Below are positions 1 to 41,619 of a DNA stretch of 41,619 bases, piece after piece. The DNA lies in the NCBI GenBank assembly GCA_026932145.1, contig JAIXKT010000007.1, positions 113,717 through 155,335 on the forward strand. Direction: 5' to 3'. The notes beneath the pieces are model-generated. The model saw only the letters and a program-made list of their open reading frames with translations, ran no database searches and had not been told where the DNA came from. Position 1 is the stretch's first letter. Every line of letters starts with the position of its first letter. The stretch comes from Bacteroidia bacterium (GTDB lineage Bacteria; Bacteroidota; Bacteroidia; J057; JAIXKT01). Both the position numbers and the translations under genes were made by a program.

Positions 1-820
1 GTATATTGCTGATTATTAATCAGATAATTAAGCAAGTATGAAAGCCTACCCAACCAACCTAACTGATATTCAGTACGAAGCTATTGAAAAAATAGTAAAT
101 GATAACAGGAAAAGAAAGCATCCTTTAAGATGTATTGTAGACGCATTATTGTACATCACCAAAACTGGTGTTCAATGGAGATTGCTGCCTAAAGATTTCC
201 CTAAGTGGCAACTCGTTTATTATTATTTCAGAAAATGGACAGCAGAAGGGCTTATTGAAGAAATACATGATTTTTTGCGTGATAAGTTAAGAAAGGAAAA
301 AGGAAAACATGTTTCACCAAGTCTTGGATTAATTGATAGTCAAACTGTTAAAACTTGTTCTTTCTCGTTATCAAACGGTTATGACGGAAACAAGAAAATT
401 AAAGGAAGAAAAAGACATATTATTACTGACACATTCGGATTTATTATAGCTATTGTGATTCATAACGCTGATATTCAGGACAGAGAAGGAGCTAAATATG
501 TTCTTGAAGAATTAAGATATAAGTACCCTAGATTGACAAAAATATTGGCAGATCAAGGTTATACCGGTAACTTAGCTGAATGGATTTTAAAAAGTTTGAA
601 TTACACTTTGGAAATTGTAAAAAAAGTGGCAGGAATTAGTGGATTTAATGTCTTACCCAAGAGATGGATAGTTGAACGAACTTTTGGATGGCTTGGTTTT
701 CAACGAAGATTGGTTAATGACTATGAATTCCACCCCGAATGCAGTACAAGCTTTGTGCACTTAGCTATGATTAGAATTATGCTTAACAGAATAAAAAAAT
801 AAATTTTAAACAACCTCTAA
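1..820 (+). mobile_element. IS5-family insertion sequence, right part
   Basis: A transposase gene fills almost the whole segment. After its stop, the run ATTTTAAACAACCTC (803-817) looks like a right terminal inverted repeat, because IS5-family ends often read GAGGTTGTTTAAAA outward-in; TAA at 818-820 could be the target duplication. The matching left end (GAGGTTGTTT...) is not present in bases 1-37, so the left end probably lies outside the window. Boundaries are inferred, not proven. Confidence 0.6.
38..802 (+). CDS. IS5-family DDE transposase
   Basis: Full-length 254-residue transposase of the IS5 family in a single reading frame. An N-terminal DUF4096-like region with the motif TGVQWRLLP (residues 43-51) precedes the DDE catalytic domain. 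The likely catalytic triad is D100 (LIDSQTVK), D172 (ADQGYTG) and E213 (VERTFGW), with the expected RKRH and DxQD stretches between them. Many relatives in this family need a programmed frameshift between two ORFs; this one does not. The frame is intact and ends with the usual basic tail, so the element could still be active if its left end exists. It lies upstream of a housekeeping carboxylase gene in the same orientation and could add readthrough transcription. Confidence 0.9.
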   Translation: MKAYPTNLTDIQYEAIEKIVNDNRKRKHPLRCIVDALLYITKTGVQWRLLPKDFPKWQLVYYYFRKWTAEGLIEEIHDFLRDKLRKEKGKHVSPSLGLIDSQTVKTCSFSLSNGYDGNKKIKGRKRHIITDTFGFIIAIVIHNADIQDREGAKYVLEELRYKYPRLTKILADQGYTGNLAEWILKSLNYTLEIVKKVAGISGFNVLPKRWIVERTFGWLGFQRRLVNDYEFHPECSTSFVHLAMIRIMLNRIKK

Positions 821-836
821 GTAACTTTAACAATTT

Positions 837-980
837 ATGTCAGAAGTCAAACTAACAATTACCTACCCTCACATTGCCAAAGCACAAAAAAATCCAAAAA
901 TGGGCGGAAAAAGGACGGGGTTAGAATTGTTTGTGCGCTACTTAGCTTTTCCAAGAAACAAGAGAGTCATGGTTATATGA
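837..980 (+). CDS. small orphan ORF next to the IS end
   Basis: An ATG at 837 opens a 47-residue frame (starting MSEVKLTITYPHIAKAQ and ending KRVMVI) that stops with TGA at 978-980. It begins 17 nt after the presumed IS end and reads away from it. The sequence TAACTTTA just upstream resembles a weak Bacteroidota -7 box. I recognise no family. It may be a small gene, the 5' remnant of a gene broken near the insertion, or chance. The rest of the 803-1090 gap shows only the promoter-like motif before accC. Confidence 0.2.
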   Translation: MSEVKLTITYPHIAKAQKNPKMGGKRTGLELFVRYLAFPRNKRVMVI

Positions 981-1071
981 TAGCAAAAAAGATTTACTAA
1001 CGAAACCATAGCTTTCTGAACCCTAACCCAAAGTTTAAAACAAAAAAAGTTCAAGTCAGTTCAATTCTATT

Positions 1072-1079
1072 TAACTTTG
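1072..1079 (+). promoter_or_regulatory. -7 box (TAACTTTG) of the first biotin carboxylase gene
   Basis: TAACTTTG matches the Bacteroidota -7 consensus TAnnTTTG exactly and ends 11 nt before the ATG at 1091. No clear TTTG -33 element stands at the expected distance. The predicted transcript would have a leader of only about 5 nt. Confidence 0.5.
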
Positions 1080-1090
1080 CTGCATTAGGG

Positions 1091-2578
1091 ATGAAAAGAT
1101 TATTGGTTGCAAACCGTGGGGAGATTGCCCTGCGAATTATGCGGACGGCGCGGGAGTTGGGTATAACCGTTATTGCAGTGTATTCTGAGGCTGATAGGAC
1201 TTCCCCCCATGTGCGTTATGCCGATGAAGCCTTTTGCTTAGGAGAGGCTGCTTCGGCTCAATCCTATTTACGAGGTGATGCAATTATTGAATTGTGCCAA
1301 AAACACCAAATTGATGCGATTCATCCGGGCTACGGTTTTTTGTCTGAAAATGCCGGTTTTGCGCGTAAAGTCAGGGAGGCCGGAATCACATTTATTGGCC
1401 CAAGTGCTGAATCTATGGAAACTATGGGTAGCAAAATTGCCGCAAAACAAGCTGTTCGTAAATATGGAGTTCCGTTAGTACCCGGCGTAGATGAAGCCGT
1501 TTTAGATGTTCAAACAGGGAAAAAAATAGCTCAAGAAATTGGTTATCCAGTGCTAATCAAGGCATCAGCCGGCGGTGGCGGAAAAGGTATGCGCATAGTA
1601 CAAGACCCAGAAACTTTTGAGGAGCAGATGAACTTAGCCATATCAGAAGCTATTAATGCCTTTGGGGACGGCTCTGTGTTCATCGAACGTTATGTAGCAT
1701 CTCCCCGTCATATCGAAATTCAGGTATTGGGAGATCTACATGGAAACATTGTGTATCTATTTGAGCGTGAATGCTCTGTGCAACGCCGCCACCAAAAAGT
1801 AATAGAAGAAGCACCTTCATCTATTTTGTCTCCAGAACTCCGAAAAGCAATGGGCGAAGCCGCTGTAAATGCTTGTCGCGCTTGTAATTACTTTAATGCC
1901 GGCACCGTTGAATTTTTGGTAGATGAAAACCTAAACTTCTACTTTTTAGAGATGAACACTCGCTTGCAGGTAGAACATCCTGTAACAGAGATGATTACCG
2001 GATTAGATTTAGTAGCGGAGCAAATCCGTATTGCAGAAGGCAACCCGCTTACGTTTTCGCAAGAAGACCTCAAGATAAACGGACATTCGCTGGAAATTCG
2101 CGTTTATGCCGAAGACCCACTAAATAAATTTTTACCGGATATTGGTACGCTAACCGTCTATAATCGTCCGGCAGGGCCGGGAATCCGTGTTGATGACGGC
2201 TTTGAAGAAGGAATGAACATTCCGGTTTATTATGATCCAATGATTGCTAAGCTAATCGTACACGCACCTGACCGTAAGGCAGCCATCCAAAAAATGATCA
2301 GAGCTATTGATGAATACCAAATCGTGGGGGTAAAAAATACCCTTGACTTCTGTAAATTTGTGCTGAATCATCCGGCATTTGTGTCCGGAAACTTTGACAC
2401 TCACTTTGTCCAAAAATATTTTGATCCAGAAAATTTACATCCTGAATTAACTGAAAATGAAATTATAGCAGGATTATTGTTAGCACAGCAGTTCTTGCAA
2501 AAACAGCATCAGAATATCCAACCCCTAAATAACACAACTACTGCTTCGGATTCTAATTGGAGACGAAACAGGACATAA
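1091..2578 (+). CDS. accC: biotin carboxylase, stand-alone paralogue
   Basis: ATP-dependent carboxylation of biotin on a carrier protein, the first half-reaction of an acyl-CoA carboxylase. All three biotin carboxylase segments are present in 495 residues: N-terminal [15 protein letters not shown], the ATP-grasp glycine loop GGGGKGM (161-167), the RRHQKVIEEAPS and [14 protein letters not shown] active-site motifs, and the C-domain EIRVYAEDP. A C-terminal tail of about 40 residues, ending rich in N, Q and T, exceeds the other copy at 5193 (449 residues). Here the gene is followed by a lipoprotein, not by a carrier or carboxyltransferase. It may serve a propionyl- or methylcrotonyl-CoA carboxylase rather than the acetyl-CoA enzyme; that is inference from the paralogy. 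Confidence 0.85.
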   Translation: MKRLLVANRGEIALRIMRTARELGITVIAVYSEADRTSPHVRYADEAFCLGEAASAQSYLRGDAIIELCQKHQIDAIHPGYGFLSENAGFARKVREAGITFIGPSAESMETMGSKIAAKQAVRKYGVPLVPGVDEAVLDVQTGKKIAQEIGYPVLIKASAGGGGKGMRIVQDPETFEEQMNLAISEAINAFGDGSVFIERYVASPRHIEIQVLGDLHGNIVYLFERECSVQRRHQKVIEEAPSSILSPELRKAMGEAAVNACRACNYFNAGTVEFLVDENLNFYFLEMNTRLQVEHPVTEMITGLDLVAEQIRIAEGNPLTFSQEDLKINGHSLEIRVYAEDPLNKFLPDIGTLTVYNRPAGPGIRVDDGFEEGMNIPVYYDPMIAKLIVHAPDRKAAIQKMIRAIDEYQIVGVKNTLDFCKFVLNHPAFVSGNFDTHFVQKYFDPENLHPELTENEIIAGLLLAQQFLQKQHQNIQPLNNTTTASDSNWRRNRT

Positions 2579-4473
2579 ACCATTTTTCTTATTTTTTGAA
2601 TTTGACTATCGAATTTATCCCGTTAATTGTTCGTTATATAACAAAAAGAAGTTGCGCTATATTAGCGTTTATAGGTATTTTTTTTAATATAACCGGTTGT
2701 TATTCAAAACCATGTAAGTCATGCCCTGAGTATATTCAGGCTTTTTTGCAGTATAAGACACATTATCCATTTATTCATTACCGGCAGAATTATTGGCAGT
2801 GGAAGGATGTGCAGGCGGTTCAGCCTTTTTTTGAGGCTTTAAAGCATACAGATTCACAAAAGGTTAAGATAGTTCATATTGGGGATTCCCACGTTCAGGC
2901 AGATGTCTTTACTGGATTTATCAGGGGGAGGCTGCAAGATATTTTTGGCAATGGTGGGCGCGGGCTGGTTTTTCCCTATGCGGCTGCGAGGACGCACTCC
3001 GCCGTTGATTACCTTACTTATGTTACTGGAAAATGGGAATACGCTAAAAATATTCATTATGAGCCCAAATTTTCACTGGGGCTTACTGGCGTTACCATAA
3101 GAACCCAAGATCAACGGGCAACATTCCGCTTTAACTTTCATTCAAATACAGCTAAGACCGCTAAAACGCTGCTGAAAATATATCACCCGCAAAACAAAAC
3201 CGGCTCTTTTATACTAAATCTAAAAACCAGCCCTACGGAACTCCCTATAAAAATCAACTTGGACACCGCAGACACAGCACTTCCTTACACAAAACTGTTA
3301 TTTGATAAACCCATAGACTGGTTAGAAGGAAGTTTTTCAGGATCAAATGGAGGCTATTTCTTTGAAACATACGGATTTAGCTTAGAAAATCCAGAAGAAA
3401 CTGGTATTTTGTATCATTCAGTAGGGATTAATGGCGCGGGTTTATACAGCATCTTAGCGCAAGATTTAATGGCTAATCAAATCGCTGAAATTAACCCAAA
3501 CTTGGTTGTAATAGACTTAGGTGCAAACGATTATTATGGAAGCAACATTAACGAAATTGAATACGAGCAAAATTTACGAAAAATCATCCAAAACATTCGT
3601 GAAGCCTGCCCTAATACTTCATTCTTGATTGGATGCTCGCAGGATATTTACCGCTATCATTACAACATCACCGATTGCGAAAAAGCCTCCCAGATTGCAC
3701 AAAAAGTTGCCTTTGACCTTAACTGCGCTTTCTATGACTACTACAACGTTGCCGGAGGAAAAAACGTAATGTTAGAATGGGAAAACTACCAATTAGCTAA
3801 AAGAGATAGAGTACACCTAACAAACGAAGGTTATTTGAATAGAGGAGAACTCTTTGCAAATGCTTTATTAACATCTTATTATGCTTATTTAAAAAACGAA
3901 AATCCGGTTAATTTACAGATTAATGAAAGTATTATGGATGACTCTACCGATAATATTACCCGACCCGAAATGAATACAGACAGTTTAGGGGTTACGGTTT
4001 TCTTTGCCAAACAAAATATTACTAAACCAGTATCTACCTATAAAAATCCATATATGAATACGGCTACGTATGTTGCCAGAACGACCCGAAGTTCCACCCA
4101 CACCGTACAGCACGGAGAAAACTTAGGTGCTATCGCCCAAAAATATCATGTTTCCGTAAAAAATATAATGCTCTGGAATAACCTGCGCAATACGACAATT
4201 TTTCCAAAACAAAAACTAATTATCCAGCTTCCGCCTACTAACCAATTTCAGCCCAGAACGCCTACAACACAAACAAAACCTCCAGCTACCAGCCAAACAA
4301 CAACTCCAAATTCAACCCAAAAGAGCTTAAAACCAACTCAATATACGGTAAAAAATGGTGATAATCTATGGATTATTGCTAAAAAGCACGGAACTACCGT
4401 TGAAAAAATACAAAAACTAAATCCTAAAATAGGATCAACCCTAAGAGTTGGCCAGATAATATTGATACCGTAG
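2557..4473 (+). CDS. SGNH/GDSL-type hydrolase lipoprotein with two LysM domains
   Basis: Probable cell-envelope esterase anchored by lipid and by peptidoglycan-binding LysM domains. A hydrophobic stretch (about 31-47) ends in the lipobox ITGC (C48). The SGNH blocks follow: HIGDSH with nucleophile S111, GAND near 322-325, and DRVH (416-419) supplying the Asp/His pair. Two LysM repeats lie at about 514-558 and 594-638, joined by a Pro/Thr/Gln-rich linker. No ATG occurs at the N-terminus: the first possible start is TTG at 2557, overlapping the end of accC by 22 nt, and further TTGs lie at 2596 and 2602. An O-acetylesterase acting on peptidoglycan fits the LysM domains, but the substrate is inferred. 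The exact start is uncertain. Confidence 0.8.
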   Translation: METKQDINHFSYFLNLTIEFIPLIVRYITKRSCAILAFIGIFFNITGCYSKPCKSCPEYIQAFLQYKTHYPFIHYRQNYWQWKDVQAVQPFFEALKHTDSQKVKIVHIGDSHVQADVFTGFIRGRLQDIFGNGGRGLVFPYAAARTHSAVDYLTYVTGKWEYAKNIHYEPKFSLGLTGVTIRTQDQRATFRFNFHSNTAKTAKTLLKIYHPQNKTGSFILNLKTSPTELPIKINLDTADTALPYTKLLFDKPIDWLEGSFSGSNGGYFFETYGFSLENPEETGILYHSVGINGAGLYSILAQDLMANQIAEINPNLVVIDLGANDYYGSNINEIEYEQNLRKIIQNIREACPNTSFLIGCSQDIYRYHYNITDCEKASQIAQKVAFDLNCAFYDYYNVAGGKNVMLEWENYQLAKRDRVHLTNEGYLNRGELFANALLTSYYAYLKNENPVNLQINESIMDDSTDNITRPEMNTDSLGVTVFFAKQNITKPVSTYKNPYMNTATYVARTTRSSTHTVQHGENLGAIAQKYHVSVKNIMLWNNLRNTTIFPKQKLIIQLPPTNQFQPRTPTTQTKPPATSQTTTPNSTQKSLKPTQYTVKNGDNLWIIAKKHGTTVEKIQKLNPKIGSTLRVGQIILIP

Positions 4474-4637
4474 AGATTATCAGCAGAAATTGCTTGCTAA
4501 CTTACCTTAGTTCATTAAATTTAATATCATAAATCAGCCAAAAGAGATTTATACTTATAGTTGCTAAATTACCCGTTAACAAAACCCTAAACACAAACAA
4601 AGTTTTAGAAAATACTTTACTTTAAAGTTGGATTTTG

Positions 4638-4645
4638 TATTTTTG
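4638..4645 (+). promoter_or_regulatory. -7 box (TATTTTTG) of accBC
   Basis: TATTTTTG fits TAnnTTTG and ends 18 nt before the accB ATG at 4664. It lies inside the open frame that extends upstream of accB from a TTG at 4628, which argues that the extension is not translated. A weak CTTT sits 19 nt upstream. Confidence 0.5.
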
Positions 4646-4663
4646 GCGCGTAAATTAACTTTT

Positions 4664-5155
4664 ATGGACTATAAAGCAATCCAGGAGATTCTTCGTTTTG
4701 TAAACGAATCAGAACTTGCAGAGGTAGAAATTGAGCATAAAGACTTTAAAATCAAGGTTAAAAGAAAGTCAGAACCTGTAATTATTGCGTCTCAACCGGC
4801 TGTTTCACCAACGGTAGTTTCTGTTCCGGAAACTAAACCAGTTCATCAGATACCAGTTACGCCAGCTATTTCTATCCCGGAAACCACAACTTCTTCGCAG
4901 CCAAAACCCTCTAAAAATTATATTTTTAAATCACCTTTGATTGGTACATATTACAAATCTCCCGGGCCAGATAAAGATCCTTTTGTAAAAGTTGGCGATG
5001 TTATTCACAAAGGAACAGTGCTGTGCATTGTAGAAGCCATGAAGCTATTTAATGAAATAGAGTCAGACATAGAAGGCCGTATAGTCAATATTTTGGTTGA
5101 TAATGCCAGCCCTGTAGAATATGATCAGGCTTTGTTTGAAATAGAACTCTCCTGA
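4664..5155 (+). CDS. accB: acetyl-CoA carboxylase biotin carboxyl carrier protein
   Basis: Carries the biotin cofactor between the biotin carboxylase and carboxyltransferase sites. The C-terminal biotinyl domain has the acceptor lysine in [13 protein letters not shown], followed by the usual [25 protein letters not shown] Pro/Thr/Val-rich linker joins it to the N-terminal segment [12 protein letters not shown], which is typical of AccB. I chose ATG 4664 over the upstream TTG at 4628 because family members start here and because a promoter box lies within the 12 extra codons. The protein is then 163 residues, normal for AccB. It is followed 37 nt later by accC, the classic accBC pair. Confidence 0.93.
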
Positions 5156-5192
5156 TAAAGTTACGGTAAGTAGTAATTATAAGCAAAAAGTT

Positions 5193-6542
5193 GTGTTTAA
5201 GAAGATTTTGATTGCCAATCGGGGTGAAATTGCCTTACGTATTGTGCGCACGTGTCGGGAGATGGGAATAGAGACGGTAGCGGTGTATTCTACTGCGGAT
5301 AAAGATAGCTTGCACGTCCGTTTTGCCGATGAGGCTGTGTGCATTGGTCCACCTCCAAGCCGAGATAGCTACCTAAATATGCAAAATATTATTTCGGCAG
5401 CAGAAATTTGCGGAGTAGATGGAATCCACCCGGGATACGGCTTCCTTTCTGAAAATGCACGTTTTTCCCAACTTTGCCAAGAATACGGAATCAAGTTTAT
5501 TGGTCCGCCTCCCGGAGTAATTGCTATTATGGGCGATAAAGCTACGGCCAAAGATACGATGCGTAAAGCAAATGTGCCGGTAGTACCGGGTTCTGACGGC
5601 TTAATATTAAACCCACAAGAAGGAAAAAAAATTGCAGATGCAATCGGGTATCCTGTAATCATAAAAGCCACAGCCGGCGGCGGCGGAAAAGGAATGCGCC
5701 TCGTTTGGAAACCAGAGGACTTTTATGACTCCTTTAATATGGCGCAGCAGGAAGCATTAGCCGCTTTCTCAAATGATGGTGTTTATATCGAAAAATATAT
5801 TGAAAAGCCAAGACACATTGAAATTCAGGTAGTTGGAGATCAATATGGTAACGTCTGCCATCTTTCAGAAAGAGATTGTTCTATTCAGCGAAGACATCAG
5901 AAGTTGGTTGAAGAAGCACCCAGCCCGGCACTTACCCCCTCGTTACGCCACAAAATGGGTGAAGCAGCCGTAGCTGCCGCCAAATCCGTAAACTATGAAG
6001 GTCCGGGAACAATCGAGTTTCTATTAGATAAAAATGGAGACTTCTACTTCATGGAAATGAATACCCGAATTCAGGTAGAACACCCCGTTACGGAGGAAAT
6101 TTTCTTTTATGACCTCATAAAAGAACAAATTAAAGTAGCCGCAGGAGTTCCGGTATCCGGTAAGCATTATTATCCGGAAAATCGTTATGCTATGGAAGTG
6201 CGTATCAATGCCGAAGACCCGTTCAATGACTTTAGACCATGCCCCGGCAGGATTACTCAATTCCATAAGCCGGGCGGGCACGGTGTGCGAGTAGATACCC
6301 ACGTATATGCCGGATATATGATCCCACCTTACTATGACTCAATGATAGGAAAACTGATTGTTTCAGCTTTCTCCCGCGAAGAAGTTATTGATAAAATGTC
6401 CCGCGCATTAGATGAGTTCGTTATCGAAGGGATAAAAACAACCATTCCTTTTCACCAACGTCTGATGAAAAACGAAGCCTTTAAACGAGGAGATTTTTCT
6501 ACAAACTTTATTCAGGAACACTACCAAGAGTTATTAGGTTAA
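5193..6542 (+). CDS. accC: acetyl-CoA carboxylase biotin carboxylase subunit
   Basis: Catalytic subunit that carboxylates the biotin on AccB, feeding malonyl-CoA synthesis. The 449 residues match the usual AccC length. Motifs include [16 protein letters not shown] at the N-terminus, GGGGKGMR in the ATP-grasp lid, [19 protein letters not shown] and [14 protein letters not shown]. It starts with GTG at 5193, fixed by the invariant [13 protein letters not shown] start of the family. It is cotranscribed with accB. This is the copy most likely to serve fatty-acid synthesis; the copy at 1091 shares the same catalytic motifs but has a longer tail. Confidence 0.94.
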
Positions 6543-6544
6543 TG

Positions 6545-6584
6545 TGCTGATAATAAGCATAAACTGATTGCTTTTAAATCAGCA
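6545..6584. terminator. possible terminator stem after accC
   Basis: TGCTGAT (6545-6551) pairs with ATCAGCA (6578-6584), and nested AAGCA (6555-6559) pairs with TGCTT (6569-6573). The structure begins 2 nt after the accC stop. There is no strong T-run, so this is tentative. Confidence 0.3.
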
Positions 6585-6720
6585 TTACCGACCAAAAGAA
6601 TCTATGGGTATAATCCCGCCGCATCAATAAATTTACCGTAGAACTTGTCCAAAAAACACAATCATTGCTTTTTATATTAGCGTATATTGCTAACGATATT
6701 CGGCTATTATAAAAATCAAG

Positions 6721-8604
6721 ATGAAACTTCCTGTTCACGACAAAAGATTTCTCTTTCTACTGTTGGCAATCACTATTGTTGTTGCCTTAGAAGTGTTGAG
6801 TATTATGGGGATTGACATTCCCATGCCGTATTCGCCTGTTATATTTGCTGTTTTTATCATTGGCATTGGTTATGAAATTTTGTGGAAAGGTGTAAAATCG
6901 GCCATAAGTTTTGATTTTTCCAGTATCAATTTGTTGATGCTTATTGCTGTTTTGGGGGCATTTTACTTAAAAGAATTTCCAGAGGCCGCAGTTGTAATTG
7001 TGTTGTATGTCTTAGGAGAGCGTCTTGAGGATATTGGTATCGAGAATAGCAAATCAGCATTGGATGAGTTGGTTAGTAAAGCCCCTAAGACAGCTTTTGT
7101 AAAAGCACAAAACGAATTTATTCAGATTGATAAAATACCGGTTGGTACTATTATTCAGGTGAAGCCCGGAGAAATGATTCCGCTTGACGGAAAAATTATT
7201 TCTGGAGAAACTGCCGTTGATGAAGCAGCTATTACCGGAGAGCCAATACCAAAAGATAAACACAACGGCGACAATGTTTTTGCCGGAACGCTTAACAAAA
7301 GTGGCTTTATAGAACTTGAGACTACCAAAATATCAGCCGATACAACTTTTTCAAAAATCATCCGTCTTACCTTTGAAGCCTCTGCTAATAAGAGCGATAC
7401 CCAAAAATTCATTCAGCAATTTTCTAAATACTATACTCCGTCTATCATTGTTCTGGCTGTTCTTCTTTTTATAATTCCTGTATTTGCGTTAGATCTTGAT
7501 ACAAATATTTGGTTACAACAAGCTATTACTTTGTTGGTTATAGCTTGCCCGTGTGCGTTGGTTATTTCTACTCCTGTTGCTATTTATGCAGCTATTGGCA
7601 ACGCATCTTCAAAAGGAGCATTGGTAAAAGGAGGTAAATACATTGAGGCACTGGCCGGCATCAAAGCTATTGCGTTAGATAAAACGCGGACAATTACTTT
7701 TGGGAATCCTGTGGTGAGTGATGTAATTCCTTTAAATGGTACAAGCCGTGAAGAGTTATTGGCTTGCACTGCCGGAGCCGAAATCTTTAGTGAACATCCA
7801 CTTGCGCAGGCAATCGTTGATGCCAGCCAAAAAGAAGGATTTGCACCACACCAAACGGAGCAGTTTAAAAGCATTATTGGAAAAGGAGCAACCGCAAAAT
7901 GCTTAGTTTGCGAAGATGAAACTATATTACTGGGGAAATTTTCTTATATTAAGGAACATGAAGAGATAAATCCAGAAACCGAAAAAATAGTAGAACAGCT
8001 TTCGCAGGATGGAAAAACAAGTGTAGTGGTGAGTTTTGGAAAAGGCGTTGCCGGAATAATCGCCCTTACAGACGAAATAAAACCAGACAGCATAACCGCA
8101 TTGAAAGAACTAAAAGATTTGCAGGTTGAACCCGTAATGCTGACCGGAGATAACGAAAAATCAGCACAATATGTGGCTAAACAAGTGGGGATTAACAAAA
8201 TCTTTGGCGAATTACTGCCTGAAAATAAAGCAGAAAAAATCAAAGAACTGTTGCAGCAATATCAAAAAGTAGCAATGGTTGGCGACGGGGTAAATGATGC
8301 GCCGGCATTAGCCCAAAGCACCGTTGGCATTGCTATGGGAGCATCTGGCAGCGACACCGCAATTGAAACAGCAAATATCGCCTTGATGAACGATAACCTC
8401 TCACTTATCCCATTTTTAGTTCGCCTCAGCCGCAAAACATTACAGCGGATAAAAATAAACACCATCGGAGCTATCACCGTAAAATTACTGTTCATCGTAT
8501 TAGCCTTTTTGGGTTACAGTAATTTAGTATTTGCCATCACGGCTGATGTGGGAGTTACATTGGTCGTGATTATACTAAGCCTAAGCCTGATGAGATTTAA
8601 ATAA
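6721..8604 (+). CDS. P1B-type heavy-metal-transporting ATPase with altered DKTGT motif
   Basis: A heavy-metal efflux ATPase of the Zn/Cd/Pb type, 627 residues, inner membrane. Visible parts are N-terminal membrane segments (no HMA metal-binding domain), the actuator loop TGEP (172-175), the metal-binding CPC (276-278), the HP motif (359-360), MLTGDN and MVGDGVNDAP. The phosphorylated aspartate D320 sits in DKTRT instead of the near-invariant DKTGT: codon 323 is CGG (7687-7689) where GGG would give Gly. The last membrane helix keeps ADVGVTL, but the usual following N-S-L-R pattern is replaced by L-S-L-S. The frame is otherwise intact. The protein may be inactive, altered in rate, or affected by one base error. 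Metal specificity is inferred from overall resemblance. Confidence 0.88.
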   Translation: MKLPVHDKRFLFLLLAITIVVALEVLSIMGIDIPMPYSPVIFAVFIIGIGYEILWKGVKSAISFDFSSINLLMLIAVLGAFYLKEFPEAAVVIVLYVLGERLEDIGIENSKSALDELVSKAPKTAFVKAQNEFIQIDKIPVGTIIQVKPGEMIPLDGKIISGETAVDEAAITGEPIPKDKHNGDNVFAGTLNKSGFIELETTKISADTTFSKIIRLTFEASANKSDTQKFIQQFSKYYTPSIIVLAVLLFIIPVFALDLDTNIWLQQAITLLVIACPCALVISTPVAIYAAIGNASSKGALVKGGKYIEALAGIKAIALDKTRTITFGNPVVSDVIPLNGTSREELLACTAGAEIFSEHPLAQAIVDASQKEGFAPHQTEQFKSIIGKGATAKCLVCEDETILLGKFSYIKEHEEINPETEKIVEQLSQDGKTSVVVSFGKGVAGIIALTDEIKPDSITALKELKDLQVEPVMLTGDNEKSAQYVAKQVGINKIFGELLPENKAEKIKELLQQYQKVAMVGDGVNDAPALAQSTVGIAMGASGSDTAIETANIALMNDNLSLIPFLVRLSRKTLQRIKINTIGAITVKLLFIVLAFLGYSNLVFAITADVGVTLVVIILSLSLMRFK

Positions 8605-8627
8605 AGTTAAGCCTTTGGGCACTGATT

Positions 8628-8653
8628 AAGCTATATCCTCCCTAAAATAGCTT
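8628..8653. terminator. probable bidirectional terminator between convergent genes
   Basis: AAGCTAT (8628-8634) and ATAGCTT (8647-8653) form a 7-bp stem with a 12-nt loop, midway between the ends of the ATPase gene (plus) and prmA (minus). Stem strength is modest. Confidence 0.35.
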
Positions 8654-8676
8654 GGTTTTATAGTCTTGCAAAAAAA

Positions 8677-9534
8677 CTATTTATCGTGATAGTAATGAAA
8701 TCTTAGTGCAGCCCATTCATTATCAGTTACTTCAGAAATAAATGTAAACCCAAGCGATTGATATTTATCTACTATTACGGGAATATCTGCTTTATAAAAT
8801 CCAGACAGCATCAAAGAAGCACTTGGTTTCAGTAATGATAGATAAAGAGGTGCTTCGTCTAACAATATATTTCGGGTTATATTTGCTAATATCAAATCAA
8901 AGGGCGGCTCTGAACTCAAAATCTGTGCTGTTCCTAATTGAACTTTTGTATTAACGATATGATTACAAGCAATATTCTCTTGGGTATTTTCTATGCACCA
9001 ATGGTCAATATCTACAAATGAGACAGAAGTTGCACCTAATTTAGAAGCTAAAATCCCCAAAATACCCGTTCCACAGCCAACATCTGAGACCCTCTTTTGG
9101 GAACAGTTAAATTGCTGTAATAATTTGATAACTAATTGTGTAGTAGCATGATGCCCGGTACCAAAGGACATTTTAGGTTGTATGCAAATGTTATGCTGAA
9201 AGTCTTTATTAGGAGCGATAAATTCCGGATGGATAAAGCAAAAACTGCTTATTTCCACTGCCGGGTAGTTTTGTTCCCAAGAAATATTCCAGTTTTCACG
9301 AGGGATTAACCGCGATGAATAAGCCGGAGATTCAGGAAGATAAGTCATAATCTGCTGAATAATAGACTCTTGGTATAAGTTTGCCGGCATATATGCTAAC
9401 AAAGTGTCCGGCTGCTCTATAAAACTTTCAAAAACATCATACTCTTGCAACCACGCTAAATAAATCTCAACCATTTCTGTATTTGACGCTTGGATAGTTA
9501 CTTCATAGTAATCAATAAATTGATTTTCTGCCAC
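8677..9534 (-). CDS. prmA: ribosomal protein L11 methyltransferase
   Basis: S-adenosylmethionine-dependent methylation of ribosomal protein L11. The C-terminal Rossmann domain shows DVGCGTGILGILASKLGA (motif I), VDIDHWCIENTQEN (motif II) and FDLILANITRNIL with the NIT/NPP-like motif IV. The N-terminal half has the PrmA-type substrate domain (YYEVTIQA... ENWNISWEQNYPAVEI). The frame can be extended to an ATG at 9570, but the first codons there contain TATTTTTG (9567-9560 on the minus strand), a promoter -7 box. I therefore prefer the GTG at 9534, which gives a start just before the conserved DYYEV strand (285 residues). The gene is monocistronic, divergent from tRNA-Ser. Confidence 0.9.
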   Translation of the reverse strand: MAENQFIDYYEVTIQASNTEMVEIYLAWLQEYDVFESFIEQPDTLLAYMPANLYQESIIQQIMTYLPESPAYSSRLIPRENWNISWEQNYPAVEISSFCFIHPEFIAPNKDFQHNICIQPKMSFGTGHHATTQLVIKLLQQFNCSQKRVSDVGCGTGILGILASKLGATSVSFVDIDHWCIENTQENIACNHIVNTKVQLGTAQILSSEPPFDLILANITRNILLDEAPLYLSLLKPSASLMLSGFYKADIPVIVDKYQSLGFTFISEVTDNEWAALRFHYYHDK

Positions 9535-9559
9535 TTTTATAGAATTTTTCAGTACACGC

Positions 9560-9567
9560 CAAAAATA
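9560..9567 (-). promoter_or_regulatory. -7 box (TATTTTTG) of prmA
   Basis: On the minus strand TATTTTTG is followed by GGCG, the same context as the accB promoter at 4638. It lies 25 nt before the GTG at 9534 and inside the longer open frame, so it decides the start choice. No clear TTTG is seen at -33. Confidence 0.45.
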
Positions 9568-9755
9568 CATCTATTTAAGAGCCGGCGTAATAAGTTCTTA
9601 TAAAAATCAAAAGAATAGGCTAATAAAGCTATATTCGTTTTTTTATATGCGCTTGATTATTTATTAAGAATAGTTGTTTCAAGATATAACAATTTAGTTA
9701 TCAATTATTTAAAATTTTTATTATGTATCGAACTATTTTGTTTTAAAAAAATGCT

Positions 9756-9763
9756 TAACTTTG
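9756..9763 (+). promoter_or_regulatory. -7 box (TAACTTTG) of tRNA-Ser
   Basis: TAACTTTG matches TAnnTTTG and ends 20 nt before the tRNA. TTTG at 9737-9740 is a possible -33 element, though the 15-nt spacing is short. Confidence 0.5.
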
Positions 9764-9783
9764 CGGCTCGAAAACGCAACCAC

Positions 9784-9871
9784 AGAGAGTTGTCTGAGTG
9801 GTCTAAAGAGCACGCCTGGAAAGTGTGTATATGGCAAAACCGTATCGAGGGTTCGAATCCCTCACTCTCTG
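9784..9871 (+). tRNA. tRNA-Ser (anticodon GGA)
   Basis: Acceptor AGAGAGT (9784-9790) pairs perfectly with ACTCTCT (9864-9870), discriminator G at 9871. The anticodon stem CACGC/GTGTG closes the loop CTGGAAA with anticodon GGA, reading UCC and UCU. A long variable arm (TATGG paired with CCGTA) marks a class II serine tRNA. The T arm is GAGGG-TTCGAAT-CCCTC. CCA is not encoded. Confidence 0.95.
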
Positions 9872-9880
9872 CAAAATATT

Positions 9881-9912
9881 AAAGCAACCGAAATTCTTCG
9901 TTTGCTTTTTTT
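9881..9912 (+). terminator. intrinsic terminator after tRNA-Ser
   Basis: AAAGCAACCGAA (9881-9892) pairs with TTCGTTTGCTTT (9897-9908) with one mismatch and a 4-nt loop, running into seven T (9906-9912). It starts 10 nt after the tRNA. Confidence 0.75.
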
Positions 9913-9962
9913 GTTTGTAATAAAACTTGGCCGGTTAGCCTTAAATTTTGTTTCTTCGAAAC

Positions 9963-11057
9963 ATGAAACATTTTTGGGAATATTATCTACAAAAGCACTT
10001 TACATTCAAAGATATTTTTGAAACGCACCCTGATAATAAAACCGTTACACAGGGCTTCTCTGCTTATGGAAAGTTAGCGTTAAAAGTAATACGCATAGTT
10101 CCCTACTTGTGCCTTATTGCATTTCTGTTTAGCTTTTACTATGATTTTGAAGAAGTTGTTATTCAGCAAGTTAAATGGTATGATAAACCAATTTCATTTG
10201 AAGGGATTATCAGAACACTTGCTATGTCCGGAATCATTGGTTACTTCACAAACTATGTAGCTATCAAGATGTTATTTCACCCAAGAGAAAAACGCCCTAT
10301 TTGGGGGCATGGCCTTATCCCTTCCCAAAAATACAAGATTGCCCAGCGAATTGCCGAAGCTATTCATGAATTTGTGGTTAATGAATCTATCATCAAAAAA
10401 AAACTAAAAGAATCTCAAATTTCACAAAAGATTACAGAACGTTTGACCAACGGCACACAACAATTATTGAACGATAAAGAATTTCTGAAAGAATTAAGCA
10501 AATATGCCGAAAACACCTTAGAGAAATACCTCCAACAACCCGAAGTTAAAACAAAGATTATTAGTAATTTAGACCAAAAACTGAAAGAAAACTTCTCAAA
10601 AGGATTTTCTAAAATCTTATTAAAATCTTATACAGCTATCAATTCTACGGAATACCAAGCCAAATTGAATAAAACAGTTGATGAAATTCCCGCTGCGGTT
10701 GCTGCCCTCATTGAAAATCCAGAACCTTATATGGTGGATATTTTTAAGCAACTAACAGAGCAGCAAGCTAATATCGCTACGAAGATAGATACCTTATTGA
10801 TAGCAGTTTTAGACAATTTAAAAATACAAGATTGGCTAAAGAAACAATTAATGGAATTTGACGAAGCGCGTTTAGAACTGATGATAGAGCAAGCCACCAG
10901 CGAGCAGCTACAATACATTCAATACTTAGGAGGTGTTTTGGGAATATTGGGCGGGCTAATTTTATGGCAGCCCATTTTAATGACAATAGGAATCGGATTC
11001 CTTGTAGGCATTTTGTTGATAATAGACTTTTGGTTATATCGGAAGGCAGTGAAATAA
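9963..11057 (+). CDS. DUF445 family membrane protein
   Basis: Membrane protein of unknown function. A first hydrophobic segment (VIRIVPYLCLIAFLFSFYY) is followed by the DUF445 signature GIIGYFTNYVAIKMLFHPREKR and HGLIPSQKYKIAQRIAEAI. A long helical, charged middle part follows, then a C-terminal hydrophobic hairpin (LGGVLGILGGLILWQPILMTIGIGFLVGILLIIDFWLY). The frame is open from a TTG at 9948, but I take the ATG at 9963 (364 residues, starting MKHFWEYYLQ) because it is the first ATG and an AAATTTTG promoter-like motif (9943-9950) overlaps the TTG. The family fold suggests long soluble helices between membrane anchors; no activity can be assigned. Confidence 0.8.
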   Translation: MKHFWEYYLQKHFTFKDIFETHPDNKTVTQGFSAYGKLALKVIRIVPYLCLIAFLFSFYYDFEEVVIQQVKWYDKPISFEGIIRTLAMSGIIGYFTNYVAIKMLFHPREKRPIWGHGLIPSQKYKIAQRIAEAIHEFVVNESIIKKKLKESQISQKITERLTNGTQQLLNDKEFLKELSKYAENTLEKYLQQPEVKTKIISNLDQKLKENFSKGFSKILLKSYTAINSTEYQAKLNKTVDEIPAAVAALIENPEPYMVDIFKQLTEQQANIATKIDTLLIAVLDNLKIQDWLKKQLMEFDEARLELMIEQATSEQLQYIQYLGGVLGILGGLILWQPILMTIGIGFLVGILLIIDFWLYRKAVK

Positions 11058-11089
11058 GCACTTTTTTTGATAAAACAGAACAGTATTGG

Positions 11090-11119
11090 TTTGTTTTCAG
11101 AATTAAGTTATTAACTTTG
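11090..11119 (+). promoter_or_regulatory. promoter of the T9SS-exported protein gene (TTTG-N18-TAACTTTG)
   Basis: TTTG at 11090-11093 and TAACTTTG at 11112-11119 are 18 nt apart, close to the Bacteroidota -33/-7 pattern. The -7 box ends 27 nt before the ATG at 11147. Confidence 0.7.
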
Positions 11120-11146
11120 CGATTATTTAACATTTAATAGTGCAAT

Positions 11147-14100
11147 ATGAAGGTTAAACACCTATTCACCTTTGGAGCAATGCTTTTAGTAGCTGGCGCA
11201 GCATTTGGCCAGTCGAAGACAAAGCATGTAAAGAAAAGCACGTCGTTGGTAACGGAAAAAGTTGATTACCAAGCCGTGTGGGCTAAACGAATTCTGATGG
11301 AGTCAGGAAAATATGTAGGTCCGCTACAGCGTATCGAGCCTACAACACCTATCGGACCCCAGCAGCCAACCGGAAAAACCCAAATTAACTTAGGGGCTGT
11401 TCCTGTAGGAACTGCATCCAATGCTTACACTATTTTGCAAGTTACCCAAAACCAAGTTTACTCAAGCGACCAACTTGGTGTTGTTGGTTGGGGACACCGC
11501 CAAAATATTGATATTCACGGCTCAGGAACAGATGCCGCTATCTATAACGGATTCTTACGCACAGACTTTCAAAAAGACGGTGATCCTAGCTGGACCATTG
11601 ACAAAGGACCGTTTAACAACCGTTTAACAAGCAACCGTGCCCGTTACCCACAAGTAGCTTTGTATAATCCTGCAGGAAATACCGACTTCTGCAATGCTCG
11701 TGTTGTTTGGCACGCTGCTACTACTAACGGAAATGGCTGGGATAACTACCAGTGGGGTATTGCCAAAGGAATGTGCGGCACAGTAACCTCATCTCAAGAA
11801 TATTTAGGGCTTGGAAAAATCCATAATACCTTAATACCCGGCGGCTTAGTTCAAGGAAAACCCGGCGAATTTTGGCTCTCTGATAGATCCTATAATAGCG
11901 CAGCAAACGTTACCTTAGACTCCGTATATTTATTTAAAGGAGTAGTTACAGGTAATAATGACTCTATTGTATGGGCTAAATATGCTACCTTCCGCCCGGG
12001 ATTCTTTATAACTAAACCTGCTAATAACGGAACAGCTATATATGAAACCAATATAGGTTTCTCACCAGACGGAAGGTTTGGCTGGTTTTCTATGATAGGT
12101 ATTGTAGATAACCCAAATGTACCGGGATCTACTCACCCAACAATTGTATTATACAAAACCGAAGATTATGGAGTAACTTGGACTGGCCCTATTAAGTTAT
12201 TTTTACGTGATTACAAAGTAGTTACGGATGCTATTTTAACAGAATTTAGAGACTCAACAGGAAATTCAACATTTAGCACCGGAATTCCGTATCTTACAGA
12301 CCATGATATCGCCGTTGATTTTCGTGGGAATCCACACATTTTTGCTACGATTTTTAATGCAGCAGATTCTTTCCCACATCCAGACAGCGTAGGTTATTAT
12401 CAACCCGGTGGATCTAAGGCCGCATTTGACATCACTTCTTATGACGGCGGAGCTACTTGGTGCCCTAAAATGATTGCTGAAGTTAATGGTGCTGTAGGTG
12501 CAAGTGGAGATTTACAGTGGAGCAATTATTCACAAATCGCCAGAGATGAAACAGGACATTATATCTTTTACTCATGGTCAGATGATACAAGCGAAGTAGC
12601 TGCCTCTAACCCAAATACCAGCTTAAACTCACCAGACTTATGGGGACGTTCTTTCCACATAGATGATGAAGCTATTACACAAATTGTTAAATGGAGCGAC
12701 GGAGACCCTACTTGGGCCAAAAATATCATTTATCCAACAATTTCTCCAACAGTTAGAAATAGATCAGGCGTTTTTCAAGTACCAACAGTATTTCTAAAAA
12801 TCAGAACGAATGATACTTCTCCGGTAGATTTCTTCTATATCCCTGAAATCAAATATACCCAAGCTATGTACGAAGCCCCCGCAACCGATGTTCAGGTGGT
12901 TGCAGTTACCAATCCAGTTAGTGGTTGCAATCTTTCTACAGGAAATGTATCAGTTGAAATTAAAAATGTAGGCTCTGCAAACCTTTCTGATGTTGAACTT
13001 TCTTATACCTTAACAGGGCCTTCCGGAAATCCGATAACAGTTGGGCAGCCATTTACCGGAGTAAATTTAGCTCCCGGTGCTTCTACAACTTTAACCTTTA
13101 CCAATACTTATAATATATCCAATACAGGAGCTTATTGCTTTACAGTAAAATCCAACGCAAAAGGAGATTACAACTGCCAAAATAATATTGTAGAAAAATG
13201 TGTAAACAATATCTCTGCAACTGTATTTAGTACTGACACTTTATCTGGATGTGGTGAATACACCATCAATACCGGCTTAACAGGTGTTACTCATACTTGG
13301 ACGGTAGCTGGCAATGTGATTTCAGGAAATACCTCACCTGCAATTACTGTTACTACATCAGCTGATGTTAGTGTTTCTGTTGACGGATCAAGCTTAGGTT
13401 GCTCTACCATTGCTGATAATGTGTATGTAAATATCTTAGATTTACCAACATTAACACTTGCCGGAGATACACAAATTTGCCAATCTCAAGCATCTGCATT
13501 TAAGTTTACCGCAAACACAAACAACCCGGCTGACCAAAGCTATGTTTGGAAAAAAGGAATTTCAGGAGCCGTTCTGGGAACGTCTAATGACCTATCAGCA
13601 GCAACTACCGGCCAATATACTGTTTATGTTACCAAAAACTCAACAGGTTGCGTAGTTTCTAAAACCGTTGAACTGAAAGTATGGAATGTTGCCATAGATC
13701 TTGGCAAACCAGACTCAGCAAGTTGTAATGGTATTCAGTTAGATGCTGGAAATGCTGGTGCCAACTATGTTTGGTACTATAATGGTAGCCAAATTTCTAC
13801 GAACTCTACTATATTTGCGAACCAAAGCGGAAAATATTCTGTCATCGTTAATGACCCACTTAATTGCAAAACTGCTACTGACTCCATTAACTTGACTGTT
13901 TCCCGCCCAGTAACGGCTATGTACAAAATCACACCGTTCCCATTGGTTAACGTAGATACTTGTACCGTTATCACATTAGAAGACACCTCTTTAACTACCG
14001 GAACACCTGTTGACTATCGTGTATGGTACAACGTTTCATCTTCAGGACGGACAATTCTTTATGGTAGTTTAGGAACTACACCGGCCGGATCCGGTACCCA

Positions 14101-14551
14101 AAAAATATGCTTGAGATATTCAAAAGTGATAGCTTCTGCTAAACAAGTAAACTTGGTCGTAAAATCAGGTGCTTGCGTTGATACCGCCGATGCTCGCACT
14201 TTCTTAGTAAAAGTTCCAACCCTAAATCCGGGTGAAAAATGTATTCCTACCCAGACAGATTCCTGCAAAATGAGCGTAGTATCTATTGATAGCGATTTCT
14301 TAACTTCTAACTTACAGGTATATCCTAATCCAAACAATGGTACTTTCGTTGTTGAAATTAGCATGACCGAGCGTGAAGATTTAACCTTTGATATTTACGA
14401 CCTACGTGGTATCAAAGTAATGTCTGAAACAGAAAAAGGAGCTATGGAAGTTCGCCGCCAAATAGATATTTCTCACTTACCACAAGGTATTTATATCTTG
14501 AAAGCTTATACAAAAGACGGAGTTACAACCCGCCGAATCATCAAGCAGTAA
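11147..14551 (+). CDS. large secreted protein with CARDB, Ig-like domains and T9SS type A sorting domain
   Basis: A 1134-residue cell-surface or secreted protein. The signal peptide (residues 1-21, cleavage at AFG/Q) is followed by a beta-rich region with BNR/sialidase-like phrases (SPDGRFGWFSMIG, YKTEDYGVTW, SYDGGATW) that probably forms a propeller. A CARDB-type adhesion domain starts near 578 (ATDVQVVAVTNP... VSVEIKNVGSANLSDVELSYTL), then Ig/PKD-like modules with paired cysteines. The C-terminus from about 1054 (LQVYPNPNNGTFVVEI... FDIYDLRG... LPQGIYILKAYTKDGVTTRRIIKQ) is a classic type A sorting domain for the type IX system, removed on export. Its own promoter and terminator make it monocistronic. 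Ligand or substrate cannot be read; adhesion or a surface-layer role is inference. Confidence 0.88.
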   Translation: MKVKHLFTFGAMLLVAGAAFGQSKTKHVKKSTSLVTEKVDYQAVWAKRILMESGKYVGPLQRIEPTTPIGPQQPTGKTQINLGAVPVGTASNAYTILQVTQNQVYSSDQLGVVGWGHRQNIDIHGSGTDAAIYNGFLRTDFQKDGDPSWTIDKGPFNNRLTSNRARYPQVALYNPAGNTDFCNARVVWHAATTNGNGWDNYQWGIAKGMCGTVTSSQEYLGLGKIHNTLIPGGLVQGKPGEFWLSDRSYNSAANVTLDSVYLFKGVVTGNNDSIVWAKYATFRPGFFITKPANNGTAIYETNIGFSPDGRFGWFSMIGIVDNPNVPGSTHPTIVLYKTEDYGVTWTGPIKLFLRDYKVVTDAILTEFRDSTGNSTFSTGIPYLTDHDIAVDFRGNPHIFATIFNAADSFPHPDSVGYYQPGGSKAAFDITSYDGGATWCPKMIAEVNGAVGASGDLQWSNYSQIARDETGHYIFYSWSDDTSEVAASNPNTSLNSPDLWGRSFHIDDEAITQIVKWSDGDPTWAKNIIYPTISPTVRNRSGVFQVPTVFLKIRTNDTSPVDFFYIPEIKYTQAMYEAPATDVQVVAVTNPVSGCNLSTGNVSVEIKNVGSANLSDVELSYTLTGPSGNPITVGQPFTGVNLAPGASTTLTFTNTYNISNTGAYCFTVKSNAKGDYNCQNNIVEKCVNNISATVFSTDTLSGCGEYTINTGLTGVTHTWTVAGNVISGNTSPAITVTTSADVSVSVDGSSLGCSTIADNVYVNILDLPTLTLAGDTQICQSQASAFKFTANTNNPADQSYVWKKGISGAVLGTSNDLSAATTGQYTVYVTKNSTGCVVSKTVELKVWNVAIDLGKPDSASCNGIQLDAGNAGANYVWYYNGSQISTNSTIFANQSGKYSVIVNDPLNCKTATDSINLTVSRPVTAMYKITPFPLVNVDTCTVITLEDTSLTTGTPVDYRVWYNVSSSGRTILYGSLGTTPAGSGTQKICLRYSKVIASAKQVNLVVKSGACVDTADARTFLVKVPTLNPGEKCIPTQTDSCKMSVVSIDSDFLTSNLQVYPNPNNGTFVVEISMTEREDLTFDIYDLRGIKVMSETEKGAMEVRRQIDISHLPQGIYILKAYTKDGVTTRRIIKQ

Positions 14552-14565
14552 ATAGTTTGATGACC

Positions 14566-14610
14566 TAAATAGCGAGAGCCGATGAATTATTCATCGGCTC
14601 TCGCTATTTA
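14566..14610. terminator. strong perfect-hairpin terminator
   Basis: TAAATAGCGAGAGCCGATGA (14566-14585) is the exact reverse complement of 14591-14610, with loop ATTAT. The 20-bp stem (21 if the closing A-T pairs) starts 14 nt after the T9SS gene stop. It lacks a long T-run but is by far the strongest stem in the intergenic DNA here. Confidence 0.75.
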
Positions 14611-14757
14611 ATAGGTATAATATTCTAACGCATTAAGCAGATTTCTTTATTCCCAAAACTATATCAGCTAAAGTCTATGGACATTTAAAGTTACAGATAC
14701 GGGCTATTAACGCCCTTAAAAGTTGTTTTTGTAGAAACATATTACGAAATTTGCGGT

Positions 14758-17181
14758 ATGGTGCTAACGCAAGAATACATCAAGGAAAAGGTAGTAAAAG
14801 ACTTTACTCGCGAAGAAGTGCTTGGAGATTATCGTTTAGTATTTCAGAGCCGTCAAGCGAGTTTGTTGGGGCGTAAAGAGGTTCTAACCGGTAAAGCAAA
14901 GTTCGGTATTTTTGGAGATGGTAAAGAATTACCTCAAATTGCATTAGCAAAATACTTCCGCCCAGGAGATTTTCGTTCTGGATATTATCGGGATCAAACA
15001 TGGATGTTTGCTAATGGAATGTCTTCTATCCAAGAGTTTTTTGCTCAATTATATGCTCATACGGACGTAGATGCAGAGCCCTCTTCGGCAGGCCGCTCCA
15101 TGAACGGCCATTTTTCTACCCGATCTTTAAACCCAGATGGCACTTGGCGTAATTTAACCTTGCAGTTTAATTCTTCATCCGATATTTCCCCCACAGGCTC
15201 TCAAATGCCCCGATTGGTGGGATTGGCCTATGCCTCAAAACTATATCGTGAAATAAAATCCCTACACTCATTAAATCAATTTTCAAATAACGGAAATGAA
15301 GTTGTTTTTGCAACCATTGGAAATGCCAGTTGTGCAGAAGGAATGTTCTTTGAGGCCGTTAATGCTATTGGAGTGCTGCAAGCTCCAGCAATAATTTCTA
15401 TTTGGGATGACGGATACGGTATTTCTGTTCCAAACGAATACCAAATGACCAAAAATTCTGTTTCCGAAGTTTTGAAAGGTCTTCAACGCGAAGAAAATAA
15501 ACCGGGTTATGATATTTACGTAGTGCGAGCATGGGACTATGAAACTTTATGCAAAACATATCAAATGGCGGTAGAACAAGCCCGTAAGTTTCATATTCCA
15601 GCTATCATTCACGTGATAGAAACCACACAGCCGCAAGGACACTCAACATCGGGAAGCCACGAACGCTACAAATCGAAGGAAAGATTAGCTTGGGAACAAG
15701 AATTTGACTGTGTCAAAAAAATGCGGGAATGGATTATCCAGCAGGACTTTGCTACTGCCGAAGAATTAGATACTTTTGAAACAGAAGATAAGCAAATTGT
15801 AAATAACTACAAAAAAGCTGCATGGAGTAGCTACTTAGCTCCAATAAAGCAGGAAATCACCGAAATATCAGCGATTCTACAAGAAGTTGGTTCAGAATTA
15901 ACCCAGCATCAGAATCTTTGTAATTCTTTGGCGAATGAACTTCAGAAGACATCTGAGCCATTTCGGAGGGATATTTTTGTTGCTATCCGAAAAGTTTTAA
16001 CGGCTACTACCCAAAACCACCAGTCAAATTCCAGAAAACGGCTGTTGAGTTGGTACAAAGATCAGCGAAAAGCTAACTTTGAGCGTTATAGTTCTTATCT
16101 ATACAGTGAAACTGCGGATTCTGTGTTGAAAGTACCGGCCATTCCGGCGAAATACCACCCGGATAGCCCACAAGTGGACGGGCGGGAGATTTTACAAGCC
16201 TGTTTTGATGCCGCATTAAAGCGGGATTCTCGGGTACTTGCTTTTGGGGAAGACGTTGGCTATCTGGGAGATGTAAATCAGGCTTTTGCAGGGTTGCAAG
16301 AAAAATATGGCGTTTATCGAGTAAGTGATACCGGAATCAGAGAGGTTACTATCGTAGGGCAAGGTATCGGATTGGCTATGCGCGGCTTACGCCCAATTGC
16401 CGAAATTCAATATCTGGATTATCTGCTGTATGCGTTGCAAATTATGTCTGATGACTTAGCTACCGTTCAATATCGAACAAAAGGCGGACAAAAAGCTCCC
16501 TTGATTGTTCGTACACGCGGCCACCGCTTAGAAGGAATTTGGCACGCCGGATCCCCGTTAGGAACTATCATCAATGCACTTCGGGGCATACACGTATTAG
16601 TTCCGCGTAATATGACCCAAGCTGCCGGATTTTACAATACTTTATTACAAGCAGAAGAACCTGCGCTAATTATCGAAGTACTGAACGGATACCGCCAAAA
16701 AGAGACTTTACCTGACAATATCGGTGAATTTACCGTTCCTTTAGGTGTACCCGAAACCTTACGGCAAGGTACTGACATTACTTTGGTTACTTATGGAGCA
16801 AATTGCCGAATAGCATTAGAAGCCGCCGAAATATTACAGCAAATGAAAATATCAGTGGAAATAATTGATATACAGACACTTATTCCATTTGATATTAATC
16901 ATCAAATTGTAAAATCATTACAGAAAACCAATAGAATAGTTGTTTTGGATGAAGATGTGCGTGGTGGAGCTTCTGCGTACATATTGCAGCAAATTTTGGA
17001 AGACCAGCAAGGATACCGTTGGTTAGATTCCCAACCGATTACGATAACCTCACAAGACCATCGTCCCGCCTATGGTTCAGACGGTGATTATTTTTCTAAA
17101 CCCAATATTGAAGATATAATCATAAACTTGTATAAGATGATGCACGAGTTTAATCCTAATTTATATCCTGATATTTTTTAA
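14758..17181 (+). CDS. 2-oxoacid dehydrogenase E1, fused alpha and beta subunits
   Basis: Thiamine-diphosphate-dependent decarboxylation of a 2-oxoacid (branched-chain type or pyruvate) in a dehydrogenase complex. Residues 1 to about 330 are the alpha part (FGIFGDGKELPQIALAKYFRPGDFRSGYYRDQT, SAGRSMNGHFS). After a helical linker, the beta part from about 465 shows REILQACFDAALKRD, AFGEDVGYLGDVNQAF, SDTGIREVTIVGQGIGLAMRG and RTRGHRLEGIWHAGSP. Such fusions (about 800 residues) are common in Bacteroidota. The ThDP/Mg motif, usually GDG or GDA, reads GNA here (N189), with DDG at 217-219 in place of NN. A degenerate -7-like GAAATTTG ends 4 nt before the ATG, so the leader would be almost nil. The SPOR protein gene follows 5 nt downstream. 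Confidence 0.88.
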   Translation: MVLTQEYIKEKVVKDFTREEVLGDYRLVFQSRQASLLGRKEVLTGKAKFGIFGDGKELPQIALAKYFRPGDFRSGYYRDQTWMFANGMSSIQEFFAQLYAHTDVDAEPSSAGRSMNGHFSTRSLNPDGTWRNLTLQFNSSSDISPTGSQMPRLVGLAYASKLYREIKSLHSLNQFSNNGNEVVFATIGNASCAEGMFFEAVNAIGVLQAPAIISIWDDGYGISVPNEYQMTKNSVSEVLKGLQREENKPGYDIYVVRAWDYETLCKTYQMAVEQARKFHIPAIIHVIETTQPQGHSTSGSHERYKSKERLAWEQEFDCVKKMREWIIQQDFATAEELDTFETEDKQIVNNYKKAAWSSYLAPIKQEITEISAILQEVGSELTQHQNLCNSLANELQKTSEPFRRDIFVAIRKVLTATTQNHQSNSRKRLLSWYKDQRKANFERYSSYLYSETADSVLKVPAIPAKYHPDSPQVDGREILQACFDAALKRDSRVLAFGEDVGYLGDVNQAFAGLQEKYGVYRVSDTGIREVTIVGQGIGLAMRGLRPIAEIQYLDYLLYALQIMSDDLATVQYRTKGGQKAPLIVRTRGHRLEGIWHAGSPLGTIINALRGIHVLVPRNMTQAAGFYNTLLQAEEPALIIEVLNGYRQKETLPDNIGEFTVPLGVPETLRQGTDITLVTYGANCRIALEAAEILQQMKISVEIIDIQTLIPFDINHQIVKSLQKTNRIVVLDEDVRGGASAYILQQILEDQQGYRWLDSQPITITSQDHRPAYGSDGDYFSKPNIEDIIINLYKMMHEFNPNLYPDIF

Positions 17182-17186
17182 TCTAC

Positions 17187-17708
17187 ATGATATTGCTGAA
17201 TTGGATAACCCTGCTATTAGTGCTTTTTTCGGATAGCACCCGCTCAAACTATACCCGTTACGAAACCCAAAACATTCAGCCATTTCGTAAGGTATTTGCA
17301 TTCAAGTCTCCGGTTGAGGCTTCGACATTTGTTCAACAATATAAAATCACCTCTTCTTTCAAAACAGAAGAAAAAAAGATTCAATCTAAAGTAGAAGGCA
17401 ACTTTGAAATAAACAGATTATTGCGCCTGCATATTGAAAATAATGCAAAAATCAGGTTGGTAAATGGTTTTAGGATTCAGATTTACTCTGGTTCAAACCA
17501 AAAGGAATCTGCTCAGGTTCGTTTGGAGTTCTTGGAGAAATTTCCGGGCGTTCCTGTGTATAATTTATATGAACGTCCTTACTTTAAAGTACGTGCCGGC
17601 GAATTTGTCTCACGATTAGAAGTAGAGGCATTTTTAAAATCTGTAAAACAATATTTCCCGGGTTCGTTTATTGTTCCAGATAAAGTTGAACTCATAAAAG
17701 GCAATTAG
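17187..17708 (+). CDS. secreted SPOR-domain protein
   Basis: A 173-residue protein with a short hydrophobic export signal (MILLNWITLLLVLFSDS) and a C-terminal SPOR domain (about 90-168: VNGFRIQIYSGSNQKESAQVRLEFLEKF... VYNLYERPYFKVRAGEFVSRLEVEAFLKSVKQYFPGSFIVPDKVEL). SPOR domains bind denuded glycan strands of peptidoglycan, usually at division sites. The gene follows the E1 fusion by 5 nt, so the two are cotranscribed, although no functional link is obvious. Its stop codon overlaps the stop of the convergent gene: TTAG at 17705-17708 serves both strands. Confidence 0.8.
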   Translation: MILLNWITLLLVLFSDSTRSNYTRYETQNIQPFRKVFAFKSPVEASTFVQQYKITSSFKTEEKKIQSKVEGNFEINRLLRLHIENNAKIRLVNGFRIQIYSGSNQKESAQVRLEFLEKFPGVPVYNLYERPYFKVRAGEFVSRLEVEAFLKSVKQYFPGSFIVPDKVELIKGN

Positions 17709-20380
17709 TATTTAGATTGCTCGAAGTTCAACATCATTATTTTTGCCTGCTTGGAGTCGGTTTGTTCTATCCAGATTATAGAGTAAACCCTTGATTTATA
17801 GATACTTATTATTTCTTGATGCACAATTTTTGGGTCATCAAGGATGCGAGTATTCTGATTGATAGGGTCTCCTGTCCAGAGGTCTAATTGCCGGAAGTGT
17901 GCTAAATTGTTTCCAGTATAGTTTTGCTGTATCCAAACTGCTGTGATGGTGTTGTTGTATATTAGTAAATCTGTTTGTGGGTTCTCCGGTAAGTTTTCAC
18001 CAAGTTTAAGCCCATTGGAATGGAATATAGGTTTTCCCATTAAGTTAAGCCGTTGAATGACCAGCGAATTTTTGGCTACCGGATTCTGTTCGCCTATCCA
18101 CGTGATAACTGCGCCGTAACTTTGGTCTATCAGTATTTTGGGATAAGTTTGTTTTCCGTAGTTTTCGCAGACAAGCTGCCCTCGTTCTCCCCAGAGTATT
18201 TCGCCACTCCACGTGATTTTTTGGGTACAAATTTTTTCAAACTTGTTACTAAACCTATCTTCACTCCACGCAACTACTATTCCGGTGGGGTCGCTATCAA
18301 TATTTTGATTTCGCTGATTATATGAAGCTGGAGCTAATGCCTTTTCCCACAATAAATTACCTTGTAAAGATAGTTTTCCAACATAGATATTATAGAATCC
18401 GCTTCGGTCGTCCATCCAACTTAGTGCTATTTTTTGGTCATCAACTTGTTTTATTTTGGGTGTCGTTTGATAACCTGGGCCGGCTGCAATAGGGATTCCG
18501 TTTTCTGCCCAACGGATATTTCCCATGAGGTCATAATATTGACCATAAATATCGAATCCATGTGTTTCAAAATTACGTGCATCATTCCAGAGAACCATAA
18601 TTCCTTGATTTGTTTCGGTAATTTTAGGGGAGTTTTGGGAACGGGGGGCTGTGCAAACGGGAACGCCATTTTGAGGCCATACAGAAACACCGGAAGAATC
18701 TACTTTTTGTAGGTATAGATTTTCGTCTTTACCGGTTCTTCTATCTACCCAAACCACAAAAACGGCATTATTTTTTGCCAATAAAACCGGCCTTGATTGC
18801 TCTCCCTGAGCGACACAAACAGCTAATGGTTCTGCCCAGAGCGGTTTTCCCAGAAGGCTCACCCGAAGCATATAAATATCCGGTTCTTTTTCTCCCCTGC
18901 GGAAATCCTGCCAAGCAATATAAAAGTCATTCCTTTGTCCGTCAGCTATCACAATTTGGGCAATATGAGCATATACAATACGCTGATTTGCAGATGTTTG
19001 TATCCCCTTGGTTTTTCTTTCTGTGCTAATTTTAAGTTGGGTAATGCCATCATTTAAGAAACCTACCCAGATTTCACCTTGATTATTAGCTGTTATGGTA
19101 AAGTTAGCTTCTGCGGGAATTTGACTTATTAGAAATCCGTTAAGTTCTCCCAGATTTTTTCCGTCTGTATTTAATTGTTGGGCAAATAATTGAGACGCTG
19201 ACTGCCGGAAATCGTGCCAAACAGCCCAAAATGTTCCTGCATCTCCTTCTGTAATCAGAATATTTGTTTGCTTGCCGGGGCTGCTACATAATACTTGTCC
19301 CTCAGTGCTCCACAGCGCTTTACCGGTGTATAAATCCATCTTTTGCCAATATAAATCGGCATTACCTTTCCGGTAGTCTTCCCAAAATAGATAGACGTAG
19401 CTTCCGAATTTGAATAGGTTTGGATTCAGTTGGTTATCAGAAAAGCTACAGACTATGGTTTCAAATACGATAGTTCCGATTCTACTGATTCGGACGAAGT
19501 AGAGGTCAGTTGCCTCTGTTTGCAATCCGGAGGCTTCATATACGCACATAAAGCCTCCGTAACCGTCCCCTACAATAGTTGGATTCCTTTGATTATGAGG
19601 GTGGTCTGGCAGTAGCAATAATCCGTCTTTTTCCCATTCAGGGTTTCCTGAATGGGAAATTTTTTGGCCATATAACTGCCATTGCTGCTGATTCCGGTAA
19701 TCTTCCCAAATACAAATGACACTTTTTCCGGGTTCTAAGGCAAGTACCGGCCTGACTTGTGTCCCTTTTGCCCGTGAAATATAAACACCACTTTTATCCC
19801 ATTTATAGCGACCATTTAAGTCAAGGTATTGAATACCAATATCTTTTTCTGCATTATGGTCTATTTCATGTATCCATGAAATATAAAATCCGCCGGCATT
19901 ATCCGGTAAAATCTCGATACATCGCTGAATACCGGATAATTGCAGGGCACAAATGCCGGAATCGCCCCATAATTTTTGCCCAAAAATGTCTATCCTTTGG
20001 CAAAAAATATCAGTTTCAAGGCTATCATCTCTTCGTTCTTCCCAAGCTATTATTAGGCCGTTACTTAGGTCTTTGGCGACAATCGGGTTATGTTGGCTGA
20101 ATTTGGACTGCGTAACAATAGCTGGAGAAACCCACTGTTCCTTACCATTTTGAGCAGTATAACGTACCTGAATTTGGGAAAAATTTGTTTGGGAAGCTAC
20201 GCTTCTAAATACCCAATAAACGCCCCCTTTCCCGTCACTAACGGATTGTAGATTGCTGATAACACCGGCTTGGGTCTGAATTAACTCAAAAATACTCTTG
20301 GGATTGACATTGCTTATCTGTGCATCACAAAGGTTTAACAGCAAAAAAAATATAAATACTAATAAGTTCCTGTTTATCAT
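17705..20380 (-). CDS. secreted beta-propeller-like repeat protein
   Basis: An 891-residue exported protein of unknown function. The signal peptide MINRNLLVFIFFLLLNLCDA is followed by many copies of a module of about 50-60 residues with the pattern W-x-D-x-R, D-I-Y-x-Q, L-x-G-x-x-W. Examples are IAWEERRDDSLETDIFCQRI, CIWEDYRNQQQWQLYGQKI, LFWEDYRKGNADLYWQKMD and LSWMDDRSGFYNIYVGKL. These suggest a multi-bladed propeller or solenoid. No type IX sorting domain is present; the end is MLNFEQSKY. It is the last gene of the minus-strand unit, 32 nt after ispD. A perfect 13-bp inverted repeat lies within it at 19630-19659. Bacteroidota code for many such proteins; no ligand can be proposed. Confidence 0.75.
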   Translation of the reverse strand: MINRNLLVFIFFLLLNLCDAQISNVNPKSIFELIQTQAGVISNLQSVSDGKGGVYWVFRSVASQTNFSQIQVRYTAQNGKEQWVSPAIVTQSKFSQHNPIVAKDLSNGLIIAWEERRDDSLETDIFCQRIDIFGQKLWGDSGICALQLSGIQRCIEILPDNAGGFYISWIHEIDHNAEKDIGIQYLDLNGRYKWDKSGVYISRAKGTQVRPVLALEPGKSVICIWEDYRNQQQWQLYGQKISHSGNPEWEKDGLLLLPDHPHNQRNPTIVGDGYGGFMCVYEASGLQTEATDLYFVRISRIGTIVFETIVCSFSDNQLNPNLFKFGSYVYLFWEDYRKGNADLYWQKMDLYTGKALWSTEGQVLCSSPGKQTNILITEGDAGTFWAVWHDFRQSASQLFAQQLNTDGKNLGELNGFLISQIPAEANFTITANNQGEIWVGFLNDGITQLKISTERKTKGIQTSANQRIVYAHIAQIVIADGQRNDFYIAWQDFRRGEKEPDIYMLRVSLLGKPLWAEPLAVCVAQGEQSRPVLLAKNNAVFVVWVDRRTGKDENLYLQKVDSSGVSVWPQNGVPVCTAPRSQNSPKITETNQGIMVLWNDARNFETHGFDIYGQYYDLMGNIRWAENGIPIAAGPGYQTTPKIKQVDDQKIALSWMDDRSGFYNIYVGKLSLQGNLLWEKALAPASYNQRNQNIDSDPTGIVVAWSEDRFSNKFEKICTQKITWSGEILWGERGQLVCENYGKQTYPKILIDQSYGAVITWIGEQNPVAKNSLVIQRLNLMGKPIFHSNGLKLGENLPENPQTDLLIYNNTITAVWIQQNYTGNNLAHFRQLDLWTGDPINQNTRILDDPKIVHQEIISIYKSRVYSIIWIEQTDSKQAKIMMLNFEQSKY
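19630..19659. repeat. perfect 13-bp inverted repeat inside the propeller gene
   Basis: TTTCCCATTCAGG (19630-19642) and CCTGAATGGGAAA (19647-19659) are exact reverse complements around the loop GTTT. They lie in coding DNA for the stretch GNPEWEKDG. Confidence 0.9.
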
Positions 20381-20412
20381 AAAGTTAGCTAAATAAATAG
20401 CCTCTTGCTGCT

Positions 20413-21105
20413 TTAACTATTTGATAATTTATCTAAAATCTTTTGGGCAGTAAATAAGTCTTCTTCTGTGGTAATTTTAATATTGTCAAAAGCTCCCTGA
20501 GCTATCGAAACCGAAAATCCGGCTGCTTCAAACAGGCTGGCATCATCAGTAAATGGTTGATTATGAAGATTTTGATATGCTTCTATAAGATAATTAAATG
20601 AAAATATCTGTGGAGTTTGCACTTCATAGTATTCATCTCTATTGCAAGCTATTGAGCCGTTTTGGGTGATTTTTCGGAGTGATGATTTAACGGGAATAGC
20701 CGGAACAGCCCCCCCTTTTAACTTTGCTATTTGAAGAATAGATTCTATTAATGTATTGTTTATCAATGGTCTGCAAGCGTCATGAATAGCAATCCACTGT
20801 AAATCGAGGTTAGAATTTTGTATTGACTTTAAAGCGTTCCAGACTGATTCTGTGCGCGTTTTTCCACCGAAAATAATATTAATTGGGATTCTCCACTGAA
20901 GCTGTTTTTGCTGCACCAATTTATCCCAATATTCAGCCCAATCTTGTGGGAGAACTAACCATAGGTTAGAAACTCCTGGATACATTAGAATCTTTGTTAG
21001 TGTGTGGGCAAGTATCGGCAAGCCATTAATATCTATAAACTGCTTAGGTATTTGGCTGCCCATTCTGGTGCCTATTCCGCCCGCAACAACGATTACTCCA
21101 AACAT
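20413..21105 (-). CDS. ispD: 2-C-methyl-D-erythritol 4-phosphate cytidylyltransferase
   Basis: Transfers CMP to methylerythritol phosphate in the MEP route to isoprenoids. The 230 residues show the CTP-binding start VIVVAGGIGTRMGSQIPKQFIDINGLPIL, then HDACRPLI, the segment AIPVKSSLRKI, EYYEVQTPQIF, DDASLFEAAG and the C-terminal NIKITTEEDLFTAQKIL. Length and all signature motifs fit IspD. It lies 5 nt after the 3HCDH-like gene, in the middle of an operon whose other members have unrelated roles. Its presence shows that the organism makes isoprenoids by the MEP pathway. Confidence 0.95.
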   Translation of the reverse strand: MFGVIVVAGGIGTRMGSQIPKQFIDINGLPILAHTLTKILMYPGVSNLWLVLPQDWAEYWDKLVQQKQLQWRIPINIIFGGKTRTESVWNALKSIQNSNLDLQWIAIHDACRPLINNTLIESILQIAKLKGGAVPAIPVKSSLRKITQNGSIACNRDEYYEVQTPQIFSFNYLIEAYQNLHNQPFTDDASLFEAAGFSVSIAQGAFDNIKITTEEDLFTAQKILDKLSNS

Positions 21106-21110
21106 GGTAG

Positions 21111-21770
21111 TTAAAGTTGCCGTAGATACAACTGGTGTAATAGTGGAGCTATTTTAAACTGGTCGCTTTTAAAAGTATGCTGCATAGCTTCCAAAACGGT
21201 ATAAACATTTTTGATTCCAATAATTTCAGCCCATTCAAATGGGCCATAAGGATAATTTGTGCCTAATTTCATAGATAAATCAATGTCTTCTTCTGAGGCG
21301 CTGCCTTCTTGCAGCATAAAAAAAGCTTCATTGATAATTTTACAAATTACTCGGGGCGTAACCATTCCAACTTGGTCTGCTACAAAATAAAATGGAATTT
21401 CATTTTTGGAAAGTGTAGCTGCTAAATAATGCTGCTCATCTGTTTCGTATGCCGTTAGTTCTAAAACAGGGCGGCTTAAAAAATAGGGCAATGCATTGCA
21501 GCCAAATAAGAAACATTCTGGCTCTAAGCTCGTTTCGGCTACGGATTCCAATAAGGTTCTACATACCGAAGCAACGACCACCAATTTTTCTTTTAGGTGA
21601 AAATACCGGGTAATTTGTATCGGCGCTTCTTCCGTAGATAAATCAACAATCAAATCATATTGTTTTTCATTACCAGTTAAATAGGATTCATAATCAGGGT
21701 TAAATTTATGCCAAAGGCTTTTTTTTGCCTCTTCGAGCATATTTTCTTGAACGATAACTAAAGTTTTCAT
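21111..21770 (-). CDS. 3-hydroxyacyl-CoA dehydrogenase C-domain protein without the NAD domain
   Basis: A 219-residue protein whose C-terminal half is the 3HCDH dimerisation domain (DQVGMVTPRVICKIINEAFFMLQEGSASEEDIDLSMKLGTNYPYGPFEWAEIIG), normally found after a Rossmann domain in fatty-acid oxidation enzymes. The N-terminal half (MKTLVIVQENMLEEAKKS...) has no GxGxxG nucleotide loop, though FLFGCNALPYFLSRPVLELT echoes the HFFNP region of the family. The NG-equivalent and catalytic residues cannot be fully assigned. It overlaps the upstream gene by an ATGA junction (21767-21770), implying translational coupling. It may be a non-catalytic relative or bind an acyl-CoA partner; true dehydrogenase activity is doubtful. 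Confidence 0.75.
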   Translation of the reverse strand: MKTLVIVQENMLEEAKKSLWHKFNPDYESYLTGNEKQYDLIVDLSTEEAPIQITRYFHLKEKLVVVASVCRTLLESVAETSLEPECFLFGCNALPYFLSRPVLELTAYETDEQHYLAATLSKNEIPFYFVADQVGMVTPRVICKIINEAFFMLQEGSASEEDIDLSMKLGTNYPYGPFEWAEIIGIKNVYTVLEAMQHTFKSDQFKIAPLLHQLYLRQL

Positions 21771-22780
21771 GGTTTTGTAGTATTTCCAATTAAGAAAAAA
21801 GGTTCAAAAACAGTTCCGATGAATAATTTGTGTTTCCAAGGGGCGGCTGTGCTGGCTCCGGATACAAAGTTACCGGAATCATAGTATATTTCTTGAACTC
21901 TACCTTCGATTCCTTCAATTTTTAGGATTTGGCTTGGGCTTGTTTTGTTAAAATATGCGTGTTGAATAAACTTGAAGGGTTTGGGGTGGCAGGCTACCCA
22001 TAAATTTCCGAACGAATCCCATTCAATATTATCAGGGCTGGTTCCTAATCGAATATCTTTTTCAAAAACAACTTCTTGCGTTTTGGGATTTCGGGAATAT
22101 ACCCGAATACACTTATCTTGAACAAGGCTCACAAACAAATATTTTCCAGAAGAATCTAATGTTATCCCATTGGGATACAATAACTTAGGAATTAATACTT
22201 GAAATTCTCCTTGATGATAAATAACGACATTTGCTTTTCGGCAATGCCAAATTCCCTCCCAAAGTTGGCCAAAACTTTTGGTGGAGTAATGGTCGTTGGT
22301 AATCAAAAAGGTATTTTTTCCAGCAATAGTTATGTCGTTAGGAGATCGTAAGAAAGTGCTGTTTTCAAGTGTTTGTTTATGAATAAGTTGCTTATTTTTG
22401 TAATCAAAAACCTCAATAGTTGTTTGTTTTTTTGAGCGGTGGTTGATAACGGCTAAGGTTGCGGATTCACTATCCCAGCGTTTAAAAGCAATGCCGTGCG
22501 GGTGAAAGGGGTGTTCTTGTGAAAACTTCAAAGCCAATGGCAGTATTTTGGGAATAGTATCTTGCGCTTGTAGCGCAAAAATTTCCCCTAAACAGTTGTT
22601 AGAATGTTTTTTAAACCTACATCTACGGTCATCACAAGAAATAAAAACAGTTCCGGTTGTTGTGTCAATGGTAATATCTTCTGCTCCGGGTGCGCCCATC
22701 ATCTTGTACCAAGAATACGATTGGGCAAAAGAAAGTCCAGCGTCTAAGAGCAAAAAAAAGATTAATAATCTTTTAAGCAT
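21767..22780 (-). CDS. secreted paraoxonase/arylesterase-like six-bladed propeller protein
   Basis: A 337-residue homologue of serum paraoxonase (PON), which hydrolyses lactones and aryl esters. The signal peptide (residues 1 to about 19, ...GLSFA/Q) exports it. PON1 residues can be matched by spacing: calcium ligands E34 and D35 (GAEDI), N148 (SPNDI), N204 (YPNGI), D250 and N251 (SPDNIEWD), and the His dyad H95 (HPHGI) and H114 (VINH). H95-H114 are 19 apart and N148-N204 are 56 apart, as in PON1 (115/134, 168/224). NDHY, LWVACHP and HKLFIGTVFEPFFL are further PON signatures. The gene overlaps maf by 8 nt and the next gene by 4 nt. A lactonase or esterase role is likely; the substrate is unknown. 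Confidence 0.85.
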   Translation of the reverse strand: MLKRLLIFFLLLDAGLSFAQSYSWYKMMGAPGAEDITIDTTTGTVFISCDDRRCRFKKHSNNCLGEIFALQAQDTIPKILPLALKFSQEHPFHPHGIAFKRWDSESATLAVINHRSKKQTTIEVFDYKNKQLIHKQTLENSTFLRSPNDITIAGKNTFLITNDHYSTKSFGQLWEGIWHCRKANVVIYHQGEFQVLIPKLLYPNGITLDSSGKYLFVSLVQDKCIRVYSRNPKTQEVVFEKDIRLGTSPDNIEWDSFGNLWVACHPKPFKFIQHAYFNKTSPSQILKIEGIEGRVQEIYYDSGNFVSGASTAAPWKHKLFIGTVFEPFFLIGNTTKP

Positions 22781-23366
22781 AATGAATACTACTTAAAAAT
22801 TGCTTTAACTCCTTGCGAAAACGACAAACCGGAAATCCCATAATATTAAAATAATCCCCATGAATTTCTCTGACAGCATTCAACCCAATCCATTCTTGAA
22901 TCCCGTATGCACCGGCTTTATCATAAGGTTTATAGTTATCTACATAAAAATCAATATCTTCCGGAGAAATTGTATCAAAAACGACTTCTGTTTTTTCTAC
23001 AAAACTGTGATATAAAGATTGATATAAAAGCGTTACACCTGAAAAAACAGTGTGCGTAACGCCGGATAGCCTTTGTAGGAATGTAACGGCCTCATTTCTG
23101 TCTATTGGTTTATTCAGAATCTGATTATCAAGCCAGACAATGGTATCCGCAGTGATAATAACGGCTTGTTGTGATTCTTCTTCAAAACAGGTGGCCTTTT
23201 TTTGGGCTAAAAACAAGGGGATTTCAGCCGCAACAAGGTTTTTAGGCCAAGTTTCTTCAATAGATTTTACCAAAACAGTAAATTTGTAGCCGGCTTCCGC
23301 TAAAAGCCATTTTCTACGGGGCGAATTAGAAGCCAAAATCAGCGGAATTTTCGTCATCATCAGCAA
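22773..23366 (-). CDS. maf: Maf-like nucleoside triphosphate pyrophosphatase
   Basis: House-cleaning hydrolase that removes dTTP/UTP-type or modified nucleotides. The N-terminal signature LILASNSPRRKWLLAEAGYKF is followed by ADTIVWLDNQILNKP (the ADT-V motif) and YDKAGAYGIQEWIGL, with GDYFNIMGFPV near the end; 197 residues is normal. Possible starts are ATG at 23366, 23360 and 23357 (MLMM...), all inside the end of the upstream DUF1015 gene; the first gives a 41-nt overlap. The substrate subclass cannot be decided by eye, although dTTP/UTP is the commonest for this motif set. Confidence 0.92.
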   Translation of the reverse strand: MLMMTKIPLILASNSPRRKWLLAEAGYKFTVLVKSIEETWPKNLVAAEIPLFLAQKKATCFEEESQQAVIITADTIVWLDNQILNKPIDRNEAVTFLQRLSGVTHTVFSGVTLLYQSLYHSFVEKTEVVFDTISPEDIDFYVDNYKPYDKAGAYGIQEWIGLNAVREIHGDYFNIMGFPVCRFRKELKQFLSSIHYA

Positions 23367-24621
23367 TGGAATAAAAAACTAATCCGCAAATAACTTTGGG
23401 ATAAAAATAGGTGGACTTAGGCGGCATTTTAGCATAATCATTACAAACAGCCAACATCTCATCCATACTAACTTCATTGACTAAAAAACCAACCGAATTT
23501 TTATTTGTATGAACTTGCTCAATAACTCCGGAAGCATCTTTCCAATATTGAATTATTTTTGATTCTCCTTGTTTGGAATAAGGTATATTCAAAATTTTAT
23601 CAAAAATAAAGTAATGAAGCCGAGTGTAATCCAATATTTTGAGTGAATCAGGAATCGGTAAATCAATTTTTTGTGGATTTGTAAATTCTGGTTTTAGCCG
23701 AAGTTTGTAATAATTTTCATCGGTACACAAAGCAAAAATACCTTTTTTATGTTGAATTTCGGTAAGTACGGGAGTTCGGGTATCTAAATAATCAATGGAA
23801 AAAAAACGTTCCAACTGCTGTAATAAACTGCTTACGTTCAGTGAATCAGGGAGTTGAACCAGCCGGTGAGTGGGTAAAATACGTAAATCATCGCTCCGTA
23901 GATTGGTTAGATACATTAAATGATGGTTGGTAGGATGCTCTAATGAAGCATTGGGATGTTTCTCAAAATAGCGGGCAGCAACTAACTCAGAGCCTTCTAA
24001 ACGATGATGCCCGTCAGCTAAATAAACCGGTAAATCAGCCATAACAGCCTGTATTTTCTGAATAACTTCCGGATGCTGAATAATACCTAATTTATTAACA
24101 ACATTCTGATAATCAATAGTTTCTAAAATTGGATGCTGTATAAATTCATCTAAATAGGGCTCAATCTGAAAACGAAGATCTTCATATAACCCATGCGTGG
24201 GGGCAATATTTAGCTGAGTCTGCTCCAATAAGTTGATTCTGTCATTGACAGAATGACTTAATGTATTTTCATGCAGCACAATATCCCGTTGATTTTGGGT
24301 ATTTTTTAGCTGAACAGCACATATAAAACCCTTACGCTCAAAGGTTTTACTGTGATTGTATAAGCTAAATTTTTGGTAATACGGATAAATAGCCGGTAGC
24401 GGATCTTGAATGATGATTTTTGATTTTTTCCAGTCATGTAGTTTATTCTTAGCTTCTTGGATAGAACGAGGAACAGAAAGGTGCATCGCATTATAAGGAA
24501 GGCTGTATAGTTTTTCTCGTTGATCTTGAGTTACTACATCAAACAAAGGGGCGATTACGTCCTCTAAGTTAGTTTTCTCCAAGTTATACCGATAAGCCCG
24601 AAAGGGACGTATTTTAGCCAT
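23326..24621 (-). CDS. DUF1015 family protein
   Basis: A 431-residue protein of the DUF1015 family, first gene of the six-gene minus-strand unit. The family start MAKIRPFRAYRYN..IAPLFDVVT and the core YLADGHHRLEGSELVAARYFEKHPNASLEHPTNHHLMYLTNLRSDDLRILPTHRLV are clear. The GHHR box resembles the nucleotide-binding box of ParB/Srx-fold proteins, and relatives are often found with serine-biosynthesis genes; both points are family knowledge recalled without a search, and no serine genes lie here. A TACTTTTG -7 box ends 7 nt before the ATG, predicting a nearly leaderless message. Confidence 0.85.
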   Translation of the reverse strand: MAKIRPFRAYRYNLEKTNLEDVIAPLFDVVTQDQREKLYSLPYNAMHLSVPRSIQEAKNKLHDWKKSKIIIQDPLPAIYPYYQKFSLYNHSKTFERKGFICAVQLKNTQNQRDIVLHENTLSHSVNDRINLLEQTQLNIAPTHGLYEDLRFQIEPYLDEFIQHPILETIDYQNVVNKLGIIQHPEVIQKIQAVMADLPVYLADGHHRLEGSELVAARYFEKHPNASLEHPTNHHLMYLTNLRSDDLRILPTHRLVQLPDSLNVSSLLQQLERFFSIDYLDTRTPVLTEIQHKKGIFALCTDENYYKLRLKPEFTNPQKIDLPIPDSLKILDYTRLHYFIFDKILNIPYSKQGESKIIQYWKDASGVIEQVHTNKNSVGFLVNEVSMDEMLAVCNDYAKMPPKSTYFYPKVICGLVFYSIADDDENSADFGF

Positions 24622-24628
24622 AACGCTG

Positions 24629-24636
24629 CAAAAGTA
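24629..24636 (-). promoter_or_regulatory. -7 box (TACTTTTG) of the DUF1015-ispD operon
   Basis: On the minus strand TACTTTTG fits TAnnTTTG and ends 7 nt before the ATG at 24621. Transcription would start within a few bases of the start codon. Confidence 0.55.
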
Positions 24637-24703
24637 TCAAACTTAACCATAACTTTGGTTTTTTTAAGCCAATACAGTTGCTTAATATCAACAATATCTT
24701 TGT

Positions 24704-24711
24704 TACCTTTG
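24704..24711 (+). promoter_or_regulatory. -7 box (TACCTTTG) of ccmC-ccmD-radA
   Basis: TACCTTTG ends 7 nt before the ATG at 24719. A second exact match, TATCTTTG, lies at 24695-24702. Either would give a leaderless or very short-leader transcript, mirroring the divergent promoter at 24629-24636. Confidence 0.55.
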
Positions 24712-24718
24712 CCGTTCC

Positions 24719-25474
24719 ATGATTCAAGATAAAAGATTTTTGTTTTTATCAAGCACCCACAGAAAGTGGCGTATTTTCTACAAGGCGCTTTGTCTCATTT
24801 TATTACTGTATGCTTTGGTGGTTGGTTTAACTAAGACCCTGCCGGATATTGGCGGCAATATCCAGCAAAGTTCTCGGAACCTGTTTTATCACGTGCCGAT
24901 GTGGTTTACGATGTATTTAATGATGTTTTTTTCGTGGATTTTCAGCGTTTTGTATCTATGGAAAAGGTTTTTGTGGCTTGATAGAGTAGCCTCCGAAGCG
25001 GCAACGGTGGGTATTTTTTTTGGAATGTTGGGGCTAAGTACCGGCATTGTTTGGTCTCGGGTTACTTGGGGGGAATTATTACCGGATTTTGATACCGATG
25101 CTTGGTGGATCTGGGACCCAAAGCAAACACTTGCATTGGCTTCGGTACTGATGTATGGAGCATACCTATTTTTACGGTCAAGTATGGATGATTCACGAAA
25201 AAAAGCCTTAGTATCAGGAATATACAATATGTTTGCATTTGTAAACTTAATTCCATTAACGTACATAATTCCAAAATTAGTGGGAGGCTTACATCCCGGT
25301 ACTTCTGAAACAGCACCCGTGTTTTCTGCCAAAGGCATTGGAGAATCTTACCGACTTGTTTTTTATCCGGCAATTATCGGATTTATGCTCTTAGGATGCT
25401 GGATTTTGGAACTACGCATACGAACCCAACAAATCAAAACGTATTTATTAGAAAAACAAATAAATATGCAATAA
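24719..25474 (+). CDS. ccmC: CcmC/CcsA-type haem-handling membrane protein
   Basis: Integral membrane protein that presents haem for cytochrome c maturation. The 251 residues contain about six hydrophobic segments, the tryptophan-rich periplasmic motif WWIWDPKQT (the family's WGTWWxWD box, here after WGELLPDFDTDA) and candidate haem-ligand histidines in LFYHVPMWF and GGLHPG. A CcmD-like small membrane protein follows after 10 nt, which supports CcmC rather than the larger CcsA. No other ccm genes lie in this window. Confidence 0.87.
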   Translation: MIQDKRFLFLSSTHRKWRIFYKALCLILLLYALVVGLTKTLPDIGGNIQQSSRNLFYHVPMWFTMYLMMFFSWIFSVLYLWKRFLWLDRVASEAATVGIFFGMLGLSTGIVWSRVTWGELLPDFDTDAWWIWDPKQTLALASVLMYGAYLFLRSSMDDSRKKALVSGIYNMFAFVNLIPLTYIIPKLVGGLHPGTSETAPVFSAKGIGESYRLVFYPAIIGFMLLGCWILELRIRTQQIKTYLLEKQINMQ

Positions 25475-25484
25475 TTTGGAAATC

Positions 25485-25661
25485 ATGTTATTAAACTTAT
25501 TTTTTATACTACAAGCCAGCAGTTTTCTATTTGTTAGTGAACGTATTTTTACGGTCATGACAGTAGTGCTGATTATCTTCAGTGCAGTTGTCCTAATGCT
25601 TATTCGGGTTGAAAGAAAGTTAAACCGAATAGAAAAGCATTTTCAGGATGGCAAAAAATAA
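25485..25661 (+). CDS. ccmD: CcmD-like small membrane protein
   Basis: About 58 residues: an N-terminal hydrophobic part and a membrane segment (TVMTVVLIIFSAVVLMLI) followed by a charged tail (RVERKLNRIEKHFQDGKK). Size, topology and position right after ccmC match CcmD, which in other bacteria stabilises the haem-transfer complex. I take ATG 25485 rather than TTG 25476. Its 3' end overlaps radA by 14 nt. Confidence 0.7.
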   Translation: MLLNLFFILQASSFLFVSERIFTVMTVVLIIFSAVVLMLIRVERKLNRIEKHFQDGKK

Positions 25662-27006
25662 AACTACTTTTATTTGCCAAAATTGCGGCCAATCCCATGA
25701 AAAATGGCAGGGAAAATGCCGCAGTTGTGGACAATGGAATACGATACAAGAAGAAGTTGTTTTGCTTTCTGCCTCTGGCAAGGTCTCTCCAGTACTTCGT
25801 TCCGAAAAAAAACCACAAAAGTTATCGGATATCAAAACGATTGAGGAGCAACGGATTGTAACTCCGGATAATGAGTTTAACCGAGTGCTTGGCGGCGGAA
25901 TTGTACCCGGCTCTGTAATTTTACTGGGTGGAGAACCCGGCATCGGAAAATCTACATTATTGATTCAGATAGCTTTACAATTAAGCCCGCACCTGATTCT
26001 GTATGTATCTGGTGAAGAATCCGAACGGCAAATCAAAATGAGAACAGACAGAATCCCCTACATCAATCCCAATTTATACATTTTATCTGAAAATATCTTA
26101 GAACCTATCATCAACTATATTCAAGAATATTCGCCAGATTTGGTAATTATAGATTCTATTCAAACACTTTACAATCAGCAACTTGATTCTGCTGCGGGGA
26201 GTGTTACCCAGATTCGGGAATGTACTATGCAGTTATTAAAAATTGCCAAAGAAAAAGATATTCCGATTTGCATGATTGGCCACGTAACCAAAGACGGTTC
26301 CCTGGCAGGGCCCAAAGTGCTGGAACACACAGTAGATACAGTATTAAACTTTGAAGGAGACCGGCATTATAGCTACCGGATTGTACGGACTACCAAAAAT
26401 AGGTTTGGATCTACTTCTGAATTAGGTATTTATGAAATGCAGCAAGATGGATTACGGGAGGTTTCCAACCCTTCGGAGATATTTTTAGCCCAAACTGACC
26501 AGCACGTTAGTGGAGTGGCTGTAGCCGCTACCTTAGAGGGAAACCGTTCTTTATTAGTTGATTGTCAGGCATTGGTATCAGAGACGGCTTATGGAAGCCC
26601 GCAGCGAGCACCCATTGGCTTTGACCTACGCCGCCTGCAAATGCTTATAGCAGTGCTTGAAAAAAAATGCAACCTGCGTTTGGGAAATCAAGATGTGTTT
26701 GTAAACATCGCCGGCGGAATACGCTTAGATGACCCCGGATTGGATTTAGCTATCGCTACTTCTATAATATCTGCTTATTTGAATATCACCCTACCGGAAA
26801 AAATTGCCTTTGCCGGCGAAATCGGCTTAACAGGTGAAATCAGAATTATTTCCCGCGTAGAACAACGTATCTCGGAAGCCCAAAAGTTAGGATTTAAAGC
26901 TATCGTACTCTCTGATAACAATAAACTGAGCAAAAACCACTACGAAAATATTGAGATAATAACCGTAGAACATATCAGAGATATTGTCGCTACTTTTTTT
27001 AGATAA
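25648..27006 (+). CDS. radA: DNA repair protein RadA/Sms
   Basis: ATPase that aids branch migration in recombinational repair. An N-terminal four-cysteine zinc finger (CQNCGQ...CRSCGQW), Walker A GGEPGIGKST, the RadA-specific KNRFG motif and a C-terminal Lon-like domain (DVFVNIAGGIRLDDPGLDLAIATSI) are all present in 452 residues, the normal length. It overlaps ccmD by 14 nt and is the last gene of the plus-strand unit. It converges on the patatin gene with only 30 nt between stops. Confidence 0.95.
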   Translation: MAKNKTTFICQNCGQSHEKWQGKCRSCGQWNTIQEEVVLLSASGKVSPVLRSEKKPQKLSDIKTIEEQRIVTPDNEFNRVLGGGIVPGSVILLGGEPGIGKSTLLIQIALQLSPHLILYVSGEESERQIKMRTDRIPYINPNLYILSENILEPIINYIQEYSPDLVIIDSIQTLYNQQLDSAAGSVTQIRECTMQLLKIAKEKDIPICMIGHVTKDGSLAGPKVLEHTVDTVLNFEGDRHYSYRIVRTTKNRFGSTSELGIYEMQQDGLREVSNPSEIFLAQTDQHVSGVAVAATLEGNRSLLVDCQALVSETAYGSPQRAPIGFDLRRLQMLIAVLEKKCNLRLGNQDVFVNIAGGIRLDDPGLDLAIATSIISAYLNITLPEKIAFAGEIGLTGEIRIISRVEQRISEAQKLGFKAIVLSDNNKLSKNHYENIEIITVEHIRDIVATFFR

Positions 27007-27036
27007 AAGTTTAGATTACAAAAATTAACACTCAAG

Positions 27037-29244
27037 CTAATATAGTTGATTAAGTAATTCATTTAGAGCTTTTTGGTTCTCTTCATGAGAAAATGAGTTC
27101 AAAATATCCTGTTTTTCGCGCTTAGTTAAATGGAAATTTAGTGAAGCATTTCGCGTTTCTTTTACTGGAAGATATTGAAGTTCAATGAGTTGAAAATTAA
27201 TCGGATAATTTTGCTTACATTGAGCTAAAAGTTGGTCGTTGATAAAACTCTTTGAGTTAGCAACTGAACGATAAGATTCTCCGATAGTGCTGAGAAGGCT
27301 TCCAAAAACAGTTTCAGTGCTTAGTTTTTCAATAGTTGCTTTTCTGGGAGTATCTCGAAATTGGACGATAATTATTCCGGATGTGTTTTTACCGATCCAA
27401 TCTCTGAAGTACCAACAAAATCGTAGTGCTGTGCTAATGCCAAAGTTGTCGTTTGCGCCTGCGTCCATAAGCCGAACATGGTTTCGGGTTGGTATTTCAG
27501 GAAAAGGAAGTACGTATGGAAAACTGGCATTTGCTCGTATGGCTGAGGTCATCCAAAGAGAATCTGGCTGTTGGTCTTTGCAGATTTCCCGAAACTCAAC
27601 GCCGTCTATCTCGGTACTAAAAGATGGGTTAAATATAGTGGGTTTGCAAAGCCATGAAACCTTTTGGGGGGTGAGATAGAGTTTCCGGCCATCATTAACA
27701 ATTGTGGGTGAAAAAATAAGCCAAGGGATAATCGCCTTATATTCAGGTTCTAAATATCGCCCAATAGGTTTATCCTCAAAGCAATGAGTATTTTTGGAAA
27801 GTTTTTGCTCAAAAGCGAAACCTCTATCTTGGCAGTATGTTTTGTCCTGAAAAGTAAATTCTATGAGCGGTCTGAAACTATTTAATGTACTGAAAGAAAT
27901 AATGGGATTTAGCAAATCACCTGCGATGAGGTTGGTAATTTCTAAGGTATTTTGGGGTGTATTTGTAGAGTCTTGGTTTTTTTTGAGCAGAAATTCTCTG
28001 AAAACAGATAGCCCAATCATACCGCCGGAGGCTCCGGTCATAAGAGCAGTATGTTTTAGGAGATGCCCTCCGGTGATTCTGTTAAGGGTATCTAAGCAGT
28101 ATCCTGTCCAAACGGCAGAGCGTAAGCCGCCTCCACTTGCGCAAAGTAGAACCATTTTAGGCTTGTTGCTGTATTCTGCTGCACCACAATTTATTTTCCA
28201 GTTTTCTAACCAGCCAACGGTATATAGCGAATCTTCGGTAACTCTTTCATCTGTAATATTACCATGAATAACCGAAGAATTGTATTCTGGCAGTTTTCCG
28301 GAATAAGAAATCCCAAATAATTGATGCTGCCCAAGAGAAAAAAACCAATTATTCACCAAAAAGGCTATCCCGATAATCACTGGCCACATAAAATGCCCCA
28401 AACGCCGAAACCAATATGAAATTGCACCAACACCCATTAACACAATTGAAAATAAGGCCAAAAAACTGGATGCTGCCGGGATTTGGAACAATTCAAATCC
28501 CTGAAAAAAACTCAGTAAAAATAAACTCAGTAAAAACAAACCTTCTGCAACTAAGGCATTTGCATGATGCTGATTTAAGATTCGGAGTAATTTCAGCGGA
28601 TTTATGCGCGACCCCGGATGGATTTTTTTGATCAATAAACCACTCAAATAATATTGGACGTTGGTACCAATTTGCACATAATTTCGAGCCTGCTGAATGA
28701 GTTTTTTTCGTTCTTTTAAATCACGCCTTTTGAGTAACTCCGGTAAATCTACGTTAGAGTATGAAAAATAAACCACTGAAACGATAATTACAACCAAAAC
28801 CCCGCAAATAAAACCCGAAATAAGTTCAAGTTCATTACTAAAATCACTCTTGATATGTGCTCGGTAAAACTCAGTCCAGTAAATAGCCAAAAATGCTACT
28901 GGAATAATCGAATTATTTAAAACAAAAGTTCTAAATGGTTTAGGCTCAATTAAGATAAAGAAGAAGTGATGCCCATCCAAGATGTAGGCTGTAAGGTGGT
29001 AGGCTAAGGAAAGCCCAGCAAAGGAAAATCCGAGCCAAGCCATTGAATAAAAGGAGGTTTCCCCTAAATAATCTGGTTCTAAAAATAAATAGGCAGCTCC
29101 AAAATCCTGCAAAACATTTTGGGTAACAACGCCGGCTAAAAAAAACCAAAAAAAAACCAATATCCAATGATGCCGAAGTTGGTGGAAAACCAATTGAATT
29201 GGAAGTGAATAATATATCCCCCGCAGAAACAACCACAACTTCAT
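27037..29244 (-). CDS. patatin-like phospholipase with membrane N-terminus
   Basis: A 735-residue protein with an N-terminal half of about six to eight membrane segments (residues 10-310) and a C-terminal patatin lipase domain. The oxyanion-hole loop is CASGGGLRSA (368-377), the nucleophile S406 lies in GASGG, and the catalytic aspartate D594 in the motif DAGANDNFG, replacing the common DGG. The dyad is therefore complete, suggesting an active acyl hydrolase at the inner membrane facing the cytoplasm or periplasm. An internal duplication (LLSLF/LLSFF, DNA 28515-28550) falls in a membrane segment. The substrate is unknown. No operon partner is evident; the TenI-like gene lies 73 nt upstream in the same direction. 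Confidence 0.85.
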   Translation of the reverse strand: MKLWLFLRGIYYSLPIQLVFHQLRHHWILVFFWFFLAGVVTQNVLQDFGAAYLFLEPDYLGETSFYSMAWLGFSFAGLSLAYHLTAYILDGHHFFFILIEPKPFRTFVLNNSIIPVAFLAIYWTEFYRAHIKSDFSNELELISGFICGVLVVIIVSVVYFSYSNVDLPELLKRRDLKERKKLIQQARNYVQIGTNVQYYLSGLLIKKIHPGSRINPLKLLRILNQHHANALVAEGLFLLSLFLLSFFQGFELFQIPAASSFLALFSIVLMGVGAISYWFRRLGHFMWPVIIGIAFLVNNWFFSLGQHQLFGISYSGKLPEYNSSVIHGNITDERVTEDSLYTVGWLENWKINCGAAEYSNKPKMVLLCASGGGLRSAVWTGYCLDTLNRITGGHLLKHTALMTGASGGMIGLSVFREFLLKKNQDSTNTPQNTLEITNLIAGDLLNPIISFSTLNSFRPLIEFTFQDKTYCQDRGFAFEQKLSKNTHCFEDKPIGRYLEPEYKAIIPWLIFSPTIVNDGRKLYLTPQKVSWLCKPTIFNPSFSTEIDGVEFREICKDQQPDSLWMTSAIRANASFPYVLPFPEIPTRNHVRLMDAGANDNFGISTALRFCWYFRDWIGKNTSGIIIVQFRDTPRKATIEKLSTETVFGSLLSTIGESYRSVANSKSFINDQLLAQCKQNYPINFQLIELQYLPVKETRNASLNFHLTKREKQDILNSFSHEENQKALNELLNQLY

Positions 29245-29317
29245 AGTTTAGCCAAAAATAGCAAAGAAAGCTTTGTCATAAACTTTTCCGATAGATTTTT
29301 CCGCAACTTTAGCAATA

Positions 29318-29845
29318 TTACAAGAAATAGGTTATCGCAGCGAAACCGTAAGCTCCTGATAGTAAACAAGTTTCTACTTGTTTTTCGTTTTCGATACCGC
29401 CTAAGGCAAAAACAGGAATTTGGGTAATTGCTGTGGCTCGTTTTAAATAATCAACTCCCAAACAAGGTTGCTCCGGGTGGCTACGGGTATTGAAAATTGG
29501 GCTTAAAAAAACGTAATTACAGTTTTCTGATTCTGCCACCTGCACAGCATTTATTGAATGACAGGAACGCCCAATAAATTTATTCTTAAATACAAAATAA
29601 GGCTCATTTTCTTTTAGCTGAAAACCAGACCATTCCGCCTCATAAAACCCAGAATGATTATTTAATAGCGGTAATTTTAATTGCAGAAGTTCCTGAAAAG
29701 TATCTGCAATGATTTTGGCCGGAATCTGCCTAAGCATTAGCGCGTCAGCACCTTTCTGAAAAGCAGTTTCTGCCCACCTTAATAATTCCCCTTCTTTCTC
29801 TATACTTGGAGTTATTGCAATCTTATGAAATGGAATTTTAATCAC
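29318..29845 (-). CDS. ThiE/TenI-like TIM-barrel protein, short
   Basis: A 175-residue relative of thiamine-phosphate synthase and the thiazole tautomerase TenI. Clear family segments are KGADALMLRQ, GRSCHSINAVQVAESENCNYVFLSPIF, KATAITQIPVFALGGI and YGFAAITYF. ThiE is normally above 200 residues; here the HLGQ-type pyrimidine-binding stretch is replaced by SGFQLKEN, and the phosphate-binding end is short. TenI-like function or a non-catalytic form is therefore more likely than ThiE. The start is GTG at 29845; no in-frame ATG precedes the conserved core. No other thiamine genes lie nearby. Confidence 0.72.
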   Translation of the reverse strand: MIKIPFHKIAITPSIEKEGELLRWAETAFQKGADALMLRQIPAKIIADTFQELLQLKLPLLNNHSGFYEAEWSGFQLKENEPYFVFKNKFIGRSCHSINAVQVAESENCNYVFLSPIFNTRSHPEQPCLGVDYLKRATAITQIPVFALGGIENEKQVETCLLSGAYGFAAITYFL

Positions 29846-29998
29846 TCAAAAATTAGTTTAATATTCTGATAATGAGTTTGTTTACCGTTTTATGCCTGAT
29901 TTTAATTCAAATAACAAATATCATCAAGAGGTTAATAAAGAAGTTTTTCTGCCCAAAAGATTACTCAAAGTTAGCTAAACTTAAAACAAACGTACTGC

Positions 29999-30024
29999 TT
30001 AAGGCAATATAAACATTACCTTAA
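29999..30024. repeat. 10-bp imperfect inverted repeat upstream of the MoxR-like gene
   Basis: TTAAGGCAAT (29999-30008) and ATTACCTTAA (30015-30024) pair with one mismatch around a 6-nt loop. It lies 51 nt before the predicted -7 box and could be an operator. The rest of the 268-nt gap (29846-30113) shows nothing else. Confidence 0.35.
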
Positions 30025-30074
30025 ATACTTATTCACTTGTTCTTAACAGCGATTTTTTTTCTATAAAGAAAAGG

Positions 30075-30082
30075 TATTTTTG
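30075..30082 (+). promoter_or_regulatory. -7 box (TATTTTTG) of the MoxR-like gene
   Basis: TATTTTTG fits TAnnTTTG, 31 nt before the ATG at 30114. A T-run stands where the -33 TTTG would be. Confidence 0.45.
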
Positions 30083-30113
30083 CAAGAACATATTCAGAAT
30101 TACCTTAGAAATT

Positions 30114-31508
30114 ATGATTTCATCAGTTGAAAGCATAAGAAATTTAGGGGATTTTCAGGCTTCAGGATTGCCCAGAAGAGTAATTTTAGATGAAATTTAC
30201 GAAAATCTGTGTGCAAAACTTTCTGCCAAAGAAAATCCCTTTCAATTACTAACCGGCTTTGACCCAAACCTTTTGCAAACCATAGAAACAACGTTACTTG
30301 CTAAACAGCATTTTTTATTGTTTAGCGAAAGAAACAACTCTAAATCATTGGTTGTTAATTCAATAATAAACTTGTTAGACGAATATGTTCCCTATATTGC
30401 GAATATTTTAGGTTCTGAGCATCCTTGTTTTCCACATACGCAGCCAGCCAAAAACTGTTTAGCACAGGATAAAGAAAAAACTGCGTTGCAATGGCTGAAC
30501 CGAAATGACCGCCTTCAGGTAATCTATGGTAATGCAATATCAGAAACAGAAGACTTGTTTAACTTTCAAAATTTTAACCAAAAAATTATTGTTCTTAAAT
30601 ATTTTGATAAAATCCCTCCTAAGCAGCAGCTAAAACTGCTAACATTACTTGGAAATTCAGAATTTATTCATAATCAACATATTCCGGATTGTTTGATAAT
30701 TGCTATTGTAGAAAGTTTGGATTACAGTGTAATCCAAACTTTAAATCCGGAATTAATAGATTTATTTGGGGCGTTTTTGAATATTTGTCATTCACCGGAC
30801 AATAGCCATTTAAAAACCACTCAATCCATAATAGATAAAAAGAAATATCTTGGTCATACAAATGCTTATCAAGAAATTATTTATGCTTTGCAGGCAGAAT
30901 GTGTGATTCAGTTGCGTCAGGAGCGTGGATTTGTTGATTTTCCGGCGAACCGGATGTTTAAAATGCAGTTATTTCTAAATGCGATTGCAGAAAGACGCGC
31001 CCTAACAGAAACCTGCTCAAAAGATAATATACGGATAATAGACTTTTATTCGCTTTATCCAACAATATTTCCAGAATATTCAGGAGAATTAAAGCAAGAT
31101 GAAAAACAACCTAATAAATTTAACACCCTGATTAGTAATGCAATAAAAAAAGTATTTATTCATTATTTTCCTGATCCAGATCGTTATAGGCGCTCTAAAC
31201 AACCAATTCCTTACATTGGCTTACTCCACTGGTTTAATGCAGGGAATACTGTTTCGGTTAGCACATTCACTTCGGATATAGCTTATCAGCAGCAACTTAT
31301 ACAGGTTCCCGGCTTGTTTGAATTTGTGAAAAATCATTATCCCGCGATAGCTAACCCAGATATTTATTTGTTTATGGAGTTTTTGTTACATGGCTTAACG
31401 GAATTTTCTTTTTTAAATAAAACAGTTAAGTATGGGGAAATTACATTTCAGGATTTGATTGGAAATATTTTCCGCAAACCAATTGATGACGAAATATTCT
31501 TGGCCTAA
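30114..31508 (+). CDS. degenerate MoxR/magnesium-chelatase-like AAA protein
   Basis: 464 residues clearly related to the Bacteroidota 'magnesium chelatase' AAA family. The start IRNLGDFQASGLPRRVILDEIYENL, the segment INLLDEYVP, and the C-terminal AIAERRALTE...IRIIDFYSLYPTIFPEYSGELK echo that family's LGELKxSGY, LLDEYxP and ERRAL...VRLxDFxxxIPSITGKVEL. The ATPase motifs are gone: the Walker A position reads SERNNSKSL (71-79), the Walker B region reads IVLKYFDKIPP (159-169) without the acidic pair, and the TANPEDY sensor is VESLDYS. About 40 residues in the middle are missing. The frame is intact, so a non-catalytic scaffold or adaptor is more likely than a decayed gene. It overlaps the next gene. 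A perfect 14-bp inverted repeat lies at 30712-30742. Confidence 0.75.
   Translation: MISSVESIRNLGDFQASGLPRRVILDEIYENLCAKLSAKENPFQLLTGFDPNLLQTIETTLLAKQHFLLFSERNNSKSLVVNSIINLLDEYVPYIANILGSEHPCFPHTQPAKNCLAQDKEKTALQWLNRNDRLQVIYGNAISETEDLFNFQNFNQKIIVLKYFDKIPPKQQLKLLTLLGNSEFIHNQHIPDCLIIAIVESLDYSVIQTLNPELIDLFGAFLNICHSPDNSHLKTTQSIIDKKKYLGHTNAYQEIIYALQAECVIQLRQERGFVDFPANRMFKMQLFLNAIAERRALTETCSKDNIRIIDFYSLYPTIFPEYSGELKQDEKQPNKFNTLISNAIKKVFIHYFPDPDRYRRSKQPIPYIGLLHWFNAGNTVSVSTFTSDIAYQQQLIQVPGLFEFVKNHYPAIANPDIYLFMEFLLHGLTEFSFLNKTVKYGEITFQDLIGNIFRKPIDDEIFLA
30712..30742. repeat. perfect 14-bp inverted repeat inside the MoxR-like gene
   Basis: AAAGTTTGGATTAC (30712-30725) and GTAATCCAAACTTT (30729-30742) are exact reverse complements around AGT. 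Together they encode ESLDYSVIQTL. The stem could form in RNA and, as a cruciform, in DNA. Confidence 0.92.
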
Positions 31509-32049
31509 TCATTTGGCTTGGTTGATTTCATTACTTTTTCATCCAATCCATTCATTTCTTTATTGGTTATTGTTTGCTAATGAACTTTCTCTTGCCCTAT
31601 TTTTAGGTACATATATTTTCCCAATAATTTCTATCTATTTGTTTATCAATAGATTTAAAAACTTTAATTTAAATGGTTTAACTCTTTTTCAGCGGAGGGG
31701 AACTTATTTGATTCAGCTATTTTGGAATCTTTTGGCGATATTTTTTTTCATAGAGCCAAGATTTACTGATGCTAAAGCTACGCTTTATGTAAGCGTAGCT
31801 TTACTATTAATTATGTTTGGCATAGAGTTTTGGAAAAGGACATCCCTTCATATAGCGGGCAGCGTGGCTTTATTGGGCTTAATTTTATATTCAGGGTTTA
31901 CCAACATAGTTCTGGTTGGGTTTATGTTGGTGGGGATAGCAGCAATAGCTTGGGCGCGGTTACGCCTTAAAGCCCACACCCCAGAGGAAATCCTTCGGGG
32001 TGTGGGAGTAGGTTTGGTTAGTTTTGCTTTAGCAGCAGTTATTTTCTGA
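31486..32049 (+). CDS. PAP2-like integral membrane protein
   Basis: About 187 residues with five or six hydrophobic segments. The end (AWARLRLKAHTPEEILRGVGVGLVSFALAAVIF) resembles the last active-site motif of PAP2 phosphatases in Bacteroidota (SRxxLxAHTxxEVxxG), but the first motif KxxxxxxRP is not visible, so catalysis is doubtful. I prefer ATG 31486 (MTKYSWPNHLAWLIS) over ATG 31459; either way it overlaps the MoxR-like gene (23 or 50 nt), implying translational coupling. A perfect 13-bp inverted repeat is embedded at 31773-31803. Confidence 0.6.
   Translation: MTKYSWPNHLAWLISLLFHPIHSFLYWLLFANELSLALFLGTYIFPIISIYLFINRFKNFNLNGLTLFQRRGTYLIQLFWNLLAIFFFIEPRFTDAKATLYVSVALLLIMFGIEFWKRTSLHIAGSVALLGLILYSGFTNIVLVGFMLVGIAAIAWARLRLKAHTPEEILRGVGVGLVSFALAAVIF
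31773..31803. repeat. perfect 13-bp inverted repeat inside the PAP2-like gene
   Basis: TAAAGCTACGCTT (31773-31785) and AAGCGTAGCTTTA (31791-31803) are exact reverse complements around TATGT. They encode the stretch AKATLYVSVAL, only 1 kb from the similar repeat at 30712. Confidence 0.92.
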
Positions 32050-32066
32050 ACAACAATTTTTACCGG

Positions 32067-33269
32067 TTAGCTTATTGGGATGTAAACGGTATAAGTTGTT
32101 CCTTTTCCTTCGGTGGAGGCTACTTCGATTTTTCCTTGGTGGAGTTCGACTATGGCTTTGGAAATGCTCATGCCGAGTCCTGTACCTTTTTCTCCGGAGG
32201 TTCCAGCACGGTGAGATTTACTGAATTTATCAAACAAGAAAGGCAGTTTATCTGCCGGGATTCCGATACCGGTATCTTCTATGGTGATTTTAGCGGCTGG
32301 TTTTCCGTTTAACTCTCCGGTTGCAGTTGTGAGAGTTACGGTTCCTCCTTTTTTGGTAAACTTAACTGCATTGGACAGTAGATTATTAATAGCTTGGCCT
32401 ATTTTTGACTCATCAAAGGAGCAGGTTAGGGTAGGGGTTAGTTTGGTTCGTAATGAAATACCTTTGGAGATGGCTAAGGGCTCAAAAGTACTTACTAAAC
32501 CCTCCAGAAAGTTAGATAAGTCTTTGGTAACAAGAGTTAGTTGTACCGATTCGGATTCCAATTTTCCAATATCTAATACATCATTAGCCATTCGTAATAA
32601 GCCACTTACAGATTTTTGAATAATGCCGCCGAATTTGGTTACTTGATTTATATCCTTAGCGATGTCTTTATCTGTTAGGAGTTCAGCGAGGCTTGAAATA
32701 CCGGTTAGAGGAGAGCGAAGGTCGTGAGAAACAACCCGGACCATTTCTTCTATTTTTTGGGTTCTTTCTTTAACTAATTGTTCTAAGTTTTCGTGCAAGT
32801 ATTCATTTTCACGAATTTGGAGGTAGTATAAGCACGCTGCTTCTATTGTTTTTTGAAATTCTACGGGGTCCCAAGGTTTAGCTATAAACCGGTGCAAAGC
32901 AGCTTTGTTTACAGCTGTTCCGACATCATCTCTTTCGGCTTGCCCGGTCAGTAAAATGGTGATACTATTGGGAAACAAGGTTTTAGCTTTAACAAGGAAG
33001 TCAACGCCTTTCATGCCTGGCATAATTTGGTCTGAAATAATAACACCAACGTCTCTTTTTTGCTCTAATATCTCCTGTAAAATATCCATTCCTTCGTCTC
33101 CGCTTTCGGAAACCTCAATGGTAAATAGATGTGTTAAAAACTTTAGTTGGTCTCGAACAGTTTGTAGGACTTCCTGAACATCATCAACGATGATGAGGTA
33201 TGGTTTAGGGCGTTTGCCTGCGATAATTTCCTGAACAATAATGGATTTATCGGCGATGATTTCTGGCAT
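32067..33269 (-). CDS. receiver-histidine kinase hybrid protein
   Basis: A 400-residue soluble signalling protein with an N-terminal receiver domain and a C-terminal kinase core. Receiver residues are D29/D30 (IIVDD), phosphoacceptor D80 (ISDQIMPGMKG) and K131 (IAKPW). A short coiled linker (LHENLEQLVKERTQKIEEM) leads to the HisKA motif with H182 (VVSHDLRSPLTG). The ATPase boxes follow: INNLLSNAVKF (N box), DTGIGIP, FDKFSKSHR and GTGLGMSI. No membrane segment or sensor domain exists, so input presumably arrives by phosphorylation of the receiver. The gene starts 8 nt after an outer-membrane barrel gene, so the two are cotranscribed. No downstream response regulator lies here. Confidence 0.92.
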   Translation of the reverse strand: MPEIIADKSIIVQEIIAGKRPKPYLIIVDDVQEVLQTVRDQLKFLTHLFTIEVSESGDEGMDILQEILEQKRDVGVIISDQIMPGMKGVDFLVKAKTLFPNSITILLTGQAERDDVGTAVNKAALHRFIAKPWDPVEFQKTIEAACLYYLQIRENEYLHENLEQLVKERTQKIEEMVRVVSHDLRSPLTGISSLAELLTDKDIAKDINQVTKFGGIIQKSVSGLLRMANDVLDIGKLESESVQLTLVTKDLSNFLEGLVSTFEPLAISKGISLRTKLTPTLTCSFDESKIGQAINNLLSNAVKFTKKGGTVTLTTATGELNGKPAAKITIEDTGIGIPADKLPFLFDKFSKSHRAGTSGEKGTGLGMSISKAIVELHQGKIEVASTEGKGTTYTVYIPIS

Positions 33270-33277
33270 AGAGGCTT

Positions 33278-34147
33278 TTATCTGCGTTTTGGTTTATAGC
33301 GTAGGGGAACAGTTTTGGGGTCAAATATGTAGGTAATTCCGAATCGGGTATAGACATAAGAGTCTTCGCTTGTGGAGTTACCGCGTTTGATACGGGCATA
33401 GTCTGGGCGTTGGCCAGGGGCATAGCGATAAGATAGTGCAAAAGCCTCACGTGGCATTTCCCGCCGCATCAATGCAGAATCGGGATAGTAAGAACTTACG
33501 TCATCTAAGTAATCTGTAAAGGTCTTACGGTATCCAAATTCATAATATAAATCAAATTTATCATTTAGGCGGTATCTTACACCGATTCCCATTGGGATGG
33601 TTATCTGATACAGCGAATATGGGCTTGGGTTTTTTCCTGTAGAAAGATACTGTCCTTCTGTTCCTAATGGTTGTAGATTATACCATTTTCCCTGATAGCT
33701 TGCTTGAGGGTTCATCTTGAATAAGCCAACTCCGAGTAATAAATAGGGTGTAAATTTTGAGCGGTGGAAATAATAATAATGTGCAGAAGCATCTCTGAAG
33801 GCTTTGGCTTTCCCAAAAAGTTCATAAACACCCTGAACAGATAATTCTAATATATTAGAGCGAAAACTTAAATTTCTATCTCGAGTATTAGAGTTACTGG
33901 GGGAGTTTTTGTCGTTATTACTTACGCGGCCGATGTTTAGTTCTCCGCGAATCCCAATATTTGGATGAAACTGATATACGCCTTGCAGCCCAATAGCCGG
34001 ATTGGGAGATTTAAAGCCCAACAGACCGTCGTCAATATCTCCCTGATAAGTCATCATCCCAATATTGCCGCCTAATTTGTAAACCCGTTGTGCCGTTAAA
34101 GAACCGGTTATCAGCAGTAACCCCAGCAAGAAAATCGTAATTCTCAT
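33278..34147 (-). CDS. outer-membrane beta-barrel protein (DUF6089-like)
   Basis: A 289-residue protein with signal peptide MRITIFLLGLLLITGSLTA/Q and alternating beta strands (KLGGNIGMMTYQGDID, IGLQGVYQFHPNIGIRGELNIGR, LELSVQGVYELFG, GIGVRYRLNDKFDLYYEFGYRKTFTDYLDDVS). This is the layout of the Bacteroidota DUF6089 small porin-like barrels. The C-terminus is basic (VPLRYKPKRR) rather than aromatic, so insertion as a canonical barrel is not certain. It is the first gene of a two-gene unit with the receiver-kinase. The upstream 237 nt (34148-34384) holds this promoter and that of the ModE-like gene. Confidence 0.78.
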   Translation of the reverse strand: MRITIFLLGLLLITGSLTAQRVYKLGGNIGMMTYQGDIDDGLLGFKSPNPAIGLQGVYQFHPNIGIRGELNIGRVSNNDKNSPSNSNTRDRNLSFRSNILELSVQGVYELFGKAKAFRDASAHYYYFHRSKFTPYLLLGVGLFKMNPQASYQGKWYNLQPLGTEGQYLSTGKNPSPYSLYQITIPMGIGVRYRLNDKFDLYYEFGYRKTFTDYLDDVSSYYPDSALMRREMPREAFALSYRYAPGQRPDYARIKRGNSTSEDSYVYTRFGITYIFDPKTVPLRYKPKRR

Positions 34148-34363
34148 TCGGTTTTTAAAAGTGCCGCAAGATAGCTATTTTTATGGATACATAAAGAAAA
34201 TTTTTGAACACTTATTAGTTTTCAACATTAGTTTTTAGGCAATTTATAAAGTATAATAACAGAATTATAAACCATCATTACAACGATATTTAAAGACTAC
34301 GCTAAATAAATTTAAAAATGTGATAAAAATCATAGCTTGGTGGAAATAATACATACAAATTTG

Positions 34364-34387
34364 CACTGTGTTTTGTAAAGCATAATG
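34364..34387. promoter_or_regulatory. weak ModE-box-like palindrome over the modE-like start
   Basis: CACTGT (34364-34369) and ATAATG (34382-34387) span 24 nt, the same span as the site at 34750, and overlap the ATG at 34385. Four of six half-site bases match in inverted order. This could be autoregulation, but the match is weak. Confidence 0.25.
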
Positions 34388-34735
34388 AATGAAGAAAAGA
34401 AAACCTATTCTATAAGAGTCCGAATTTGGGTTGATGAAGAAAGCGGCCCCTTTTTGGGCATAGGAAAGGTTATTCTGCTTGAAAAAATCAAAGAAACGGG
34501 TTCCATAACAAATGCGGCAAAGGCAATAAAAATGGCATACCGGCAGGCTTGGCAATTAGTAGAAGATATGAATAAACGTTCAAAATTACCATTAGTAGAA
34601 AAAAAATTGGGAGGAAAAGGCGGTGGCGGCGCTTTACTTACACCTGAAGGAGAAAAAGCAATACATGAATTCTATAAAATTGAAAAAGAAATAAAGCAAT
34701 TTGTACTCACAAAATCACGTGAATTAGAATTCTGA
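34385..34735 (+). CDS. ModE-type winged-helix regulator, DNA-binding domain only
   Basis: A 116-residue transcription factor matching the N-terminal DNA-binding half of ModE: GIGKVILLEKIKETGSITNAAKAIKMAYRQAWQLVEDMN (winged helix-turn-helix), PLVEKKLGGKGGGGALLTPEGEKAI (wing) and a C-terminal helix. The molybdate-binding Mop domains of E. coli ModE are absent, so metal sensing must come from a partner, from altered chemistry, or not at all. The gene lies 140 nt upstream of a TonB-dependent receptor gene in the same direction, with two ModE-box-like palindromes between them. Regulation of that receptor, and perhaps of itself, is inferred. Confidence 0.9.
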   Translation: MNEEKKTYSIRVRIWVDEESGPFLGIGKVILLEKIKETGSITNAAKAIKMAYRQAWQLVEDMNKRSKLPLVEKKLGGKGGGGALLTPEGEKAIHEFYKIEKEIKQFVLTKSRELEF

Positions 34736-34749
34736 TTTTTTTTAAAATG

Positions 34750-34773
34750 CACTATTCCCTAAAAAACATATCG
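34750..34773. promoter_or_regulatory. ModE-box-like palindrome 1
   Basis: CACTAT (34750-34755) and ATATCG (34768-34773) face each other over 24 nt, like the CGnTAT...ATAnCG layout recalled for proteobacterial ModE boxes (4 of 6 symmetric). It sits 103 nt before the receptor ATG and is a diverged copy of the site at 34840. Confidence 0.45.
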
Positions 34774-34839
34774 AAAATATGAAAGCAAATCACAGCATTA
34801 ATATCAGAAATCAGATAGTTACAACTTTTTTATACACTG

Positions 34840-34864
34840 CGTTATTCCTAAAAAAAACATACCG
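34840..34864. promoter_or_regulatory. ModE-box-like palindrome 2
   Basis: CGTTAT (34840-34845) and ATACCG (34859-34864) are symmetric at 5 of 6 positions over 25 nt and resemble the E. coli modA operator half-sites CGTTAT/ATAACG. It ends 11 nt before the receptor ATG, where a bound repressor would block transcription. Confidence 0.5.
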
Positions 34865-34875
34865 AATTAAAAAAT

Positions 34876-36888
34876 ATGAAAAAACAAATCTTATTGGTAG
34901 CGATCATGATTCCAATCCTTGTGTTATCACAAAATCAGGATACACTTAAAAATGACTATCTTGATACCTTAGGAACAAAGACATTTCAGCTTGGCGAAGT
35001 TGTAATATCTGCCAATTCAAAAGACGAAATAGCAGGGAGAATAACCCAGACAACTATGGAAGCCCAAAATAGATACGAGGTTTCGCGATCATTGAATATG
35101 CTGCCGGGCATCAGTCTAACATCTTTTGGCCAACGTAATGAATCCATGATTTCAGTTAGAGGATTTGATTTACGGGCAGTTCCGGTTTATATGGACGGCA
35201 TCCCTGTCTATGTTCCTTATGACGGCTATGTAGATCTGGCAAGATTTACCACCTTTGATTTATCGGTAATTGACGTTTCAAAAGGCTTCTCTTCGATGCT
35301 CTATGGGCCTAACTCTTTGGGTGGAACGATCAATTTAATCTCCAGAAAACCTACCCAAAAATTGGAGTATGACGGATCTTTGGGAATGATAAATACAAAT
35401 GGCTATAGAGGAAATCTGAACATCGGTTCTAATATCGGAAAGTTTTATCTACAAGGAGGATATTCTTATTTACACAGAGACTCATACAGAATGTCGGGTG
35501 ATTTTAAATCCAATATACATGAAAACGGTGGTGAACGGGATAATTCATACCGCACAGACCAAAAAATAAACTTCAAAATAGGTTGGACACCGAATGAAAA
35601 ACAGGAATACGTTCTCGGATACATTAATCAGCAAGGGAAAAAAGGAACTCCTCTTTATGCCGGTAACGATACTCTAAACTCGCTTTATACCAAACCACGC
35701 TTTTGGCAATGGCCATATTGGAATAAAGAAACATACTTTTTCTTGTCAAATACTAAACTAAATGAGAAAAATTACCTAAAAAGCCGGATTTATTATGATA
35801 TTTTCAAAAATTCAATCAATAGTTTTGATGACTCAACCTACACTACCCAGAATAAGCCCTACGCCTTTCAAAGTTGGTACAACGATTTTACCTATGGAGG
35901 AAGTATAGAATACGGAACAAATATTATCCCCAAAAATGAGTTAAAGTTTTCTGCGCATTACAAAGAAGATATTCATAGAGAAAATAACGTAGGCGAACCT
36001 GTAAGACATTTTGAGGATAACACAATAAACTTTGCCCTTGAAGATGCCTATAAAATCAATGATAAAATTGTGCTAATTCCCGGAATAAGTTATAGTGCCA
36101 GAAAGAATATTACAGCACAAAATTATGATAGCAAAAATCGAACTATCTCTGATTTTGCCAAAGCAGGAACCAGCCCAGCCTTGAATGAGCAATTGGGAAT
36201 ATTCTACTACGTTAAAGAAAATCATAAAATAAGTGCCACAGCATCGCGAAAAACCCGCTTCGCTACAATCAAAGACAGATATTCTTACCGCATGGGAACT
36301 GCAATTCCTAATCCAGACCTGAAACCCGAAACATCAGATAATTATGATTTAACCTATACCGGTAAATTCCTAAAAAAACTTACGCTTCAAACTTCCCTCT
36401 TTTACAGCCATATTACGGATGCTATTTTGAGCGTAAATAATGTTCAACCGGGTAAATCACAAATGCAAAATGCAGGAACAGCAGAATTTATGGGCGTTGA
36501 GGCTTCTGTAAAATATGATATTCTGAAAAACCTCTTAATAAGTACCAATTACTCATATATCGAAAGACATAACCTAACAAACCCAACAGTTCTTTTTACA
36601 GATGTTCCTTATACAAAGGTATTTACATACTTACAATACAAACCAATCAAGCAAATCAGAATAATATTAAGTTCTGAATACAACTCACTGCGTTACAGCA
36701 CAAGTTATGGCACAAAAGCACCACAATATACCGTTTTCAACGCAGTTGTATCCGGGCAAGTATGGAAATACCTGAGCATCGAAGCAGGGCTAAATAACAT
36801 TCTTGACAAAAACTATATGCTTACCGAAGGCTATCCCGAAGAAGGAAGAAACTTTTTTGTAACCCTAAGATTTTTTAACCACAACTAA
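34876..36888 (+). CDS. TonB-dependent receptor, possibly for molybdenum/tungsten compounds
   Basis: A 670-residue outer-membrane transporter. Signal peptide MKKQILLVAIMIPILVLS/Q, a TonB-box-like stretch LGEVVISA (about 37-44), plug domain (RSLNMLPGISLTSFGQRNESMISVRGFDLRAVPVYMDGIPVYVPYDG... YGPNSLGGTINLISRKP) and a 22-strand-type barrel ending in FFVTLRFFNHN. There is no N-terminal carboxypeptidase-like domain and no SusD partner, so it resembles small-ligand receptors (siderophores, cobalamin, metals), not glycan receptors. Its location behind a ModE-type regulator and ahead of a SUOX-fold lipoprotein suggests molybdate, tungstate or a molybdopterin as ligand; this is inference. Confidence 0.9.
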   Translation: MKKQILLVAIMIPILVLSQNQDTLKNDYLDTLGTKTFQLGEVVISANSKDEIAGRITQTTMEAQNRYEVSRSLNMLPGISLTSFGQRNESMISVRGFDLRAVPVYMDGIPVYVPYDGYVDLARFTTFDLSVIDVSKGFSSMLYGPNSLGGTINLISRKPTQKLEYDGSLGMINTNGYRGNLNIGSNIGKFYLQGGYSYLHRDSYRMSGDFKSNIHENGGERDNSYRTDQKINFKIGWTPNEKQEYVLGYINQQGKKGTPLYAGNDTLNSLYTKPRFWQWPYWNKETYFFLSNTKLNEKNYLKSRIYYDIFKNSINSFDDSTYTTQNKPYAFQSWYNDFTYGGSIEYGTNIIPKNELKFSAHYKEDIHRENNVGEPVRHFEDNTINFALEDAYKINDKIVLIPGISYSARKNITAQNYDSKNRTISDFAKAGTSPALNEQLGIFYYVKENHKISATASRKTRFATIKDRYSYRMGTAIPNPDLKPETSDNYDLTYTGKFLKKLTLQTSLFYSHITDAILSVNNVQPGKSQMQNAGTAEFMGVEASVKYDILKNLLISTNYSYIERHNLTNPTVLFTDVPYTKVFTYLQYKPIKQIRIILSSEYNSLRYSTSYGTKAPQYTVFNAVVSGQVWKYLSIEAGLNNILDKNYMLTEGYPEEGRNFFVTLRFFNHN

Positions 36889-36930
36889 AACAGCATTGAA
36901 TCTTTAACACCAAAATAAATATTAAGTATC

Positions 36931-37554
36931 ATGAAAAAAACATCATTCACAATTTCAGCTCTGATAATTGTGCTCCTTTTTTACGCTTGCAGCAGAAACG
37001 TGAACCCAACAAAGTCAAGAACTACCGAAGGTCAAACAACAACAATGGGTGAAAAAAAACGAGGTAAGACAGATGCCTGTATGACACCAACTTCAGCTAA
37101 AGACAGCGCAAAATACATCAGTAAACAAGTAACTGTCAAAGGAGATGTAGAGCATCCTCTTATATTAACAGTAGATTCACTAAAAGCCATGAACGTAGCT
37201 ACCATTGAAAACTTCAACGTTATTTGCCAGAGTGGAGCAAATATGAAAGAAAACAAAACCTGCAAAGGAGTGCTTTTAAAAGAGATACTTGAAAAAGCAA
37301 AAATAGTGCAGCATAACCACAAAGACAGAAACTTTTACATCGTTGCCCGCGCTACCGATAACTATAAAGCAACATTTTCTTGGGCAGAAATATTTAATAA
37401 TCCAACAGGCGATAATGTGTACATCCTGTTTGAAGAAAATGGCCAACCCATTAAAGAACAGGGAGATATGATTTTGATTTGTAAAAATGACATAAAAACA
37501 GGCCCTCGCCATGTTTATTGGCTAAAAAATATTGAAGTAAAAAGAGTAAATTAG
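36931..37554 (+). CDS. SUOX-fold (molybdopterin-binding) lipoprotein
   Basis: A 207-residue lipoprotein: signal MKKTSFTISALIIVLLFYAC with candidate lipidated C20. From about residue 65 it resembles the sulfite-oxidase-type molybdopterin domain: VTVKGDVEHPLILTVDSLKAM, then NVICQSGANMKENKTCKGVLLKEILEKA, where C99 aligns with the molybdenum-ligand cysteine of the family. DNYKATFSWAEIF and the final GPRHVYWLKNIEVKRV complete the domain. No twin-arginine signal is present, so unlike typical exported molybdoenzymes it should be secreted unfolded by Sec and could meet a cofactor only outside the cytoplasm. It lies 42 nt after the receptor gene and is presumably cotranscribed. Cofactor capture or a redox role is possible; neither is proven. 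Confidence 0.78.
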   Translation: MKKTSFTISALIIVLLFYACSRNVNPTKSRTTEGQTTTMGEKKRGKTDACMTPTSAKDSAKYISKQVTVKGDVEHPLILTVDSLKAMNVATIENFNVICQSGANMKENKTCKGVLLKEILEKAKIVQHNHKDRNFYIVARATDNYKATFSWAEIFNNPTGDNVYILFEENGQPIKEQGDMILICKNDIKTGPRHVYWLKNIEVKRVN

Positions 37555-37691
37555 AAACAGAATCAATAAACCTCTACGAGGCTAAATTAAACCAATAACT
37601 TGTTGGCCAAAAAGCAGCAAGATCTGTATTCAATTATGAATCACTGCCTTAATTTTTGGAGATATTTTATTGGGGAAAAGTTAAAAAAAGA

Positions 37692-37723
37692 TTTGGATTG
37701 TATTCTGTATTGCAGTAATTTTG
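37692..37723 (+). promoter_or_regulatory. promoter of tRNA-Gln-prs (TTTG-N20-TAATTTTG)
   Basis: TTTG at 37692-37695 and TAATTTTG at 37716-37723 are exactly 20 nt apart, the best match in the window to the Bacteroidota primary promoter consensus. Transcription would start near 37729, about 18 nt before the tRNA. Confidence 0.8.
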
Positions 37724-37746
37724 CAGCACAATTTGATTTTTCATTT

Positions 37747-37817
37747 TGCCCGGTCGTATAAAGGCAGTACAGCTGATTTTGGTTCAGCGTGTGGGGGTTC
37801 GAATCCTCCCTGGGCAA
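37747..37817 (+). tRNA. tRNA-Gln (anticodon TTG)
   Basis: Acceptor TGCCCGG (37747-37753) pairs with CTGGGCA (37810-37816), discriminator A at 37817. D stem GTAT/GTAC, anticodon stem GCTGA/TCAGC with loop TTTTGGT (anticodon TTG), T arm GGGGG-TTCGAAT-CCTCC. CCA is not encoded. The prs start codon lies only 7 nt after its 3' end. Confidence 0.94.
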
Positions 37818-37824
37818 CGAGAGT

Positions 37825-38757
37825 ATGGATTCCCGGATAAAGATATTTTCAGGTAGTGCCTCGCGGGAATTGGCCAGTTGTATAGCAGACTCTAGCGGAA
37901 CCACCTTAGGAGAAGTTAATATTACGCGGTTTAGTGACGGCGAAATACAACCCCAATATTTAGAATCGGTGCGTGGTTATGACTTATTCATTGTTCAATC
38001 TACTTACGGAACTTCGGATAACTTGTTAGAACTACTGCTCCTGATTGATGCCGCTAAACGCGCATCAGCATATCAAATAACAGTAGTGATGCCGTATTTT
38101 GGTTATGCACGTCAAGACAGAAAAGATAAATCAAGGGTTTCAATAGCCTCAAAGTTGATTGCTAATATACTTACAGCCGCCGGTGCCAATCGCGTTGTTA
38201 CGATGGATTTACATGCAGGCCAAATTCAAGCCTTTTTTGATATCCCCTTAGATAATTTAGACGCAAGTGCTGTCCTGATTCCACATATAGAACAGCTAAA
38301 TTTAACGGATATAATTATAGCTGCACCAGATATGGGAGGAGTTACTCGCGCAAGAACTTATGCTAAACATCTGCGCTCAGATATGGTTGTGATAGATAAG
38401 CACAGAGAACGGGCTAATCAAGTGAGTAGTATGCAGGTAATTGGAGACGTAACCGGCAAAAATGTCATCCTCGTAGATGATATTGTAGATACCGCAGGTA
38501 CGCTATGCAAAGCCTCTGACCACTTGATAGAAAAAGGCGCAAAATCAGTGCGAGCAGCTATTACGCATGGCGTTTTATCCGGAGAAGCTATCCAAAGAAT
38601 CGAAAACTCAACACTCACCGAATTAGTCGTTACAGACACAATACCGCTAAATAAAACTTCTCCCAAAATCAAAGTTGTTTCAATTGCTCGTATTTTTGCC
38701 CAAGCATTAAACAAAATTCATAATCTTGAATCTGTTAGTTCTTTATTTTTAAAATAA
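37825..38757 (+). CDS. prs: ribose-phosphate pyrophosphokinase
   Basis: Makes phosphoribosyl pyrophosphate for nucleotide, histidine and tryptophan synthesis. The 310 residues have the family start RIKIFSGSASRELASCIA, FSDGEIQPQYLESVRGYDLFIVQST, PYFGYARQDRK (ATP loop) and the PRPP-binding motif VILVDDIVDTAGTLCKAS. An open frame reaches back to a GTG at 37789, but that lies inside tRNA-Gln, so I take ATG 37825, where the family begins. The mRNA must be freed by tRNA 3' processing and would then have a leader of about 7 nt. L25 follows after 15 nt. Confidence 0.95.
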   Translation: MDSRIKIFSGSASRELASCIADSSGTTLGEVNITRFSDGEIQPQYLESVRGYDLFIVQSTYGTSDNLLELLLLIDAAKRASAYQITVVMPYFGYARQDRKDKSRVSIASKLIANILTAAGANRVVTMDLHAGQIQAFFDIPLDNLDASAVLIPHIEQLNLTDIIIAAPDMGGVTRARTYAKHLRSDMVVIDKHRERANQVSSMQVIGDVTGKNVILVDDIVDTAGTLCKASDHLIEKGAKSVRAAITHGVLSGEAIQRIENSTLTELVVTDTIPLNKTSPKIKVVSIARIFAQALNKIHNLESVSSLFLK

Positions 38758-38772
38758 AAAAAGTTACGTTAT

Positions 38773-39330
38773 ATGAAATCTATTCAATTACAAGGTACTG
38801 AACGTACCCATAGTTCTAAAGCCGACATCAGAGGCCTGCGTAAACAAGGGTTAATCCCGTGTGTACTCTACGGAAAAGATACTAATATTCAGTTTTTTGC
38901 ACCGGAAAAAGAATTACGAAAAGTAATCTACACCCAAGAAACCTATTTGGTGCAGCTTGAAATTAATGGGAAAACCTACGAATCAGTAGCGAGAGAATCC
39001 CAATTTCATCCGGTTACAGAATCTTTACTGCACATGGATTTCTTCTGCACTAGGCCGGATAAAGCCATTGACATATTTTTACCCCTTAAAGTTGAAGGAA
39101 ACCCTGCCGGTGTTTTAGCAGGCGGAACCCTGAATGTAAAACAGAGAAGATTACGCGTTTCCGGTTTAACAAGCGTTTTACCAAGCCATATTTCTGTTGA
39201 TATTTCCCATTTAGAGTTAGGGCAATCTATGAAAGTAGGTGCCATCGTAATTGAAAATATAACAATCTTAACAAGTCCGGATGTTGGTATTGCTACCATA
39301 GAGATTCCTCGTAGCTTACGCCAAAAATAA
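38773..39330 (+). CDS. rplY: 50S ribosomal protein L25, Ctc form
   Basis: Binds 5S rRNA in the large subunit. The N-terminal L25 domain (SIQLQGTERTHSSKADIRGLRKQGLIPCVLYGKD... ESQFHPVTESLLHMDFF) is followed by the Ctc-type C-terminal beta domain (LPLKVEGNPAGVLAGGTLNVKQRRLRVSG... PSHISVDISHLELGQSMKV). At 185 residues it is the long form of the protein. The prs-rplY order is a common bacterial pairing. No terminator is obvious after it. Confidence 0.94.
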   Translation: MKSIQLQGTERTHSSKADIRGLRKQGLIPCVLYGKDTNIQFFAPEKELRKVIYTQETYLVQLEINGKTYESVARESQFHPVTESLLHMDFFCTRPDKAIDIFLPLKVEGNPAGVLAGGTLNVKQRRLRVSGLTSVLPSHISVDISHLELGQSMKVGAIVIENITILTSPDVGIATIEIPRSLRQK

Positions 39331-39644
39331 AACCCAAATACTCCAAACATAACCGTTTTATATCTTATTATTAACAAAGCTATTTTTTTGCAACCTTTTT
39401 ATTCATGCTGGCGTATAGATACTCTGAAAATGCCTGAATATAGAGGATGAAAAATGATAGAGATACTACAGAGATTGGCATAGCGGGTTTTGTTTTAAGT
39501 TGGTTAGAGTTCCACATTGTAGATAATTTTTTTAGATATTCTGAAGAAAGAGTTTTATTTTTCGCCTTACAATTCAAGTTACAAAGGAATTATCTTAGAA
39601 TAAAACCTCCATGTTTAACTAAAAAATAATAATACGATAACTAA
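39331..39644. other. gene-poor stretch before the rpoD unit
   Basis: This 314-nt gap holds no gene I can support on the plus strand. A minus-strand frame (39380-39514 from an ATG, longer from a TTG at 39577) codes for a basic peptide with one membrane segment (ISVVSLSFFILYIQAFSEYLYA), but nothing else favours it. TATTTTTTTG near 39382 is a promoter-like motif with wrong internal spacing. Confidence 0.4.
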
Positions 39645-39857
39645 ATGAGGCACTTGAAAAAAAAGAAACAGGAACATCTTACTTCAAAACCCTTAACAAA
39701 AGGAACAAAAGAGGGCAGCGAATTGTATTTAGCTCCTGAGACATGGATTTTTGTCAGTCAGATATTTCAATCCATTTTTGATAAACGTATAAAGCGTTTA
39801 TCAAAAAATCAAAGTAATCAGGTCAGAAAATTTTTATTAGAAAACAAACCACAATAA
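39645..39857 (+). CDS. small basic hypothetical protein upstream of rpoD
   Basis: A 70-residue, strongly basic protein (MRHLKKKKQEHLTSKPLTKGTKEG... ELYLAPETWIFVSQIFQSIFDKRIKRLSKNQ) of no recognised family. Its stop lies 3 nt before the rpoD ATG and the AAGG there could serve as a ribosome site for rpoD, so the two are probably translated in tandem. A perfect 13-bp inverted repeat (39775-39807) is embedded near its 3' end. It could be a leader ORF controlling sigma-factor expression, or an ordinary small gene. Confidence 0.5.
   Translation: MRHLKKKKQEHLTSKPLTKGTKEGSELYLAPETWIFVSQIFQSIFDKRIKRLSKNQSNQVRKFLLENKPQ
39775..39807. repeat. perfect 13-bp inverted repeat upstream of rpoD
   Basis: TTTTTGATAAACG (39775-39787) and CGTTTATCAAAAA (39795-39807) are exact reverse complements around a 7-nt loop. 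It ends 53 nt before the rpoD ATG, within the small ORF. Confidence 0.92.
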
Positions 39858-39860
39858 AGG

Positions 39861-40727
39861 ATGAGGCAGTTAAAAATAAGTAAACAGATAACCAATAGAG
39901 AGTCTCAGTCCTTAGACAAATACCTACAAGAAATTGGACGTGTGGAGCTTTTGACACCCGACGAAGAGGTAGAGTTGGCGCAACGCATCAAAGAAGGCGA
40001 CCAATACGCATTAGAAAAACTTACGAAAGCTAACCTACGTTTTGTGGTTTCAGTAGCTAAACAGTATCAAAATCAAGGACTTTCATTAGGCGACCTTATT
40101 AATGAGGGAAATTTAGGTCTTATTAAAGCAGCAAAGCGTTTTGACGAAACACGTGGCTTCAAGTTTATTTCTTATGCAGTTTGGTGGATTCGTCAAAGTA
40201 TATTACAGGCGTTAGCTGAGCAATCCAGGATAGTTCGTTTACCCCTTAATCGGGTTGGTGCGCTAAATAAAATAGGTAAAGCTTTTGCCAAACTTGAACA
40301 AGAGTATGAAAGAGAGCCGGCACCTCATGAAATTGCGGAGATATTAGATGGAATGACGGCTACCGAAGTTTCTGACACCCTGAAAATTGCTGGCAGGCAC
40401 GTTTCTATGGATGCCCCATTTGTTCAAGGAGAAGAAAACCGACTGCTTGACGTTCTGGAAAACGATGAAGAACCTCGCCCAGACCAAGGTCTGATGAACG
40501 AAAGCCTTAGCAAAGAAGTAGATAGAGCTTTGAGTATGCTTACGCAGCGAGAAGCAGAAGTCGTGAGATTGTATTTCGGTATCGGCATAGAACACTCCCT
40601 AACACTCGAAGAAATCGGAGAAAAATTTGACTTAACCCGTGAACGAGTACGGCAAATTAAGGAAAAAGCTATCCGAAGGCTCCGCCACACATCCCGCAGC
40701 AAAACCCTGAAATCGTATCTTGGCTAA
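39861..40727 (+). CDS. rpoD: RNA polymerase primary sigma factor
   Basis: Sigma-70 factor of 288 residues in the compact Bacteroidota form: no region 1.1, starting directly with region 1.2 ([25 protein letters not shown]). Region 2 shows [37 protein letters not shown] and [19 protein letters not shown] (-10 recognition); region 3 [13 protein letters not shown]; region 4 [29 protein letters not shown] (-35 recognition). Such sigma factors recognise TTTG/TAnnTTTG promoters like those seen here. It is followed 6 nt later by scpB. Confidence 0.96.
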
Positions 40728-40733
40728 AAAATC

Positions 40734-41309
40734 ATGCGCTTGGCAACGCTTATTGAAGGATTATTATTCGTTGCCGAGCAACCAATTAGCCTAAGCGAGA
40801 TTACTGAAATCTGCCTCTCAGCAGACCCAGAAACAACGATCGAAATAGTAGAGAAAAATATCGAACTGCTAAAAATACAATATCAATCTGAAAACTACGC
40901 CTTTAATATCGTAAAAATAGCAGAAGGCTACCAACTATTAACTAAATCAGAACTAACACCCTATTTACGTAAAATATTAGTTCATAAAGAACAACGAAAA
41001 GTCAGCAAGGCAATGTTAGATGTTTTAGCTATAATCGCATACAAACAACCTATCACGAAGCCGGAAATTGAACTTATACGCGGAGTAAATTGTGATTATG
41101 CCCTAAGTAAATTACTTGAAAAGAATTTAATAGAAATTTCTGGACGTGCCGAAGCCCCCGGAAGACCATTATTATACCAGACATCGAATATCTTTTTGCA
41201 ACATTTTGGCATCAATAATCTTTCTGAACTCCCTAAGATTTCTGAACTTCCGGAATTGTCCCCAACAAAAATAATTGAATATAACCCTGACAAACTTCCT
41301 AACAACTAA
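40734..41309 (+). CDS. scpB: segregation and condensation protein B
   Basis: Kleisin-interacting winged-helix subunit of the SMC-ScpAB condensin, needed for chromosome segregation. The 191 residues show the ScpB start LIEGLLFVAEQPISLSEI, then YQLLTKSELTPYLRKIL, the signature MLDVLAIIAYKQPITKPEIELIRGVNCDYALSKLLEKNLIEISGRAEAPGRPLLYQTS and FLQHFGINNLSELP. Its end contains a short repetitive P-E-L-S tail. scpA and smc are not in the window. Confidence 0.94.
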   Translation: MRLATLIEGLLFVAEQPISLSEITEICLSADPETTIEIVEKNIELLKIQYQSENYAFNIVKIAEGYQLLTKSELTPYLRKILVHKEQRKVSKAMLDVLAIIAYKQPITKPEIELIRGVNCDYALSKLLEKNLIEISGRAEAPGRPLLYQTSNIFLQHFGINNLSELPKISELPELSPTKIIEYNPDKLPNN

Positions 41310-41342
41310 ACAACTTGACGAGAGTCAATTAAGCCTAATACT

Positions 41343-41619
41343 ATGAGTAATAATCCGCACAACAAGCACCGTACCAAAATAAAAAAATTGGGTTCGGGGG
41401 GCAGCCATTCGTTTTTTCATAAAAAATCAGAATCATCCGGCTCTTTTGAAGAAAAAAGGTTTCATAATAAAAGAAACGATTTTGATAAATCTAACTCAAT
41501 AGATAATTCTAAGTCATCCTACTCACAAGATAGAGAGCGTTATCCTAAGCGGGAATCTTCTTATTCACAAGACAGAGAGCGTTATCCTAAGCGGGAATCA
41601 TCCTATTCACAAGACAGAG
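41343..41619 (+). CDS. N-terminus of a low-complexity, repeat-rich protein (partial)
   Basis: An ATG at 41343 opens a frame that runs off the window (92 complete codons). The sequence is hydrophilic and basic (MSNNPHNKHRTKIKKLGSGG...), then enters tandem 14-residue repeats SSYSQDRERYPKRE. In many Bacteroidota the gene after scpB is an rRNA pseudouridine synthase (RluB type) with a long charged N-terminal extension; that identity is inferred from position only, because no catalytic domain is visible here. Confidence 0.55.
   Translation, partial: MSNNPHNKHRTKIKKLGSGGSHSFFHKKSESSGSFEEKRFHNKRNDFDKSNSIDNSKSSYSQDRERYPKRESSYSQDRERYPKRESSYSQDR
41514..41619 (+). repeat. 42-bp in-frame tandem repeat
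   Basis: Units start at 41514, 41556 and 41598 (the last cut by the window end). Units 1 and 2 differ at a few third positions, so the array has been kept under protein-level constraint or is homogenising slowly. Confidence 0.92.

Follow-up and report, generated by a model that had tools for sequence, protein, structure and literature searches.

A ModE-linked TonB receptor and SUOX-fold lipoprotein as a candidate molybdenum acquisition cassette in Bacteroidota and green sulfur bacteria

Molybdate is generally held to cross the outer membrane via porins, and no description of TonB-dependent molybdenum uptake was found in the literature searched. The window analysed here, a stretch of 41,619 nucleotides from a Bacteroidia bacterium, raises the question of whether an active route also exists: a ModE-type regulator, a TonB-dependent receptor and a lipoprotein with the sulfite oxidase (SUOX) fold stand side by side in it. 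Our comparative analysis makes it probable that the three genes form a molybdenum acquisition cassette, in which the receptor would import, the lipoprotein would hand over the cargo and ModE would control expression.

The cassette and its two candidate operators lie on one strand of the window as follows.

34385 to 34735, + strand: HTH-only ModE-type regulator, 116 aa (TIGR00637; orthologs precede the receptor in relatives)
34750 to 34773, + strand: candidate operator, copy 1, CACTATTCCCTAAAAAACATATCG (ModE-box geometry, 12-base spacer, 9/10 fixed positions)
34840 to 34864, + strand: candidate operator, copy 2, CGTTATTCCTAAAAAAAACATACCG (10/10 fixed positions, 13-base spacer, directly 5' of the receptor start)
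34876 to 36888, + strand: TonB-dependent outer-membrane receptor, 670 aa (Plug and beta-barrel domains, fold, orthologs)
36931 to 37554, + strand: SUOX-fold lipoprotein, 207 aa (PF00174, fold, lipobox Cys20, Cys99, conservation)

According to the open reading frame list, 140 bases separate ModE from the receptor and 42 bases the receptor from the lipoprotein; the cassette is flanked on one side by an oppositely oriented T9SS PorG-like gene and on the other by a tRNA-Gln. The initial annotation had named these three families, their order and their place, which the open reading frames and domain profiles confirmed, and had noted that no ModABC transporter or molybdoenzyme is nearby, which is true of the window; a molybdoenzyme, moaA and moeA are located on another contig of the same genome. 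Chance adjacency of the three genes was discarded in view of the recurrence of the same order across many genera.

The receptor contains the Pfam Plug (PF07715, 2.2e-18) and beta-barrel (PF00593, 1.8e-28) domains, and its orthologs are 61-74% identical. Among solved sequences it is closest to the catecholate receptor Cir (E 1e-19), and among solved folds its predicted structure is closest to OprC and Cir. All 20 matches to NCBIfam siderophore, heme and B12 families fell under their cut-offs (best TIGR01785, 135.6 vs 316.85 bits), with the heme and siderophore families ranking first; grouping with a characterised siderophore or cobalamin clade, which the initial annotation had named as counting against its proposal, thus gains no support from these scores, although they do not firmly dismiss it. 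The plug-barrel fold is shared with the copper receptor OprC and with Cir, but at about 14-17% structural-alignment identity, and the window receptor differs from both in its ModE-box control and molybdenum gene neighbours.

The lipoprotein matched PF00174 (Oxidored_molyb) over the cut-off (E 7.3e-8), and its predicted fold matched SoxC, SorA, sulfite oxidase and PruR (VIA Z 13.7 to 13.0); searching the PDB by sequence, with single-sequence and profile queries of the lipoprotein, gave no credible match. Its signal, MKKTSFTISALIIVLLFYAC, read directly at the N-terminus, combines a hydrophobic stretch with lipobox Cys20, indicating Sec export, and includes no twin arginine; the mature protein probably faces the periplasm. 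MsrP-type enzymes are exported by Tat with their cofactor inserted, and a lipobox in place of a twin-arginine motif makes it unlikely that the lipoprotein leaves the cytoplasm carrying Moco. Cys99 aligned with the Mo-ligand Cys of MsrP in RMRC, in an alignment that is weak overall, and likely forms a binding pocket together with the conserved Arg133, Arg193 and His194. This cysteine is kept in 23/23 loci with the orthologous receptor vs 1/9 with only the other receptor described below, counts that overstate the number of independent events because the loci are related.

The fold and the position of the Mo-ligand Cys are shared with the molybdoenzymes MsrP, SorA and SoxC, but the lipoprotein has neither a Tat signal nor the dimer domain, and its family is kept in Moco-less genomes. 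PruR, a periplasmic pterin-binding protein, resembles the window protein in being a single small secreted SUOX domain (VIA Z 13.0 to 7kos); in PruR a Trp replaces the Mo-ligand Cys, and it works with DcpA/DTB regulators and binds free pterins (PMC13259868). The window protein, in contrast, has Cys99, carries a lipobox and is partnered by a receptor, and no DcpA/DTB-type regulator adjoins it, its neighbours being ModE and the receptor on one side and the tRNA and prs on the other.

The regulator matched NCBIfam TIGR00637 over residues 25-109 (E 1.9e-24; 85.6 bits, under the curated cut-off of 98.5). The protein ends after the HTH, with no Mop/TOBE part in a profile search, and no Mop domain (TIGR00638) match was found anywhere in the window's genome. 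HTH-only ModE proteins are known in Desulfovibrio (PMC545781). The ModE orthologs that precede the receptor in related loci mostly show 46-72% identity, and the ModE of green sulfur bacteria is full length with Mop domains. Box geometry, half-sites, molybdate-transport targets and probably the regulator's HTH domain are shared with the ModE regulon of the E. coli/Geobacter type, from which the cassette differs in that its putative targets include an outer-membrane receptor and a SUOX-fold protein, and in that the window regulator is without molybdate-binding domains. A second family of HTH-only ModE paralogs was also observed within Moco gene clusters of Flavobacterium (L138:8408-8746, L139:102-431).

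The lipoprotein was detected in 45/395 genomes of the phylum, but within the window's order none of 21 further genomes has it (1/22 including the window's own); this scattered distribution suggests horizontal transfer. Across the 47 named lipoprotein loci taken for neighbourhood comparison, the order ModE, receptor, lipoprotein recurred in Bacteroidota/Ignavibacteria MAGs (L031, L034, L036, L037, L039, L042), in G080 (L081) and in many Flavobacterium, and the receptor-SUOX pair was also found in green sulfur bacteria, whose genomes were identified by the FMO protein (12/12). The Flavobacterium cassette occupies one fixed site with leuS-like and ftsX-like genes on either side. Its receptor position varies: some copies have the orthologous receptor, some a different receptor of 853 aa, some both, and L077 has neither. 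Most Flavobacterium copies sit at this locus with no molybdenum gene beside them, and thus represent few independent events.

Elsewhere, the neighbours of the cassette point to molybdenum. In green sulfur bacteria, the pair is embedded in runs of nifEN(B), receptor, SUOX, modA, full-length modE and moaA (L084, L085), or nifENB, receptor, SUOX, modA and modE in a genome without moaA/moaC (L126). One Flavobacterium (G223) carries on one strand ModE, the 853-aa receptor, an ortholog of the window's receptor (63% identity), a di-heme protein resembling MbnH, the SUOX-fold protein, ModA, Mop, ModB and ModC; another (G191) carries ModA, Mop, ModB, ModC and ModE, followed by the MbnH-like and SUOX-fold genes. 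Cassette copies also lie just downstream of moeA, mobA, moaE and a moaC/moaB fusion, with moeB among the neighbours (L037, L039), beside narGH (L035, L041) and beside modABC (L090), and the SUOX gene directly follows moaA in L095 and is adjoined by modBC in L087.

Two further features of these neighbourhoods were observed. In the ModABC-type cassettes, the SUOX-fold gene is immediately preceded by a gene for a di-heme protein of the MbnH family (L136:6950-8053, L137:1970-3073; behind the receptors in L137), a family with known partners in copper acquisition. In a green sulfur genus (g82), a FecCD permease, a Peripla_BP_2 protein, a CobW-type GTPase and an ABC ATPase occur beside a receptor and the SUOX gene (L087:512-6879, also L086 and L088) and possibly make up a metal-chelate ABC importer.

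The receptor promoters provide a second line of comparison. The published ModE consensus is ATCGNTATATA-N6-TATATANCGAT (PMC545781, PMC2700814), with the core CGNTAT-N12-ATANCG. Perfect copies of this core were found upstream of the receptor in 10/11 green sulfur loci, often twice, as well as upstream of modA in L084, L125 and L126, and a slightly extended pattern gave 40 sites genome-wide in the 12 green sulfur genomes vs 9 for the reversed control. Studholme and Pau reportedly described ModE boxes in green sulphur bacteria in 2003, and some of the boxes here may be listed there already. In Bacteroidia, a palindrome of the same geometry (CAGTATTCATTTTAAAACATACTG in Flavobacterium) precedes either receptor type in 29/34 regions vs 2/33 modE upstream regions, so that there is no signal upstream of modE itself, and it sits before the lipoprotein where the receptor is missing (L041, L077). 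The two same-geometry sites in the window, together with the consensus boxes at the green sulfur orthologs, are candidate ModE-box operators at the receptor promoter. The strict operator pattern matched three times in the whole window genome, two of the matches being the window copies, and had no match in G080 or G189. The third match (C23:3673) was set aside as probably due to chance, as it falls inside a heme-type binding-protein gene.

The initial annotation had proposed that the three genes belong together in a molybdenum set linked to ModE and had suggested looking for a conserved neighbourhood and ModE-box motifs; the search was positive for both, with the order recurring across genera and boxes or operators lying before the receptor. 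This comparative evidence gives good support to its central proposal of a molybdenum system at the outer membrane.

Whether the cargo is molybdenum or its pterin cofactor can be approached through the cofactor genes. In the class Bacteroidia, MoaA was present in 14/14 SUOX-positive genomes vs 50/84 SUOX-negative genomes (Fisher 0.0019). Yet the receptor-SUOX pair is retained in eight green sulfur genomes that have neither moaA nor moaC, and the seven of these tested contained no PF00384 molybdoenzyme. In some of these Moco-less genomes the pair lies beside nifENB or modA (L126, L127, L125), implying that the need served there is likely molybdenum for nitrogenase and not the pterin cofactor. 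This retention argues against import of molybdopterin and in favour of molybdenum itself, as molybdate or a chelate. Uptake of a pterin cofactor, which the initial annotation had also entertained, is accordingly weakened.

Such import of molybdopterin or Moco, with the SUOX-fold lipoprotein as receiver, would agree with the fold and its Mo-ligand Cys, with Sec rather than Tat export, so that the protein could encounter a cofactor only after leaving the cytoplasm, and with the binding of free pterins by PruR, which has the same fold (PMC13259868). It was nevertheless dropped as very unlikely, given that the Moco-less genomes keep the pair; moreover, Cys99 has been lost in copies that are still next to ModE, and MoaA in the window's genome makes salvage unnecessary. 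The PF00174 match and the aligned cysteine could also denote a periplasmic Moco enzyme of the MsrP/SorA type, regulated by ModE through happenstance and only incidentally beside a receptor. We judge this very unlikely indeed, considering the Sec lipoprotein signal, the retention of the family where moaA/moaC are missing, the orthologs devoid of the cysteine, a length too short for the sulfite-oxidase dimer domain and the frequent pairing with the receptor.

The identity of the metal and its form allow two other readings. Tungsten and molybdenum are indistinguishable by the methods used, and the same architecture could serve tungstate; yet the systems encoded nearby that use the metal are Mo nitrogenase, NarGH and ModABC, which leaves tungstate the least likely of the readings weighed here. 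A possible, although rather doubtful, explanation is that the receptor imports a catechol-type chelate (a molybdophore or a dual Fe/Mo siderophore), making the cassette a ModE-controlled siderophore system. The proximity of Cir among solved sequences, the sub-threshold heme and siderophore family scores and the FecCD/Peripla_BP_2 system near the SUOX protein in L086-L088 would be consistent with it, but no siderophore-biosynthesis gene was found in the neighbourhoods examined, the regulatory sites are of the ModE-box type, and the adjacent genes relate to molybdenum rather than to iron. This explanation overlaps with molybdenum acquisition if the chelated metal is molybdenum. Against molybdenum acquisition itself stand the absence of a molybdate-sensing part from the window ModE and of any Mop domain match in its genome, the sequence proximity of the receptor to siderophore and heme families, the lack of a further copy within the window's order, and a modest model confidence (pLDDT about 61).

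Gene set, gene order, co-occurrence and operators are direct observations, and from them we infer the direction of transport, the ligand, the binding pocket and the role of a permease, as well as occupancy of the operators by ModE and repression. The TonB-powered receptor would bring molybdenum across the outer membrane, either as molybdate or in a small chelate; the SUOX-fold lipoprotein would bind it in the periplasm and pass it on; and ModABC, where present, would move the metal inward. The HTH protein ModE would control the receptor-lipoprotein operon via the pair of operators in the gap that separates modE from the receptor. ModABC itself is linked to the cassette in Flavobacterium G223, where its genes and the receptor share a one-strand run, and in green sulfur bacteria by the ModE boxes, but it is an inner-membrane system, and no ModB (TIGR02141) match was found in the window's genome or in five cassette-bearing Flavobacterium genomes.

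In the window's genome, a TauE/SafE permease behind moaA-moeA may substitute for the ModABC step. Another contig (L113) has consecutive genes for a DMSO-reductase-type-II enzyme that bears a twin-arginine signal, for MoaA and MoeA, and for this permease; MoaC is encoded elsewhere in the genome. In L042 and L095 a TauE/SafE gene also adjoins the SUOX gene, and in L039 and L138 such genes lie within Moco clusters. Positions of such permease genes, including some in genomes without ModB, are the following.

L113, 15039-15890: TauE/SafE permease gene
L138, 7662-8405: TauE/SafE permease gene
L042, 3521-4270: TauE/SafE permease gene
L095, 9113-9862: TauE/SafE permease gene

These permeases are candidate inner-membrane molybdate carriers. 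Combined with the TonB receptor, a SUOX-fold molybdenum carrier and a ModE without a Mo-sensing domain, they might complete a ModABC-free envelope route for molybdenum in Bacteroidota, a scheme that we put forward tentatively.

If molybdenum acquisition by the cassette is true, active uptake of molybdenum across the outer membrane would take place in low-molybdenum freshwater bacteria, in green sulfur bacteria that fix N2 and in Bacteroidota that respire nitrate, which would help to explain molybdoenzyme-bearing Bacteroidota without ModABC, and the SUOX fold, an enzyme fold, would become a metal-handling fold. The cassette is present in a strain of Flavobacterium johnsoniae (L052), making direct testing possible.

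Two minor observations concern the assembly and annotation. A 5.4-kb contig assigned to the window's genome (L134, G000:C13:1-5421), which encodes a NorB-like protein along with a second ModE and another receptor, is 99.945% identical over its full length to G189:C27, and was probably mis-binned in one of the two genomes. Directly 3' of the cassette, the tRNA-Gln (TTG) at 37747-37818 is followed by prs; a GTG-start open reading frame at 37789 overlaps this tRNA, and the true start of the prs-like gene is therefore probably later than 37789.
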